Both the position numbers and the translations under genes were made by a program. From Moritella marina ATCC 15381 (GTDB lineage Bacteria; Pseudomonadota; Gammaproteobacteria; Enterobacterales; Moritellaceae), in the NCBI RefSeq assembly GCF_008931805.1, contig NZ_CP044399.1:1674001-1738000 (forward strand): a DNA stretch of 64,000 nucleotides. Reading direction: 5' to 3'. Positions 1 through 64,000 of this stretch are shown piece after piece. Numbering within the stretch: the first letter of the stretch is position 1; every line of letters begins with the position of its first letter. The notes beneath the pieces are model-generated. The model saw nothing but the letters and a program-made list of their open reading frames with translations, did no database searches and had not been told where the DNA came from.

Positions 1-884
1 TTATTAATCCATGGTTTTTTCCAACCCAGTGAGCCTCTAACACCAACGTCACTCAAATAACCCACACCAACTTCATAAGTGTTGCTCGGATGGTTGATCA
101 CCGTAATAATGATCGGTACTTGACCATCTTTTCTCGCATTAAGATCAGGCGCTACCGATGCAGACTGGAAATAACGACTATTGAACAAGGCTAAACTGTA
201 TTCTGAAACCAAATTAGACTCAAACTCTTGTCCTTCTTTAAAGGTCGCTAACTCAGAGATAATAGATGCTGATTTAGTTTGATTAGAGAGTACTGATTCA
301 CCAAATACATAACGTTCTTTACTATCAAAGATAAGATCAATATCTGCTCGGTGTTTTTTAACACTGACTCTGACTTCACTCTTTAGCCATTTACCATCAA
401 AGTAACCACGTTCGATCGCAAGTTTAGTAATATCCGCTTTAAATTTGTCATAATTTTGATGTGATAAATTAGCACCAGAGATAAGCGGCTTAGTACTGAG
501 TAATGTCAAAAACATCGGATCATCGGCGGCCTCACCGTCAATCTGAATATTAACGTTGGCCAATTTCACTCTTTGACCGAGTTTAATGTCGATAAAGACA
601 AGTAGTTCATCGTCATCAAGTGTCAGATTAAGAGTTATTTCAGGGGTATAAAAGCCAAAGACTTGGATAGAATCAACAATGTTTTTTCTAACTTTAGATT
701 CAAAAAAACTGTAATTATTACCCTTAGGTACTGCGATTGTAGAGAGGTATGAATCAATATTATCTTCGATATCACCTGAAACACCAGTTAATTTAAAATC
801 GATGCTGGATACGGCGAATGCAGGTACAGAGAAGGCTGCAGAATATAACAACAAAATGAGTGTGAATAGCGTACGTAATTTCAC
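1..884 (-). CDS. tamA: TamA, outer-membrane translocation/assembly module (5' part only)
   Basis: The 3' end lies beyond position 1; about 294 codons are visible. Translation from a GTG gives a signal peptide (VKLRTLFTLILLLYSAAFS, ending at about residue 24, PAFA), then POTRA-type sequence, and near the window edge the residues GVRGSLGWKKPW that open an Omp85/BamA-type barrel. TamA is an Omp85-family outer-membrane protein that works with inner-membrane-anchored TamB; tamB would be expected beyond the left edge. The GTG was chosen because AAGG lies 9 nt upstream and the signal peptide starts there; an in-frame ATG at 935 lacks a Shine-Dalgarno and would add a polar N-terminus. Confidence 0.85.
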   Translation of the reverse strand, partial: MKLRTLFTLILLLYSAAFSVPAFAVSSIDFKLTGVSGDIEDNIDSYLSTIAVPKGNNYSFFESKVRKNIVDSIQVFGFYTPEITLNLTLDDDELLVFIDIKLGQRVKLANVNIQIDGEAADDPMFLTLLSTKPLISGANLSHQNYDKFKADITKLAIERGYFDGKWLKSEVRVSVKKHRADIDLIFDSKERYVFGESVLSNQTKSASIISELATFKEGQEFESNLVSEYSLALFNSRYFQSASVAPDLNARKDGQVPIIITVINHPSNTYEVGVGYLSDVGVRGSLGWKKPWIN

Positions 885-976
885 TAACTGAGACCTTGAC
901 TTAGCACAGTTCAAATAAAGAATCGTACTTTCCATGTAAAGGAAAATGATGATTTACAGATTAGTCTAATTCATAT

Positions 977-1011
977 AAAAAAACAATGGCATAGTATTTA
1001 CTACACCATTG
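977..1011 (-). terminator. Rho-independent terminator of the deoxynucleoside kinase gene
   Basis: On the minus strand a CAATGG...CCATTG stem (984-989 with 1006-1011), with inner TAGT/ACTA pairing, is followed by seven T residues (977-983). It starts 9 nt after the kinase stop codon, separating the kinase from tamA. Confidence 0.8.
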
Positions 1012-1019
1012 TATTTCAA

Positions 1020-1658
1020 CTAAATGCCTTCGCTAATAATGCGTTTAGCTAGCGTAGCTGGGCAACCAAAGTGAGTCCAATCTTCAGTCAGTAACACGGT
1101 ATTATATTTACGGCAGATATGCGGTAAAAATGTATCATGACAATCCGAAATCAACTGTAGATAATCACGTGGCGTTCCCTGCTCGGCATCACGAGCGCGT
1201 GAAAGCATGCGCGTATACGCAGTTTCAGCTTCACAACGCAAATATACAACTGCAGATACACGAGGATAATCAGCTAATTTAGTTTGAATATCATAATAAT
1301 AATCAAGATCTTTACCATCAGGACGACATGCTTCTGCTAGGTTTGCTTGACAGAAAACCAGGTCTGAAAATAATGAACGCTCAATAATGTAATTGAACGC
1401 AGGATCGAGATCTTTACAGATATCAGATCTTTTATTAGTAATGTAACGCTGAAACTCGATACGGCGTGTAGGGTCCACTGTAAACGCTTGTAGTAAGCGT
1501 TGAAATTCAGGGTCTGAATCAACATCTTCCAATATTAACTGCCAGTTAGCGGTATCATTATCTGTTAATTCTTTTGCCAGTAACGGCAGCAATGTTGATT
1601 TACCAACACCGATATTACCTTCGATCGCGACTAGTTTAAACGTTTGTTCATTACTCAT
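1020..1658 (-). CDS. Deoxynucleoside kinase family protein
   Basis: 212 residues. The P-loop GNIGVGKST at residues 14-22 opens the protein, and an ERS motif (IIERSLFSD, about residue 93) matches the substrate/phosphate-binding ERS/DRS element of the dNK/thymidine-kinase-2 superfamily. Members phosphorylate deoxynucleosides (dA, dG or dC) with ATP in salvage; the specificity cannot be read here. It is single-gene, with AGG upstream of the ATG and its own terminator. It is divergent from the RhlE helicase gene. Family assignment is firm, substrate unknown. Confidence 0.85.
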   Translation of the reverse strand: MSNEQTFKLVAIEGNIGVGKSTLLPLLAKELTDNDTANWQLILEDVDSDPEFQRLLQAFTVDPTRRIEFQRYITNKRSDICKDLDPAFNYIIERSLFSDLVFCQANLAEACRPDGKDLDYYYDIQTKLADYPRVSAVVYLRCEAETAYTRMLSRARDAEQGTPRDYLQLISDCHDTFLPHICRKYNTVLLTEDWTHFGCPATLAKRIISEGI

Positions 1659-1793
1659 TATAAAACCTATGATGCTAATATAAGCGGCGGATTATAGCAT
1701 ATTGATAGTGTCTTCCAAGCGCAACCTTGCTTAACATCTAGACAATTTATTAAATTTAACGCTAAAAATTTATCCGTTAACGTAAATCATACA

Positions 1794-1822
1794 TTCACCT
1801 AAGTTATTTATTCCTGTATAAT
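1794..1822 (+). promoter_or_regulatory. Sigma-70 promoter of the RhlE-type helicase gene, with a leader hairpin
   Basis: TTCACC (1794-1799), 17-nt spacer, perfect TATAAT (1817-1822). The predicted transcript starts near 1829, leaving a leader of about 37 nt. That leader contains a GGGC-atatt-GCCC hairpin (1836-1848) just before the AGGA ribosome binding site. Whether the hairpin modulates translation is an inference. Confidence 0.65.
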
Positions 1823-1865
1823 ATGCCGCCTTAATGGGCATATTGCCCGATTGCTAGGATATCCA

Positions 1866-3206
1866 ATGAAATTTTCATCATATAGTTTTACTCCCGAAAT
1901 TTTACGCGCGCTAGAAGCTTGTAATTATGACCAAATGACGCCTGTACAACAGCAAGCAATCCCAGCTGCTGGTCGCGGTAAAGATATTCTAGCAAACGCA
2001 CAGACTGGTACTGGTAAAACAGCTGCTTTTGCTTTACCTATCTTGCAACAAATTGCAGACTCACCGAAAGAAATCCACTCATCTCACGTACGAGCACTTA
2101 TTTTAGTGCCTACACGTGAGCTTGCTGCGCAAGTAACTGACAACATCAAAGCGTATAGCCAATTCATGTCACTTAACGTTATAAGTGTTTATGGCGGCGT
2201 TAAAATGGAAACGCAAACTAAACAGCTTAAAGCGGGTGTTGATGTATTAGTAGCAACTCCAGGTCGTTTACTAGAGCACTTACAACTTAACAATACCAAC
2301 CTTGCTAACGTTGAGCACCTAGTGCTTGATGAAGCTGACCGTATGTTAGATATGGGTTTCATCACTGATATCCGTAAGATCTTAGAATGCATGACTGCTA
2401 ATTACCAAACAATGCTTTTCTCTGCGACGTTATCGCAACAGATGAAGCATTTAGCAAATGAATTACTGTCACAACCAGTCATCGTTTCTGCATCAAAAGA
2501 AAACTCAACAGCGACAACAATTAAGCATGTTATCCACCCTGTTGAACAACGTCGTAAACAAGAATTGCTTTCTGAATTAATCGGTACTAAAAACTGGAAA
2601 CAAGTTTTAGTATTTGTTAACACGAAAGAAGCAGCTAACAACATCGTTAAAGAATTGAAACTTGATGGTATTCGAGCTGATGTTTGTCATGGTGATAAAG
2701 GCCAAGGCGCTCGTCGTCGTGCTTTAACTGAATTTAAAGAAGGCAAAATCCGTGCACTAGTTGCAACCGATGTAGCTGCGCGTGGTCTTGATGTTCAAGG
2801 TCTTAAATTCGTTGTTAACTTTGACTTACCTTTCCTAGCGGAAGATTACGTTCACCGTATCGGTCGTACTGGCCGTGCTGGCGAAACAGGTAATGCTGTA
2901 TCATTTGTATGTCGCGAAGAAGAGCACGGTCTTGCAGATATCGAAGCGATGATTGGTCACAAGATTGAACGTCAAGTAGTTAAGGGTTATGAAGTAAGTA
3001 ACCGTGACCGTCTAATTGCTGATATTAGCGGCCGTGCATCACACGAACGTCGTCAACCTCGTCGTAATAAAGCGGTTGGTGAAGAAAAAGTTGAGCACAA
3101 ACCAAAAACAACTGCACCAACGAAAAAAGCAAGCAAAGGTAAGCACCGTAAGACAAGTGCAAAACTACACCGTAAAGGTAATGTAGCAGCGCCAAAACAA
3201 AAGTAA
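1866..3206 (+). CDS. rhlE: DEAD-box ATP-dependent RNA helicase, RhlE type
   Basis: 446 residues. Two RecA-like domains show all helicase motifs: Q motif near residue 28, AQTGTGKT (45-52), PTRELA, DEAD (155-158), SAT (186-188), ATDVAARGLD and HRIGRTGRAG. A lysine/arginine-rich tail (about 380-446) fits RNA tethering. The run GTKNWKQVLVF and the overall spacing are closer to RhlE than to SrmB or DeaD. It probably remodels RNA in ribosome assembly or decay, often important in the cold. ATG 1866 was chosen because AGGA sits 7-10 nt upstream; an upstream in-frame TTG (1851) overlaps that site. Confidence 0.85.
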   Translation: MKFSSYSFTPEILRALEACNYDQMTPVQQQAIPAAGRGKDILANAQTGTGKTAAFALPILQQIADSPKEIHSSHVRALILVPTRELAAQVTDNIKAYSQFMSLNVISVYGGVKMETQTKQLKAGVDVLVATPGRLLEHLQLNNTNLANVEHLVLDEADRMLDMGFITDIRKILECMTANYQTMLFSATLSQQMKHLANELLSQPVIVSASKENSTATTIKHVIHPVEQRRKQELLSELIGTKNWKQVLVFVNTKEAANNIVKELKLDGIRADVCHGDKGQGARRRALTEFKEGKIRALVATDVAARGLDVQGLKFVVNFDLPFLAEDYVHRIGRTGRAGETGNAVSFVCREEEHGLADIEAMIGHKIERQVVKGYEVSNRDRLIADISGRASHERRQPRRNKAVGEEKVEHKPKTTAPTKKASKGKHRKTSAKLHRKGNVAAPKQK

Positions 3207-3228
3207 CAATCAGCTGACACATAGTAAG

Positions 3229-3273
3229 ACCTTATTAAATAACCGTCATTGGTTAATTTAATAAGGTTTTTTT
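3229..3273 (+). terminator. Rho-independent terminator after the RhlE-type helicase gene
   Basis: ACCTTATTAAAT (3229-3240) pairs with ATTTAATAAGGT (3256-3267), with inner AACC/GGTT pairing, followed by a run of T through 3273. It sits between the helicase gene and the convergent LysR gene. Confidence 0.85.
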
Positions 3274-3283
3274 ACATTCAAAA

Positions 3284-4147
3284 TTAATCGATGCTTTCGA
3301 TTATTTTATTAAACGGCACCGCAAGTAAACTGTCGATCATAGTTTGTTTTTCATGATCAGCACGACAGACGAGGTATAACGCTTGCTCCATTACAGGAGC
3401 ATCTTGTACTAAGTGCAATAAACCCGCATCAACACTCTGCGCTATCACAGGTGAAGGTAAATAACCCACCCCTCCGTTACCAATAATATGATCTAATGCA
3501 ACACGACATGAATCAGTATGGATCACAGCAGTGCGCTGCAGCGCTGCAATTTTATTATGCTGGATAGAAAATCGCGTGCTCCAGTCTAAATAAACCAAAG
3601 GTAATTCGCTAATATTATCCATATCACAATCAGGCTTATGCGTGACCAGTTGCAATTGGTAATCCCGTACTTTAACAATATTAAAATCATCGTTCGCTGG
3701 CGGCTCGCTGGTAATTGAGAGATCAATGCTCTTATCAAGTAAGCGTTTAGACATATGCTGACGCGGCACGGACTCCAGCCTTAAAGCCAGTCCAGGATCT
3801 GCGCTGGAAATACGGTTGATCCAATCGGAAATGCCGTCAAATTCCCAGAATATTGCGGAAGCACCTACTGTGATTTGAACTGATAATTCTTCTGATAAGG
3901 CAATATCGTTCCTCGCACGCCCCCACATTTGTAAAATCGACTCAGCATAAGGCAGTAAACGTTCGCCTGCACTCGTCAGCTGTAAATTACCACGTTGACG
4001 TGAAAACAGCGGATTGCCTAATTGCGATTCCAAATGACGGATCCTAAAACTTACCGCAGATTGTGTTAAAAATAAATTATCTGCTGCACGACCAAAATGC
4101 CTTGTCTTAGTGACTTCCAAAAATGTTTTAAGTAGTTCTGTATCCAA
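3284..4147 (-). CDS. hdfR: LysR-family transcriptional regulator, HdfR-like
   Basis: 287 residues. The N-terminal winged HTH (DTELLKTFLEVTKTRHFGRA, then LTQSAVSFRIRHLE) matches E. coli HdfR almost residue for residue, followed by a LysR substrate-binding domain. HdfR represses the flagellar master operon flhDC in E. coli; the target here is unknown. I place the start at TTG 4147: it has AAGG 8 nt upstream and gives MDTELL, the E. coli N-terminus. A GTG at 4162 is in frame but has no Shine-Dalgarno. It is a lone gene, divergent from the ATP-grasp gene. Confidence 0.75.
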   Translation of the reverse strand: MDTELLKTFLEVTKTRHFGRAADNLFLTQSAVSFRIRHLESQLGNPLFSRQRGNLQLTSAGERLLPYAESILQMWGRARNDIALSEELSVQITVGASAIFWEFDGISDWINRISSADPGLALRLESVPRQHMSKRLLDKSIDLSITSEPPANDDFNIVKVRDYQLQLVTHKPDCDMDNISELPLVYLDWSTRFSIQHNKIAALQRTAVIHTDSCRVALDHIIGNGGVGYLPSPVIAQSVDAGLLHLVQDAPVMEQALYLVCRADHEKQTMIDSLLAVPFNKIIESID

Positions 4148-4316
4148 GAGTTTAGCCTTCACTAGATAAAATAAATAACCACATAATACAATATAGTTTA
4201 GATATTCAATAACAAATTATTTTTATCGTCAGCAGTAAAATTGTTCGTTTTACACCAACTCATTCCCGCCCTACCATCGCCGAAAAATAACCCCCTATAC
4301 AGTTTGGTAGAATGCT

Positions 4317-5345
4317 ATGAAAATTTGTTTTGTTATGTACCCTTGGGAAAATGTTGAGCCAGAAAATGATTCAACACTACGCATGATCCATGAAGTTGCG
4401 AGCCGCGGTCACACTGTAGCGATCACAACACCGAATAATTTAACAATGCGTGACAGCATGTCGATTGCTTTTTGTAAGGTACTTAAGAAAGGCGCTATAT
4501 CAACAAATATTCCAGGGTTTTATCGTAAAGCAGAGTTTAGAGAAGCACAGCTACCTTTAGCAGGTTTTGACGCCATTATTATGCGTGCTAATCCGCCGCT
4601 TGATACGATGGCATTGAACTTTTTAGACTCTGTACGTGATGATACTTTTATCATGAATGATATTGATGGTTTACGTATCGCGAACAATAAATTGTATACG
4701 GCATCAATGTCTGATTTGAATAAAGAATTCATCCCAGTAACGCATGTATCAAAGCAACGTGATTATCTCGAATCAGTGCTCGCCGAAAACACCAAAGACT
4801 GCATGATCCTCAAGCCATTAAATGGTTACGGCGGTTCAGGCGTGATTTTGTTGGATAAAAATGCTAAATCGAGTGTTAAATCCTTACTTGATTTTTATAT
4901 TGGTGACGATCAAAACTACGTTATTTTGCAGGATTATATTGACGGCGCTGAAGAAGGCGACGTGCGTATTATGATGCTAAACGGGCAACCGATTGGCGCA
5001 ATGAAACGCATACCGGCAGATGGTGATGTACGTTCAAATATTCACGCTGGTGGTAGAGAAGTAAAGCATGTACTGACCAAGCAAGAGTTACGCTTGTGTA
5101 AACACATTGGCCCTAAATTAGTTAGAGATGGTCTGTACCTTGTTGGTCTTGATGTTATCAACGGCAAATTAGTGGAAGTAAATGTATTAAGTCCGGGTGG
5201 CATTACTCGTATTAACCGTTTAAATCGCACTAAGTTACAAGTAGAGATCATTGATTTCGTTGAAAGTGTTGTCAATGCAAAGAATATCAATATTGCGCGT
5301 AAAAATGAATTTCGTAAGGTGATTGCAGATGCAGCAGCTTACTGA
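4317..5345 (+). CDS. Glutathione synthetase-like ATP-grasp ligase
   Basis: 342 residues, GshB/RimK-type ATP-grasp. An N-terminal preATP-grasp domain (MRANPPLDT near residue 90, as in GshB) is followed by the ATP-grasp fold: ILKPLNGYGGSGV, DGDVRSNIHAGGRE, and GLDVINGKLVEVNVLSPGG with the metal-binding E and N. ATP-grasp ligases of this type join a carboxylate to an amine via acyl phosphate. It may be a GshB paralogue, because the downstream gene overlaps it and encodes a QEGLA metallopeptidase-like protein; that pairing argues for a specialised ligase. The acceptor is unknown. Transcribed away from hdfR. Confidence 0.75.
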   Translation: MKICFVMYPWENVEPENDSTLRMIHEVASRGHTVAITTPNNLTMRDSMSIAFCKVLKKGAISTNIPGFYRKAEFREAQLPLAGFDAIIMRANPPLDTMALNFLDSVRDDTFIMNDIDGLRIANNKLYTASMSDLNKEFIPVTHVSKQRDYLESVLAENTKDCMILKPLNGYGGSGVILLDKNAKSSVKSLLDFYIGDDQNYVILQDYIDGAEEGDVRIMMLNGQPIGAMKRIPADGDVRSNIHAGGREVKHVLTKQELRLCKHIGPKLVRDGLYLVGLDVINGKLVEVNVLSPGGITRINRLNRTKLQVEIIDFVESVVNAKNINIARKNEFRKVIADAAAY

Positions 5346-7308
5346 GAAGGCGATACTCAATAATATCCGTAAGCAGATACCATTCACTGCGCAGTTAGAA
5401 GATGGCTGTTTGACATTACGGATCAGTGAGTATCAGCCACATATAGCAACAGCGATTCATCACGGTCATCAAATACGCGAATCATTAAGTCAGCATATAT
5501 TGCTGACTGAACAAGAGCGTTATTATGAAGAAGATCCCTTTACTGGTGATTTTATTTCTTCACAGCCGATTGTTTTGCAAGTTGAAGATTCTCGTTATGA
5601 GTATGACCTTAACAGACCGTTAGCTGAATGTGTCTATAAAACCGCTTGGGGTAAAGATATCTGGTCAGACACTTTACCAACAAGCGAAATAGCATTAAGC
5701 AAAGCGAAACATAGCCGTTACTATCGTATTTTAAAGTGCTTGATTAGCACTTTAGAAGCAAAGTTCGGTTTGTGTTTACTGTATGATATTCATGCTTATA
5801 ACTATCAGCGTATTGAGGCTAAGACGCCAACATTTAACATTGGCACACAACAATTAAATAGCCGTCATTGGCGTAAAGTACTCGATAACATACAACGTAA
5901 ATTGAAACACATTGAGTTACCAAATATCACGGTTTCAGTGGCTGAGAATGATGTCTTTAAAGGGCTTGGCTATCAAGCGAGTTTTGTTACCGAACATTTT
6001 CGTAATACCTTAATCATGCCGATTGAAGTTAAAAAGGTATACATGAATGAAATGGGCGGTGAAAGCTTCCCATTGGTTATCGAAAAACTAAAAGAAGGCA
6101 TGAAAACAGCAATCAATGAACATGCTGCAGCAACAATAACGCATTACAGCAAAGGAAAACGAAAACCACTACGGCATGTCTTATCGTCTAGCCTACCGAC
6201 AGAAGTCGTAAAGCTAGATAAAGACTTATATGCCCTAGCCCGTGGCATTAATACGCTCAACTATATTACGCCTAAAAATTTGAAGCAGGAAAAGAAACGA
6301 TTCTTACATAATCCATTTTCCTATCAGCCTAATTTCACTTATCGACAGTTAGATATTGACCCTTACAAATTTAAGGAGAATTTATATCGATTGCCGGTCG
6401 AAACAATCTTAGATGCTGACATTCAAAAATTGTACCGTACTGTCATTGAGCAATTAGCGATGCGTATTGATTTGCTAGCCAGTATTGGTACTGAACAATT
6501 CTTGTATAATTCACTGCGTTATTATGGTGAACCAAATAAAGAAGATATAAGTAATGCAAAGTTCATTTTACATGCATGTGAATATCTTCCAATTATGGAT
6601 GCGAGTATTGACGCCGCTGGTGCTGTCGCCGCGTTTCAACAAGCAGCTGCAGAATATGGCGTAAAATGTAAGGTTGTCGAAGCGAAGAATATGATCGCGA
6701 GAGCGATGGTAAGTGGCCGTACCATTAAAGTAAATAATGAATGCTCATTTAATGACACAGATCTTAATGCGCTGATTCATCATGAATTGGGCGTGCATTT
6801 ATTAACGACTGCCAACGCAGAGGTACAACCATTACATATCTTTAAATTAGGGCTACCAGGGAATACCCATGCCCAAGAAGGTTTGGCTATTTTATGTGAA
6901 TATTTATCGGGTAATTTACCGCTACACCGCTTAAAGACACTCGCATTACGCGTTATTGCAGTATCGAAAATGGTGGCTGGAGAATCATTTAATCAGTGCT
7001 ATTTAGACTTGATTAACGGTCATAATGTGACGATAGATGATGCCTTTACCATTACGTTAAGAGCTTATCGTGGCGGTGGTTTTACCAAAGATTATTTATA
7101 TCTACGCGGATTAAAAGAAGCCCTACAGATGTATAAACAAGGTGATATCAGCAGTTTATTTATCGGTAAAACCGGCTTTAACTCAAAAATATTACTGGAT
7201 GAGTTGATTGCGCGGGGCATATTGAAGTCGCCTCATTACGTACCAAAAGCGCTAAGTATGAAAAGCGAAGAAGATACCATCATGACATTCATTCTTGATT
7301 GTATCTAG
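5329..7308 (+). CDS. QEGLA-motif / DUF1704 (TIGR02421-type) HExxxH metallopeptidase-like protein
   Basis: 659 residues. It carries HELGVH (HExxxH, residues 485-490) and QEGLA (516-520) about 30 residues later, the name-giving motif of the flavohemoglobin expression-modulating QEGLA family. DUF1704 includes the vertebrate tubulin carboxypeptidase MATCAP (KIAA0895L), where HExxxH plus a downstream Glu bind zinc; by analogy E517 would be the third ligand. The roughly 400-residue N-terminal part is poorly defined. No signal peptide or membrane segment. ATG 5329 has AAGG 9 nt upstream, while TTG 5323 is too close to it. The start lies inside the ATP-grasp gene (17-bp overlap), implying translational coupling. 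The substrate is unknown. Confidence 0.75.
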   Translation: MQQLTEKAILNNIRKQIPFTAQLEDGCLTLRISEYQPHIATAIHHGHQIRESLSQHILLTEQERYYEEDPFTGDFISSQPIVLQVEDSRYEYDLNRPLAECVYKTAWGKDIWSDTLPTSEIALSKAKHSRYYRILKCLISTLEAKFGLCLLYDIHAYNYQRIEAKTPTFNIGTQQLNSRHWRKVLDNIQRKLKHIELPNITVSVAENDVFKGLGYQASFVTEHFRNTLIMPIEVKKVYMNEMGGESFPLVIEKLKEGMKTAINEHAAATITHYSKGKRKPLRHVLSSSLPTEVVKLDKDLYALARGINTLNYITPKNLKQEKKRFLHNPFSYQPNFTYRQLDIDPYKFKENLYRLPVETILDADIQKLYRTVIEQLAMRIDLLASIGTEQFLYNSLRYYGEPNKEDISNAKFILHACEYLPIMDASIDAAGAVAAFQQAAAEYGVKCKVVEAKNMIARAMVSGRTIKVNNECSFNDTDLNALIHHELGVHLLTTANAEVQPLHIFKLGLPGNTHAQEGLAILCEYLSGNLPLHRLKTLALRVIAVSKMVAGESFNQCYLDLINGHNVTIDDAFTITLRAYRGGGFTKDYLYLRGLKEALQMYKQGDISSLFIGKTGFNSKILLDELIARGILKSPHYVPKALSMKSEEDTIMTFILDCI

Positions 7309-7345
7309 TGAAGTTAAGTGCTCATTAGATTAAGTGCAATAACAT

Positions 7346-7393
7346 TAGCAGTGATACGTTCTCAATAGAGAATGCATCACTGCTATTTATTAC
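7346..7393. terminator. Hairpin between convergent QEGLA and moaE genes
   Basis: TAGCAGTGAT (7346-7355) pairs with ATCACTGCTA (7376-7385), with inner TTCTC/GAGAA pairing. The flanks are T-rich on either strand but without a clean U-tract, so it may terminate both convergent transcripts. Confidence 0.6.
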
Positions 7394-7402
7394 AGGAGAA
7401 TA

Positions 7403-7858
7403 TTATTTCCAGCGATCAGCAGCTGTCGTATCGGTTTCACGGGCATCAACCCAATGTGCCCCCTCTTCAGTGGCTTCTTTTTTCCAGAATGGCGCTTGTG
7501 TCTTCAGGTAGTCCATAATGAATTCGCAGGCTTGGAAAGCATCACCACGGTGCATACTTGCAACACCAACAAAAACAATCTGGTCACCTAACGCTAATTC
7601 ACCAATACGGTGGATCACTTTAACACCTTGAATTGACCAACGAGTTTCAGCTTCAACTAAGATTTTCGCCAGCGATTTTTCGGTCATGCCTGGATAATGC
7701 TCAAGTGTTAAACCCGACACGTTATCACCTTGGTTAAAATCACGTACTTTACCGATAAAAGTAACCACGGCGCCCGTACTATAGCTTTGGCCTAAGGCAG
7801 CATATTCAGTTGCCAGATCAAAATCTTCAGTTTGGATTTGAATTGCATCAGTAAACAT
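7403..7858 (-). CDS. moaE: MoaE, molybdopterin synthase catalytic subunit
   Basis: 151 residues, the usual MoaE length. Typical blocks: GAVVTFIGKVRDFN, LTLEHYPGMTEK, HRIGELALGDQIV and PFWKKEA, the last holding the active-site lysine. MoaE with MoaD inserts sulfur into cyclic pyranopterin monophosphate to give molybdopterin. It is the last gene of moaBCDE, 4 nt after moaD, with GGGGAT 6 nt upstream of ATG. The product is needed by NapA encoded nearby. Confidence 0.95.
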   Translation of the reverse strand: MFTDAIQIQTEDFDLATEYAALGQSYSTGAVVTFIGKVRDFNQGDNVSGLTLEHYPGMTEKSLAKILVEAETRWSIQGVKVIHRIGELALGDQIVFVGVASMHRGDAFQACEFIMDYLKTQAPFWKKEATEEGAHWVDARETDTTAADRWK

Positions 7859-7862
7859 CGTC

Positions 7863-8108
7863 TTATCCCCCTGTTACAGGTGGGAAAAATGCAACTTCAG
7901 CACCGTCTTCAACCGGTGAGTCTAAGCTACAGATTTCTTGATTAACAGCGACTAATAATTTATCTGAATCAAGCGCCAGTGCCCACTTGCCGCCTTTAGC
8001 TGCTAGTTCAGCGCGCAATGCGTTAACTGATTCAAACGGACCTGTAACGTTCAGTTCAGCGCAATCAATCAATTCTCTAATTTGTGCAAAAAATAAAACT
8101 TTAATCAT
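7863..8108 (-). CDS. moaD: MoaD, molybdopterin synthase sulfur-carrier subunit
   Basis: 81 residues, ubiquitin-like fold. It ends in the required Gly-Gly (FFPPVTGG), whose C-terminal glycine is adenylated and thiocarboxylated to carry sulfur to MoaE. The MoeB activator is not in this window. It lies 17 nt after moaC and 4 nt before moaE. Confidence 0.95.
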   Translation of the reverse strand: MIKVLFFAQIRELIDCAELNVTGPFESVNALRAELAAKGGKWALALDSDKLLVAVNQEICSLDSPVEDGAEVAFFPPVTGG

Positions 8109-8125
8109 GATAATACCTGCGCAAT

Positions 8126-8602
8126 TTAAACTTTAAAATGACCTGACTTGCCACCGGTTTTTTCAAGTAGCTTAACACCATCAATGATAATGTCTTTCTG
8201 AACCGCTTTACACATATCATAAATGGTTAACGCTGCAGCAGATGCGGCAGTTAGCGCTTCCATTTCTACGCCTGTTTTACCCGACAATTTGCAGCAAGTT
8301 TCGATACGAACAAGATTATTCTCAGGTTCTGGGGTTAATTCAACCGTCACTTTAGTCAACATTAACGGATGACAAAGCGGAATAATATCAGATGTTTTTT
8401 TTGCCGCTTGGATACCCGCAATACGAGCCGTTGCAAACACATCACCTTTGTGATGGTCGCCCGACATAATAAGCGCCAGTGTTTCTGCTGACATACGCAC
8501 AATTGCTTCAGCTCTTGCTTCACGTTGAGTGACTGTTTTCTCTGTCACATCAACCATATTTGCTTCACCAGAAGCATTTACATGTGTAAATTCTTGAGAC
8601 AT
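8126..8602 (-). CDS. moaC: MoaC, cyclic pyranopterin monophosphate synthase
   Basis: 158 residues, full length. Recognisable blocks are [25 protein letters not shown] and [23 protein letters not shown], with the active-site H/K residues. It converts the MoaA product 3',8-cyclo-7,8-dihydro-GTP to cPMP. It sits between moaB and moaD in the operon with short gaps. moaA itself is about 6 kb away, across the nap operon. Confidence 0.95.
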
Positions 8603-8618
8603 TAATAAATCCTATTAC

Positions 8619-9125
8619 TTAGATATGTGGCATGAAGTTGCATGGACGATGTGAATTATTCAACTGCTCACGCAGGATCTTATTCCAACCCGTTTTACAT
8701 GCACCCGTTGAACCAGGCATGCAGAAAATAACTGTTTTATTAGCAAAACCACCAACAGCGCGGCTTTGAATCGTTGATGTCCCGATCTCGTCATATGACA
8801 CTGCGCGGAATAATTCACCAAAGCCTTCAATCGCTTTATCAAATAATGGCAACACCGCTTCAGGCGTCATATCCCGAGCTGTAAAACCTGTACCGCCAGT
8901 GATAAGTACACCTTGAATATCTTCATCCGCAATCCATTGAGATACGATGGCACGGATCTTATACTTATCATCAATAACGATCTTTTTGTCCAATAGGACA
9001 TGACCATCAGCAACAAGAGCCTCAGCAAGAAAGCGCCCTGAAGTATCTGTTTCTTCATTACGGGTATCGGATACGGTCAATACTGCTAATTTGGCAGCTT
9101 TAAACCCTGATTCAGCATGGCTCAT
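8619..9125 (-). CDS. moaB: MoaB-type molybdopterin-binding protein
   Basis: 168 residues, MogA/MoaB fold. It shows [35 protein letters not shown] and a C-terminal [15 protein letters not shown]. Family members bind molybdopterin and adenylylate it (MogA, Cnx1G); E. coli MoaB itself is of uncertain activity. No mogA or moeA is visible here, so this copy may supply the adenylylation step, which is inference. AAAGGA is upstream of the ATG. It is the first gene of moaBCDE, 88 nt after the RNA methyltransferase gene. Confidence 0.9.
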
Positions 9126-9213
9126 TATTTTTCCTTTTAAATTCGGTCATGTAAACGAAGTGATTATAAAAGATTAAGCTTATCGGTCGTTGATCTTGAT
9201 CAGCTTGTGACTT

Positions 9214-9729
9214 TTACTTTATGCTTATAACTTTTACTTTATTATTGTTGTCACGACTTTCGCGGATTAACGCGTCATTAGCGATGGTATCTACTGACTT
9301 TGCAAGGCGATCATAGAGTAATACATTCACTGTCGCTGCGAGGTTCATACAGCCGACTGTCGGCACGTAAACAACGGCCATTGCACGATCGATCACTTTT
9401 TGATCTATGGTGCCGTCTTCAGGACCAAAGATATAGATGACATTGTCTGGATGTTCGAACGCTGGTAGCGGTATAGCGCCTTCAGCAAGTTCAACACACA
9501 CAATATTTGTTGATTCAGGAATACTATCTAACCAATTATCAACCCCTGTTAGTGGGGTTTTAGCGGCTACATTTTTAGTATCGGTTTGAAAAGCTGAAGC
9601 GCGATCGTATCTTTTACCAGTGTAATAAACCGCATCAGCTTGGTAGCAACCAGCTGCACGCATTACCGCACCAACATTAGTGGGACTTTTAGGATTGGTT
9701 AAACCAATTGATACATTTTTATTTTTCAT
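9214..9729 (-). CDS. SPOUT (TrmH/SpoU) family RNA methyltransferase
   Basis: 171 residues. It has the three SPOUT motifs: NPKSPTNVGAVMRAAG near the N-terminus, IYIFGPEDG in the middle and CMNLAATVNVLLYDR near the C-terminus, forming the knotted SAM site. Members 2'-O-methylate tRNA or rRNA riboses; the short length means no extra substrate domain, so the target cannot be assigned. The gene lies between the nap terminator and moaB on the same strand and may share a transcript with moaBCDE. Confidence 0.8.
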   Translation of the reverse strand: MKNKNVSIGLTNPKSPTNVGAVMRAAGCYQADAVYYTGKRYDRASAFQTDTKNVAAKTPLTGVDNWLDSIPESTNIVCVELAEGAIPLPAFEHPDNVIYIFGPEDGTIDQKVIDRAMAVVYVPTVGCMNLAATVNVLLYDRLAKSVDTIANDALIRESRDNNNKVKVISIK

Positions 9730-9828
9730 TCAATGTTTTATTTCGTTAACGCTGTGTTCATATATTAAAACAAGCGGGATATTAAGAGGCTTTATAATAC
9801 AGGGATATTAAGGTTAGCTCAAGGTCGT

Positions 9829-9868
9829 AAAAAATAGAAAAAAGGCCGCATTACACGAACGCGGCCTT
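9829..9868 (-). terminator. Rho-independent terminator of the nap operon
   Basis: AAGGCCGC (9842-9849) pairs with GCGGCCTT (9861-9868), an 11-nt loop between. On the minus strand it is followed by a T-rich run. It lies 43 nt after the small membrane-protein gene, so the RNA methyltransferase and moaBCDE are a separate unit. Confidence 0.85.
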
Positions 9869-9910
9869 CCGATTATTTATTCACGTATTAAGTCACTTGT
9901 TAAGTGCTTA

Positions 9911-10048
9911 TTACGCTTTATTTTTATCTGCAGTAAATGATAATGCAAATACTGATACACCTGCAACAGCTACAAATCCTGCGAGTAAAATAGTGGGTAT
10001 TGCAGCATATCCTAAAATATGCCAAATAACGTATTCTAACGTACTCAT
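9911..10048 (-). CDS. Small single-TM protein of the nap locus (TIGR02808-like)
   Basis: 45 residues, starting MSTLEYVIWHILGYAAIPTI and ending ADKNKA. One hydrophobic helix spans about residues 12-38, with a charged C-terminus. AAGGAA lies about 8 nt before the ATG. It is the last gene of the nap operon, 21 nt after napC and before the terminator. I recall a family of about 45-residue proteins (TIGR02808) found next to nap genes in Vibrio and Photobacterium; size, helix and place fit. It may help anchor or assemble NapC, but no function is known to me. Confidence 0.75.
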   Translation of the reverse strand: MSTLEYVIWHILGYAAIPTILLAGFVAVAGVSVFALSFTADKNKA

Positions 10049-10069
10049 AATCGTGTTTCCTTTTTCAAT

Positions 10070-10642
10070 CTACCAACCAGGTACGTCAGACATATCTGGA
10101 AGTTGATGGGCAATACCTTTATGGCAATCAACACACGTTTTCTCGCCACTTGCTAGCGCTGTTGAGTGTTGCTTACGGCTACGTGGGCCTTGCTCTGAGA
10201 AGTCCATGTATTCAAAGTTATGACAATTACGGCATTCCTGTGAATCATTTTCTTTCATACGTTGCCATTCACGCACGGCTAAATGCTTACGACGAGCTTC
10301 AAATTTTTCTTGAGTCGAAATTTTACCCATCAAGAATGCCACAATTTCATTACTCGCTTGCACTTTACGTACAATTTTATCAGTCCAGTTATGCGGTACA
10401 TGACAATCAGAACAGATTGCACGCACACCAGAACGATTCGAATAGTGAATTGTTTCTTTTAGTTCTTTAACAATTGGCGCGTGACAAGCAGAACAAAACT
10501 CTTCTGTATTTGTCGCTTCCATCCCCATGTTAAAGGCACCCCAGAAAATAATACCACCAAGAAAGCCCATTGCTAAAACAGTACCAACAGCCGCTTTACT
10601 TGGTGTCGTCAGTTTTCGCCAAAAATTTAAAATAAACTTCAT
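10070..10642 (-). CDS. napC: NapC, membrane tetraheme c-type cytochrome (quinol dehydrogenase)
   Basis: 190 residues. One N-terminal TM helix (about residues 16-36) is followed by four CxxCH heme sites: CSACH, CSDCH, CRNCH and CVDCH. NapC oxidises menaquinol/ubiquinol and passes electrons to NapB-NapA in the periplasm. It lies 18 nt after napB. There is no napG or napH in the operon, so NapC is the sole quinol route, as in Vibrio-type nap clusters. Confidence 0.95.
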   Translation of the reverse strand: MKFILNFWRKLTTPSKAAVGTVLAMGFLGGIIFWGAFNMGMEATNTEEFCSACHAPIVKELKETIHYSNRSGVRAICSDCHVPHNWTDKIVRKVQASNEIVAFLMGKISTQEKFEARRKHLAVREWQRMKENDSQECRNCHNFEYMDFSEQGPRSRKQHSTALASGEKTCVDCHKGIAHQLPDMSDVPGW

Positions 10643-10660
10643 TTTATCGCCTCTTTTTCG

Positions 10661-11128
10661 TTAGCGTAATGAATCTACACGTTTAAATTCATTTTCGATT
10701 AACGGTGATGCATCAGCTTGCGTTACATGGCATTGTAGGCAGAAATAACGACGTGGTGACACATCCGATAACACTTCACCATCACGACCTTGGTAATGCG
10801 TTACACTAATCTTCGTTGCACCCATTTCACCAGCGTACTTCCAACTATGACATGACAAACATTTGTTCGCATTTAAAGACACTTCATAATGGCGTGTTTG
10901 ATGCGGAACCAATGGTGGTTGGTATACGTAGTCACGATCGATTGGACTACGATCTTTGATCACACGCTTCAACTCGTCCGCTTTACGCGTGGTATCCAGT
11001 TCAGTGATGCCACGTAAAGAGGCAACGCCACCGTTATTTACATTTTCAATGACAGCCGTTTCTGTACTTTGTGCTGATACAGAGAATAAAGTCCCTGCAG
11101 CTAGCAGCACAGCCAATAATTTTCTCAT
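10661..11128 (-). CDS. napB: NapB, diheme cytochrome c electron-transfer subunit
   Basis: 155 residues with a signal peptide (MRKLLAVLLAAGTLFSVSA). Two heme-binding CxxCH motifs (CLSCH, CLQCH) and the NapB blocks PPLVPHQTRHYEV and ISVTHYQGRDG are present. It is the electron carrier between NapC and NapA. ATG 11128 was chosen because GGAG lies about 9 nt upstream and the signal peptide begins there; an upstream in-frame ATG at 11152 would add eight polar residues and overlaps the ribosome binding site. Confidence 0.95.
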   Translation of the reverse strand: MRKLLAVLLAAGTLFSVSAQSTETAVIENVNNGGVASLRGITELDTTRKADELKRVIKDRSPIDRDYVYQPPLVPHQTRHYEVSLNANKCLSCHSWKYAGEMGATKISVTHYQGRDGEVLSDVSPRRYFCLQCHVTQADASPLIENEFKRVDSLR

Positions 11129-11215
11129 ATTATGTTCTCCGCCTATTGGCAAATAAATCCGTTATCTGCCAGCATCGACTGCTGGCAAAATCATTCAGTA
11201 AGATATGCAGCTTAA

Positions 11216-13702
11216 TTACACTTTTGTAATTTTGATTGCACATTTTTTATAATCCGTTTGTTTTGATAACGGATCCGTAGCATCTAGGCATACCTTGTTA
11301 ATTAATACTCGCGCATCAAACCAAGGTACAAATACTAAGCCTACTGGTGGGCGGTTACGACCACGTGTTTCCACACGACAACGAACTTCACCACGAAGTG
11401 ATTCAATAAGTACTTCATCACCACGACGCACGTTACGTTTCTTCGCGTCATCAGGATGGATATAACAAAGCGCATCCGGCATTGCACGATAAAGTTCAGG
11501 TACACGTGCAGTCATCGAACCTGAATGCCAATGCTCAAGAACACGGCCAGTGCATAACCACATGTCGTAATCTTCATTTGGCACTTCTGGTGGCGCTTCG
11601 TACGGTGCAAAGATGATGTTTGCTTTGCCATCAGGCTTACCATAAAACTTAAAGCCATCACCTTTACCTACATATGGATCACTGCCTTCTGCAAAACGCC
11701 ATTTCGTTTCAACACCGTTCACAACAGGCCAACGTAAACCACGAACAGTATGGTAAACATCATATGGTGCTAAATCATGCCCATGACCACGACCAAAGGT
11801 TGCGTATTCTTCGAATAGCCCTTTTTGAACGTAGAAACCTTGATCATTTGCATCATCGTTTAACTCTTGCGCTTCGCTTAGTGGGAATGCGTCAACGTTA
11901 CCGTTTTTATACAGTACATCGTACATCGTCTTACCACGGACTTCAGGCATTTTAGCGATGAGATCTTCGCCCCACACTTCTTCAATTTTGAAGCGTTTAG
12001 CAAATTCCATTAACTGCCATAAATCTGATTTTGCACCTTCAACAGATTTAACTTGTTGATACCAAGCTTGCGTACGACGTTCAGCGTTACCGTATGCGCC
12101 CTCTTTCTCCACCCACATTGCTGTTGGTAAAATAAGATCGGATGCTTGAGCTGTTACAGTTGGATACGGGTCAGAACAAACGATGAAGTTAGCAGGGTTA
12201 CGGTAACCAGGTAAACCTTCTTCCATCATGTTTGGTGCAGCTTGCATGTTGTTATTACACATAGTCCAGTACGCGTTCAAGGTACCATCTTTTAGTGCAC
12301 GGTTTTGAGCAACAGCGTGTAAGCCCGGCTTAGGTGGGATCGTACCTTCAGGTAGTTTCCAGATTTTTTCAGCAATGGCGCGATGTTTAGGATTCGCCAC
12401 AACCATATCTGCAGGTAGACGGTGTGAGAATGTCCCCACTTCACGGGCCGTACCACACGCTGAAGGTTGACCTGTCAGTGAGAATGGACCATTACCTGGT
12501 TGTGAAATTTTACCAACAAGTAAGTGAATGTTATACACAAGGCTGTTCATCCATACACCACGCGTATGTTGATTCATACCCATAGTCCATAGTGACATTA
12601 CTTTAATATTTGGATCGGCATATTGTTTAGCAAGAGTCAGTAGTTTTTCTTCTGATACTCCTGAGATTTCAGATGCTTTCTCAACTGTATACTCAGCTAC
12701 AGACGCCTTATACTCTTCAAATGTCATTGCTGTCATTTTGCCCGAGTTAGGGTTTTTAGCTTTAGCTTGCATTGGGTGTTCGTCACGTAAACCGTAACCA
12801 ATATCTGTTGCTGTACGTTTAAAGTGAGTGTGTTTATTAACAAAGTCCCAGTTTACAGCATCGTTTTGGATGATGTAGTTAGCAATAAAGTTAGCCATTG
12901 CTAGGTCTGATTGTGGGTTAAAAATAACACCTGTATCAGCAAGTTCAAAAGAACGATGCTTATACGTAGATAATACGTTTACTCTAACGTGTGGATTACT
13001 TAAACGGCGGTCAGTGATACGCGTCCATAGAATGGGATGCATTTCAGCCATGTTTGAACCCCAAAGAACAAACGCATCTGATTCTTCAAAGTCATCATAA
13101 CAGCCCATTGGCTCATCAATACCAAATGTACGCATAAAACCACCAACGGCAGAAGCCATGCAGTGACGTGCATTCGGATCGATGTTATTTGAACGGAAAC
13201 CAGCTTTCATCAATTTAACTGCAGCATAACCTTCCATCACCGTCCATTGGCCAGAACCAAACATACCGACTGATGTTGGACCTTTTTCTTTTAATGCAGC
13301 TTTCCACTTCTCAGCCATGATATCAAACGCTTGATCCCATGAAATAGAAGCGAATTCACCATCTTTAGAGAACTTACCGTCTTTCATACGTAATAAAGGT
13401 GTCGTTAAACGATCTTTACCGTACATAATTTTCGATAAGAAGTAACCTTTAACGCAGTTAAGACCTTTGTTCACAGGTGCTTCAGGATCGCCTTGTGTCG
13501 CAACAACTTTACCACCTTGTGTTCCGACTAATACAGAGCAACCTGTACCGCAGAAACGACATGGGGCTTTATCCCACTTAATTTTGGTTTCATCGCTAAC
13601 GGCAATAAGATTTGTTGCACTAGCAGGAAGCGTAACGCCAGCAATGGCAGCCGCAGAGACTGCCGCATTCGCTTTAACAAACGCACGTCTGGTTAATTTC
13701 AT
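11216..13702 (-). CDS. napA: NapA, periplasmic nitrate reductase catalytic subunit
   Basis: 828 residues, the normal NapA length. It has a twin-arginine signal ([11 protein letters not shown], cut near ASA), a 4Fe-4S site (CRFCGTGC...NCVKG), the molybdenum cysteine in [12 protein letters not shown], and the C-terminal bis-MGD-binding domain ([19 protein letters not shown]). It reduces nitrate to nitrite in the periplasm. It overlaps napD by 4 nt, so the chaperone and its target are translationally coupled. Confidence 0.97.
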
Positions 13703-13971
13703 AGATCATCCTCACATGATGGATCGATAGTTTCAATTTGGTGAAAAACAAGAGAAGTACTTAAGACATGTTCGAAATTATTAATTTTATCAATAATGTC
13801 GGTAACAAATTTTTGATTACTGGTTTCTAATACGACGATAATTTTACCCTCTTCACTATCACCGTAAATTTCAGCATCTGGAAGCGCTGAGATTTTATGT
13901 TTCACGTCGACCAAAGACTCTGGTTTTACGTGAATAATTAGACTTGATATATGAACTTCTTGTTCTGCCAT
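13699..13971 (-). CDS. napD: NapD, Tat chaperone for NapA
   Basis: 90 residues, ferredoxin-like NapD fold with [12 protein letters not shown] at the N-terminus and [11 protein letters not shown] in the middle. NapD binds the twin-arginine signal of NapA and holds back export until the molybdenum cofactor is in place. It lies 47 nt after napF and overlaps napA by 4 nt (ATGA). Confidence 0.93.
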
Positions 13972-14018
13972 TTTATGACCTTATAATTATTATAAAACAT
14001 ATTCTTAATAACTAAAAT

Positions 14019-14501
14019 TTAACGATTGAGCTTCACAGCGATTGCATTAACAGGACAAACTGAAACGCAAGCACCACAACCATTACAATCATCTAATACA
14101 ACATCTGGGCTAACAAACGTTGTACTAGTAAAATTAAATTTCAAAGCTTCGGATTCACAAGATTCCGCACAACTTCGACAATATACAGACTCATTATTTA
14201 AGCAACTTATTGAAATGGCAGCTTTATTATCCCAAGCTTGAGCTTGAGTTAAATCAAATAAATCCTCTTTACAGTGATTTACACATTCTTTACAAAAATT
14301 GCATTCTGATACGCTAAAATCAATTTCAGGAAATCCGCCGTCACCTACTATTATAATTTGCTCAGGACAAGCCTTGCTACAATCACCACAGCGGGTGCAC
14401 TTATCAGTAAAATCTAAGTCTGCTTTTAACCAAGGTAGTCGTACAACATTGTCTTGATCTTTACGACGGAATAACGAACGTCGAGCTAGATTTATACTCA
14501 T
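14019..14501 (-). CDS. napF: NapF, ferredoxin-type iron-sulfur protein
   Basis: 160 residues with four cysteine clusters: CTRCGDCSKACPE, CNFCKECVNHCKED, CRSCAESCES and CNGCGACVSVCPV. NapF is a cytoplasmic accessory thought to act in NapA maturation. The N-terminal basic stretch (ARRSLFRRK) is usual for the family and is not a working Tat signal. It is the first gene of the operon, so its upstream region carries the nap promoter. Confidence 0.93.
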   Translation of the reverse strand: MSINLARRSLFRRKDQDNVVRLPWLKADLDFTDKCTRCGDCSKACPEQIIIVGDGGFPEIDFSVSECNFCKECVNHCKEDLFDLTQAQAWDNKAAISISCLNNESVYCRSCAESCESEALKFNFTSTTFVSPDVVLDDCNGCGACVSVCPVNAIAVKLNR

Positions 14502-14580
14502 AAAACTACCTTGTAAAATAATTCATGTTTAAATGTGTCGTTTAAAATCCACATCAGTCTATAAAGATATTTGTTTCATG

Positions 14581-14586
14581 ATGATA
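14581..14586 (-). promoter_or_regulatory. Candidate -10 element of the napF promoter
   Basis: TATCAT on the minus strand, about 80 nt upstream of the napF ATG. A start about 7 nt downstream (near 14574) would put the NarP-like site near -41 and the FNR-like site near -69, close to the arrangement at E. coli napF. Inference from spacing only. Confidence 0.4.
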
Positions 14587-14606
14587 CAAATAACCCACAC
14601 CTAATA

Positions 14607-14622
14607 TACTCCCTAATGGATA
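14607..14622. promoter_or_regulatory. Candidate NarP 7-2-7 binding site upstream of napF
   Basis: TACTCCC-TA-ATGGATA: two heptamers in inverted orientation with a 2-bp spacer, each matching the NarL/NarP consensus TACYYMT in 6 of 7 positions. NarP is known to need the 7-2-7 layout. narQ and narP are encoded within 4 kb. Confidence 0.6.
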
Positions 14623-14635
14623 AGCTAAGTAAAAC

Positions 14636-14649
14636 TTAATTTAGATCAA
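14636..14649. promoter_or_regulatory. Candidate FNR site upstream of napF
   Basis: TTAAT-ttag-ATCAA, one mismatch to the FNR consensus TTGAT-n4-ATCAA. It lies 28 bp (centre to centre) upstream of the NarP-like site; E. coli napF has FNR and NarP sites in the same order. Confidence 0.5.
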
Positions 14650-14770
14650 TAAATTGATATTAAAATGAATATCATTAAGCCCTTTATTGAAAGGGTCTAT
14701 TTTAATAAACCTGATTACAACAAATACCTAAAATTATAGGTAATACTTTTGAAATGTGCATTTTTGTAGC

Positions 14771-14809
14771 AATTTAAATAACGTAACATCATGTTACGCT
14801 ATTTAAATT
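14771..14809. repeat. Long inverted repeat downstream of moaA
   Basis: 19-nt arms (14771-14789 and 14791-14809) with one mismatch around a single central base: AATTTAAATA then CGTAACAT, mirrored by ATGTTACG then TATTTAAATT. It could fold as a long hairpin in either transcript. There is no clear U-tract, so terminator function for moaA is uncertain. Confidence 0.7.
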
Positions 14810-14860
14810 AGCATTGAACTGGGGAGGGTTTTAGAAGGAGATATACGAACTTTCTAACTT

Positions 14861-15838
14861 TTAGCCACCAATAGACGCAAGATGTGGTGTATTCGCGGTA
14901 AATCCGTCTTGTAAGAAATGTGTCGATTTCTTCTCAGACATATGTCCTACCACACGCTCTATTAACGCTTGTTGCTGGTTATCATCTTGCAATAAATCAC
15001 GTAATTCAACACCGCCTTCGCCAAATAAGCATAAATGTAAGCGCCCTTTCGTAGAAACACGTAGGCGGTTACAAGTTGAACAAAAATTCTTCTCATAAGG
15101 CATAATTAAACCAATTTCACCAATATAATCAGGGTGAATAAAAACTTGTGCAGGTCCATCCGCCTTACCTCTAACTTTACTTACCCAACCTTGCAGTATT
15201 AATTTGTCACGAATACTCGCGCCAGAAACATGGTGCTTATCAAACAAAGCTTGGTTATCACCAGTTTGCATTAATTCAATGAAGCGCAATTGAATCGGCC
15301 TAGTTTTGATCCAATTTAGAAAATCATCCAGCTCGATATCATTTAAGTTACGCATTAATACCGTATTCACTTTAACGGTTTCAAAGCCAGCAGTAAAAGC
15401 AGCATCAAGGCCAGCCATTACTTTGTGGAACATGTTCTTACCAGTAATCTGACGAAACATACGAGCATCTAAGCTGTCAATACTGACATTTAATGCATCA
15501 AGTCCTGCATCACGCCATTGTTGTGCATATTTTTCTAGATTAAAACCGTTTGTCGTTGTCGCTACCTTATTAATTTTAGGGATCTCGGCAATGTCTGAAA
15601 TAATATCCGTGAAGTCTTTCCGTAATGAAGGTTCACCACCAGTAATACGGACCTTTTCAGTCCCCATTTCCGCAAACCCTGTCACGATACGACGTAATTC
15701 ATCTCGCCCTAAGAATTCAGGTTTACCGTCAGCTTTATAGCCATCTGGTAAGCAGTAGTTACATTTGAAATTACAAACGTCTGTAATTGATAAGCGTAAA
15801 TAATAAAATTTACGCGAAAACTGATCTTGAAGTTGCAT
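14861..15838 (-). CDS. moaA: MoaA, GTP 3',8-cyclase (radical SAM)
   Basis: 325 residues. The radical-SAM cluster CNFKCNYC sits near residue 22, the second 4Fe-4S site is at the C-terminal side ([20 protein letters not shown]), and the protein ends in Gly-Gly (ASIGG) as MoaA should. It turns GTP into the cyclic precursor used by MoaC. ATG 15838 has AAAGGTG just upstream and begins [15 protein letters not shown]; an in-frame ATG at 15871 has no Shine-Dalgarno. It is separated from moaBCDE by the nap operon and is divergent from narQ. Confidence 0.95.
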
Positions 15839-16132
15839 AAACACCTTTCCAAATACGGGAGGCTCAATCATTTCTGATTAAACCCTTATAGCAATTTCGA
15901 CTGCTATGAGTCCTTAAGATCATATTTAAATTTATAAATTTAGATCATTAAGGATCGGAGTTTGAGTTATATTGATTTTTAATGGTCGTTAAACTTAAAC
16001 TATTTTTTAAGTAATTTAAAGAGATAGCTAACACTTATTATAGTAGAAAATGATAAATCATTGATCGAAATTAAATTGGCCTGTAAATTATAGGTCTATT
16101 TACGGCTTAATTAACTAATTAGTAAAACATCT

Positions 16133-17851
16133 ATGATAAAAAATATAATCCCTTCCCATCAGTCTATTATCATTTTAATCGGTCGCGGTATGTTTAGTAT
16201 ACTAGCATTGGCCTCTTTACTTACTTTTATATCCTTAGTGGCCCTGTCACTCAGTTTATCCGATGCAGCGTCAATTAATAAAGCCGGTGCATTAAGAATG
16301 CAAAGCTATCAAATTGCTTATAATTTATCTATCGATGAAACAGAGGTAAAACGACAAGTTCATATCGATATTTTTAATCAATCACTTGCCCATGTTAAAA
16401 ATAATATTGTGGATAACTGGGATATCACCACAAAATTGAAACAAGAATTCATGGCTGTTGAGACTCAATGGCAGGAACAATCTGATATTCTACACAGTGA
16501 TAATCCAGAGCAATTCTTAAGTAATGTCGATGAGTTTGTATTAAGAATTGATTCCTTTGTACAAAACCTACAAAACCATTCCGAATATAAAGTGAAGATT
16601 ATCACCCTTATTAAAGGATTGGGGATCGGCCTTATTTTCGCTGTATGTATTATCACTATCCGTTTAATGCAAGTACAGGTATTAAAGCCACTCCAGCAGA
16701 TATTCACCGCATCAAATCAAATCAGACGTGGGGAATTTGATGTAGCGTTTGATTTTGTTTATGAGAATGAGATTGGCTCATTGGCGAGTAATATTTCGCA
16801 CATGGCAAATGATTTAAACAAGCTTTACAGTACCCTAGAGCAACAAGTAGATGCGAAAACGAAACAGTTAAAAGAAGCTAAAGATAAAATCAATTTTTTA
16901 TATACTACATCGCAAAAACTACATGTCACCCACCTTAACGCAGATATGCTCGAACAAACACTACAGAGTGTTTCAGAGCTCAATGGCCTTAGCTTTTATA
17001 ATCTGGTACTGACGGGTTCAGAAGTAGAGACTATCTATCTAAATGCGGGCTCAGATCACGGTGAACAAACAATTGACTTAAGATTGGAACTCGAAGAACA
17101 ATCTTTTGGTACATTAACAGTCTTACAACGAGAAGCGACCGACCAAGATCACCTAAGTAGTTATTGCCGTATTATTTCACGGGCCCAACACCGATCTCAA
17201 AGTAATTTAGAGGCACAACGCTCACTACTAATGGAAGAACGCGCAGTGATTGCCCGTGAATTACATGACTCACTCGCCCAGGCTTTGTCCTATTTAAAAA
17301 TTCAAGTCGCCTTACTTAAGCGCCATTTAAAGAATCAAGAAATCACGCCAGCAACCAATGACATTGTCGACGAAATAGATACCAACCTAAAATTATCTTA
17401 TACCCAGTTAAGAGAATTATTGAATACATTTAGGCTGACACTCGATGATGCCAATTTATCTGAAGCCATTTCGATCATGCTTGCACAGTTGCGTCAGCGC
17501 ACAACATCGATAATTCATCTCAGGTATGAACTAGAAGAGCGTTTATTTAAACCCAATCAACATATACATATTCTCCAAATTATTCGGGAAGCTGTATTAA
17601 ATTCCATCAAACACGCAGAGTCAGATGAAATAATAATTGACTGTGGCACGAATAAAAATGGTACTATCGAAGTATCTATTTCGGATAATGGGAATGGCAT
17701 ACCAGCTAACCCAGTAAAATCCAACCATTATGGCTTAAACATAATGGGAGAACGCGCTTCAAAACTAGGTGCTAAACTAGAAATAAAAAATAATAAAACA
17801 AAAGGCACCTTAGTATTACTAACCTTCGACAGGGAAAACAAACATGCTTGA
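16133..17851 (+). CDS. narQ: NarQ, nitrate/nitrite sensor histidine kinase
   Basis: 572 residues. TM1 (about 15-40) is followed by the nitrate-binding P-box (NKAGALRMQSY, about 49-59), a periplasmic four-helix domain, TM2 (about 157-177), HAMP, a signalling and GAF-like region, the HisKA_3 phospho-acceptor helix (ARELHDSLAQALSYLKIQ) and an HATPase domain (DNGNG...). NarQ senses periplasmic nitrate or nitrite and phosphorylates NarP. Its stop overlaps narP by 8 nt. It is divergent from moaA. Confidence 0.93.
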   Translation: MIKNIIPSHQSIIILIGRGMFSILALASLLTFISLVALSLSLSDAASINKAGALRMQSYQIAYNLSIDETEVKRQVHIDIFNQSLAHVKNNIVDNWDITTKLKQEFMAVETQWQEQSDILHSDNPEQFLSNVDEFVLRIDSFVQNLQNHSEYKVKIITLIKGLGIGLIFAVCIITIRLMQVQVLKPLQQIFTASNQIRRGEFDVAFDFVYENEIGSLASNISHMANDLNKLYSTLEQQVDAKTKQLKEAKDKINFLYTTSQKLHVTHLNADMLEQTLQSVSELNGLSFYNLVLTGSEVETIYLNAGSDHGEQTIDLRLELEEQSFGTLTVLQREATDQDHLSSYCRIISRAQHRSQSNLEAQRSLLMEERAVIARELHDSLAQALSYLKIQVALLKRHLKNQEITPATNDIVDEIDTNLKLSYTQLRELLNTFRLTLDDANLSEAISIMLAQLRQRTTSIIHLRYELEERLFKPNQHIHILQIIREAVLNSIKHAESDEIIIDCGTNKNGTIEVSISDNGNGIPANPVKSNHYGLNIMGERASKLGAKLEIKNNKTKGTLVLLTFDRENKHA

Positions 17852-18491
17852 GAATAGTTACACAATTTTAGTAGTTGATGATCACCCACTAATGCGTAAA
17901 GGCATTGTTCAACTACTTTCATTAGAAGAAAAGTTCAATGTGATTGGTGAAGCTAGCGATGGTGTGGAAGCTATCACTCTTGCTAAGCAGCATGAACCAG
18001 ATCTCGTATTACTTGATCTGAACATGAAAGGTATGTCAGGTTTAGATACTTTAAAAGCGCTTAGAGCTGAAGAATTAAGCTCACGCGTTGTTATTTTAAC
18101 TGTTTCTGATAATAAACAAGATGTGATCCGTTTAATCAACGCTGGCGCTGATGGTTACCTATTAAAAGATTCTGAACCGGATCTATTATTAGCGCAGCTT
18201 CAGGATGTATTATCTGGACAGCAAGCACTATCAGAAAGCTTACTTGGCTACTTAGATTGCTTGCATGAAGATAACAACTTTGCAGAAAAATTGGCTAAAT
18301 TAACTAAACGTGAGAACCAAATTTTACTTGAAATATCTAAAGGCTACAGCAACAAACATGTGGCAAGTAATCTGCATATTTCAGAAGGTACAGTAAAAGT
18401 TCACGTTAAAAGTCTATTGAAGAAATTAGAAGCAAGTTCACGTGTTGAAGCTGCAGTTATGTATCTTGAGTTCAATAAAACAAGCGCATAA
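17844..18491 (+). CDS. narP: NarP, nitrate/nitrite response regulator
   Basis: 215 residues. The N-terminal receiver has the acidic pair DD near residue 12, the phospho-acceptor D58 (LVLLDLNMKGMSG) and the K of LLKDSEPD. The C-terminal LuxR/GerE HTH (LTKREN...SNKHVASNLHISEGTVKVHV) is typical of NarL/NarP. It probably activates the adjacent nap operon through the 7-2-7 site upstream of napF. Assigned NarP rather than NarL because it partners NarQ and the only nitrate reductase here is Nap. Confidence 0.92.
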   Translation: MLENSYTILVVDDHPLMRKGIVQLLSLEEKFNVIGEASDGVEAITLAKQHEPDLVLLDLNMKGMSGLDTLKALRAEELSSRVVILTVSDNKQDVIRLINAGADGYLLKDSEPDLLLAQLQDVLSGQQALSESLLGYLDCLHEDNNFAEKLAKLTKRENQILLEISKGYSNKHVASNLHISEGTVKVHVKSLLKKLEASSRVEAAVMYLEFNKTSA

Positions 18492-18499
18492 ACAATAAT

Positions 18500-18542
18500 C
18501 GAAGTGAAAATGTAGATCTAGTTACCTTTTCACTTCGTTTTT
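18500..18542 (+). terminator. Rho-independent terminator after narP
   Basis: CGAAGTGAAAA (18500-18510) pairs with TTTTCACTTCG (18527-18537), followed by TTTTT (18538-18542). Confidence 0.85.
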
Positions 18543-18633
18543 CCAATCAATGTTCGTTCTTATTCCGGCCTCACGTGCAGACCCCTTAAACAAAGCTATC
18601 ATTAGTTATACTCACACTGACTAAGGCTTTCCC

Positions 18634-19209
18634 GTGCAAACGACCTCACTCGCATTATTGCCATTAACATCACATATTTTACCAAACGGTAGATTACCGA
18701 TTCGTATTGTCGAAGAACGCTATATCCGTATGATCATAGATAGCGCTAAAACAATGAGCGGATTTGGAGTTGTGATGATAGACCCAAGTCAGGTTGGTCC
18801 TTTCGGGCGTATATCCACGATTGGCACTCATGTGGAAATAATTGACTTTTATACCTTAGATGACGGTTTCCTCGGCATTAATGTTGAAGGTCAACAGCGC
18901 TTTATTATTGATGCTATTACCACTGAACCCGATGGTTTAAAAATGGCTAAAGTCCATTACATCACCAACTGGCCAGATCAAATTGTTAACGCTAATGAAG
19001 CTTACCTTGCCGAGAAACTCGAAGGTTTATATCAACAACACGCTGATATAAATCAACTTTATACATTAAAAGACATGACGAATATAAGTTGGGTATCACA
19101 ACGATGGATAGAGCTCTTACCCCTGTCAGTTTCAGAAAAACAAATGTTATTAGAATCATCAGACTGTAATCGCTCACTCGCAATACTTAAAACATTAATG
19201 CCAACTTAA
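18634..19209 (+). CDS. Lon N-terminal (substrate-binding) domain protein
   Basis: 191 residues. The Lon LAN domain covers most of the protein: LALLPLTSHILPNGRLPIRIVEERYIRMI, then GFGVVMI and GTHVEIIDFYTLDDGFLGINVEGQQRF. There is no AAA+ or protease domain, so it is the stand-alone LonN-type protein common in gammaproteobacteria; its function is not established. The start is a GTG with AAGG 7 nt upstream. Confidence 0.75.
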   Translation: MQTTSLALLPLTSHILPNGRLPIRIVEERYIRMIIDSAKTMSGFGVVMIDPSQVGPFGRISTIGTHVEIIDFYTLDDGFLGINVEGQQRFIIDAITTEPDGLKMAKVHYITNWPDQIVNANEAYLAEKLEGLYQQHADINQLYTLKDMTNISWVSQRWIELLPLSVSEKQMLLESSDCNRSLAILKTLMPT

Positions 19210-19390
19210 TCATTAGAACCTTCATCATAATTTGAACCTTATAAACGTTTGATCGCTCATAAACACTAACCTATGCCTGATTTGCTTAATAATCAGCCGG
19301 AAAAACCAACTTAATGGCCAAGTTAATTACCAAGTAAAGTAATTTCAAGATATGATGATGTTATCTAACTTACTTAACTTGACAGATATT

Positions 19391-20302
19391 ATGTTACAAA
19401 AATCACTTTCAGATCTTAATAAGGTCGTCGCGATTGGCGGTGGTCATGGGCTAGGCCGAGTGCTGTCGTCCCTGTCTTTTTTAGGCCCTAGATTAACCGG
19501 TATTGTAACAACAACCGATAATGGTGGCTCAACAGGGCGTCTTAGAAACGCTGAGAATTGTATTGCTTGGGGTGATATCCGCAACTGTATTAATCAGTTA
19601 GTCACGCAGCCAGACATCGGTTCATTGTTGTTTGAATATCGCTTCCAAAATGAAGGTGAGCTAAAAAATCATAACCTAGGTAACCTGATGCTTGTCGCAT
19701 TAGATAACCTTTGTGTACGACCTTTAGATGCAGTCAACCTTATTCGTAATATGCTTCATGTCGAATGCCAGCTTATTCCGATGTCTGAGCAGCCAAGTGA
19801 CTTAATTGCAGTAACGCCTTGTGGCAGTGATGTGTACGGTGAAGTATCTGTAGATAAAATGCATGAGTTTCCAAATGAATTAACTGTCCAACCAAATGTA
19901 TCTGCAACACTTGAAGCCGTACAAGCAATTGAAAAGGCCGAGTTGATATTATTAGGTCCTGGATCATTCCTCACCAGTATTATGCCGCCCTTGCTTTTAA
20001 AAGACATACAAGTGGCCCTGCGCCGAACAAACGCAAAAGTAATATACTTAGGTAATTTACAGCCCGAGATAGGACCGGCATCGACAATTTCACTACAAGC
20101 ACGCTTAAAGTGGTGTGAAGGTAAGTTAGGTTTCCCGCTGATTAATGCCGTGATACAGGATATAGATAAACAATCTGAACTAACTTATCCTACCTATACC
20201 CATGATTTACGAGAAAATCTAAATAAAAATTATCACGACAGAGATAAATTAAAAGCAGCGATCGAATCAGTCGTTAATCACATTTTAATGCCAGCGCGCT
20301 GA
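19391..20302 (+). CDS. ybhK: YbhK/YvcK-family (gluconeogenesis factor, CofD-like) protein
   Basis: 303 residues from [61 protein letters not shown] and LGPGSFLTS match E. coli YbhK closely. YvcK-type proteins bind UDP-sugars and affect cell-wall growth and carbon metabolism in Bacillus. The start aligns with YbhK; an upstream in-frame ATG at 19352 is possible and neither has a strong Shine-Dalgarno. In E. coli ybhK adjoins moaA, so its closeness to moaA here looks like retained synteny. Its 3' end overlaps the convergent Hpt gene by 29 bp. Confidence 0.82.
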
Positions 20303-20618
20303 TCGCATCTTCTAAACTTTTAATTAACAATGGTAATTTCACTTGCACTTCTGCCGTGCTATTTGATTTTGCCATGACTTCCAATTCCTCAGCATGTTGT
20401 TGCACAATCAAGGCACCATAAGTCCCGGCACTACTTTTGATACTATGACAGCTTTGCGCTACTTTATCATGATCTACGTTAGTCATTAACGCTTTTAGAT
20501 CTGCAATACGCTCAGTTGTTTCTTCGTTAAAAACATCCACTAACGCTGGTAACATCTCTTCCCCAACATCAACCAGTAATTGAGAGAATACCGTTTCATT
20601 AATAACTGTGTTTTCCAT
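20274..20618 (-). CDS. Hpt-domain phosphotransfer protein
   Basis: 114 residues, a single Hpt domain. The phospho-accepting histidine is H58 in [14 protein letters not shown], matching the Hpt signature HxLKSxxxxxGA. It is cytoplasmic with no kinase domain. It lies 63 nt after the kinase-receiver-phosphatase gene and is the last gene of that operon, so it probably passes phosphate to or from that receiver, as HptB does to HsbR in Pseudomonas. The donor kinase is not in the window. Confidence 0.85.
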
Positions 20619-20681
20619 TTCATTACCTCTTACTGTAAATTATAACTCTAAATAATAGCTTTACTCGATAGTCAGTACCGG

Positions 20682-22172
20682 TTAAGTATGGATTTCAATA
20701 ACTAACGCAGTGACATCATCTTGTAACTGTTCAGGAGAAAGTGATTCAAAACGCAGCCAGAGTTTATCTAACGTACTTTGAGCTGTTTTCCCTTTAATAT
20801 CAACAAGTATATTATCAATACAGTCACAGTTTCTGTCAATGTTTTCAAAAATACCGTCAGAATAGAAAAATAATTTATCTTCGGGTGTTAATTGCAAAGT
20901 CACTGATTCATATTGCTCATCAGAGAGTAAACCTAATACAGTGCCTTTACAGTCAATAGCCTCATAACCAGACCCGTGTAGTAAGTAGGGCTGCGGGTGT
21001 CCTGCCAAAGCTATTTCACATTGCTTACCGGTAAGTTTAATAACCGTGCAGGTTAGCATGCTGGTTTCTAATAGTTGATTTACATACAGCCGATTAGATA
21101 ATCCAGCAAGTAACTCCGTAGGTGAAATATCTGCAGCTGTTACTACCCCTTCTAAATACCCCATGATGGCAAAGCTATGGAATTTAGCGACAGGGCCATG
21201 CCCCATAATATCACCTAACACGATAATCTGACTTTCACCAAAGTCATGAAAAAATACAAAATCACCACCACCTTCAGTCGCTGGAGTATGTGCTAACGCG
21301 AGGTTCCACAGCCCACTTATTGAAGGGAGCGAGGGCTTAAATGGTCGGCTCAGCGATTCCACTACTCGTTGTTGATAATGTAGCGCGAGTTGATTTGTCC
21401 TGCGTATAACCCGATTACAAACAGCAAGTAATGATGTTTTGGTGATAGGTTTAATTAAATAACCATCAATTGATACTTCTGCGGCTTGTTCTTGTATCGT
21501 CAGGTTTTCATCCCCCGTTAAGAATACGAACGGTGTTAATGCGCCTTTATCTAGGTCTTCAACTTTTTGCCTAAATTCAAATCCAGACATCTCGGGCATA
21601 TGTATGTCTGCAATAATAAGCTCACAACCTTCATGAGCAATAAACTTAAGTGCCTGAACAGCACCAGAAAAAGTATGCACAACAAAATCATTCTTGAGAT
21701 ATGCCTGATGTGCTGATAATAAAATTAGATCATCATCAACAATCACCACTTTGAGCTTTTTCTCTTGCTTACTCAATGGGCAAGTTAATGTATTTATACC
21801 GTGGGCGCTCACATAATAGCCATCGGGGTTATTATTTTGAATTAACGCTAACCCCATCCCCCCCGTCAGCAACTCACCATTAAATATATCATTCGTATTC
21901 GCTTGATAAGGGTTAAAACTGTCACCGTTATCGGACACGGAAAAATACCAATCTCCGTTGCTACCAGCAAGTTCTATACTAAACCAGTGAACAGAGTCTG
22001 GATTATGGAAATACAAATTCGACAGGTATTCAGCTAGCACTAACGTCACACGATCTATTTCTGCTTGATCGAGTGCCAATTGATAGCACAATGCAGTGAG
22101 TAAACGCCGAACTTCGCTAATAGAGTCCAACTTTAACGAGTATTGCTTTGCGAATAGCTGTGTTTTCATCAA
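20682..22172 (-). CDS. SypE/HsbR-like partner-switch regulator: RsbW-type kinase + receiver + PP2C phosphatase
   Basis: 496 residues in three parts. Residues 1-135 are an RsbW/SpoIIAB-type HATPase (N52 in EYLSN, DNGDSFNP at 81-88, TGGMGLAL). Residues 140-258 are a receiver with D189 (LIIADIHMPEMSG) and K241 (LIKP). Residues 285-496 are a SpoIIE/PP2C phosphatase with metal-binding D304 (GGGDF), D321 (GDIMGHG) and D485-D486 (QDDVTALV). This order is that of V. fischeri SypE, whose kinase and phosphatase act on the STAS protein SypA. The likely substrate is the STAS protein at the head of the operon. Overlaps the ATPase gene by 4 nt. Confidence 0.85.
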   Translation of the reverse strand: MMKTQLFAKQYSLKLDSISEVRRLLTALCYQLALDQAEIDRVTLVLAEYLSNLYFHNPDSVHWFSIELAGSNGDWYFSVSDNGDSFNPYQANTNDIFNGELLTGGMGLALIQNNNPDGYYVSAHGINTLTCPLSKQEKKLKVVIVDDDLILLSAHQAYLKNDFVVHTFSGAVQALKFIAHEGCELIIADIHMPEMSGFEFRQKVEDLDKGALTPFVFLTGDENLTIQEQAAEVSIDGYLIKPITKTSLLAVCNRVIRRTNQLALHYQQRVVESLSRPFKPSLPSISGLWNLALAHTPATEGGGDFVFFHDFGESQIIVLGDIMGHGPVAKFHSFAIMGYLEGVVTAADISPTELLAGLSNRLYVNQLLETSMLTCTVIKLTGKQCEIALAGHPQPYLLHGSGYEAIDCKGTVLGLLSDEQYESVTLQLTPEDKLFFYSDGIFENIDRNCDCIDNILVDIKGKTAQSTLDKLWLRFESLSPEQLQDDVTALVIEIHT

Positions 22173-22888
22173 CGACCTATATTCCCTTTTAACAATTCGA
22201 TATTCGAGATGCGCTTAAGTAGCCATCGCTCGACTCTCGGAAAACGTTTTAACCGTCTTCGCACAGAGTTTCTTAATTGCATATCCAGTGGTGGGCAATG
22301 TACATCATTGATAACAGTACCGAGCAAATTAATCTGGTTGTTGTTAAAAATTGCCATTGTCTTTAATACCCGACTCTCTAATGAAATCCCGGGCGCTACA
22401 ACAAGTAAACAAGCATCACAAACTCTCGCGATGACCTCACCTGGAATATTTGAAAAGTTTGCCCGCGTGATCGCGCATGTATCAAATATAATAAAATTAT
22501 AACGTTTCAGCCAAATCTCTATCGCACTTTTGAGTTTTTTTTCATCTCGAAAACTAATGTTTTGATCTTGTTCACTTTGTGGCGCAGGTAAAATATCTAT
22601 CATTGCTGAAAGTGGGGTTACACAAGCGTTTTGTAGCGTCGCGTCATCCAAAGACCATGGCTGCTTTTTTTCAACATACTCATTAGTGATTGCTGGTTTA
22701 AATGTATTTAGATCGACGATTAATACTTTATTACCCGCGGCTTTATAGCGCCGAGCTAGCGCTAAAACTAACTCCGTGGTACCTTCTTTACCTTGAGCAC
22801 AATTTATCGAAATTGATTTAATATTCTCACTCATAATTGATTGATATATCTGCTCTATTTCTACGAATGTCTCTGGTAATATATTCAT
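22169..22888 (-). CDS. ParA/BY-kinase-like ATPase with degenerate P-loop
   Basis: 239 residues, P-loop NTPase fold of the CpsD/Wzc-kinase and ParA type. A second Walker-type aspartate (KVLIVDLNTFKP, D59) and Walker B (FIIFDT, D136) are clear. The Walker A is QGKEGTT at 32-38 where G-x-G-K-S/T is expected: the invariant lysine is replaced by threonine. There is no C-terminal tyrosine cluster; the tail is basic (RRRLKRFPR). Context with an SLBB export protein suggests a role like the cytoplasmic part of a polysaccharide co-polymerase, but enzymatic activity is doubtful. Overlaps both neighbours by 4 nt. Confidence 0.65.
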   Translation of the reverse strand: MNILPETFVEIEQIYQSIMSENIKSISINCAQGKEGTTELVLALARRYKAAGNKVLIVDLNTFKPAITNEYVEKKQPWSLDDATLQNACVTPLSAMIDILPAPQSEQDQNISFRDEKKLKSAIEIWLKRYNFIIFDTCAITRANFSNIPGEVIARVCDACLLVVAPGISLESRVLKTMAIFNNNQINLLGTVINDVHCPPLDMQLRNSVRRRLKRFPRVERWLLKRISNIELLKGNIGR

Positions 22889-25005
22889 AATGAAGAGCCG
22901 ACAATAAAGAGTGTAACCACACTAAGTGCACTGCCTAATATATTCATAAATTGACTCCAATTTGAATCACTTTCATTAGGTATATAGATGGTATCACCCG
23001 CATGTATAATCGGGATATCGCGATAATCAGGCTGAGTAAAATAGTTTTTCATATTAAACGTACGTGCTGTGTGCTCCATTTCACCATGTTTAGTGAGAAT
23101 AACAATGCGATCAATATACGCTTCAGACGTTGGCCCTCCGGCCATTGTTAATATACCGACAACATCCAATGAAGCGTCATATTTATAACGTCCTGGGTTA
23201 TGTACTGCGCCTAATATCTGCACAATGTTAACTGTATTGTTCAACTCACCAACATCTGTTTTAGCCGGGATGTAAATGGTATCACCAGGCAGTACTTGCG
23301 GTAACAGGTTTTCATCGCCTGTTTCAAAGTACATATCAAGATCTAACGTTGACGCTTTAGCATAACGACGATTACGATGAGTTATTTTAATATGCTTAAT
23401 ATCAGCTTCATTCGTAGGACCATCTGCCGCGGATAGTAAATCAAGAAAGTCCAATCCACTATTAAATGCGTAACGGCCAGGCGCACCTACCGCGCCTAGG
23501 ATATAGATTGATGATTCAGACTCTTGCTTTATCCACTTAGATTTATTGTCATGGGGATCATCAGGCAATTCATTAAACATCACCGTATCGCCTGCTGATA
23601 ATTGTGGTAATGATAAATAATCACCACCAACTTTCATAAATTTTTCTAAATCAAAATACTGACGCTGACCTAAACCATCATTCCCAACAATAATGATTTT
23701 CGCTAAATCTGCTTTTTCAGTTGGGCCTTCAGCATGCCCGAGCAGATCAAGAAATGTCATATCATCATCCCACTGGTAACGCCCCGGATTTTTAACCGCA
23801 CCAATGATCTTAATAGCCTCATTATGTGCTTCGATTAACCAAGATTTTTCAATCATGTCCGCTTTTTCCGGTAAAAATATAACGTCGCCCCCCGCAATTA
23901 AAGGAAAGGGGTTATTTTCAGGATCATCGGAATATTTTTTTAAATCAAACCGGAATGTATCACCATTAACTTTCAGTATTTTAATTTGTTGAGTATCTGC
24001 ATATCGGTTTGGGCCACCTGCATTGGCCAACATATCCATAAAGGTAATACCTTCACGTCCTTCATAAGCGCCGGGTTTATTAACCTGCCCCATAACATAA
24101 ACAACTTGTAAACCGACTTTGATATCTGCCACTTGAATGGGTACAAAAATAGTCGTACCAGGTTTCACTTTGGGTAGTTTAGATACATCACCGGTATCGA
24201 GGTAAAGCTTTAGGTCGAATGTTTGCGGTTCTTTCAACCCCATCACTCTTATCTTACTCACATTACCGTAGCGGGTAACACCGTTCGCTTTCATTAAACT
24301 TTCTATTACCGTCATACCCGGCACATAAGAAAACGTGCCAGGCGCATTAACTTCACCAAATACCGTTACTGCTTTTTGGGTATCACTTGCATCACCACCT
24401 GATTTTAATGTGGTCGCATCAAAAATCATCTGTACATTACCAGTCAGAGGCGATGACGGCACGAAGATAACATCGCCAGACTTAAGTATTGGTAATTCCT
24501 TTTCGTCCCCTGTTTCCAGATATCGCTTAAAGTCAAAAATGATCACTTTAGCGCCACGTTGTAACTGCATATTGTCAAGCTGAGCACCAGATAGCATCCC
24601 CCCCGCTTTATTCAATGCCATTTGTACATTACCAAATTCAGGCAGTACAACTTCACGAGGATCCTTAACATAGCCCAGTACGGTTACTAGCTTTTCGCGC
24701 GCTCTAAACTCAATATACAGTTTCGATATATCACGAAATACCAAACTCAAATCTGCTTTTAATTCTTTGAGCACCATAGCGAGGGTTTTACCTTTAACTA
24801 GCATCCTCCCTACTTCTGGTATCTGAATATACCCACCTCCATCAACTTGAAACGGAGCTTCAAAATCTTTTTCACCGGGCATAAAAATGAACAATTGGTC
24901 ACCAGAATCAATTAATTCACTTTCAGCATAAACGATAGACGATGTCGATAACAACGTAAGAAAAAGCGTTAAAGATAAAGTACAACACAAGGCGATAAAT
25001 TTCAT
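22885..25005 (-). CDS. Polysaccharide-export type protein with six SLBB repeats
   Basis: 706 residues. Signal peptide (about 1-27, ending VYA), a Poly_export/Wza N-terminal domain (GDQLFIFMPGEKDFEAPF...VDGGGYIQIPEVG), then six SLBB repeats, each starting like VLGxVxxPGRY and closing like GDTIYIP. A hydrophobic C-terminal segment (about 685-706) may be a membrane anchor. Wza-type exporters usually have two SLBB domains, so six is high. There is no lipobox cysteine at the signal cleavage site. Probably a periplasmic or outer-membrane channel or scaffold for glycan export, but no glycosyltransferases lie nearby. Confidence 0.8.
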   Translation of the reverse strand: MKFIALCCTLSLTLFLTLLSTSSIVYAESELIDSGDQLFIFMPGEKDFEAPFQVDGGGYIQIPEVGRMLVKGKTLAMVLKELKADLSLVFRDISKLYIEFRAREKLVTVLGYVKDPREVVLPEFGNVQMALNKAGGMLSGAQLDNMQLQRGAKVIIFDFKRYLETGDEKELPILKSGDVIFVPSSPLTGNVQMIFDATTLKSGGDASDTQKAVTVFGEVNAPGTFSYVPGMTVIESLMKANGVTRYGNVSKIRVMGLKEPQTFDLKLYLDTGDVSKLPKVKPGTTIFVPIQVADIKVGLQVVYVMGQVNKPGAYEGREGITFMDMLANAGGPNRYADTQQIKILKVNGDTFRFDLKKYSDDPENNPFPLIAGGDVIFLPEKADMIEKSWLIEAHNEAIKIIGAVKNPGRYQWDDDMTFLDLLGHAEGPTEKADLAKIIIVGNDGLGQRQYFDLEKFMKVGGDYLSLPQLSAGDTVMFNELPDDPHDNKSKWIKQESESSIYILGAVGAPGRYAFNSGLDFLDLLSAADGPTNEADIKHIKITHRNRRYAKASTLDLDMYFETGDENLLPQVLPGDTIYIPAKTDVGELNNTVNIVQILGAVHNPGRYKYDASLDVVGILTMAGGPTSEAYIDRIVILTKHGEMEHTARTFNMKNYFTQPDYRDIPIIHAGDTIYIPNESDSNWSQFMNILGSALSVVTLFIVGSSL

Positions 25006-26132
25006 AATGCGATACCTTTAAACAGTGATGCATCGTTGAACTGTTCGCCTTCATTCAACAAAAAACGCCAATCTTTTACTTTATGATTTACATCTTGATT
25101 AGCCTCTGATTGCCACATTAACGTACTAATGATAGGAGTTGAAGACGTTATAGCATCACGGCGTAAGTCCTCATAAAGAACTTTATGACGTAATGGTTCA
25201 GCTGTAATGTTGAGTAAATAATTAAATATGGCATCCGTACGTAAATTAAGTAATTCAACGTCATCTAAACTCGTTGCATAAGTATTAACAGCTAACTTAT
25301 TAGAGAATATAATTTGCTCATTGGATGTATCAATCTCATGTATTTGTACCGGTGTATGCTGCTCTATATTTATTTGCAAACGGGATAATTGTTCTACATT
25401 GACACTCGGAACTTGCTCAAACAGTAAATACTGACGCATTATTTCATTGTAATCGTCAACACCTTTATCCTCTTCCATAGGTTGCGCATTATCATCTACG
25501 ATGGTATCCATGTCGTGTATCACAATAGCGTCGTTGTAATTGAGATTAGATTGCGCACTTTTTTTATTTACGGTGTTTTCAAAAAGTTTATATTTGGTGT
25601 ATTCAACCACAATTTTTGGGTTATCTAGGAGTAGAAAACTGACCTGGCGAAGACAGGCTTTATACTCTGCAGTCAAAATAGCGTTACCCGTTTCAAATTG
25701 CGGTGCGCAGTATAGTAAGAGATCAAGTTGGTAAATCAGTGGATGTACAAAATTAGACGTAAGTATACGTGAGGGTTGTGCACAATTCGTATTACTGGTT
25801 ACTTGATTCAGTTGTACAACTAAATTAGTAATATGTTTTTCAAGAATGGCTATTTCAACTTTAATATCTTGTGGGTCTTCTACTTCGATGGACTTTGCAA
25901 CACGACTATTAATATTATTGACCGTTTTTACATATGCAGGAATACACGCTTGTGCCCCCCGTAAATTAGCTACGGATAAATGCAGATTTAAATAATCATA
26001 ATGTTGCTTAAAGAGGACGCGCTCTTCGGTGTGAGCACCTAAATCAGTGAAATAACCTTCGTCCGGCCAATTAGTACATGCGGATAAAGATAAAGATAAA
26101 CACATAGCTATCCCTAGCAATAATTTATTCAT
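25002..26132 (-). CDS. Lipoprotein of unknown function in the SLBB/STAS operon
   Basis: 376 residues. The signal MNKLLLGIAMCLSLSLSAC has a lipobox (LSAC) with the modifiable cysteine at 19, so it is a lipoprotein; the residue after it is T, not D, consistent with outer-membrane sorting. The rest is mostly helical, acidic in the middle (DDNAQPMEEDKGVDD), with several cysteines (C63, C117, C142, C160 region). I recognise no domain. It overlaps the SLBB gene by 4 nt and follows the STAS gene by 21 nt, so it belongs to the export machinery or its regulation. Confidence 0.7.
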   Translation of the reverse strand: MNKLLLGIAMCLSLSLSACTNWPDEGYFTDLGAHTEERVLFKQHYDYLNLHLSVANLRGAQACIPAYVKTVNNINSRVAKSIEVEDPQDIKVEIAILEKHITNLVVQLNQVTSNTNCAQPSRILTSNFVHPLIYQLDLLLYCAPQFETGNAILTAEYKACLRQVSFLLLDNPKIVVEYTKYKLFENTVNKKSAQSNLNYNDAIVIHDMDTIVDDNAQPMEEDKGVDDYNEIMRQYLLFEQVPSVNVEQLSRLQINIEQHTPVQIHEIDTSNEQIIFSNKLAVNTYATSLDDVELLNLRTDAIFNYLLNITAEPLRHKVLYEDLRRDAITSSTPIISTLMWQSEANQDVNHKVKDWRFLLNEGEQFNDASLFKGIAL

Positions 26133-26153
26133 TCAATACCTTACGGCATTTTA

Positions 26154-26489
26154 TTATGCCGAGTGATTTGTCTCACTTTCACTAATATCTTCGATAAAGG
26201 GAATTGCATTTTCGACCCGTAACATTGTCATCAGTTTATAGGGTTGACCTGATACTTTAAGTAAAGATAGCGTTCGACGCTGTGAAATCAGTCTTTTAAA
26301 TAAAAAAACAATCGCGCCAATACCTGTCGAATCTATAAAATTCACGTTTGAAAAATCCAGAACGATATTCTCTTTATGATCTTGAACTAATAATTCCAAA
26401 CTAGACTGAAGACTGGCTACATGTTCAGAATCAAGGTCTGTAGCGATAGGTAAAATTATGATGCCATCATAAGGTCTTAATATGTCCAT
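26154..26489 (-). CDS. STAS-domain anti-anti-sigma-type protein (SypA/HsbA-like)
   Basis: 111 residues, a single STAS domain. The site NFIDSTGIGAIVFL holds S54, the serine phosphorylated in RsbV/SpoIIAA/SypA proteins. It is the first gene of the operon, while the RsbW-kinase/PP2C regulator is the fifth, so both halves of a partner switch are co-transcribed. In V. fischeri only unphosphorylated SypA promotes biofilm; the downstream partner here is unknown and need not be a sigma factor. Confidence 0.85.
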   Translation of the reverse strand: MDILRPYDGIIILPIATDLDSEHVASLQSSLELLVQDHKENIVLDFSNVNFIDSTGIGAIVFLFKRLISQRRTLSLLKVSGQPYKLMTMLRVENAIPFIEDISESETNHSA

Positions 26490-26511
26490 TATAACTACTC
26501 CAAAGAATACA

Positions 26512-26539
26512 ACGTTAATTCTGATGGTAATATTAACGT
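26512..26539. promoter_or_regulatory. Inverted repeat upstream of the STAS gene, operator candidate
   Basis: ACGTTAAT (26512-26519) and its exact inverse ATTAACGT (26532-26539), 12-nt spacer, 23-50 nt upstream of the STAS ATG. A related half ACGTTAAA lies near 26581. It may be a dimer binding site in the promoter of the export operon; the factor is unknown. Confidence 0.4.
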
Positions 26540-26603
26540 AAAATGCATTTATATTTTCAAGCTCACAGTTAATAATATAGACGTTAAAACCATAAAGTGC
26601 ACA

Positions 26604-26630
26604 AATAAAAAAACCACCCGAAGGTGGTTT
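26604..26630 (-). terminator. Rho-independent terminator of the sdh-suc operon
   Basis: AAACCACC (26611-26618), CGAA loop, GGTGGTTT (26623-26630), with a T-tract on the minus strand. It lies 20 nt after sucD. Confidence 0.9.
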
Positions 26631-26649
26631 AATATAATTAAAACAAGTA

Positions 26650-27519
26650 TTAACCTAATTTAGCACGTAATGCCGAGCCAATATCAGCTAATGAACGCAC
26701 TGTTGACACGCCTGCGTCTTCAAGGGCTGCAAATTTCTCGTCTGCAGTACCTTTACCGCCAGCGATAATTGCGCCAGCATGACCCATACGTTTACCAGCA
26801 GGAGCTGTAACACCGGCAATGTAAGAAACAACAGGTTTAGTTACATGTGCTTTAATATAAGCAGCAGCTTCTTCTTCTGCAGTACCACCAATTTCACCAA
26901 TCATTACGATTGCTTCAGTTTGTGGATCTTTTTCAAACAATTCAAGTACATCAATAAAGTTAGTACCTGGGATTGGATCACCACCGATACCAACACAAGT
27001 TGATTGACCGTAGCCTTCGTCAGTCGTTTGTTTTACAGCTTCATACGTTAATGTACCAGAGCGTGAAACAATACCAATTTTACCTGGCTTGTGAATGTGA
27101 CCAGGCATAATACCAATCTTACATTCACCTGGAGTGATAACACCCGGACAGTTAGGACCGATCATACGCACATTTTGTTGATCAAGTTTTACTTTAACTT
27201 CGATCATATCTACAGTCGGGATACCTTCTGTAATACAAACGATAAGTTCAATACCTGCATCAATAGCTTCTAAGATCGCATCTTTACAGAACGGTGCTGG
27301 TACATAGATAACAGACGCTGTTGCGCCAGTTGTTTCTACTGCATCACGCACAGTGTTGAATACAGGCAGACCTAGATGTTTTGTGCCGCCTTTACCAGGA
27401 GAAACACCACCAACCATTTGAGTGCCGTAATCAGCAGCCTGCTCTGAGTGGAATGTACCTTGACCACCAGTGAAACCTTGACAGATTACTTTCGTATCTT
27501 TATTAATTAAAACGCTCAT
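26650..27519 (-). CDS. sucD: SucD, succinyl-CoA synthetase alpha subunit
   Basis: 289 residues, same length as E. coli SucD. It has the CoA-binding Rossmann region ([16 protein letters not shown]), SRSGTLTYE and the active-site histidine region [17 protein letters not shown]. With SucC it converts succinyl-CoA, ADP and phosphate to succinate, ATP and CoA. It abuts sucC with no gap and ends the sdhCDAB-sucABCD array. Confidence 0.98.
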
Positions 27520-28686
27520 TTATTTGCCCTCCGCTGCTGCAACAACTTGTTGCGCTGCATCCGTTAGGCTAGATGCTGCGATAATATTTAATCCAGATTT
27601 AGCTAAAACTTCACGGCCTAATTCTGCATTGTTACCTTCTAGACGTACAACAACAGGTACTTTAACACCTACTTCTTGTACAGCACCAATAATACCTTCA
27701 GCAATCATGTCACAACGTACGATGCCACCAAAGATGTTTACTAGTACAGCTTTAACATTGTCATCAGAAAGAATGATTTTAAATGCTTCAGCAACACGTT
27801 CTTTTGTCGCGCCGCCACCAACGTCTAGGAAGTTAGCTGGTTTGCCACCATGGATGTTAACGATATCCATCGTACCCATAGCTAGACCTGCACCGTTTAC
27901 CATACAACCAATACTGCCGTCTAATGCAACATAGTTTAATTCAAATTTAGCAGCGTGAGCTTCACGTGCATCTTCTTGAGTAACGTCTTGCATTAAACGT
28001 AGTTTAGGCTGGCGATAAAGTGCATTTGAATCGATCGTAATTTTACCATCTAGACAAACAAGATCACCGGCACCTGTAATGATAAGTGGATTAATTTCAA
28101 GTAGTGCCATATCAGAATCAGTGAACATTTTAGCTAGACCCATGAAGATCTGTGTAAACTGTTTGATTTGAGCGCCTTGTAAACCAAGTTTGAACGCTAA
28201 TTCACGTGCTTGGTAAGGTTGTGCACCTACAAGTGGATCAATCGTCGCTTTATGAATTAATTCAGGCGTTTGCTCTGCAACCGTCTCAATATCAACACCG
28301 CCTTCAGTTGATGCCATAAATACAACTTTACGCGAACCACGGTCAATAACCGCACCAAGATAAAGTTCATTTGCGATATCACCCGCAGCTTCAACTAAAA
28401 TTTGTGAAACTGGCTGACCGTGTTCATCGGTTTGATAAGTAACTAAGTTCTTACCTAACCAATGCTCAGCAAATGCAGTGATTTCATCTTTAGATGTTAC
28501 CAGCTTAACGCCACCTGCTTTACCACGTCCACCGGCGTGTACTTGACATTTAACAACCCATTTATCGCCACCAATTTTGTCAGCGAAAGCTGCCGCTTCA
28601 TGAGGTACGTTTGTTGCGTAACCTTCAGGAACTGGCAAACCATATTCAGCAAAAAGTTGTTTTGCCTGATACTCATGCAGATTCAT
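27520..28686 (-). CDS. sucC: SucC, succinyl-CoA synthetase beta subunit
   Basis: 388 residues, as in E. coli. N-terminal ATP-grasp ([35 protein letters not shown]) and C-terminal ligase-CoA domain ([16 protein letters not shown]). It binds the nucleotide and succinate. It is separated from sucB by 99 nt containing two hairpins and a short tandem repeat, and is directly followed by sucD. Confidence 0.98.
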
Positions 28687-28711
28687 GCTCGTATATCCAT
28701 GTTAATAGCCA

Positions 28712-28786
28712 CTTGGGCTTGTCCCGAGAACTTACGCCTCAATATGAAGCGTAAGCAACTAAAAATTAATACTTAATACTTAATAC
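28712..28786. repeat. Hairpins and tandem 7-mer between sucC and sucB
   Basis: CTTGGG/CCCGAG (28712-28728, one G-U pair), CTTACGC/GCGTAAG (28731-28755), and TTAATAC repeated three times in a row (28766-28786). They may be mRNA processing or stability elements, as intercistronic hairpins in this operon are known elsewhere. No U-tract, so not an obvious terminator. Confidence 0.55.
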
Positions 28787-29967
28787 TACACATCTAAAAG
28801 AAGACGAGTTGGGTCTTCTAATAATTCTTTTATCGTTACCAAGAAACCAACAGATTCTTTACCATCAACCAAGCGGTGATCATAAGAAAGTGCTAAGTAC
28901 ATCATAGGTTGAATAACAACTTGACCATCAACAGCCATTGGGCGATCTTGGATTTTGTGCATACCCAAGATTGCACTTTGTGGTGGGTTAATGATTGGCG
29001 TTGACATTAATGAACCAAATACACCACCGTTAGTCACTGTAAAGTTACCACCGGTCAGATCTTCAATTGACAGTTTACCGTCACGACCTTTAAGTGCTAA
29101 TTGGCGAATATTCTTTTCGATATCAGCAAGACTCATCGTATCGCAATCGCGTAATACCGGCGTTACTAGACCACGCGGCGTTGAAATCGCGATGCTCACA
29201 TCAAAGTAGTTGTGATACACGATATCAGTACCATCGATCGAAGCGTTTACTTCAGGGTAGCGTTTTAGTGCTTCTACAACCGCTTTCACGTAGAAAGACA
29301 TAAAGCCTAGACGGATACCATGACGTTCTTCAAAAACATCTTTATATTGTTTACGAATATCCATGATTGGTTTCATGTTGATTTCGTTAAACGTTGTTAG
29401 CATTGCAGTTGAGTTTTTAGCTTCTAATAAACGTTCCGCGATACGTTTACGAAGACGTGTCATCGCAACACGTTTTTCGCTACGGCCCGCTTGCAATTCT
29501 ACTGGGACAACAGCTGGTGCTGGTGCAGCCGCTTTTACAACTGGCGCAGGCGCTAATGCTTTTTCAACATCTTCTTTAGTGATTAAGCCATTTTTACCCG
29601 AACCAGCAATCTTAGATGCGTCTAAACCTTTCTCTGCAATAAGACGACGAACAGCAGGACTTGCGTCAACACTCGCTTCGCTTGCTTCTGCTGGTTTGTC
29701 TTTTGTTTCTTCGCCAGCAACAGCGCCTACTTTCAAGCGACCAATAACTTGTTGGCCAAGAACCGTCGCGCCTTCTTCTTCTAGAATTTCAACAAGAACA
29801 CCAGATTCAACTGCTGGAACTTCTAGAATAACTTTGTCGGTTTCAATCTCTACAATTACTTCGTCACGTTCAACAGCATCGCCAGGGCGTTTGTGCCATG
29901 TTGCTACTGCTGCGTCAGCTACTGATTCAGGTAGTACAGGTACCACGATTTCAATTGTCATTTTCAT
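28786..29967 (-). CDS. sucB: SucB, dihydrolipoyl succinyltransferase (2-oxoglutarate dehydrogenase E2)
   Basis: 393 residues. Lipoyl domain with the modified lysine in ETDKVIL (about residue 45), a Pro/Ala-rich linker, peripheral-subunit binding domain ([26 protein letters not shown]), a second Ala/Pro linker and the catalytic domain ending in [11 protein letters not shown]. It forms the core of the 2-oxoglutarate dehydrogenase complex. Two ATGs (MKM) compete: AAGGA is 4 nt from the first and about 10 nt from the second, so the start is uncertain by two residues. Confidence 0.97.
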
Positions 29968-29982
29968 AATTCCTTTAATAAA

Positions 29983-32799
29983 CTATTTCTGCGCAACAGT
30001 TAAAGCATCTTCAATAAGTGCTAGCTGTTGTTTTGTATGTACAGACATATAACCGACTGCTGGTGATGCTGATGCAGCGCGTCCAGCGTAACTTAGTTTC
30101 GCACCCTGTGGGATAGATTCCCAGTGGTGATGCTGACTTGAATACCAAGCACCCTGATTCTGAGGTTCTTCTTGGCACCAAACAAACTGTTCTACATGTT
30201 GATAGTCTGCAAAGACAGCTGCAATTTCCGCATGTGGGAAAGGATAAAGCTGTTCAATACGCACAATAGCAACATCAGTTTGACCTGTTTTACGACGTGT
30301 TTCGAGTAAATCGAAATACACTTTACCGCTACACATTACAACGCGTTTAACTTGCGTTGGGTCAAGTTCGTCAATTTCACCGATAACATTTTGGAACGTA
30401 CCTTCTGCTAATTCAGATAAACTAGAAATAGCTAACGGATGACGTAATAATGATTTCGGTGTCATTACGATCAGTGGACGACGCATAGGACGTACAGTTT
30501 GACGACGAAGCATATGGTAAACCTGCGCTGGTGTACTTGGTACACACACTTGCCAGTTATGCTCAGCACACATTTGCATGTAACGCTCTAGACGCGCAGA
30601 TGAATGCTCAGGACCTTGCCCTTCATAACCATGTGGTAACATCACTGTTAGACCACACATACGACCCCATTTCTGTTCACCAGAAGAGAGGAATTGATCG
30701 AATACAACTTGCGCGCCATTGGCGAAATCACCAAATTGTGCTTCCCAAATAGTCAAGCCACTTGGTTCCGTTGTCGCATAACCATATTCAAATGCTAATA
30801 CCGCTTCTTCAGATAACACTGAATCGTGGATAGTAAGCTCACCTTGATCAGCTTTTAGATTCGCTAATGGTGTATACGTACTCGCGTCTTCTTGGTTATG
30901 AACAACAGCATGACGATGGAAGAAAGTACCACGGCCAACATCTTGTCCAGTAATACGTACTTTGTAGTTATCATCAAGTAATGTTGCATAAGCCAATGTT
31001 TCAGCAAAACCCCAGTCACACGGTTTTTCACCATTTGCCATCGCCACACGATCGTTATAAATCTTCTGAACACGGGATTGAATCTTGTGCCCTTCAGGAA
31101 CGTTCGTCATTTTGATTGCAAGATCTGTCAGGGTTTGTTGCGCTACCTGAGATTGGTACGGCATATCCCATTCATGTTTTAAGTACGGATTCCAATCAAC
31201 AGAGTGCTGTTCCATTGGGCGCCATTCTTTAACAACACATTGACCACCATCAAGTTGGTCACGATATTCATTAATGAAACCAGTCGCTTCAGCAGCATCA
31301 ATAACCGCTTCATTAACAAGTTGATCTGCATAGATCTTACGCGGTGTTGGATGCTTTTTAATTTTTTTGTACATTAATGGTTGCGTTGCACTTGGCTCAT
31401 CAGCTTCATTATGACCATGACGGCGATAACAAACTAAATCAATAACAACGTCACGCTTGAATGTATTACGGAAATCTAGCGCTATTTGTGTAACCAATAC
31501 AACGGCTTCAGGATCATCTGCATTTACATGGAAGATAGGTGCCTGAACCATTTTTGCGATATCTGTACAGTATTCTGTCGAACGCATATCTTTCGGGTTT
31601 GACGTTGTGAAACCGACTTGGTTGTTAACAACAATACGAACTGTACCACCAATGCCATAAGCGCGTGTTTGCGACATATTAAATGTCTCAGCCACAACAC
31701 CCTGACCAGCAATTGCAGAATCACCATGAATTGTGATCGCCAGTACTTCATCACCATTTGTGCTACCAAGACGTTCTTGACGTGCACGAACAGATCCCAT
31801 GACTACAGGATTAACAATTTCTAAATGCGATGGATTAAACGCAAGCGCTAAATGAACGTTTCCGCCTGGGGTATGAAAATCAGAGCTAAAACCTTGATGA
31901 TACTTAACATCACCCGCTCCCCATACGTCGCTGTGTTTACCAGCAAATTCATCAAACAAATCAGCTGGCTTTTTACCCAGCACGTTAACAAGCATATTAA
32001 GTCTGCCGCGATGCGCCATACCAATAACAGCTTCTTTGATACCTTGTTCACCACTACGACGAATTAATTCTTTCATCATTGGAATTAGTGCATCACCACC
32101 CTCAAGGGAGAAACGTTTTGCACCAGGGAACTTAGCACCTAAGTATTTTTCTAGACCTTCGGCAGCGGTTAAGCTTTCCAAAAATCGTAATTTATCTTGT
32201 TTTTCAAATTCAGGGCTGCTTTCAACAGACTCTAAACGACTTTGAATCCAACGCTTTTCTTCTGTAGATACAATGTGCATATATTCCGCAGCAACGGAAC
32301 CACAGTAAGTTTTTTGTAGCGAAGCATAAAGGTCACTTAATTTCATGCTTTCTTGACCAATCGCGTATGAACCAACATTAAAGTTAGCATCAAAATCAGC
32401 ATCAGAAAGTGTGTGATATGCGGGGTCTAGATCTTGAACACGATCACGTGCCCATATTCCTAACGGATCTAGGTTCGCATGTTGGTGCCCACGGAAACGG
32501 AAAGCATTAATTAATTGTAATACCCTAACTTGTTTCGAGTCATTATGCGGATCACTTACTTGCGCAGCATAGCGAGAGGTTTCTTTCGCAAGACGAATGA
32601 AATAATCCTTCACAGGACCATGTGGAACTTCTTTAGTCGAATTATCAACTTTAGGTAGACCTAAAAATACAGTTTGCCATTCTTCGCCAACTGAATCAGG
32701 ATCTGCTAAAAATTGCTCATATAAATCTTCAATATATGTCTGGTTCGCACCGGCTAGATGAGAGGATTCTAACCAGGCTTTCATGACGTTATTCTGCAT
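29983..32799 (-). CDS. sucA: SucA, 2-oxoglutarate dehydrogenase E1
   Basis: 938 residues, close to E. coli SucA. N-terminal E2-binding segment (NNVMKAWLESSHLAGANQTYIEDLYEQF), thiamine-diphosphate-binding GDSAIAGQGVVAETFNMS region and C-terminal transketolase-like domain (FEYGYATTEPSGLTIWEAQFGDF). It decarboxylates 2-oxoglutarate and transfers succinyl to SucB lipoyl groups. It lies 15 nt upstream of sucB and 117 nt after sdhB in one transcription direction. Confidence 0.98.
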   Translation of the reverse strand: MQNNVMKAWLESSHLAGANQTYIEDLYEQFLADPDSVGEEWQTVFLGLPKVDNSTKEVPHGPVKDYFIRLAKETSRYAAQVSDPHNDSKQVRVLQLINAFRFRGHQHANLDPLGIWARDRVQDLDPAYHTLSDADFDANFNVGSYAIGQESMKLSDLYASLQKTYCGSVAAEYMHIVSTEEKRWIQSRLESVESSPEFEKQDKLRFLESLTAAEGLEKYLGAKFPGAKRFSLEGGDALIPMMKELIRRSGEQGIKEAVIGMAHRGRLNMLVNVLGKKPADLFDEFAGKHSDVWGAGDVKYHQGFSSDFHTPGGNVHLALAFNPSHLEIVNPVVMGSVRARQERLGSTNGDEVLAITIHGDSAIAGQGVVAETFNMSQTRAYGIGGTVRIVVNNQVGFTTSNPKDMRSTEYCTDIAKMVQAPIFHVNADDPEAVVLVTQIALDFRNTFKRDVVIDLVCYRRHGHNEADEPSATQPLMYKKIKKHPTPRKIYADQLVNEAVIDAAEATGFINEYRDQLDGGQCVVKEWRPMEQHSVDWNPYLKHEWDMPYQSQVAQQTLTDLAIKMTNVPEGHKIQSRVQKIYNDRVAMANGEKPCDWGFAETLAYATLLDDNYKVRITGQDVGRGTFFHRHAVVHNQEDASTYTPLANLKADQGELTIHDSVLSEEAVLAFEYGYATTEPSGLTIWEAQFGDFANGAQVVFDQFLSSGEQKWGRMCGLTVMLPHGYEGQGPEHSSARLERYMQMCAEHNWQVCVPSTPAQVYHMLRRQTVRPMRRPLIVMTPKSLLRHPLAISSLSELAEGTFQNVIGEIDELDPTQVKRVVMCSGKVYFDLLETRRKTGQTDVAIVRIEQLYPFPHAEIAAVFADYQHVEQFVWCQEEPQNQGAWYSSQHHHWESIPQGAKLSYAGRAASASPAVGYMSVHTKQQLALIEDALTVAQK

Positions 32800-32916
32800 T
32801 CTCTGCCCTTTTTACTTTAAATGTCCATCGCGCCAGAGATGGTAGCAAAGATTTCAAATTACTTGGCCATTCCCAACGGAATGACCATTGTAACTAAAAA
32901 CTAACAAAAAACATTG

Positions 32917-33633
32917 CTACACCGCACGTTGTAGTAACATAGATTTAATATTACCGATTGCTTTTGTAGGATTTAGACCTTTAGGGCACACATTTACACA
33001 GTTCATAATACCGTGACAACGGAATACACTAAACGCATCGTCTAATTCAGATAGACGTTGTTCGGTTGCCGAGTCACGACTATCAACTAAGAAACGATAA
33101 GCCGCTAATAAACCAGCAGGACCCACGAACTTATCGGGGTTCCACCAGAATGATGGGCATGATGTTGAACAACACGCACATAAGATACACTCGTATAATC
33201 CATCTAACTTTTCGCGTTCTTCAGGTGATTGAAGATTTTCGCGAGCAGGTGGAATAGCACTGTCATCTGTAATTAAGAACGGTTTAATACGTGCATAGTT
33301 ATCATAAAACTGCGACATATCAATAACAAGATCTCGTACCACTGGCAAGCCTGGTAGTGGACGAATAACAATCGTATTGTTCATATTTAGATCAGACAAC
33401 GGTGTGATACATGCTAGGCCATTTTTGCCATTCATGTTTACACCATCAGAACCACACACGCCTTCACGGCAAGAGCGACGGAAAGATAAAGATGCATCTG
33501 TTTCTTTTAATTGAATAAGCGCATCCAGCACCATCATGTCAGAACCTTCAGGTACTTCAAGGCTCATTTCTTGCATTTTAGGTTTGCTATCAACATCAGG
33601 GTTATAGCGATAAATTGAAAATTTAACTTGCAT
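32917..33633 (-). CDS. sdhB: SdhB, succinate dehydrogenase iron-sulfur subunit
   Basis: 238 residues, as in E. coli. Cysteine clusters for 2Fe-2S (CREGVCGSDG...C), 4Fe-4S (CILCACCSTSCPS) and 3Fe-4S (CHGIMNCVNVCPKG). It carries electrons from the SdhA flavin to quinone at the membrane. It lies 15 nt after sdhA. Confidence 0.98.
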   Translation of the reverse strand: MQVKFSIYRYNPDVDSKPKMQEMSLEVPEGSDMMVLDALIQLKETDASLSFRRSCREGVCGSDGVNMNGKNGLACITPLSDLNMNNTIVIRPLPGLPVVRDLVIDMSQFYDNYARIKPFLITDDSAIPPARENLQSPEEREKLDGLYECILCACCSTSCPSFWWNPDKFVGPAGLLAAYRFLVDSRDSATEQRLSELDDAFSVFRCHGIMNCVNVCPKGLNPTKAIGNIKSMLLQRAV

Positions 33634-33648
33634 AGGTATCCCTTTTGT

Positions 33649-35430
33649 TTAGTAAACGCGTGCTTTAGGCACGAAGTGTTTCAACTGTTCTTCAGTCAAT
33701 AAATTAGGTGATAAGTTCACATCACGCGTAACCATTGTTTCTGATTCAGGCTGATACAGCGAGTGACATAGCCAATTCGCATCATCACGATCTGGATAAT
33801 CAAAACGACTGTGAGCACCACGGCTTTCTGTACGGAAGTTGGCAGCATGTGCTGTTGCATATGCAGTTTCCATCAAGTTATCCAACTCTAGGCATTCAAT
33901 ACGTTGCGTATTAAATTCTGAAGATGTGTCATCTAGACGTGCATTTTGTAAACGTTTACGGATTGTACGTAACTGCTCAAGGCCTTCAGCCATTGATTCA
34001 CCTTCACGGAATACCGAGAAGTTAAGTTGCATACATTCTTGTAAATCTTTACGAATTTGCACAGGATCTTCGCCGTCTTGATTATTTTCCCAACGATTAA
34101 GACGTTCAAGTGACGCATCAACATTTGCATCAGTTGCTTCTTTAGGCTCTGGGATCTTATCCAGTTCAGTACCTAAGTAGTTACCAGCAGCACGGCCGAA
34201 GACAACTAAATCAAGCAATGAGTTACCACCTAAACGGTTTGCACCGTGTACAGATACACAAGCGATTTCACCAACAGCAAATAAACCAGCAACAACTTCC
34301 ATGTTACCTTCTTCATTACGTGTTAGTACTTCGCCGTTCACATTCGCAGGTAAACCACCCATCATATAATGACAAGTTGGGATTACTGGAATTGGTTCTT
34401 TCACTGGATCAACGTGGGCAAATGTACGAGATAACTCACAAATACCAGGTAGACGTGATTCAAGTACTTCTTCACCTAAGTGATCAAGTTTCAATTTAAT
34501 GTGTGGACCCCAAGGACCATCACACGCACGACCTTCACGGATTTCAGTCATCATTGAACGAGCAACAACGTCACGACCAGCAAGATCTTTTGCGTTAGGC
34601 GCATAACGTTCCATGAAACGTTCGCCATCTTTATTTAATAGGTAACCACCTTCACCACGACAACCTTCAGTTACCAGTACACCAGCACCTGCAATACCTG
34701 TCGGGTGGAACTGCCACATTTCCATATCTTGAACTGGAATGCCAGCTCGAATAGCCATACCAACACCGTCACCAGTATTAATGTGTGCATTCGTTGTCGA
34801 AGAATAGATACGACCTGCACCGCCAGTTGCAAACACTGTCGCTTTCGTTTTGAAGTAGCAAATCTCGCCACTTTCAATATCAATCGCAGTACAACCAGTA
34901 ATGATACCTTCGTCATTTTTAACGAGGTCTAACGCATACCATTCAGAGAAAACTTTCGTTTCATTCTTTACATTTTGCTGATAAAGAAGGTGAAGTAATG
35001 CATGACCGGTACGATCGGCTGCAGCTGCAGTACGAGCCGCCTGTGCGCCACCGTATGCAAGAGACTGACCACCAAACGGACGTTGGTAAATAGTGCCGTT
35101 TTCAAATCGAGAGAATGGTAAACCCATATGCTCAAGTTCTAAAATAGCTTCTGGACCTGTTTTACACATAAACTCGATAGCGTCTTGGTCACCGATATAA
35201 TCAGAACCTTTAACAGTATCGTACATGTGCCATGTCCAATCATCTTCATGTGAATTACCTAAAGCAACGGTAATACCACCTTGAGCAGATACGGTATGTG
35301 AACGAGTTGGAAAAACTTTAGATAAAAGTGCACAACTTTTACCTGACTTAGATATTGATAGTGCAGCACGCATACCAGCACCACCGGCGCCAATAACTAC
35401 TGCATCAAATTCGCGAACTGGAATACTCAC
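33649..35430 (-). CDS. sdhA: SdhA, succinate dehydrogenase flavoprotein
   Basis: 593 residues. FAD-binding [11 protein letters not shown] at the N-terminus, the covalent-flavin histidine in SHTVSAQGG, and substrate-site motifs [12 protein letters not shown] and [10 protein letters not shown]. It oxidises succinate to fumarate. The sdhD stop directly precedes its start. Order sdhCDAB matches E. coli and supports succinate dehydrogenase rather than fumarate reductase. Confidence 0.98.
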
Positions 35431-35775
35431 TTATAACCCCCAAAGAACAACAAAACCAACAAGCGCATAAATAAATGCAGTGGTTGTTAGAACAAACTGT
35501 AATGCACCACGTAAACCAGTTGGTTTAACATAGTCAGTTAATACCTGCCATACACCAATCCACGCATGGATGACGATAGCAACTAGGGTAAGAAGGGTGA
35601 ATACTTTATTGCCAGTGCTTGCAAAAAAATCAGTCCATACTTGATAAGTAAGGTCATTAAATGCAACGAAACCAACAAAATAAAATGTATAAAGTGCCAT
35701 GATGATGGCTGTTGCACGGATCATGATAAAATCATGCGTACCACTGCGGCCATAACTTGCTGCGTTAGTTACCAT
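35431..35775 (-). CDS. sdhD: SdhD, succinate dehydrogenase membrane anchor
   Basis: 114 residues, three TM helices (about 17-37, 50-72, 86-112), with the heme-ligand/quinone-site region [16 protein letters not shown]. It anchors SdhAB with SdhC. Its start overlaps the end of sdhC by 7 nt. Confidence 0.95.
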
Positions 35776-36155
35776 ACCATTATCCCCGCTAGGATTGATA
35801 AAACAACGGTTGCAACAAAAGATACTTTCGCACTTAATGCACCCGATTCAAGCTCTTCAAAATAACCCATGTCCATCAATAAATGACGGATGCCGCCAGC
35901 AATATGATATGCCAGTGCCGTTAGGATTCCCCAAAGAATGAATGTACCAAAGAAACCAGACACAATTTCTTGTGCATTTTGGAAACCTTGTTCAGAAGAT
36001 AACGATTCTGCTAGTAACCACAACAGGATACCCACAGCAAACAGCATTATTACACCAGAAATACGGTGTAGTATCGATGCGATTGCTGTGATTGGCATGT
36101 TTATAGTCTGCAGATCTAAATTTACAGGTCTTTGCTTTTTCACGATATCGCTCAC
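35769..36155 (-). CDS. sdhC: SdhC, succinate dehydrogenase cytochrome b556 subunit
   Basis: 128 residues, three TM helices. [14 protein letters not shown] and [15 protein letters not shown] match E. coli SdhC; the heme-ligand histidine lies in [13 protein letters not shown]. The GTG start (GGAG upstream) gives the same N-terminal length as E. coli. It is the first gene of sdhCDAB-sucABCD and is divergent from gltA. Confidence 0.95.
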
Positions 36156-36538
36156 TCAGCTCCATTGAGCATTGTTATTATTATGATACGGATCACAGAA
36201 TTGTATTATTTTCATAACAAATCCCTTTCAAATGAAAGCCCTTGTTTATTTCTTGTTCAAAATACAAATAAAACAATAATTATAAGTACTTAGACTACAT
36301 GAACGTAATTAAAACAAGGACTCTTGATCCGTGTATAAGTATACCTATATCACAATTTATTTACAATTATAAAAGGTCATCACGCAACATTTACGTCAGA
36401 ATTGAAACATAGGTTAACCTTTTAGTGTTTTTTCTTTGATTATTCTGCAACAAAATTGACATTAGTAATTAATCGAGGTAGCTTTAAGCTCGAATTTCAT
36501 GAAGAAATCTAATTATAAATAAGCAAAGGAGACGTGCT
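36156..36538. other. Divergent control region between sdhC and gltA
   Basis: 383 bp, AT-rich, no gene seen. It should hold both TCA-cycle promoters. Visible elements: a CRP-like box (36182-36197), a minus-strand TTGAAA with TAATAC 17 nt on that could serve sdhC, a small palindrome CTTTCA-aa-TGAAAG (36225-36238), and on the plus strand TTGACA (36456-36461) without a good -10 at standard spacing. Confidence 0.6.
36182..36197. promoter_or_regulatory. CRP-like box near sdhC
   Basis: TATGA-tacgga-TCACA, one mismatch to TGTGA-n6-TCACA. It lies only 27-42 nt upstream of the sdhC GTG, so classical activation at -41.5 of an sdhC start is not possible; it could repress, or act on gltA from afar. Weak evidence. 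Confidence 0.35.
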
Positions 36539-37828
36539 ATGGCTAATCAAAAGGCCACGTTAAACCTACCCGGCCAAGAGCCAGTTGAATTTCCAATTTT
36601 ATCTGGTACAGCTGGTCACGATGTTATCGACATTCGTACCCTAGGTAGTAAAGGATATTTCACCCATGATCCAGGTTTTATGGCAACGTCATCGTGTGAG
36701 TCAAAAATCACTTATATCGATGGTGTAGAAGGTATCCTACTACATCGCGGTTACGCTATTGATGATTTAGCATTTAATGCGGATTATTTAGAAGTTTGTT
36801 ATATTATTCTTTACGGTGATGCACCAACTAAAGAACAATATGAAGCCTTCAAAGCAACAGTACATAAGCATACTATGGTGCACGAGCAATTCGCATCATT
36901 CTTCAAAGGTTTCCGTCGTGATTCACACCCGATGTCGATTCTTTGTGGTGTATCTGGCGCACTTGCAGCGTTTTATCACGACTCATTAGACGTTACTAAT
37001 CAACGTCACCGTGAAATCTCAGCATTCCGTTTGCTATCTAAAATGCCAACGATTGCTGCAATGTGTTACAAGTATTCAATTGGTCAGCCTTTTGTATACC
37101 CGGATAACAGCCTTTCATATGCTGGTAACTTCCTTAAAATGATGTTTTCAGTACCATGTGAAGAGTATGTAGTTAACCCTGTTGTTGAAACAGCGATGGA
37201 TCGTATCTTTACGCTACATGCTGATCATGAACAAAATGCATCGACCTCTACAGTTCGACTTGCTGGTTCATCAGGCGCTAACCCATTTGCATGTATTGCA
37301 GCGGGTATTGCTTCACTTTGGGGTCCTGCTCACGGTGGTGCAAATGAAGCGTGTCTAACTATGCTTGAAGAAATCGGTACTGTTGATCGTATTCCAGAGT
37401 TTATCGCTCGTGCGAAAGACAAAGATGACCCATTCCGCCTAATGGGCTTTGGTCACCGAGTTTATAAAAACAAAGATCCTCGTGCTACAGTAATGCGTAA
37501 GAGCTGTCATGAGGTGCTGAGTGAACTAAACATTGATGATCCACTATTAGATGTAGCAATGGAACTTGAGCGTATTGCGCTTGAAGACCCTTACTTCATC
37601 GAGAAGAAACTCTATCCAAATGTAGACTTCTACTCAGGTATCACGTTACGTGCAATTGGTATTCCAGTTTCTATGTTCACGGTTATTTTTGCATTAGGCC
37701 GTACTGTAGGTTGGATTGCACATTGGAACGAAATGTTAAGTCAACCTGGACAGAAAATTGGTCGTCCTCGTCAGTTATATACTGGTGAAGCACACCGTCC
37801 ATTTGAGTCACTAGCTGACCGCGACTAA
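36539..37828 (+). CDS. gltA: GltA, citrate synthase (type II)
   Basis: 429 residues, E. coli-like length, the NADH-sensitive hexameric gammaproteobacterial type by its N-terminal domain ([19 protein letters not shown]). Catalytic histidines lie in [11 protein letters not shown] and [14 protein letters not shown]. It condenses acetyl-CoA with oxaloacetate. A strong AAGGAG precedes the ATG. It is transcribed alone and ends at a terminator. Confidence 0.98.
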
Positions 37829-37856
37829 TTCAAACGTTACATTAAACTAATATAGC

Positions 37857-37890
37857 AAAGGCCTCTGGATTTATTCAGAGGCCTTTTTTT
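37857..37890 (+). terminator. Rho-independent terminator after gltA
   Basis: AAAGGCCTCTG (37857-37867) pairs with CAGAGGCCTTT (37876-37886), with the T-run extending to 37890. Confidence 0.93.
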
Positions 37891-37979
37891 ATTGCGCCCA
37901 TTCCGTCGACAGCTATTACAAGATAACCATCGAGTATTGCTTTACGCCAGCCTAGTTAAAGTAACTTACTCAATAACAA

Positions 37980-40900
37980 TTATCGAATAAACTGGGTTTG
38001 TAATGTTTCAGTTAATTGCGCACTCATCATAGCTCTCAACGCGGCTGGCTTAACCAGCTTACGCAATAAGCCTACTTTAGCTGCAGCCGCCTTATCCGCT
38101 ATTCCGGGCTCAGTCGTAGCCGTGATCAGGATTGCAGGTGTCGTCGGGCTAACCTCTCTTAATTCCTTGATTAACGTCAATCCATCTTCACCATTATCTA
38201 ATTGATAATCCACTAATAGAATATCGAAATCACATTGTTTAAACAGCGCCTTAGCGCTGGCAATTGAGTTCGCGCCATAAACTTCACAATCCCAACTGCT
38301 CATTAGCTCTAACATACCTTCTAAAATAGCTGGATTGTTGTCAATGCACAGTACTGCCGTACCAGTAAGATCGGTCGGAGCAAGTACAGGAGCAGTATTA
38401 TCTTGCTGTAATGCCGTCGCTTCGCACAGTTGTAGACTAAAGCGACAGCCTCTGCCTTCAATCGAATCAAGTGTCAATTGATGCTGCAGTAATACCGATA
38501 AGCTATTACAGATACTTAGTCCCAGCCCTAAACCATCATTAGAACCATTATTATCCTCTAATTGACTAAACTGTTCGAATACCTTGACCTGATTCTTCGC
38601 AGCAATACCGGGGCCATTGTCTAATAACTGGATACTTAATTGACCACTTTTACGACGACAACCGAGCAATACACGTCCAGGACTGGCATAGCGAAAAGCA
38701 TTACCAATTAAATTTTGTAATATGCGACGTAACAGGTGTTTATCGGTATTAACCCAATGCTTCGTTGGCATAATGGTAAAACTCACGCCATACTGCTTAG
38801 CTGCTGCAGAAAACTCATTAGCAAGCTGACTAAATAGATCATTTAACGCGAACGTTTCAATATGCGGCTTAATGCTACCGCTTTCTATTCGAGCCACTTC
38901 GGCTAAATTAACAATCATTTCATTAGCGACTTTCAATGATAAGTCGATGCTACTTACCTGCCGCTGTTGATTGTCATTTAATGTCGACTGGCTTGCTAAC
39001 GCAGAGGTAAACAAGCGCGCCGCTTCCAGTGGTTGTAATAAATCATGACTGCAGACTTGTAAGTAATGGCTTTTTTTACTCAATGCTTCATCAGCAACCA
39101 CCCTCGCCTTCGCTAACTCTTTATTGGCTTTCTCTAGTTTTTTAGTTCGTTCAGCAACCCGAGTCTCAAGATCTTGATTCGCTTCTTTTAGTACCTGCTC
39201 AGCTTGTCTAAATGCAGTAATATCCGAAAAAACCATTAAGAACCCACCATCAGGTAATGGGTTTCCTTCAATTCTAATCACCTTGCCGTCTTCACGTAAA
39301 CGTTCGGAGTTATGTGATTTTCTTAATCGTAGAAAATCCAGACGCTTCTTTACATGCGCTTCAATATCACCACCACCACACAAACCACGCTCAGCATTGA
39401 AACGTATAAGCGATTCAACTGGACAGCCCACGCTAAGAATATCATCAGGATAATTAAACAATTCTGCATATTGATTGTTCCAAGCGACCAATTCGAGTTC
39501 ATCATTGACGATCGAGATCCCGTCTCTGGTATTTTCTATCGCGCTCTTTAGCAAATTTTGACTAAATTCCTGGCGATGACTTGATGCATTACCCACTAAA
39601 GTGGCTAGTTCATCTAACGCAAAATCATGTCCATCTAACGCAGAGTTGAGCACTAAGCGTGCGGATGACGACCCCATCACACTGGATAACACTTTTTCGG
39701 CATGCTCAAGCCCATAGTCGGATTTTTCCTTGGCGGTATAGCCTAAAGTGATCGCGACTTGCTCAAAGGCCTTAAAACTTTTAGATGCTTTATCATCACC
39801 TACAAACTGCGCAGTAAGTAACAATAGTTCATCTACTGATATTGCTTGTCTTTTGGACTTAGCTTTACGCTTACTTTCAACGAGCGATGGCGGTAACTGC
39901 CGTTTTAAGAACAACGCCCCTTGGATCCGTTCTTGTATACTGGTCCTCGTTAGGAGTGATATCAAGATCATCGCGACAATATTAATTGTCAAACAGAGTA
40001 AATTGATCGCGGTTGAGCTGGCAAACAAAGTACCTTGTAGTGGTCCTTGATAGAAGCCTAACTGTGGTAAAAAATTAAGCAAAGTCCATAATGAAAAGCC
40101 TAAACTGATACCAGTAAACACCCCTTTCAATGTTGCTCGTCGCCAATAAAAAGCAGCCACTAAAGCAGGCGTAAGTTGTGCTAATGCACCTAATGCTGTA
40201 GCCCCTAAGCTGGCCAAAGCAGTCGGAGGAATAAACAAAAACACCAAATAACTCAGGAAAATAACAAACAGCACTAATACTTTGCGAATGCTAAGCAGCT
40301 TTAATCTAAACGCATTATACTGGGTTGGATGCTTATTTTTCTTAAACAAGAATGGAAAAACAATTTCATTACTGAGCATGGTACACAAGGCAATTGTGGA
40401 TACGATCACCATAGAACTCGCCGCTGAAATAGCACCTAAAAATGCAAACAAAGTTAACCACGTTTGGTCTTGATACCAAGGTAGCACCAACACATACATG
40501 TCCGCAGGTACACTATTACCAAGCAACAAGTAACCCGCAAGCCCCAGTGGCGCAGAAAAAAATGCAAACACCAGTAAATATAACGGGAATATACGGCGAC
40601 TCAGCCAAGCATCCTGCTCATCACGCAGCTCGACAATCATGACGTGGAATTGCCTTGGTAATACAAAGAAGGCTGCCATCACAATAATAATCATGCCAAA
40701 CATGGCACTGAAATCAGGAAATTGTAAGGCACTTTCTAAGTCAGTATTCGCACTGGCTTGTTGCCAGATATCCTGTGGTGAATCAAAAACAACATAACAA
40801 ATAAAAATACCGACACTAGCAAAAGCAATAATTTTAACCACAGCCTCAAACGCGATGGCGAGCATAATACCCGGATGACGCTCTGTAACGTCAATATTAC

Positions 40901-41420
40901 GAATACCAAATAAAATACTGAAACCGGCCAATACAAAACTGGTGACTAAACCCAGCTGCCATGGCATAAAATCTTGTTGGATTTGTAATTGTTGGAAGGA
41001 ATAGACAATCGCTTTAATTTGTAAGGCGATATAAGGCATAGTCCCCAGTAACGAAACCATGGTCACCAAAATAGCTAATGCATGGGATTTACCAAAACGA
41101 GCAGCAAGCAAATCGGCGATAGAGGTTAAATTGAAGTTAATACTGGTTTGAATAATGCGTTGTAAAAACGGCCATGCAAAAACAAGTAATAAGATTGGAC
41201 CTAGATAAATAGGTAAATATGAATAAACATTTTTCGCAGCTTGTCCTGTCGTACCAAGAAAGCTCCATGAAGTACAATAAACAGACACAGCAAATGCATA
41301 GATTAACGCCTGCCGCTTTCCTTGAATAAGATGCCGATATTTATCACCCAAGTAAGCAATTAAAAATAACAACACGATATAAAAAAAACTTAATAGCATT
41401 AACTGCCAATTTTCAAACAT
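37980..41420 (-). CDS. CrbS/CbrA-like hybrid sensor: SLC5 transporter domain + PAS + histidine kinase + receiver
   Basis: 1146 residues. The N-terminal half (about 1-510) is a sodium:solute-symporter-like membrane domain of about 13 TM helices. Then follow a linker, a PAS domain (NTRDGISIVNDELELVAWNNQYAELFNYP), a coiled coil, HisKA with the phospho-histidine in VCSHDLLQPLEAA, HATPase (DNGPGI, GLGLGLSI) and a C-terminal receiver (CIDNNPAIL, LLVDYQLDNGEDG). This is the layout of CrbS, sensor of the Vibrio acetate switch, and MxtR. ATG 41420 has AGG about 6 nt upstream and begins at the first helix; the longer form from 41492 adds a polar leader. Confidence 0.85.
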   Translation of the reverse strand: MFENWQLMLLSFFYIVLLFLIAYLGDKYRHLIQGKRQALIYAFAVSVYCTSWSFLGTTGQAAKNVYSYLPIYLGPILLLVFAWPFLQRIIQTSINFNLTSIADLLAARFGKSHALAILVTMVSLLGTMPYIALQIKAIVYSFQQLQIQQDFMPWQLGLVTSFVLAGFSILFGIRNIDVTERHPGIMLAIAFEAVVKIIAFASVGIFICYVVFDSPQDIWQQASANTDLESALQFPDFSAMFGMIIIVMAAFFVLPRQFHVMIVELRDEQDAWLSRRIFPLYLLVFAFFSAPLGLAGYLLLGNSVPADMYVLVLPWYQDQTWLTLFAFLGAISAASSMVIVSTIALCTMLSNEIVFPFLFKKNKHPTQYNAFRLKLLSIRKVLVLFVIFLSYLVFLFIPPTALASLGATALGALAQLTPALVAAFYWRRATLKGVFTGISLGFSLWTLLNFLPQLGFYQGPLQGTLFASSTAINLLCLTINIVAMILISLLTRTSIQERIQGALFLKRQLPPSLVESKRKAKSKRQAISVDELLLLTAQFVGDDKASKSFKAFEQVAITLGYTAKEKSDYGLEHAEKVLSSVMGSSSARLVLNSALDGHDFALDELATLVGNASSHRQEFSQNLLKSAIENTRDGISIVNDELELVAWNNQYAELFNYPDDILSVGCPVESLIRFNAERGLCGGGDIEAHVKKRLDFLRLRKSHNSERLREDGKVIRIEGNPLPDGGFLMVFSDITAFRQAEQVLKEANQDLETRVAERTKKLEKANKELAKARVVADEALSKKSHYLQVCSHDLLQPLEAARLFTSALASQSTLNDNQQRQVSSIDLSLKVANEMIVNLAEVARIESGSIKPHIETFALNDLFSQLANEFSAAAKQYGVSFTIMPTKHWVNTDKHLLRRILQNLIGNAFRYASPGRVLLGCRRKSGQLSIQLLDNGPGIAAKNQVKVFEQFSQLEDNNGSNDGLGLGLSICNSLSVLLQHQLTLDSIEGRGCRFSLQLCEATALQQDNTAPVLAPTDLTGTAVLCIDNNPAILEGMLELMSSWDCEVYGANSIASAKALFKQCDFDILLVDYQLDNGEDGLTLIKELREVSPTTPAILITATTEPGIADKAAAAKVGLLRKLVKPAALRAMMSAQLTETLQTQFIR

Positions 41421-41580
41421 ACCTAACCTACTAACAACTATTGAAATACGACTAACGTTGAGTGAATGACTATTCAACAACGATAATATCAATAACCAAG
41501 CTACTTTAAGATCGACAAACGACGCAGTAAGGAAGGATTATAAAAATAGCTTGGTAAACACGATACAACCTAGCAAGAAA

Positions 41581-42018
41581 CTACAGCAAGGTTTCAAATT
41601 CACTAATGTAATTTCCACCTTTAATGGATGCGATCAACCTGAGTTTATAGCTTGTAGTATTATTGCTCGTCGCTAACGATCGCAATGGTGTTTGTGCTTG
41701 CCAGTAGTAATTACTTTGTACTTGAGTCAAAGGATATGCTGTCGCATTATCATTACTATCAACCAAAAATAACACCGCGTCATCGAGTGGAAAAGTAGCG
41801 TTGATTACCGTTGAACCAGCCTTGTCAAATACGTTAACCTTAAAGTCACCGCTTATCAATACGCATTCACCTGCCAATACCGCACAAGAAGATTCAGGTA
41901 CTAAGGTAATTAATTTAGTTTTATCGGCATCATTCTCTATAAAATAATCCGATGCAATATAGCCGAGTACGGCTAATAATGGCGCGACAAGTACCGCCAC
42001 TTTAGTATGCTTATTCAT
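41581..42018 (-). CDS. Membrane-anchored protein of unknown function between sensor and regulator genes
   Basis: 145 residues. A short N-terminus, one hydrophobic segment (AVLVAPLLAVLGYIA, about 8-22) and a periplasmic beta-rich domain with one cysteine pair (SSCAVLAGECVL) that may form a disulfide. No family recognised. ATG 42018 is 8 nt after AAAGGA, which itself lies within the last codons of the response regulator gene, so translation is coupled. Its place between the CrbS-like and CrbR-like genes suggests a role in that signalling pair. Confidence 0.65.
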   Translation of the reverse strand: MNKHTKVAVLVAPLLAVLGYIASDYFIENDADKTKLITLVPESSCAVLAGECVLISGDFKVNVFDKAGSTVINATFPLDDAVLFLVDSNDNATAYPLTQVQSNYYWQAQTPLRSLATSNNTTSYKLRLIASIKGGNYISEFETLL

Positions 42019-42022
42019 CAAT

Positions 42023-42691
42023 TTAATCCTTTAAATTTTCGCTGTAATCGGCGACATCGAGTTGCCCCAGCATCATTGCAGCTTGTGTTCTGTTGCGTAC
42101 ATTCAATTTTCGAAAAATAGCACTGGCGTGGGCTTTAACCGTCGCTTCTGCAACGCAAAGTTTGTCACCAATTTGCTTGTTGAGTAGACCTTCAGAAAAC
42201 ATCATTAAAATGCGATATTCCTGCACCGTTAACTTAGCTATCGCTTCATCTGCCACATGACTCACTTCTTCTTGTACTTTTTCAAACGTACCCGGAACCC
42301 ATAATTGCCCTGACAGTACCTGAGTAATGGCGGTGATGATTGTTGGTACCGATTCCGATTTAGGCACAAACCCAGATGCGCCGTGCTGCATCGCTTTAGC
42401 AATAATCGTTTCATCGCTATAGGCTGAAATAACCACAACTGGTATATCCGGATATTGCTTGCGTATACGGATCAAATGGTCAAAGCCATGCGCACCTGGA
42501 ATATTCAGGTCTAATAATAAAAGATCAGCATCGACATTTTGAGCTAAACATTCACTGATCGATTCAACCGTTTCAGCTTCAAGCCACTGTGTGGTGTTAA
42601 ATTGTTCTTTTAAGGCGATCAACAATGCTTGTCGAAAAAGGGGGTGATCATCCGCTATGATGATTTTTTCAGGCATTACGTGCATACTCAT
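42023..42691 (-). CDS. LuxR-family response regulator (CrbR/ErdR-like)
   Basis: 222 residues. Receiver with DD (14-15), phospho-acceptor D61 (LLLLDLNIPGAHG) and K (FVPKSES), then a GerE HTH (LTVQEYRILMMFSEGLLNKQIGDKLCVAEATVKAHASAIFRKL). It is the likely partner of the CrbS-like sensor; CrbR activates acs in Vibrio cholerae. acs is not in this window; the symporter genes across the locus are plausible targets. The start could be ATG 42691 or 42685; the latter has better spacing from GGAT. Confidence 0.82.
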   Translation of the reverse strand: MSMHVMPEKIIIADDHPLFRQALLIALKEQFNTTQWLEAETVESISECLAQNVDADLLLLDLNIPGAHGFDHLIRIRKQYPDIPVVVISAYSDETIIAKAMQHGASGFVPKSESVPTIITAITQVLSGQLWVPGTFEKVQEEVSHVADEAIAKLTVQEYRILMMFSEGLLNKQIGDKLCVAEATVKAHASAIFRKLNVRNRTQAAMMLGQLDVADYSENLKD

Positions 42692-42802
42692 CCATGTATC
42701 ACTACAAATAATTAACCTCCACTATACATGACAGCCTGTTACCAAACTGTGACCAAGTTAACTTGCTGCGCTCGTAGTATTTGACTTAACTCGTCCAAGC
42801 CA

Positions 42803-43507
42803 CTAACTGAAAGCACTTGTGATCAAAGACTTAAGCTTGGTATCCCCCTGCAATTCTGAATGCTGAACTTTAGCCATAAACAATTCTGCCGTAGCGATAG
42901 CATCATTTAAGGCATTGTGTGCTGGATAATGCGGTAATCCATACTCACTGCGTAAATTAGTTAAATGTAACGTCGATGGCGCATAAGCTTGACTGCATCT
43001 GTCGTGGCGTTTTTTTGCTAACGCTAATGTATCAATAATAGGAAATATTGGCGCCATACCATAAAGTTTGATGCATGCTTGTTCGAGAAAGTTTTTTTCA
43101 ATCTGCGCATAATGTACCAACATTGTTTTTCCTGCCAATGCCGTTAATAAGTCTTCGACTACGCTTGCTAATGGTCTGCCGCTGGCTTTCTCTTGATCAG
43201 TAATAGTATGGATCGTGACATTGTCACCGTCTAGTTCGCAGTGAGCCGCAACAATTTGATGATAACAACTATCTAACCTAATTTGGTTATCCGCCAACGC
43301 AACGTACCCGATACTCAAAATATTATCCTGCTTCGCATTCAAGCCTGTCGTTTCAAAATCAACGGCTAAAATATCACTGGCCATGATAGGCTGATCAAGA
43401 TCGATAATAGGCACACTTAAGTACTCTTTTAGCGCGCCTTCAGGCGCCTTCGCCAACAAGCGTTTACGCTGTGTCTCTAAACTAAAAAACGATTGTATTA
43501 TATTCAT
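42803..43507 (-). CDS. DnaQ-like 3'-5' exonuclease (DEDDh)
   Basis: 234 residues. Exo I DFETTGL, Exo II HYAQIEKNFLE and Exo III HNALNDAIATAELF give the DEDDh active site. An N-terminal stretch of about 40 residues precedes it. This type of epsilon-like exonuclease typically accompanies a CBS/DUF294 gene and a symporter next to acetate-switch genes; its role there is not known to me. AAGGA lies 6 nt before the ATG, 51 nt after the CBS/DUF294 gene. Confidence 0.82.
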   Translation of the reverse strand: MNIIQSFFSLETQRKRLLAKAPEGALKEYLSVPIIDLDQPIMASDILAVDFETTGLNAKQDNILSIGYVALADNQIRLDSCYHQIVAAHCELDGDNVTIHTITDQEKASGRPLASVVEDLLTALAGKTMLVHYAQIEKNFLEQACIKLYGMAPIFPIIDTLALAKKRHDRCSQAYAPSTLHLTNLRSEYGLPHYPAHNALNDAIATAELFMAKVQHSELQGDTKLKSLITSAFS

Positions 43508-43558
43508 AATATGTCCTTATTCGATCTGCCTACAGTCACAGCAATAACCTGCTAACAT

Positions 43559-45463
43559 CTATACCATTTGACGATAGTTTTGCATGGCTTTAATGACTTT
43601 AAATGCATCCTTTAAATGTTCACGCTCCAGACGGGATATCTCTTTTGGTAACAAATAACTATCCGCCTCTTCACCATTCGTTAATTGCTTAGCTTGATGT
43701 TCCACGCGTAACATCCCCAGCAACTCAAATGCATCAATCAAATTAGCAGATTCAGTTCGACTCAATGATGGCGTTCCCGCTGCAAGCCTTAAACGCATGA
43801 TGGTATTTACATCTTCAATGCCTTCAGCAAGCGCATAAATGCGTGCAAGGTTAATAATCGGCGCTAAACCGTTATGCTTAAGATCCAAGCCTTTCTTATT
43901 CTTGCCATCATGAATGAGTACAAAATCACGAAAAAATCCCAAAGGTGGTTTCTGCAATAATGCATTGCGCGATAGATGTGCTTGAAATAACGTGTTTTGT
44001 TGGGTTTGTTGTAGCATATTACGACGTACATCTTGTAACAACTGAATGTCACCATGCACAGTGGCTAAATCGAAAAACACGCTGCTATTGAGTAATGCTT
44101 GCGGATCAGGTTTTATCACCCAATCATTGAAATAGCTTTGCCAAACGCGTTTTTTCTGCCGCCACTGAGGATTAGTTGCCATGATATTACCTGGGCAATA
44201 AATATAACCACAGGCCGCTAAACCATCACAAATAAAATGTGCGAAAGCCTCAAACCATGCTTCTTGCTGTGGTGTTGCACTATCATCAATAATCAGCGCG
44301 TTATCCTGGTCGGAATAAACTAACTGCTCCTGTCTTGCTTGTGAACCTGCGCATAGCCACGCATAACCAACCGGAGCGCTACCTAACTTTAACTCAGCCA
44401 ATTCAATTAACCGTATAGTAAATGCCATCGTCAGTGCACTGATATTTTTACCTAAATAATCAGCACTGGCTCCCAGTTTAGCCATGCTCACTTGAAGTTT
44501 AGGTAACATCGAACTCAATTCAACCAAGGCCTCAACAGAACTGGCTTTATGGATCACAGAACTTAAATTAACCGCATGGTGGCCCTGTTGATTCATTAAA
44601 TCCGTCGCAGTTAACATGCCAATCAGAGTACCATGTTTCGTCACGGGGAGATGATGTATACGCTGACTGATCATGAGCGCTAACGCATCATGCCCGCAAA
44701 GATTGATGTCAATCGTCGCCATATTAGCCGTCATAATATCAGTCACGGTTTGTTGAGTATTTAATCCTTCAGCAACACAGCGTCGCCTAATATCCTTATC
44801 AGTGACAATACCGACAGGCTGTTTATTCGCCATGATAACAAGGCAAGATACGCCTTTTTCAGTCATGTATTTAGCCGCATCTTGAATACTGGCCTGTGTT
44901 GTTATCGTAATAGCAGGACTATTGTAATAATCTGTTATGGGTGCATTCGTTAAACTCGAGGCGATTAATGCCGATTCAGTTATCGCACCCATGGTGTTTT
45001 TTAGTCGCTGTGGCGCAGTTTGTAATAAAAACTGTAATGCTTTCGGGTGTTCACTCAATAGCACTTTCAATTCATTAAAATCAATTGCATACAGTAAACA
45101 ATCTTCTTCAGCGCGTAAACCTACCGGGGCTTGTTCGCGACTAGGGGCTGGTTTTTCATTGTGTAATTCACTACATATCTCGCCACATAAGACAGTGCAC
45201 AAATCACCTTCTGAAAATTTACCCTGTAACTCCCCCGCGTTATCGTAATAAGCAAGCACGCCCTTTTTGACAATGTACAGTAATACCTGTTTCTCTTGAG
45301 GTTCCTTCTTATGGTCATTCTTATACTCATTGAACAAGGTTTCATTACGGTAATAACCGATAGAAGTACGCATGGCAATAAGATGGCAATCTTCAACATT
45401 TAACAAGTTAAAGGGCGGAATGACTTTAATAAAATCAACAATATCATTTAGCGCTGCATTCAT
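43559..45463 (-). CDS. Cyclic-nucleotide-binding / CBS / DUF294 nucleotidyltransferase-like protein
   Basis: 634 residues. Order: a cNMP-binding-like domain (about 10-160), two CBS domains (about 180-310), a DUF294 nucleotidyltransferase-like domain (GSQARQEQLVYSDQDNALI, similar to GlnD uridylyltransferase with D-x-D) and a DUF294_C domain. It is cytoplasmic. The family may modify or regulate a partner in answer to nucleotides; the function is unproven. It is divergent from the symporter genes, suggesting a shared control region. Confidence 0.85.
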   Translation of the reverse strand: MNAALNDIVDFIKVIPPFNLLNVEDCHLIAMRTSIGYYRNETLFNEYKNDHKKEPQEKQVLLYIVKKGVLAYYDNAGELQGKFSEGDLCTVLCGEICSELHNEKPAPSREQAPVGLRAEEDCLLYAIDFNELKVLLSEHPKALQFLLQTAPQRLKNTMGAITESALIASSLTNAPITDYYNSPAITITTQASIQDAAKYMTEKGVSCLVIMANKQPVGIVTDKDIRRRCVAEGLNTQQTVTDIMTANMATIDINLCGHDALALMISQRIHHLPVTKHGTLIGMLTATDLMNQQGHHAVNLSSVIHKASSVEALVELSSMLPKLQVSMAKLGASADYLGKNISALTMAFTIRLIELAELKLGSAPVGYAWLCAGSQARQEQLVYSDQDNALIIDDSATPQQEAWFEAFAHFICDGLAACGYIYCPGNIMATNPQWRQKKRVWQSYFNDWVIKPDPQALLNSSVFFDLATVHGDIQLLQDVRRNMLQQTQQNTLFQAHLSRNALLQKPPLGFFRDFVLIHDGKNKKGLDLKHNGLAPIINLARIYALAEGIEDVNTIMRLRLAAGTPSLSRTESANLIDAFELLGMLRVEHQAKQLTNGEEADSYLLPKEISRLEREHLKDAFKVIKAMQNYRQMV

Positions 45464-45750
45464 AGGTTCATTCCGCCTCTTACTATCTGTATCTGTATTT
45501 GCATTCGTAAATGCAATTACAATTAATGTGTACGTTAAGTTTTAACCCTATACCTCTAAATCGTCAACATCCCAAAATAATATATAGACGAAAGTTGTAT
45601 AGGGTTATTTTTTAAAGGTTGCTAAATTTACAACATGCTAGTGCGAACACTGACGATTTGTCATTCAAGTTAAGGACAACTGATTCAAGTGATCGATAAC
45701 TATCTAATTTTACATATGAAGATTTAATCGTTTTTTTTGGGAGAAAGGAT
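45464..45750. other. Divergent control region between the CBS/DUF294 and symporter genes
   Basis: 287 bp without a gene. An inverted repeat TTGCATT-cgt-AAATGCAA lies near 45500 at the CBS/DUF294 side. GGGAGAAAGG just upstream of ATG 45751 is a strong ribosome binding site. I could not pick a promoter with confidence; a CrbR-like or CRP site would be expected. Confidence 0.4.
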
Positions 45751-46002
45751 ATGGAACAAGAAAACGCCTATTGGCAAACCAATATACGACTCATACTAAC
45801 CTGTCTAGTAATTTGGTTTGTGGTGTCTTTTGGCTGTGGCATTTTATTCGTCGAGCAATTAAATGAATTTAGACTCGGTGGATACAAGCTTGGTTTCTGG
45901 TTCGCGCAACAAGGGTCAATTTATACCTTCGTTGGTTTAGTTTTTTGGTATGCCGTACAGATGAATAAACTGGACAAAAAACACAATGTTGAGGAAGAAT
46001 AA
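45751..46002 (+). CDS. DUF4212 symporter small subunit
   Basis: 83 residues, two TM helices (about 14-38 and 52-70). Matches the sodium/solute symporter small-subunit family (DUF4212, TIGR03647): WQTNIRLILTCLVIWFVVSFGCGI, GGYKLGFWFAQQGSIYTFVGLVFWYA. Always found before the large subunit. It abuts the next gene directly. Confidence 0.85.
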   Translation: MEQENAYWQTNIRLILTCLVIWFVVSFGCGILFVEQLNEFRLGGYKLGFWFAQQGSIYTFVGLVFWYAVQMNKLDKKHNVEEE

Positions 46003-47739
46003 ATGACCGAATTAAAACTCTATACTTACATCGCCGTATTTGGATCATTCACCCTCTACTTTGCCATTGCTTGGTTTGCTCGCGCTAAGACAACCAGCGA
46101 CTTCTATGCAGCCGGAGGTGGTATTAGCCCATTACAAAATGGTATGGCAATCGGCGCAGATTGGATGAGTGCCGCGTCGTTCTTATCAATGGCTGGTCTT
46201 ATTGCCTTTCTTGGTTATGGTGGTTCAGTATTTTTAATGGGTTGGACAGGTGGTTTTGTGCTGCTAGCGACCTTACTTGCGCCTTACATGCGCAAACACG
46301 GTAAGTTTACCGTCCCAGAATTCATTGCCGATCGTTATGACTCTAAAACAGCCCGTATTGTTGCGATTGTGTGCTTAATCGTGGCGTCAGTTACCTATAT
46401 CATCGGCCAAATGAAAGGTGTTGGTGTTGCTTTCTCTCGATTCTTAGAAGTTGATTATGACTTAGGTTTAGGCATAGGCATGGTTGTGGTATGGGTTTAT
46501 GCTGTATTAGGTGGCATGAAAGGTATTACTTATACGCAAATCGCGCAATATTGTGTACTTATTTTTGCTTATACTATTCCTGCGGTATTTATTTCATTAC
46601 AACTCACAGGTAATCCAATACCACAACTTGGTTTGGGTAGTACCCTTGCAGACGGAAGTGGTGTTTATCTACTTGATAAAATCGATATGGTTGTCACCGA
46701 CCTTGGCTTTAACCAATACACCACTGATAATATGGGCGGCACATTAAACATGTTCGCGTATACCTTATCATTAATGATTGGTACTGCTGGTTTACCACAC
46801 GTGATCATGCGTTTCTTTACCGTTCCAACAGTAAAAGATGCACGAGCATCAGCTGGTTACGCATTAGTATTTATTGCTTTACTTTACACTGTCGCACCAG
46901 CGGTTGGCGCAATGGCTCGCTTCAATCTTATCAATACGATTGAGCCATCAGCAGGCCAACAACTTGAATATGATAAACGTCCACAATGGTTTAAAGATTG
47001 GGAAGGCACTGGTCTATTAAAATTTGAAGATAAAAATGGCGATGGCAAAATTAATTATGTTGCAGACCCTGTTAAAAATGAAATGGTTAAAGTAGACCGT
47101 GACATCATGGTATTAGCGAACCCTGCTATTGCAAACCTACCAAACTGGGTGATTGCATTAGTGGCCGCTGGTGGTCTAGCTGCTGCGCTCTCAACTGCCG
47201 CAGGTTTACTACTGGCCATTTCATCTGCTATTTCGCATGATTTAATGAAAGGAATACTAACACCAAACATGACCGAAAAAGCCGAACTAAAAGCAGGCCG
47301 TATCGTCATGACTATTTCTATTATCATCGCTGGCTACCTTGGTTTAAATCCGCCTGGATTCGCCGCAGGTACCGTTGCCCTCGCCTTTGGTTTAGCAGGT
47401 TCATCGCTATTCCCAGCGTTAATGATGGGTATTTTTTCTAAGAAAATTAATGGTACAGCTGCCGTATCAGGTATGTGTGCAGGTTTAGGTATCACTATGC
47501 TGTATGTATTCCAACATAAAGGCATCATGTTTATCCCAGGTACTTCGTTCCTAGGTGGTATGGAAGAAAATTGGTTCTTTGGTATTTCACCTAATGCATT
47601 TGGTTCTGTCGGTGCAATCGTTAACTTTACCGTGGCATTTGTTGTCACTAAAGTAACTGGCGATGCGCCACTACATATCCAACAGCTCGTTGAAAACTTA
47701 CGCTTCCCACGTGGTGCAGGTGCAGCAGCCGACCATTAA
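46003..47739 (+). CDS. Sodium:solute symporter large subunit (ActP-like, VC_2705 type)
   Basis: 578 residues, SLC5 fold of about 13-14 TM helices with GADWMSAASFLSMAG near the N-terminus, as in cation/acetate symporters. A hydrophilic loop (about 325-370) carries DKNGDGKI (343-350), an EF-hand-like calcium motif that I believe is usual for the DUF4212-partnered subfamily (TIGR03648). Likely substrate acetate or another small carboxylate, taken up with sodium; inferred from family and the neighbouring CrbS-like sensor. Confidence 0.85.
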   Translation: MTELKLYTYIAVFGSFTLYFAIAWFARAKTTSDFYAAGGGISPLQNGMAIGADWMSAASFLSMAGLIAFLGYGGSVFLMGWTGGFVLLATLLAPYMRKHGKFTVPEFIADRYDSKTARIVAIVCLIVASVTYIIGQMKGVGVAFSRFLEVDYDLGLGIGMVVVWVYAVLGGMKGITYTQIAQYCVLIFAYTIPAVFISLQLTGNPIPQLGLGSTLADGSGVYLLDKIDMVVTDLGFNQYTTDNMGGTLNMFAYTLSLMIGTAGLPHVIMRFFTVPTVKDARASAGYALVFIALLYTVAPAVGAMARFNLINTIEPSAGQQLEYDKRPQWFKDWEGTGLLKFEDKNGDGKINYVADPVKNEMVKVDRDIMVLANPAIANLPNWVIALVAAGGLAAALSTAAGLLLAISSAISHDLMKGILTPNMTEKAELKAGRIVMTISIIIAGYLGLNPPGFAAGTVALAFGLAGSSLFPALMMGIFSKKINGTAAVSGMCAGLGITMLYVFQHKGIMFIPGTSFLGGMEENWFFGISPNAFGSVGAIVNFTVAFVVTKVTGDAPLHIQQLVENLRFPRGAGAAADH

Positions 47740-47746
47740 TGACCAC

Positions 47747-47780
47747 AATAGCGCGATTGAAATAATCCAATCGCGCTATT
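47747..47780 (+). terminator. Hairpin after the symporter gene
   Basis: AATAGCGCGATTG (47747-47759) pairs with CAATCGCGCTATT (47768-47780), 8-nt loop, only a weak T-tract after it. Likely terminator or 3'-end stabiliser. Confidence 0.65.
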
Positions 47781-47783
47781 TAT

Positions 47784-47807
47784 ACAGTCAATAAGGTTAT
47801 TGACTGT
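47784..47807. repeat. Second palindromic hairpin after the symporter gene
   Basis: ACAGTCAATAA (47784-47794) and TTATTGACTGT (47797-47807) around GG: perfect 11-bp arms. It has no T-tract and sits between two terminator-like structures. Confidence 0.7.
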
Positions 47808-47836
47808 AAGGACATTGTAAGTAAATCGAAGATAAT

Positions 47837-47872
47837 AAAAATGCCGTTCATCAATTGATGAACGGCATTTTT
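47837..47872. terminator. Bidirectional terminator between symporter and kdsB
   Basis: A perfect palindrome with 18-bp arms (47837-47854 and 47855-47872), core ATGCCGTTCATCAA, with A5 at one end and T5 at the other. This serves both the plus-strand symporter transcript and the minus-strand kdsB transcript. Confidence 0.9.
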
Positions 47873-47918
47873 GTATTTACAATTTATACATTTATGACTG
47901 CGCTGTATTAACGATCAC

Positions 47919-48686
47919 TTACTCGCTGCATTGCGCACTAACAATATCGCGTACCACAACCAAATCTTCCGGAGTATCTACACCAGCTGCAGGTGCTTCA
48001 AGCGCTTCTTCTACATGAATCTTTTCACCATGCCAAAGTACGCGCAGTTGCTCTAGTGACTCAATCTGTTCAAGTTCAGTTTCTTGCCACTGAACATAAT
48101 CACGAATAAAACCAGCGCGGTATGCATAGATACCAATATGACGTTGGTAAACAGGTTTAATGTCGGTCACTGGTTCGTGCATAAAGTTATCACGGTGATA
48201 TGGAATCGGTGCACGACTAAAATACAAAGCATAACCCTGCTTATCCGTCACCACTTTAACCGCATTCGGGTTAAAGACCTCTTCCACATCGGTAATAGCA
48301 ACAGACAATGTCGCCATACGCGCTATACTTTGCTTACCCAGATTTGTTGCAACTTGCTCAATAATACGTGGGGGAATCAATGGCTCATCGCCTTGAACAT
48401 TCACGATGATATCATTATCATTAAAACCGAGCTTGCTGCACACTTCAGCGAGGCGTTCTGTTCCCGAATTATGATCAGGAGAAGTCATACAGACTTCATA
48501 ACCTAATGCGACTACTGCTTGCTCAATACGCACATCATCGGTAGCAATAACAACGCGCGACGCACCACTTTGCAAGGCTTGCTCAGCGACACGCTGGATC
48601 ATTGTTTTACCACAAATATCAACTAACGGTTTACCGGGTAACCGGCTTGACTGATAGCGTGATGGGATAATGACAATGAAACTCAT
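47919..48686 (-). CDS. kdsB: KdsB, CMP-KDO synthetase
   Basis: 255 residues, normal length. [48 protein letters not shown] and [12 protein letters not shown] are KdsB hallmarks. It activates KDO with CTP for lipid A core assembly. It is the last gene of lpxK-ycaR-kdsB, overlapping ycaR by 4 nt. Confidence 0.97.
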
Positions 48687-48871
48687 TTTGCTAATTCTTC
48701 AGATGTTAACTGACGCGCTTTAGCTTGCAATAATACTGGGATACCTTCAGTAATAGGATAAGCAAGACGGTCAGCATTACAAATAAGTTCATTGTTGCTT
48801 TTGTCGAAATTCAATTTACCTTTACAAACAGGGCAAGCAATAATTTCAAGTAAGTTATGATCCAAAGTCAT
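48683..48871 (-). CDS. ycaR: YcaR/Trm112-family small protein
   Basis: 62 residues. [36 protein letters not shown] match the Trm112/YcaR family. The zinc-type cysteines are only CPVC plus one in LICN. In E. coli ycaR also lies between lpxK and kdsB. Function unknown in bacteria. It overlaps lpxK by 17 nt and kdsB by 4 nt. Confidence 0.92.
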
Positions 48872-49850
48872 GGTTTAGTTCCTTTAATTTTAATAATAAC
48901 AGCGGTAAAAAATCGCTATCTAAACTTGCGTTTACCGGTAAGTAATACCAATTATCCTGAGCGAAAGACTGACATTTAACAGCATCTTTTTCAGTCATGA
49001 TAACGGTGCGCCCCGCTGCAAACTGAGTAATATCAGTAGCAGTGAAAGCATGATGATCGGGAAATGAAAGCTGCTCTTCAATCACATAATCGTGTTTTTC
49101 TAAGGTGTTATAAAAGCGCTGTGGATTACCAATGCCAGCAATAGCAACATTGGCACCAGATCCAACACCTGGCGCAGCAGCATCATTATTACTGACTTTA
49201 CGTAACGGCGCTGCCACCAAACGCATATTTGCCTCGCCAGTTAAACCGTTACCACCATTACAAATAACAAAGTCGGCGGTTTTTAGACGCCAAGCACCTT
49301 CACGTAACGGTCCCATCGGTAATAAGTGACCATTGCCAAGACGGCGTTTACCATCAATAACAATCAGTTCTATATCACGTTGCATTGCATAATGTTGTAA
49401 ACCATCATCAGTGATAATCACGTCAACATCAAAGTGTGCTAATAAATGCGCCGCTGCAGCAGTGCGTACAGGGCTAATAACAAGTGGGCATTGCGTGCGT
49501 TTATGTAACATAAACGGTTCGTCACCACTGTGTTCGACAGGCGAATCGTGATTAACAATATAGGGATATTTTGGTGCTTTCGAGCCATAACCTCGGCTGA
49601 TAATCCCCGGTTTGTAACCAGCGGCCGTAAGCTGTTCACACAAGTAAACGACCAAAGGTGTTTTACCTGTGCCACCCACTGTAATGTTACCGACAACGAT
49701 AGTCGGCACAGCAGGTTTAATACTGGCTTTAATGCCCAGCTCAAATAGCTTACGGCGACTGCATGTAATGGCAGCAAACGTCACACTTAATGGCGCCAGC
49801 AACCACTTTGACCAGTGGTTACCATACCAAACATCCTCTTCAATTTTCAC
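48855..49850 (-). CDS. lpxK: LpxK, tetraacyldisaccharide 4'-kinase
   Basis: 331 residues. It starts with a membrane-association helix (W-rich N-terminus, [12 protein letters not shown]) and has the Walker [20 protein letters not shown] (GGTGKT), GIISRGYG and [11 protein letters not shown]. It phosphorylates the 4' position of the lipid A disaccharide at the inner membrane. It lies 51 nt after msbA; the msbA-lpxK pairing is conserved. Confidence 0.95.
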
Positions 49851-49901
49851 ACTCGCTCCTGTTATTCACACCGGTTCCTATGTTTCACACCTAACGCGCG
49901 C

Positions 49902-51677
49902 TTAGCCGCCAAGTTGTAAACGGTGTAATTGTGCGTAATGCTCGCCTTTTGCAAGGAGTTCGGTGTGCGAACCACTTTCAATGATAGAACCGGCTTCAAG
50001 CACCAAGATACGGTCGGCAGCTTCGATCGTGGTTAAACGATGGGCAATCACTAACGAGGTTCGGTCTTTTTGTAATGTCTCTAGCGCTTGCTGTACTTTT
50101 TTCTCAGATTCAGCATCTAATGCCGAGGTTGCTTCATCAAGAATCAAAATAGGGGCATCTTGTAATAGCGCACGTGCAATCGCGATTCGCTGGCGTTGAC
50201 CACCCGAGAGCATCGCGCCATTTTCACCAACCATGGTATCAAAGCCATTTTCAAAACCTTCGATGAACTCTAGCGCATTCGCTTTAGTTGCGGCTTCAAT
50301 AATCTCTTCGCGCGTCACTTCATTGATACGACCATAAGCGATGTTTGCAGCAACCGAGTCATTAAATAAATGTACATTTTGCGAGACTAAGGCAATCTGG
50401 TTACGTAACGATTTCAATTCATAATCATGAAGAGGTCTATCATCAATACTAATCTCGCCCTTTTCTATTTCATAAAAACGCGTAATCAAACTAGCCAATG
50501 TTGATTTACCACTGCCAGAACGACCAACAAGCGCAATCATCTCGCCCGGTTGTGCGGTAAAATTCATATTCTCAATCAAGCGTGCACTCGCAGTTGGATA
50601 CGTGAAGTCAACATTCGAGAAAGTTATTTTACCTGCAACACGTTCCGGTACATACGTGCCCTTATTTTTCTCGGCTTCTAGATCAAGAATATCAAATAAG
50701 CTATTACATGCTGAAATTGCTTTTTGGACTTCAGAGTTTACATTAGTAATGTCACGTAATGGACGTAATAACGCCATCATCGAACCAACAATCGCCACGA
50801 ATTTACCCGGGGTAAGTTCCGCGCGAATAGAATCAAAAGAGGCGAGATATAACACGACACCAAGTGCGAATGATGCAACAATCTGTACTAACGCATTACT
50901 CGCGGCACTCGTTGTTGCCATTTTCATTTGTTGTTGGCGAATATGATTACTCACAGTACCAAAACGCTGACGTTCTGTGTCATGCCCTGCAGACATTAAT
51001 ACGTCTTTATGACCATGTAACATTTGTTGGGCTGTTGATGACACATTACCCATAGCTTGCTGTAAGCGGCGACTTATCACACGAAAACGACGACTCACAG
51101 AGCCGATAATGATACCAACTAATGGTGCAATAAATAATAACACCAGAGATAACTGCCAGCTCTGATAGAACATCCAAATAAGCAAACCAAGAATAAACGC
51201 ACCACTGCGGAATACATTCACGATAGTTTTAGATGCTGCGCCTGACACTTGTGTTGAGTCATAGATAATTTTTGATACTAATTCACCCGATGGCGTTTTA
51301 TCAAAAAAGCTCACAGGTAAGTGCATAAGATGATCAAATAGCTGACGCTGTAAACGCATGACGACAGTATTACCGGCTTTCGCCATGCAATAACTTGAAC
51401 CAAACGAAGCTAAACCACGTAAAGTTACCATGCCAACCACAAACAATGGCATCCATTTCAAGAATGCTGACGTTTCAGCATTAAAGCCATCATCGACAAT
51501 CGGCTGGAGAATATTAAGTAAAGTTGCATCGACAATGCCGTAACCCAGCATAGCGAGGACACCAAGGCCTAAAGTAGTTTTTAAGTCGAGAACATATATA
51601 GAAAATCGCTTGACCGTCTGCCAAGCTGTACGTTGTTGATCCATGAAAACTGTCTTGTTATTGAGATAGGTGGTCAT
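49902..51677 (-). CDS. msbA: MsbA, lipid A-core flippase (ABC transporter)
   Basis: 591 residues, nine longer than E. coli. Six-TM exporter domain followed by an ABC domain: Walker A GRSGSGKST, Q-loop LVSQNVHLFNDSV, signature LSGGQRQR, Walker B ILILDEATSALD and the H-loop IAHRLTTI. It flips lipid A-core across the inner membrane with ATP. AGG is 7 nt upstream of ATG 51677, so the longer N-terminus (MTTYLNNKTVF) is favoured over the internal MDQQ. Confidence 0.96.
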   Translation of the reverse strand: MTTYLNNKTVFMDQQRTAWQTVKRFSIYVLDLKTTLGLGVLAMLGYGIVDATLLNILQPIVDDGFNAETSAFLKWMPLFVVGMVTLRGLASFGSSYCMAKAGNTVVMRLQRQLFDHLMHLPVSFFDKTPSGELVSKIIYDSTQVSGAASKTIVNVFRSGAFILGLLIWMFYQSWQLSLVLLFIAPLVGIIIGSVSRRFRVISRRLQQAMGNVSSTAQQMLHGHKDVLMSAGHDTERQRFGTVSNHIRQQQMKMATTSAASNALVQIVASFALGVVLYLASFDSIRAELTPGKFVAIVGSMMALLRPLRDITNVNSEVQKAISACNSLFDILDLEAEKNKGTYVPERVAGKITFSNVDFTYPTASARLIENMNFTAQPGEMIALVGRSGSGKSTLASLITRFYEIEKGEISIDDRPLHDYELKSLRNQIALVSQNVHLFNDSVAANIAYGRINEVTREEIIEAATKANALEFIEGFENGFDTMVGENGAMLSGGQRQRIAIARALLQDAPILILDEATSALDAESEKKVQQALETLQKDRTSLVIAHRLTTIEAADRILVLEAGSIIESGSHTELLAKGEHYAQLHRLQLGG

Positions 51678-51756
51678 TTTAAACCTAGGTTAGGTAAAAC
51701 TCCAAACTTTCCAGGCTCAGAACCTCATAATAACTGTTTTTTAACCACATTAACGC

Positions 51757-51787
51757 AAAAGGGCTGACCCAAATGGACCAACCCTTT
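51757..51787 (-). terminator. Terminator-like hairpin after the RND gene
   Basis: On the minus strand AAAGGG...CCCTTTT with inner GG/CC pairing and a short T-tract. It lies 51 nt after the RND stop codon and 80 nt upstream of msbA. Confidence 0.5.
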
Positions 51788-51837
51788 ACACAATTACGCG
51801 TTAACCGCTTTCATTAATAGCCTTAATCGACTTAATG

Positions 51838-54204
51838 TTATGCAGCGTTGCTATTAACGTCCTCCATCTTAGTGTGATCAGCCTGTGTAACAATTGCCCT
51901 ATTACCACCAACATTCAATAACCAAGCAAGCGCCGGTAAGAAACACAAAGCCCCGAGCATATTCCAAATAAACATAAAGGTAAGCATTAACCCCATATCC
52001 GCTTGAAATTTAATCGGTGAAAGCACCCAAGTACATACGCCAATCGCTAACGTAACACCCGTAAATGCAACCGCTTTACCAGTACTTGATAATGCGTATT
52101 TATAAGCGTCTTGTAAATTATCACCTATTTTTAAACGCGCAGATAACTGGCTATAAATATAAATACCGTAATCAACACCAATCCCGACACCGAGTGCGAT
52201 CACTGGTAAAGTAGCCACTTTCACACCAATACCCAATGTCGCCATTAACGCTTGCCCTAAAATAGAGGTCAATGCTAGCGGTAAAATAATGCATATCAGT
52301 GTTTTAACAGAACGGAATGTCAGGAAGCATAATATAGCAACAACACCATACACCCACATAAGCATTTGATATTGGGCTTTTTCAATCACACTATTGGTAG
52401 CCGCTTCAATACCGGCATTACCAGCGGCAAGGGCAAAATTCACACCCTCCGTTTTATTTACTGCAGTGAAAGCGGTGATATCTGCGATCACGGTTTCCAA
52501 CGTATTAGCCTTATGATCATCAAGATAAATAATCAGCGGTAACATGCTGCATGTATTATTCATAAACGCAGCAGGCGCACGACCAACAGCAGCGTTAAGC
52601 ACCAGCTGATTGGGACTCAAACCTTGCCATTTCGGGTTACCCTCATTCATACCAACGATGGCTTTCTTCGCAATTGTCGCCACAGATAATGTTGATTGTA
52701 CGCCTGGAATGCCCTCAACATGGGCTTGTAATTGATTCACCGCATTTAAGGTATGATAACTACTACACTGCTCAGCAGGCGTTTCAACCATCAACACCAT
52801 AATGTCAGTACTGGCTTGGTAGTTATTCACCACATATGCATTATCAAGGTTATAACGACTATCAGCACGCAGCTCTGGCGCGCCAGCATCAAGATCACCA
52901 ATTTTGAGTGATTGACCTTGGTATAAACCGACAGCAAGACAAAACACACCGAAAAACAGCGCTGACTTAGCCCATTTAGCATCAGCAAAACGACTAAACA
53001 TTGTAACAATTAAGGGCGTTTTCGATTGCTCAGCCAATAAGTATTTAATGCCTGCGGGTGAAACACCAGTCCAAGACATCAAAATAGGTAATAAGATAAG
53101 ATTAGTTAATAAAATAACCGCGACACCAACACTTGCTGCAGTGGCAAGATCTTGAATCACTTCAATTTCAATCACATTTAAAGTAATAAAACCAAGTCCA
53201 TCACTTAACAGTGCAATCAAACCTGGAATCGCTAACGCTCTAAACCCAAGGCGAGCGGCTTGCTCCGCTTTATTACCAGCAGCCATATGCTGACCGATAG
53301 CACTAATAAGCTGTACACCATGGCTCACCGCAATCGCAAACACTAAAAACGGCACTAACATAGAGTAAGGATCCAGTCCCTGCCCCAATAAATTAAGTAA
53401 ACCAAGTTGCCAGATAACCGCTACTAATGCACAAGTAACAGTCACAAAGGTACTTCTTAAGCAGCGGCTATACAGATACAACAAAGCAAAAGTAATGGCA
53501 ATAGCCGTTAAGAAAAAGATCACAACTTCCGCCGCACCGGCAATAAGATCACCAACGACTTTAGCAAAACCAGTAATGTGAACCTTTACCCCATTCACTT
53601 CATACTTACTGCGGATCTCTTCTAATGTATTTGATAATTGATTGTAATCGAGTGGTTTACCTGTATCTGGGTTAATACTCATTAACGGCAGTAAGAATAC
53701 TGCTGATTTTAAATTATCACCGACTAAGTAGCCGACTTGACCCGATAGCATCACATTGCGACGTAATCGGTCCAGCGTAGGTTGGCTGCCATCGTAATCA
53801 CTCGGGATCACAGTGCCACCGACAAATCCATCTTCGGTTACTTCAGCCCAAGTTACGTTTGCAGTCCAAATTGATTTCATCCCCGAGCGATCAACACCAG
53901 AAATAAAAAATAACTCATCATTTAGCGTACGCATCTGCTCTTGAAATTCAGCATTAAAGATATCGCCATTTTCGTTTTCAATAACAACACGTACACTATT
54001 GCCTAAGCTCGCTAGCTCTTGTTTGTAATTTAAATAATTCTGCACATATTCATGTTGCACTGGGATCATCTTTTCAAATGATGCACTTGGTCTAACTAAA
54101 CTCGCGTTATACGCCAAAAAAGCAGTCAGTAACAAGATCACTGCAAACACGATATATTTAAAACCAAATAACTGCTTCTCGATCCAAATTGTAAGCTTTT
54201 CCAT
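51838..54204 (-). CDS. RND/MMPL-superfamily transporter
   Basis: 788 residues. Two repeats of one TM helix, a large periplasmic loop and five TM helices: TM1 about 16-34 (VFAVILLLTAFLAYNAS) and the mirrored unit starting near residue 405. The sequence resembles the hydrophobe/amphiphile RND subfamily (MMPL, HpnN-like): GVGIGVDYGIYIYSQL, ALLSDGLGFITLN. It lacks the proton-relay pattern of AcrB and has no adjacent membrane-fusion protein. Cargo unknown, possibly lipids or hydrophobic compounds. It follows its YCF48-like partner after 1 nt. Confidence 0.8.
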   Translation of the reverse strand: MEKLTIWIEKQLFGFKYIVFAVILLLTAFLAYNASLVRPSASFEKMIPVQHEYVQNYLNYKQELASLGNSVRVVIENENGDIFNAEFQEQMRTLNDELFFISGVDRSGMKSIWTANVTWAEVTEDGFVGGTVIPSDYDGSQPTLDRLRRNVMLSGQVGYLVGDNLKSAVFLLPLMSINPDTGKPLDYNQLSNTLEEIRSKYEVNGVKVHITGFAKVVGDLIAGAAEVVIFFLTAIAITFALLYLYSRCLRSTFVTVTCALVAVIWQLGLLNLLGQGLDPYSMLVPFLVFAIAVSHGVQLISAIGQHMAAGNKAEQAARLGFRALAIPGLIALLSDGLGFITLNVIEIEVIQDLATAASVGVAVILLTNLILLPILMSWTGVSPAGIKYLLAEQSKTPLIVTMFSRFADAKWAKSALFFGVFCLAVGLYQGQSLKIGDLDAGAPELRADSRYNLDNAYVVNNYQASTDIMVLMVETPAEQCSSYHTLNAVNQLQAHVEGIPGVQSTLSVATIAKKAIVGMNEGNPKWQGLSPNQLVLNAAVGRAPAAFMNNTCSMLPLIIYLDDHKANTLETVIADITAFTAVNKTEGVNFALAAGNAGIEAATNSVIEKAQYQMLMWVYGVVAILCFLTFRSVKTLICIILPLALTSILGQALMATLGIGVKVATLPVIALGVGIGVDYGIYIYSQLSARLKIGDNLQDAYKYALSSTGKAVAFTGVTLAIGVCTWVLSPIKFQADMGLMLTFMFIWNMLGALCFLPALAWLLNVGGNRAIVTQADHTKMEDVNSNAA

Positions 54205-54205
54205 A

Positions 54206-55429
54206 TTACTTCAGACCTCCCTGTACGAGTTCATTTTTACGACTAGTTTGCCAACCGCGTAACCCTGTCGTCAGCACGTTATCATCAAAAACTTTAACTG
54301 CGGTGATATCGATACGTTGATTTGATGCTGAAATGTTAGTGAAGGTTTCACCGTTATAAACAAGCTTCAGTCCACCAGCACCGACTAATAGCAGCTCTGT
54401 ACTATTGAGCCAATCAGCAGAAAAAATATGATTAGTCACACCTGTATCCAGATACTGCCAAGTCTCGCCTTGGTCTTTTGAAGCGAACATATTGCCACGT
54501 AACCCGTAGCTATAGAGTATCGGTCCATTTACGTCGATACCAAACAGAGAGCCCATATAATCGATATCTAAAGCACGCCAGCTCTTGTGCTGTTTAGAAT
54601 TAGAAGTCACCATAGCCAAACCAGCTTCTCCGACGACATAGATATTATTATCGGCGTCAGTCGTTATCGCATTGAGATGGAATCCTTCAGGGTTAGGAAC
54701 TTGATAACCGATATACTGCCAGCTATTGCCTGCATCTTTAGTTTCAAGCATTGCGCCATAGGCACCAACGACAAGACCATAATCGGGTGTCGTGAATCGA
54801 ACATCAAAGAATGAAATCTCAATGCCCGCATTCGCCGTTAAGTCTTCGAGTTTATAAATCGCATCATCGAGTTGCATCTCTAACTCATCAAGCGCATCTT
54901 CATCAATACTGTCACCATCAATAAAGCCATCCGCTTCAGCACGTTCAAATTGAGCCGTTAAGAGCGTAATTTGTTGCTCCAAACTGGTTTTTAACAAACC
55001 CGTTAACTGTAAACCGTCAAACACTTTAATCCAGTTATGTCCGCCGTCAGTAGTTTTTAAAATGACCCCTTGATGACCGACAGCCCAAGCCACTTTATCA
55101 TCAATAAAGTCGACCGCAGTGATGGTCGTTTGCACCGGAACATGAGCCTGAACCCAAGCGGAATCGGTACTCGAACGCACAAGAATACGGCCGTATTCAC
55201 CGACCATAATTTGACGTTTTTGAAAATATTCAATATCTAAAAAAACACTTTCTTCGACCAGGCTATTCATTTCAGCAGCAAGCTGCAGAACATTGTTATT
55301 AACATAACTGCTTGTACTACTTAAATCATCAGTTATCACTTTTTCTTCGCTAGCACTTTGCACTTGTAATGTGACAGGTAAACTTAATGCACATAACAGC
55401 GCGAGCGATTTTTTATCCATTCGTGGCAT
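54206..55429 (-). CDS. YCF48/BNR-like beta-propeller protein
   Basis: 407 residues. Signal peptide after MPRMDKK (SLALLCALSLPVTLQVQSA), then repeated propeller blades with VAWAVGHQGVILKTTDGGHNW, DYGLVVGAYGAMLETKDAGNSW and LVGAGGL, as in YCF48/HCF136 photosystem assembly factors and the partner proteins of RND/MMPL genes. A coiled-coil insert (about 150-200) breaks the blades. Likely periplasmic. ATG 55429 follows AAGGTG by 6 nt. Confidence 0.75.
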   Translation of the reverse strand: MPRMDKKSLALLCALSLPVTLQVQSASEEKVITDDLSSTSSYVNNNVLQLAAEMNSLVEESVFLDIEYFQKRQIMVGEYGRILVRSSTDSAWVQAHVPVQTTITAVDFIDDKVAWAVGHQGVILKTTDGGHNWIKVFDGLQLTGLLKTSLEQQITLLTAQFERAEADGFIDGDSIDEDALDELEMQLDDAIYKLEDLTANAGIEISFFDVRFTTPDYGLVVGAYGAMLETKDAGNSWQYIGYQVPNPEGFHLNAITTDADNNIYVVGEAGLAMVTSNSKQHKSWRALDIDYMGSLFGIDVNGPILYSYGLRGNMFASKDQGETWQYLDTGVTNHIFSADWLNSTELLLVGAGGLKLVYNGETFTNISASNQRIDITAVKVFDDNVLTTGLRGWQTSRKNELVQGGLK

Positions 55430-55530
55430 TTTTATCACCTTAATCCCTTAAGTTTACGAAAGTCTTCTCAATAAGACCCATATTTTATTCAATGGCACTC
55501 CATCACCACATGATGCGATCATATCAACCG

Positions 55531-56568
55531 CTATAAATTCACAGCTATTTTAGAATGTTCATGTTCTCCTCGGTAAGCCCCCGGTGTAATCCCTTTCCAA
55601 CGTTTAAAAGCCCGAGAGAAATTAGCCACATTAGAAAAGCCTAACAAATAGCTTATTTCCCCTAACGATAGACGGTTTTGATCTAAATGCTGAACAGCAG
55701 TTGTTTGACGTATGTTTTCGACTAAATCTTTATAGCTGGTACCTGAATCATTCAGTTTTCGCTGTAAACTACGTTGACTAAAGTTCAGTTTTCCAGCCAC
55801 AAAATCAATATTAGGTACACCCGTTGCCATGACAGAAACAACTTCAGAACGCACTTGGCTAACAACATCATTACAATCAAGTCCGGCAAGATAATCATCC
55901 GCCGCTTTATCACTCAGAGAAACAAGGTCTGGGGCAAAATTGGGGAGGCGTTTCGATAATAATTTACGGTCCATCACTAACATCGATTGGCCTGAATTAA
56001 ATTCAATAGGGCAACCAGAGTGAGCTTCAAACTTATCTACACATCGTGCAGGTACAGTGGTATATATTTTGACTGGTGAGAAACCTGGATTTGAAAGGTC
56101 ACGGCATATTTTTATAATCGACAGCAACATAGTAAGTTCTAGTTGTGTACCAATGCGATCAATATTGTCAGCTGAATCATTCAAGTTCAGCGCTAAATAA
56201 CAGAACTGTTCGTCTTCCGTTAAATTAATACGACACGCACTACTCAGTACACGATCATAATGAACTAAACGGCTAAATGCGTCTTGTAATGATGAAGATG
56301 CCTGCAGTGCATAGCCTAATGCATGAAAGGTGGTCGCGACGATACATTGGCTCACTTTAATAGGTAACAGCGGATCATCAGTCAATAATGCAGATTGCTC
56401 AAAGAGTTTATTGCACAGCTTAACCGGAACTCGGCTGCCTACGCTTGTAACTTCTTCCATGCAAACATCTGATTTAGATAGTAATTCGAAAGGTTCAATT
56501 CCCTTCCATAATAGCGCTTTGTATAAAGCAACTAACCAGCCCCCAATAACATCTCCTTGTCCATCCAT
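55531..56568 (-). CDS. AraC-family transcriptional regulator
   Basis: 345 residues. An N-terminal arabinose-operon-regulator type (PF12625-like) effector domain is followed by a C-terminal double HTH (FVAGKLNFSQRSLQRKLNDSGTSYKDL... and SLGEISYLLGFSNVANFSRAFKRWKGITPGAYR). The class includes regulators of lipid and steroid metabolism such as ArgR-like or OruR-like types, so its effector may be hydrophobic. ATG 56568 is 8 nt after AAGGAG; an upstream ATG (56595) has none. It precedes the RND pair on the same strand and may control it. Confidence 0.8.
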   Translation of the reverse strand: MDGQGDVIGGWLVALYKALLWKGIEPFELLSKSDVCMEEVTSVGSRVPVKLCNKLFEQSALLTDDPLLPIKVSQCIVATTFHALGYALQASSSLQDAFSRLVHYDRVLSSACRINLTEDEQFCYLALNLNDSADNIDRIGTQLELTMLLSIIKICRDLSNPGFSPVKIYTTVPARCVDKFEAHSGCPIEFNSGQSMLVMDRKLLSKRLPNFAPDLVSLSDKAADDYLAGLDCNDVVSQVRSEVVSVMATGVPNIDFVAGKLNFSQRSLQRKLNDSGTSYKDLVENIRQTTAVQHLDQNRLSLGEISYLLGFSNVANFSRAFKRWKGITPGAYRGEHEHSKIAVNL

Positions 56569-56802
56569 TATCAGCACTCCTTTGCTTATATTCATGTAGC
56601 TTCATTAATAATGGCTTATAGATGACGAACCGATCAAAATCAACTAAAGCATCCAGAACAAATATTTCACATGAGCAACATAATCGCAACAAGTTTAATG
56701 CAAAAGTAGGAGCTAAAGTGAGTAATAGTTCAAACGTTTGATTAAATTATTATAAAGATATTAGAATGTTTTCAAATTTAATAGCTATATATAGGTTTTA
56801 AA
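56569..56802. other. AT-rich gap upstream of the AraC-type gene
   Basis: 234 bp between the AraC-type gene and the unknown gene ending at 56803. Very AT-rich, no convincing gene, terminator or repeat seen; it should hold the promoter of the AraC-type gene. Confidence 0.5.
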
Positions 56803-58179
56803 TTAAAGGATCTCACTGAATTCGTCTGCGGCTTCAATATCGAGAATACCAGAACGATTGACTGTTATCTTATGTCGTTGATAAACCACTTTAGCACTAT
56901 CATCTTTCAAGCCAACAACGACGTTAACTTGATAGCGACGCTCAATTGCTTCTTTACTTATCTTACCGTCATTCTCAGTGAAAACTGCCCCAGTCCCACG
57001 TTCTAAATAACGAATAAGTGGCCTAACACTAAAAAATATCTGCTCTTGAATGCGATCATAGCCTGGTTGGAAACCTTTATTACTGACTTTGGTATCTAAC
57101 CTGTAGTGTAATAAAATAGATTCTTGTTTATTCTGTGGTCGACGTCGGTATAAAACATCACGCACGACTTTGGGCAATTTACTCTGCTTAATAAAATCCA
57201 ACCATATGCGTTGCTTGGAAATTATTTGCTTATTTGATGTATCGATTAAGTGTCTTGACCACTTTGGGCGTCCCTTACGGATCCAGCGCCACAACGTATT
57301 ATTAAACTCGTCTTTAAAGATCTCCCTGAAACCATAAATAACCGATAGCACTGCAATCAACGCATAAGTAAGACCCTTTAATTCACCTTGTGCAAAGAAA
57401 ATCATACTTAGCACTATCACCATCACCAGAGATGTCGCCGTCCCTTTGACTATTTTTTTCTGATGTGTACCGAGTGCTTGAGTCTCTTCTTTAAAGATCA
57501 CACCATGCTCGATTAGGCGACGTAGCAAGCGCATCTTATTGGCAATGCGGTTTGGATCTAACAAGGTATTCGGCGAGTTATAACCATTTTCTAAACGATA
57601 CTTGGCTTCGCCTCGGCAAAAACCGATGATCTCAGCACGCTCATCTAGAAATTCATTACTCTTTTTGCGCTTAGACAATGCCTTGTAGCAACATTGCTCA
57701 CTAAACCAGGAAAGATAATTATCCACATTATTAAAATATGCTTTTAATTTTTCATCTGTTGGGGCATTACGACGAAACTTCTTAATGATCGATTTAGCGA
57801 CATCATTAAGTTCAATTAATGCAGAGAAAAATAGTGTTTGATCAATTTGTTCTTGAATATTACGGATATCTTTTTCGAACGCTTTAGCAAATTGATAAGC
57901 AAAGAGGTTTAGATTAACGCGGTATTCGTCTGGAGAACGTTTCATTCGACTGGCAAAACGGCTTTGCACTAATGGCAGGTGTAGTCCCTCAGAATAATAC
58001 GCGCGCTTGCCTTGAATACCACGGTAAAAGTAATCATCTTCAGACAATGTACGAGGATTAATACCCATCTCGTTAGGTAATAAGAAGTATACATCTACAC
58101 GACGATAATCACCCTGTGGAATAAGGTGGTTAAGTTTAAATGATAATTTGTCTTCTTGTTTTAAAACTATCTTAGCCAC
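56803..58179 (-). CDS. Two-TM protein of unknown function
   Basis: 458 residues. Cytoplasmic N-terminal region rich in basic residues, two TM helices close together (TATSLVMVIVLSMIFFAQG, about 250-268; LTYALIAVLSVIYGF, about 272-287) and a long C-terminal region with many lysines and arginines. No conserved enzyme motif seen. I do not recognise a named family; similar hypothetical proteins exist in Vibrio and Shewanella as I recall. Not obviously linked to biotin genes on its other side. Confidence 0.55.
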   Translation of the reverse strand: MAKIVLKQEDKLSFKLNHLIPQGDYRRVDVYFLLPNEMGINPRTLSEDDYFYRGIQGKRAYYSEGLHLPLVQSRFASRMKRSPDEYRVNLNLFAYQFAKAFEKDIRNIQEQIDQTLFFSALIELNDVAKSIIKKFRRNAPTDEKLKAYFNNVDNYLSWFSEQCCYKALSKRKKSNEFLDERAEIIGFCRGEAKYRLENGYNSPNTLLDPNRIANKMRLLRRLIEHGVIFKEETQALGTHQKKIVKGTATSLVMVIVLSMIFFAQGELKGLTYALIAVLSVIYGFREIFKDEFNNTLWRWIRKGRPKWSRHLIDTSNKQIISKQRIWLDFIKQSKLPKVVRDVLYRRRPQNKQESILLHYRLDTKVSNKGFQPGYDRIQEQIFFSVRPLIRYLERGTGAVFTENDGKISKEAIERRYQVNVVVGLKDDSAKVVYQRHKITVNRSGILDIEAADEFSEIL

Positions 58180-58300
58180 GCCCTGTTTGCCCTCTCGTTA
58201 TTACACTTACTCCAACCGCTTGGCCATTAATACCTACTAGTGATTATAATTGTAAGCACTTCAGTACCAAGAAGTATTTTATGGTTAAGTATATTATCCT

Positions 58301-59020
58301 TTACAGCGACAAATAAGAAGTTAAATCCAAATAGTTAGCTGAATTATTATTTTTATCTTCAATTGATGAAAAATAAGGCATTTCTCCCATTAATGGGACT
58401 GCTAATGCCCCCCTTAAAGTTGCAATCATGTCATCATAATTAGCAATATCAGTGGTGGGACGATTGGCGACCCAACCGATTAGATTAGCCCCTGAATGGG
58501 TAATGGCTTGCGCTGATAATATCGCGTGATTCAAACAACCTAACTTAACCCCTACGACAAGAATAACATCTAAGTTATTTTCAGCCACCCATGATGAAAA
58601 TAAGTTACTGTTATCAGAGTTATTTTTATTCATACTAATCGGTAAGTGCCAACCACCAGCACCCTCTATCACAGCAAAATCAATATCATCCGGCAGTTTA
58701 GCTAATGATTCATCCACTAACGCCAAATCAATAGACTCACCTTGATTATGCGCGGCGATATGCGGGGCTATTGCTGCTTGATAAGCAATTGGGTTTACCA
58801 CTTGATAATCTAATAACTGCGATGCATGTTGTTGTAATAATACTGCATCTTCATTGCGCAAACCCTCAGGTGTTATTTCACACCCCGCTGAGATGGGTTT
58901 CAACCCCACGGTTTTTAGACCTAATTTGTTGGCGTAATCAAGTACCGCACAGCTAACCACGGTTTTTCCTACGTCAGTATCTGTACCGGTAATAAATACT
59001 TTTTTACAATTTGTTGTCAT
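58301..59020 (-). CDS. bioD: BioD, dethiobiotin synthetase
   Basis: 239 residues. P-loop VFITGTDTDVGKTVV, GLKPISAGC, and the conserved VEGAGGWHLP block. It carboxylates and cyclises 7,8-diaminopelargonate with ATP and CO2. It is the last of bioB-bioF-bioC-bioD, 60 nt after bioC. Confidence 0.95.
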   Translation of the reverse strand: MTTNCKKVFITGTDTDVGKTVVSCAVLDYANKLGLKTVGLKPISAGCEITPEGLRNEDAVLLQQHASQLLDYQVVNPIAYQAAIAPHIAAHNQGESIDLALVDESLAKLPDDIDFAVIEGAGGWHLPISMNKNNSDNSNLFSSWVAENNLDVILVVGVKLGCLNHAILSAQAITHSGANLIGWVANRPTTDIANYDDMIATLRGALAVPLMGEMPYFSSIEDKNNNSANYLDLTSYLSL

Positions 59021-59080
59021 CGTTAACCTTAGTATGTCTTCTCTTAAATATGATCTTACTTGTCGTCCTAAATATGCTTG

Positions 59081-59950
59081 CTAACACTTACGTAATAAAC
59101 AGTAAGCGAGCTTGTAGCTAAGCGGTAATAAGCCTTGGTTATCGCGTAAGGTTTCATAGTTTGCTTTAAATGCCCTTAACTCACCTTGTGTTGTCGGTTT
59201 AGCATCTTTATCATGCACATGATTAGCACCAATCCCTTTTAGACTTTGCATTACTTCTTTTACGCTGGAGTAATACATGGTTTGAATTTCAACCTGAAAT
59301 GTTTCCACACTTAAACCGGATTTTAATAGCGCGGCTTTAATTTCACCTTCAGACAAAAACCGATTAACATGTCGATGTTCGTTAACGCTAGACCAAGATT
59401 GCGTCAACTCATCCAGACTACCTGAAACCAAGGTGCTAAATAGCATCAAACCACCTTGCTTTAAACAACGTGAAGCTTCAATCAAGGGTGTCGCTAAGTC
59501 ATCACACCATTGCAATGCCAAATTTGATACACACAAATCGACACTACCAGACTGTAAAGGCAGCGCCTCTGCGTCTGCATTTAGCCAATAAAGAGGTGGT
59601 GTGAGCTTGTCCTGTAGTGGATGCAGTTCGTGTTGATTAGTTTGCCGTGGTTCTTGTCGTTCTTGCTGTCGATACACTTGTTGCTTGGCGTGTGCCAGCA
59701 TACCGAAGGAAAGATCTACAGCGAACAATTGATTACTACAGTTTCCCAACGTCGGTAATAACGCGCCACTACCACACCCTAGATCAATCGTGGTGTTATA
59801 GCGTATCGCGACGCCTTTATTAGAGGGGGAAGGCGTACCAGGAAGGTATTGCAAAAGTCGATCGCTAGACAAGCGTTGTAATATCGCATGTTGATCATAA
59901 CTCGCAGCGGCTTTACCAAAACAGCGTGCGACAGCATTCTTATCAATCAT
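59081..59950 (-). CDS. bioC: BioC, malonyl-ACP O-methyltransferase
   Basis: 289 residues. SAM-dependent methyltransferase fold (DLGCGSGALLP, CVSNLALQWCDDLATPL). It methylates malonyl-ACP so fatty-acid enzymes can build pimeloyl-ACP; bioH, which removes the methyl group, is not in the window. It is somewhat longer than E. coli BioC (251), with a Gln/Glu-rich insert (RQQERQEPRQTNQHEL). It overlaps bioF by 4 nt. Confidence 0.92.
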   Translation of the reverse strand: MIDKNAVARCFGKAAASYDQHAILQRLSSDRLLQYLPGTPSPSNKGVAIRYNTTIDLGCGSGALLPTLGNCSNQLFAVDLSFGMLAHAKQQVYRQQERQEPRQTNQHELHPLQDKLTPPLYWLNADAEALPLQSGSVDLCVSNLALQWCDDLATPLIEASRCLKQGGLMLFSTLVSGSLDELTQSWSSVNEHRHVNRFLSEGEIKAALLKSGLSVETFQVEIQTMYYSSVKEVMQSLKGIGANHVHDKDAKPTTQGELRAFKANYETLRDNQGLLPLSYKLAYCLLRKC

Positions 59951-61092
59951 AGGGTATCTCTTTTAGTACTATCTAACGCACCTTTCAAATGGGTCAGTAA
60001 TAAATCAATGTCAGCAACACTATGATTAGCTGATAATGTAATGCGTAATCGCGAAGTGCCAACAGGTACCGTCGGCGGTCTAATCGCTTTCACAAGCAGT
60101 CCGTGATTAGCAAGTAACTGACTTATATACACCGCTTTACAGGCATCGCCAATAAGTAACGGTTGAATAGCTGTATCAGAAGGCATCAGGGGAATATTAC
60201 GTAAAAAACATTGCTGTTTGAAATAACTAATAAGCTGGTTTAAATGCGTTACTCGCCATGTCTCAGCCATCATGATCGTTAACGCTTTATCTATACACAA
60301 CGCCATTGCACTGGGCATGGCCGTCGAATAAATATAAGGTTTCGAAAAATTAACTAAATAATCAATAACCTCTTTTGATGCAGCAACAAACGCTCCTGAC
60401 ACACCAACCGCCTTGCCAAACGTCGCCATATACAAATCGACATCTCGAGCTAATGAACCATGTTGATTAAGGCTGTTTTGACCCTGCGGTAATACCCCAA
60501 AGCCGTGCGCATCATCAACTAATAGCCAACTGTCATGGGCTTTACACTGCTGACTAACGCCCTGTAAGTCAGCCATATCACCATCCATACTAAATACACC
60601 TTCAGTAACAACCAGGGAATTAGTATGTGTAGCGCGGTATTGCTCGAGTAACTGGGCAAGGTGAACACAGTCATTATGCTTAAAACGTTTCATCGTCGCA
60701 GGAGAATACATCCCCGCTTCTATAAGTGAGGCATGGTTAAGCTTATCCTGTATCAGCAGATCATTTTTATTCAACAGCGCTTTAATCAAAGCTTGATTAG
60801 CGCTGTAACCTGAATTAAATAATAAACTCGATTCATAGCCAGTGATGTCAGCTAACTTATCTTCAAGGGCTGCGTGCGCATGACTATAACCAGACACCAA
60901 AGCAGAACCACCACTCCCCACCCCATATTCATTGGCACCACGTTGCCAAGCCGCGATAACCTCTGGGTGTGTGGACAGTCCGAGGTAGTCATTGGCGCAA
61001 AAATTAATCGCACCATGACTGATTGCCCGCGTACGCAACAACGCATCAGAGGCTTGGGTACGTAATGCTTGCGTAATGAATTCAAAGGCCAT
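59947..61092 (-). CDS. bioF: BioF, 8-amino-7-oxononanoate synthase
   Basis: 381 residues. PLP-dependent alpha-oxoamine synthase: NFCANDYLGLSTHP, DDAHGFGVLPQG, and the PLP lysine in MATFGKAVGVSGAF. It joins pimeloyl-ACP with alanine. It shares a 1-nt TAATG overlap with bioB and 4 nt with bioC. Confidence 0.95.
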   Translation of the reverse strand: MAFEFITQALRTQASDALLRTRAISHGAINFCANDYLGLSTHPEVIAAWQRGANEYGVGSGGSALVSGYSHAHAALEDKLADITGYESSLLFNSGYSANQALIKALLNKNDLLIQDKLNHASLIEAGMYSPATMKRFKHNDCVHLAQLLEQYRATHTNSLVVTEGVFSMDGDMADLQGVSQQCKAHDSWLLVDDAHGFGVLPQGQNSLNQHGSLARDVDLYMATFGKAVGVSGAFVAASKEVIDYLVNFSKPYIYSTAMPSAMALCIDKALTIMMAETWRVTHLNQLISYFKQQCFLRNIPLMPSDTAIQPLLIGDACKAVYISQLLANHGLLVKAIRPPTVPVGTSRLRITLSANHSVADIDLLLTHLKGALDSTKRDTL

Positions 61093-62159
61093 TAAAGTAC
61101 AGCACTCTTCTCACTCACAGCGCTTGCGTCATAAAAAAGCGACGGCGATGCTTGTTCAGCAATTTCATCAAGCAGCTGCGCAGACTGTGCTTCATCACTC
61201 GCTTCACGAATACGTGCAGGTTGTAGACCTAACTTTCTAAATAAACGTTTATCACTGTCTTCGTCTGGATTATCAGTGGTCAGTAACTTACAACCATAAA
61301 AAATCGAATTAGCGCCAGCCATGAAACACAGTGCTTGCGTTTGTTCACTCATCGCTTCACGTCCAGCCGATAAACGAACATAAGATTTCGGCATGATGAT
61401 CCGTGCAACAGCGATGGTACGAACAAATTCGAATGCATCTAAATCAGGCGCATCTTCAAGTGGTGTACCCGCGACTTTAACCAGCATATTAATTGGTACG
61501 CTTTCTGGATGATGTGGTAAATTAGCCAGTGACTTAAGCAGACCAAAGCGGTCTTGTTGCTCCTCACCCATACCAACGATACCACCAGAGCAGACTTTCA
61601 TGCCTGCTTCACGCACGTGATCTAAAGTATCTAAACGATCTTGATAAGTACGTGTAGTGATAATTTGTTCGTAATATTCTTCAGACGTATCTAAGTTATG
61701 GTTGTAATAATCCAAACCCGCTTCAGACAATGATTTCGCTTGATCGGGTGCTAACATACCTAGCGTCATGCACGTTTCAAGGCCCATCGCTTTAACACCT
61801 TTCACCATATCAATTAAGTACGGCATATCGCGTTTATGTGGGTTTTTCCATGCAGCCCCCATACAAAAACGACTCGCGCCATTGTCTTTTGCTTCAGCAG
61901 CACGTGTCAGTACGGTTTCAACTTGCATCAAACGTTCTTTTTCAATCCCAGTGGTATAACGTGCGCTCTGCGGGCAATACTTACAATCTTCCGGACAAGC
62001 GCCGGTTTTAATTGATAGCAGTGTACTGATTTGCACACTGTTCGGATCAAAATGTTGACGGTGTGCCGTTTGAGCTTGAAACATCAAATCATTAAACGGT
62101 TGGTTAAAAAGTGCTTCAATCTCATCAATTTGCCAATCATGGCGAACACGGTTAGTCAT
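61092..62159 (-). CDS. bioB: BioB, biotin synthase (radical SAM)
   Basis: 355 residues. Radical-SAM motif CPEDCKYC near residue 53, [23 protein letters not shown] and the 2Fe-2S region with R in YVRLSAGRE. It inserts sulfur in dethiobiotin. It is the first gene of the minus-strand bio operon, AAAGGA before the ATG, divergent from bioA. Confidence 0.96.
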
Positions 62160-62197
62160 CTAAAATCCTTTATTTGAATTTGTGCGTAAACTCGATT

Positions 62198-62225
62198 AGT
62201 CTATCCAGCATAGCCGCAAGGTCAA
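62198..62225 (-). promoter_or_regulatory. Candidate bioB promoter
   Basis: Minus strand TTGACC (62220-62225), 16-nt spacer, TAGACT (62198-62203). The -35 overlaps the left half of the BirA-like operator, so repressor binding would block it. Confidence 0.45.
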
Positions 62226-62251
62226 CCTAATGCTAAAACCAAGGTTTACAA
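62219..62251. promoter_or_regulatory. BirA operator candidate between bioB and bioA
   Basis: The right half GGTTTACAA (62243-62251) matches the gammaproteobacterial BirA consensus TTGTAAACC-n15-GGTTTACAA exactly. A left half AGGTCAACC (6 of 9) lies at the right distance, with a 15-nt spacer. It overlaps the bioB -35 and the start region of bioA. Confidence 0.6.
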
Positions 62252-63549
62252 TGACTCAAAAAACAAACGATAACTTAATGAAGTTCGACCAGCAACACAT
62301 CTGGCACCCATATACGTCAATGACAAAGCCTCTACCTTGTTATCACGTCGAAAGCGCCAATGGTGTTTATTTAACATTAAATGACGGCACCCAGATCATC
62401 GATGGCATGTCTTCTTGGTGGGCATCTATTCATGGCTACAACGTACCCGCGTTAAATCAAGCGATGCAAGTGCAAGCAAGTAAAATGTCGCATGTTATGT
62501 TTGGTGGTATCACCCATACACCAGCAATAAATCTATGCCAAAAATTGGTGGGTATCACCCCGGCAGGTTTAGAGTGTGTGTTCTTGTCAGATTCAGGGTC
62601 AGTGAGTGTCGAAGTCGCCATGAAAATGGCCATTCAATATTGGCACCATCAACAACCGACGAAGAAGAAATTCATCACCATACGTAATGGTTATCACGGT
62701 GATACTTTTGGCGCTATGTCGGTTTGTGATCCTGATAATGGCATGCACGAATTATTTACTGGATTTCTAGCGCCACAATTTTTTATTAACGCACCGAGTG
62801 TGAAATTTGATGAACCATGGCAGAACAGTGCAATACAAGATTTAGCCGACACCTTGGCTGAAAACCATCAACACATTGCCGCGTTTATTTTAGAGCCCAT
62901 CGTACAAGGCGCTGGTGGCATGAAGTTCTATCACCCGGAATTTCTGCGTCAGGCGAAATTCCTTTGTGAACGTTATGACGTCCTGCTGATTGCTGATGAA
63001 ATTGCGACAGGCTTTGGCCGTACCGGCAAATTATTTGCTTGTGAACATGCGGAGATCACACCTGATATTATGTGTTTGGGTAAAGGCATTACCGGGGGTT
63101 ATATGACCCTAGCTGCCACGCTGACGACTCGACACGTAGCCGAAACGATCAGCAATGGTCCCAGCGGTGTATTGATGCACGGCCCAACATTCATGGGGAA
63201 TCCCCTTGCCTGCGCTGTCGCCAACGCCAGTATTGATTTGTTAATGACCAGTGACTGGGAGCAACAAGTTGCGGGCATTGAAAAGCAAATGCAACAGGCA
63301 TTATTACCATTAACTGAACATGATAACGTGACCGATGCACGTGTACTTGGCAGCATAGGCGTGATTGAAACTGCGCGATCTATCGATCTAGCAAAAGCAC
63401 AGGTCGTGTTTGTTGAATTAGGCGTGTGGATCAGGCCATTTGGTAAACTCTTGTATATTATGCCTCCGTATATTATTTCACAGGCCGAGCTCGAAACATT
63501 ATGCGGTGTGATCAAACAAGTACTTGATGCTGATATTTGGGTTAAATAA
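62251..63549 (+). CDS. bioA: BioA, adenosylmethionine-8-amino-7-oxononanoate aminotransferase
   Basis: 432 residues. FDQQHIWHPYTSMTKPLPCY, DGMSSWWASIHGYN, SHVMFGGITH, the PLP lysine in CLGKGITGGYMTL and the C-terminal GVWIRPFGKLLYIMPPY are BioA. It aminates KAPA with SAM as donor. ATG 62251 follows AAGG by 6 nt; ATG 62230 (also with AAGG) would give seven more residues and lies within the BirA-like operator, so the later start is preferred. It is divergent from the rest of the biotin operon. Confidence 0.94.
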   Translation: MTQKTNDNLMKFDQQHIWHPYTSMTKPLPCYHVESANGVYLTLNDGTQIIDGMSSWWASIHGYNVPALNQAMQVQASKMSHVMFGGITHTPAINLCQKLVGITPAGLECVFLSDSGSVSVEVAMKMAIQYWHHQQPTKKKFITIRNGYHGDTFGAMSVCDPDNGMHELFTGFLAPQFFINAPSVKFDEPWQNSAIQDLADTLAENHQHIAAFILEPIVQGAGGMKFYHPEFLRQAKFLCERYDVLLIADEIATGFGRTGKLFACEHAEITPDIMCLGKGITGGYMTLAATLTTRHVAETISNGPSGVLMHGPTFMGNPLACAVANASIDLLMTSDWEQQVAGIEKQMQQALLPLTEHDNVTDARVLGSIGVIETARSIDLAKAQVVFVELGVWIRPFGKLLYIMPPYIISQAELETLCGVIKQVLDADIWVK

Positions 63550-63663
63550 CGTCATAACAAAAATCAATTGGCCTTAGCTATCATCCATTTGGTTTAACTA
63601 TCATCAATTGCATTTAATGCTTGTTTGACTTGCAATATCAGAAAAATAGGCTTTGCTAAACTA

Positions 63664-63750
63664 ATGGCGCTTGTCTGAAATACGACAGACGGAAGCCATC
63701 AGTGCCAAGATAACGTTCTAAATTTTAGGCCGTTATCTTAGTTTAATTTT
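63664..63750 (+). other. Structured leader upstream of the last gene
   Basis: Two hairpins in series: ATGGC/GCCAT (63664-63668 with 63695-63699) enclosing GTCTG/CAGAC (63673-63677 with 63686-63690), then AAGATAACG/CGTTATCTT (63707-63715 with 63731-63739) followed by a T-rich stretch to 63750. The second could terminate. The next ATG is at 63768. It could be the bioA terminator or a leader control element. Confidence 0.5.
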
Positions 63751-63767
63751 AGTGTGCGAGGTCATTT

Positions 63768-64000
63768 ATGTTTAATTCTGTCTTGATCGTCTGTTTAAGT
63801 TTAATGAGTTTTTCAGCTATCGCCTATATTATTTATATTAAGATAATTGAACCACTTGCAAGTATTACTGGCTACATTCATGAAGCCAAATTTGAGCATG
63901 ACATTATTAATAAACTCGAACACGCGACAGACTCACATGGTTTGTCAGAGCGCTACAATTTAATGCTCGATAACAACATTAGCGAATCGAGCTATTTTGA
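63768..64000 (+). CDS. Membrane-anchored protein, 5' part only (signalling-like)
   Basis: About 77 residues are visible before the window ends: an N-terminal TM helix (VLIVCLSLMSFSAIAYIIYI, about 5-24), then IIEPLASITGYIHEAKFEHDIINKLEH, which looks like a HAMP-type or coiled linker. GAGG lies 6 nt before the ATG. It could be the start of a methyl-accepting or GGDEF-type protein; too short to decide. Confidence 0.6.
   Translation, partial: MFNSVLIVCLSLMSFSAIAYIIYIKIIEPLASITGYIHEAKFEHDIINKLEHATDSHGLSERYNLMLDNNISESSYF

Follow-up and report, generated by a model that had tools for sequence, protein, structure and literature searches.

We identify the six-gene operon studied here as sypA-B-C-D-E plus a stand-alone Hpt gene, i.e. 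as the regulatory and export module of a Wzx/Wzy exopolysaccharide system of the syp/scv type with dispersed assembly genes (probability about 0.88). Our confidence is high for this identity and moderate for the mechanism. The operon lies in a 64,000-nucleotide stretch of the Moritella marina ATCC 15381 genome (the window, meaning the whole stretch of DNA that was analysed), and its six open reading frames were confirmed in coordinates, minus-strand orientation and domains as originally called (Table 1). The sypABCDE set has been published as syp, rbd and scv and as the eps locus of V. diabolicus (PMC8941931, PMC5801674, PMC4517449). The original prediction was thus wrong in knowing of no description of the set: SypB, SypC and SypD correspond to the lipoprotein, the SLBB exporter and the ATPase, and both gene order and gene content are largely those of a locus already characterised. 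Orthology to the V. fischeri Syp proteins would follow from gene order, domains, residues mapped by mutagenesis and the SypG motif rather than from direct alignment.

Table 1. Features of the sypABCDE-Hpt operon and of the remote assembly genes. Plain numbers are window positions; those with C2 are genome positions.
Feature	Position	Strand	Basis or remark
sypA-like STAS protein, 111 aa	26154..26489	-	Pfam STAS 2.9e-17
sypB-like lipoprotein, 376 aa	25002..26132	-	profile match over residues 2-175, probability 98.4%
sypC-like outer-membrane polysaccharide export protein, 706 aa	22885..25005	-	Pfam Poly_export and six SLBB
sypD-like P-loop ATPase, 239 aa	22169..22888	-	TIGR01007 1e-13; BcsQ/BY-kinase-like
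sypE-like serine kinase-REC-PP2C phosphatase	20682..22172	-	Pfam HATPase_c_2-REC-SpoIIE; likely ATG start at 22169
stand-alone Hpt, 114 aa	20274..20618	-	Pfam Hpt 6.7e-10
sucD-sypA leader	26490..26649	-	sucCD terminator at 26611-26630 and putative promoter region of the sypA operon
S54 codon, counterpart of SypE-phosphorylated S56 of V. fischeri SypA	26328..26330	-	DSTG motif
D189 codon, REC phosphoacceptor	21606..21608	-	invariant in 20 aligned proteins
H58 codon, Hpt phosphoacceptor	20445..20447	-	invariant in 19 aligned Hpt domains
M-N-(small lipoprotein)-O-P-QR	G000:C2:1358794-1365809		36-49% identity to L037 counterparts
J-K-G	C2:2355779-2359889		G 52% identical vs 39% for the next paralogue; K sole match
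L	C2:2381132-2382562		54% identity

With the syp locus of V. fischeri (rbd in V. vulnificus, scv in V. parahaemolyticus, eps in V. diabolicus) the Moritella genes share the A-B-C-D-E order, the domain architecture of SypE, the phosphoserine and function-critical residues of SypA, the Wzx, Wzy, Wzz and glycosyltransferase (GT) genes and a SypG-type regulator. They differ in lying in at least four places, in having a stand-alone Hpt for sypF, a SypB devoid of OmpA and a fused sypQ-R, and in showing neither a recognised sypH or sypI nor a sigma54 element before sypA; sypF, sypH and sypI were not found in Moritella by a non-exhaustive search.

The operon is compact. Overlaps of 4 bp had been proposed at three of its five junctions: two are certain, the ATGA overlaps of lipoprotein with SLBB gene and of SLBB with ATPase gene, while the third hinges on the start codon of the phosphatase gene, since a TTG start yields a 4 bp overlap and an ATG one codon on yields 1 bp (TGATG). 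Orthologues in several Moritella genomes favour the ATG as the likely start. Spacers of 21 bp and 63 bp separate STAS from lipoprotein gene and phosphatase from Hpt gene. Every one of the 11 Moritella genomes searched preserves the six-gene order and the adjacency to yvcK; the arrangement is therefore not due to chance. A terminator scan placed the sucCD terminator between sucD and the STAS gene, so the operon is probably transcribed from a promoter of its own. What lies upstream of sypA varies among Moritella species (compared in the window and at L054, L057, L058 and L063), being sucCD in some and other genes in the rest; this side of the operon (26490-26650) is therefore a rearrangement point.

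Complete loci of the same kind are found in other families. In the clearest example (L037/L080) the gene order is K-L-M-N-O-P-QR-A-B(OmpA)-C-D-E-G, encoding respectively a flippase, Wzy, a hexapeptide transferase, a GT, a Wzz/PCP protein, a GT, a GT2/priming transferase fusion, the STAS protein, an OmpA lipoprotein, the SLBB exporter, the ATPase, the kinase-REC-PP2C protein and a sigma54 regulator. This order matches the published syp/eps gene map (PMC5801674, PMC8941931), and an scvN-scvO fusion and the sypM hexapeptide transferase have both been described (PMC8941931). In the other-family genomes that we read, the cassette forms part of complete exopolysaccharide loci; these encode GTs and a priming transferase and, in many cases, Wzy, a flippase and a sigma54 regulator as well. 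One of these families (f21) would be Vibrionaceae, judging from enhancer motif and locus type. A near-complete syp-like locus (L092) also lies on the 396-kb plasmid pPS-MS-17-188-1 of Plesiomonas shigelloides, and the same SLBB protein is encoded in another Plesiomonas plasmid record; no plasmid records other than these two contain a homologue that is both close and full-length.

As expected of a syp/scv locus, the SypC and SypD counterparts directly follow sypA-B. Proteins 43-51% identical to the sypC-like product occur in 60 other-family genomes. The lipoprotein matches no Pfam family; its N-terminal half is homologous to the SypB-type proteins of relatives (hhalign, 98.4%). Pfam detects no OmpA domain in Moritella SypB, whereas it is present in 5/5 relatives scanned, and a hidden OmpA fold in the C-terminus was rejected at an hhalign probability of 0.2%; AlphaFold2 models were too poor to use, both for this protein (pLDDT 33.6) and for the small lipoprotein of the remote operon (pLDDT 38.8). 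Short SypB counterparts without an OmpA match are also found in Plesiomonas and in an f25 locus. Because the scv loci of Aeromonas and Endozoicomonas are devoid of scvB altogether (PMC8941931), an OmpA-bearing SypB is not fully defining for syp/scv.

SypD-type ATPases resemble Wzc/BY-kinase (CpsD-type) ATPases in their score against the eps_fam model and in having a separate Wzz-type partner, but depart from them in two features. The Walker A lysine is absent from all 36 aligned members (GEGVT/S or similar), and a C-terminal tyrosine cluster is missing from the nine members inspected, which have at most one Tyr in their last 30 residues. Position 37 is T, G, A or S in Moritella and mostly V in relatives, and most members retain the Walker A' and B aspartates. 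With Wzz as a separate partner, the SypD type thus reads as a putative family of pseudo-BY-kinases.

The six-gene operon itself contains no gene for a glycosyltransferase, flippase or polymerase, as had been noted from the start; all were found elsewhere in the same genome. The suggestion that the switch may serve a remotely encoded glycan was therefore right: GTs, hexapeptide transferase, Wzz, priming transferase, Wzx and Wzy are encoded at other sites of the chromosome, the M-N-O-P-QR block about 330 kb from the window operon. K and L are found in 11/11 Moritella genomes, as is O. Across the order, the SLBB protein is present in 71 of 395 genomes, and all 71 also carry the Wzz-type PCP (sypO). 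Seven f25 genomes match the PCP only as two pieces (best piece 118-145 bits); leaving f25 aside, the two co-occur in 64/64 genomes, with PCP scores of at least 287 bits. In G190 the PCP was matched and, at the threshold used, the SLBB protein was not.

The SLBB protein and the lipoprotein could still export a different glycan, made by another capsule or exopolysaccharide locus of the genome. Exporters can be promiscuous, and there are three further Poly_export genes, at 1.43, 4.16 and 4.68 Mb. These three, however, sit among their own gene sets and show about 20-45% identity over single domains to the syp loci of relatives, while the MNOPQR block has no adjoining OPX gene and co-occurs with the window-type SLBB protein in 71/71 genomes. 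We consider export of another glycan very unlikely, and the proposal that the SLBB protein has a role other than export found no support.

What sets Moritella apart is the distance between the syp pieces. SLBB and PCP genes lie within 19 kb of each other in 60/60 non-Moritella genomes vs 0/11 Moritella genomes, in which they are 142-403 kb apart when on a shared contig and on separate contigs in five draft assemblies. Because the genomes are related, a Fisher value for this split cannot be read as if each case were independent; the dispersal is best counted as one event, presumably at the base of the genus. The Hpt gene overlaps the convergent yvcK gene in the window and at other-family loci L037 and L045. 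That stand-alone Hpt genes adjoin yvcK there too suggests that the operon has kept its ancestral position in the window, the K-to-R and G genes being the ones that relocated. A scattered syp/scv locus is not new in kind: scv genes lie from about 15 to 1,612 kb apart in V. comitans, V. panuliri and V. superstes (PMC8941931, whose main text makes no mention of Moritella). Those splits concern single Vibrio species, whereas the Moritella split is common to 11/11 genomes searched.

Two further genes deserve a description. A second Wzz-like PCP (G000:C2:192736-194148; L079:9216-10655), with cobalamin and ABC-transporter neighbours, is present in 11/11 Moritella genomes; we rejected it as SypO, given its 30% vs 40% identity to the SypO-type proteins of relatives and the lack of exopolysaccharide genes around it. 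Between sypN and sypO, also in 11/11 Moritella genomes, lies a gene for a lipoprotein of about 167 aa with no Pfam family (L075:8928-9434, equal to G000:C2:1360927-1361433). Weakly similar small lipoproteins occupy the same place in the Plesiomonas plasmid (L092:8187-8597) and in an f5 genome (L082:4971-5444; CpaD E=6e-4). The Moritella protein may take the place of the OmpA part that SypB lacks; its own likeness to OmpA is not significant (probability 0.1%).

The idea of a SypA/SypE-like switch is supported by the residues of SypA and the domain order of SypE. Residues S54, K65, R66, G81, Q82, R91 and P97 of the STAS protein correspond to SypA S56, K67, R68, G83, Q84, R93 and P99. The S54 position is Ser in 11/11 Moritella genomes and 23/26 relatives, and K65/R66 are invariant in all 37 aligned STAS proteins; in V. 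fischeri, alanine mutants of K67 and R68 are stable and form no biofilm (PMC4517449). At three loci (L040, L085 and L090) P or A replaces the phosphorylatable Ser of SypA, and no sypE is recognisable at any of them, as if loss of the kinase had freed the serine site. The sypE-like protein comprises HATPase (13-113), REC (142-251) and SpoIIE (316-494) domains by Pfam, in the kinase-REC-PP2C order published for SypE, with catalytic residues that are intact and conserved in the alignment. Since sypA occurs without sypE in V. vulnificus and V. parahaemolyticus (PMC4517449), the switch is not obligatory in a syp-type system.

The nearest NCBIfam model for the Hpt protein is LuxU, at 47.7 bits, below the cut-off of 140. 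In V. fischeri, a sypF deletion is complemented by the Hpt domain of SypF alone, and LuxU partly substitutes (PMC12369376). By this analogy, the window Hpt would be better read as a counterpart of the SypF Hpt domain than as HptB.

HptB had entered the original prediction through a likeness to the HptB-HsbR-HsbA system, and the same parts could in principle form a general partner switch of the HsbR/CrsR type, in which the kinase domain would be an anti-sigma factor for RpoS, or act via FlgM/FliA, with the export genes as mere neighbours. STAS, RsbW, REC, PP2C and Hpt parts are indeed common to HptB-HsbR-HsbA (PMC6482189); this system of P. aeruginosa and CrsR-CrsA of Shewanella both have an Hpt or phosphorelay input, a regulator with REC, PP2C and RsbW-type domains and a single-domain STAS partner. 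Moreover, the sypE-like product is the only RsbW-REC-PP2C protein of the genome (a second SpoIIE match, at C2:4329921, is an unrelated PP2C-protein kinase fusion in a nitrite-reductase context). But HsbR and CrsR have the order REC-PP2C-kinase, in contrast to the kinase-REC-PP2C order of SypE and of the window protein, and the comparison fails on this point. Their operons are also devoid of export genes, with output via FlgM, HsbD or RpoS, whereas the sypE-like gene follows sypD in 11/11 Moritella genomes and lies inside the syp locus of several other families. Invariance of the SypA-specific K65/R66 further argues against a general switch, which we regard as highly improbable.

Upstream of sypA (the STAS gene), 23/26 relatives have a -24/-12 sigma54 element, against about 0.5 expected from shuffled sequences, and the published SypG enhancer motif TTCTCANNNTG is found there in 8 relatives. 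A sigma54 scan found no such element before sypA in any of the 11 Moritella genomes, nor a sigma54 promoter before the other Moritella syp pieces examined. A sigma54-like site near the PCP paralogue (C2:195098) falls within a signal-peptide coding region and is probably due to chance. A sypG orthologue is nonetheless encoded at the remote J-K-G site, with 52% identity. A SypB without OmpA domain, the absence of a sigma54 promoter before sypA and the genus-wide dispersal thus appear to be specific to Moritella. Dispersal over at least four sites, together with the lost sigma54 promoter and OmpA domain, could also betray a decaying remnant, a locus broken up in Moritella whose export and switch part is a non-functional leftover, but the pieces examined (A, B, C, D, E, Hpt, K, L and O) all occur as long open frames in 11/11 Moritella genomes and the catalytic residues are invariant, making this the least likely of the readings considered.

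As a working syp-type system, the most likely function of the operon is that SypE sets the phosphorylation of SypA, so gating polysaccharide production below the level of transcription. By analogy with V. fischeri, a hybrid sensor kinase would exchange phosphate with H58 of the Hpt protein; one candidate is the orthologue of BinK, a hybrid kinase that represses the syp biofilm and has orthologues in two Moritella species (PMC5019070). The Hpt protein would in turn set the phosphorylation of D189 in the SypE receiver, and probably also that of the remote SypG. Unphosphorylated SypE would phosphorylate SypA at S54 (off), and phosphorylated SypE would dephosphorylate it (on), a cycle consistent with the intact catalytic residues. 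Active SypA would then permit polysaccharide production below the transcription level. As for the glycan, the genes for the following steps are present: the priming transferase QR and the GTs J, N and P would make it, K flip it and L polymerise it, with O (with D) controlling chain length and C with B exporting the product.

A more specific version can be put forward, although we consider it unlikely. The SypA/SypE switch of Moritella might be uncoupled from SypG/sigma54 transcription and be the main, post-translational gate of the dispersed polysaccharide machinery, with SypD, the degenerate ATPase, as the direct target of unphosphorylated SypA, in the manner of MlaB and MlaF. The STAS protein MlaB binds the MlaF ATPase, and the SypD gene lies beside sypA in nearly all loci read.

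These results remove an apparent paradox: an export channel and a switch with no sugar-making enzymes are explained by the dispersal of the assembly genes. They extend a known system to another genus, and they make Moritella a natural experiment: the switch and export module and the assembly genes are transcribed separately, and the former lacks the usual sigma54 promoter. What SypA acts on is still being asked in V. fischeri (PMC10120452), and Moritella, with its seemingly separate control of transcription and of protein activity after translation, would be a useful place to address that question.
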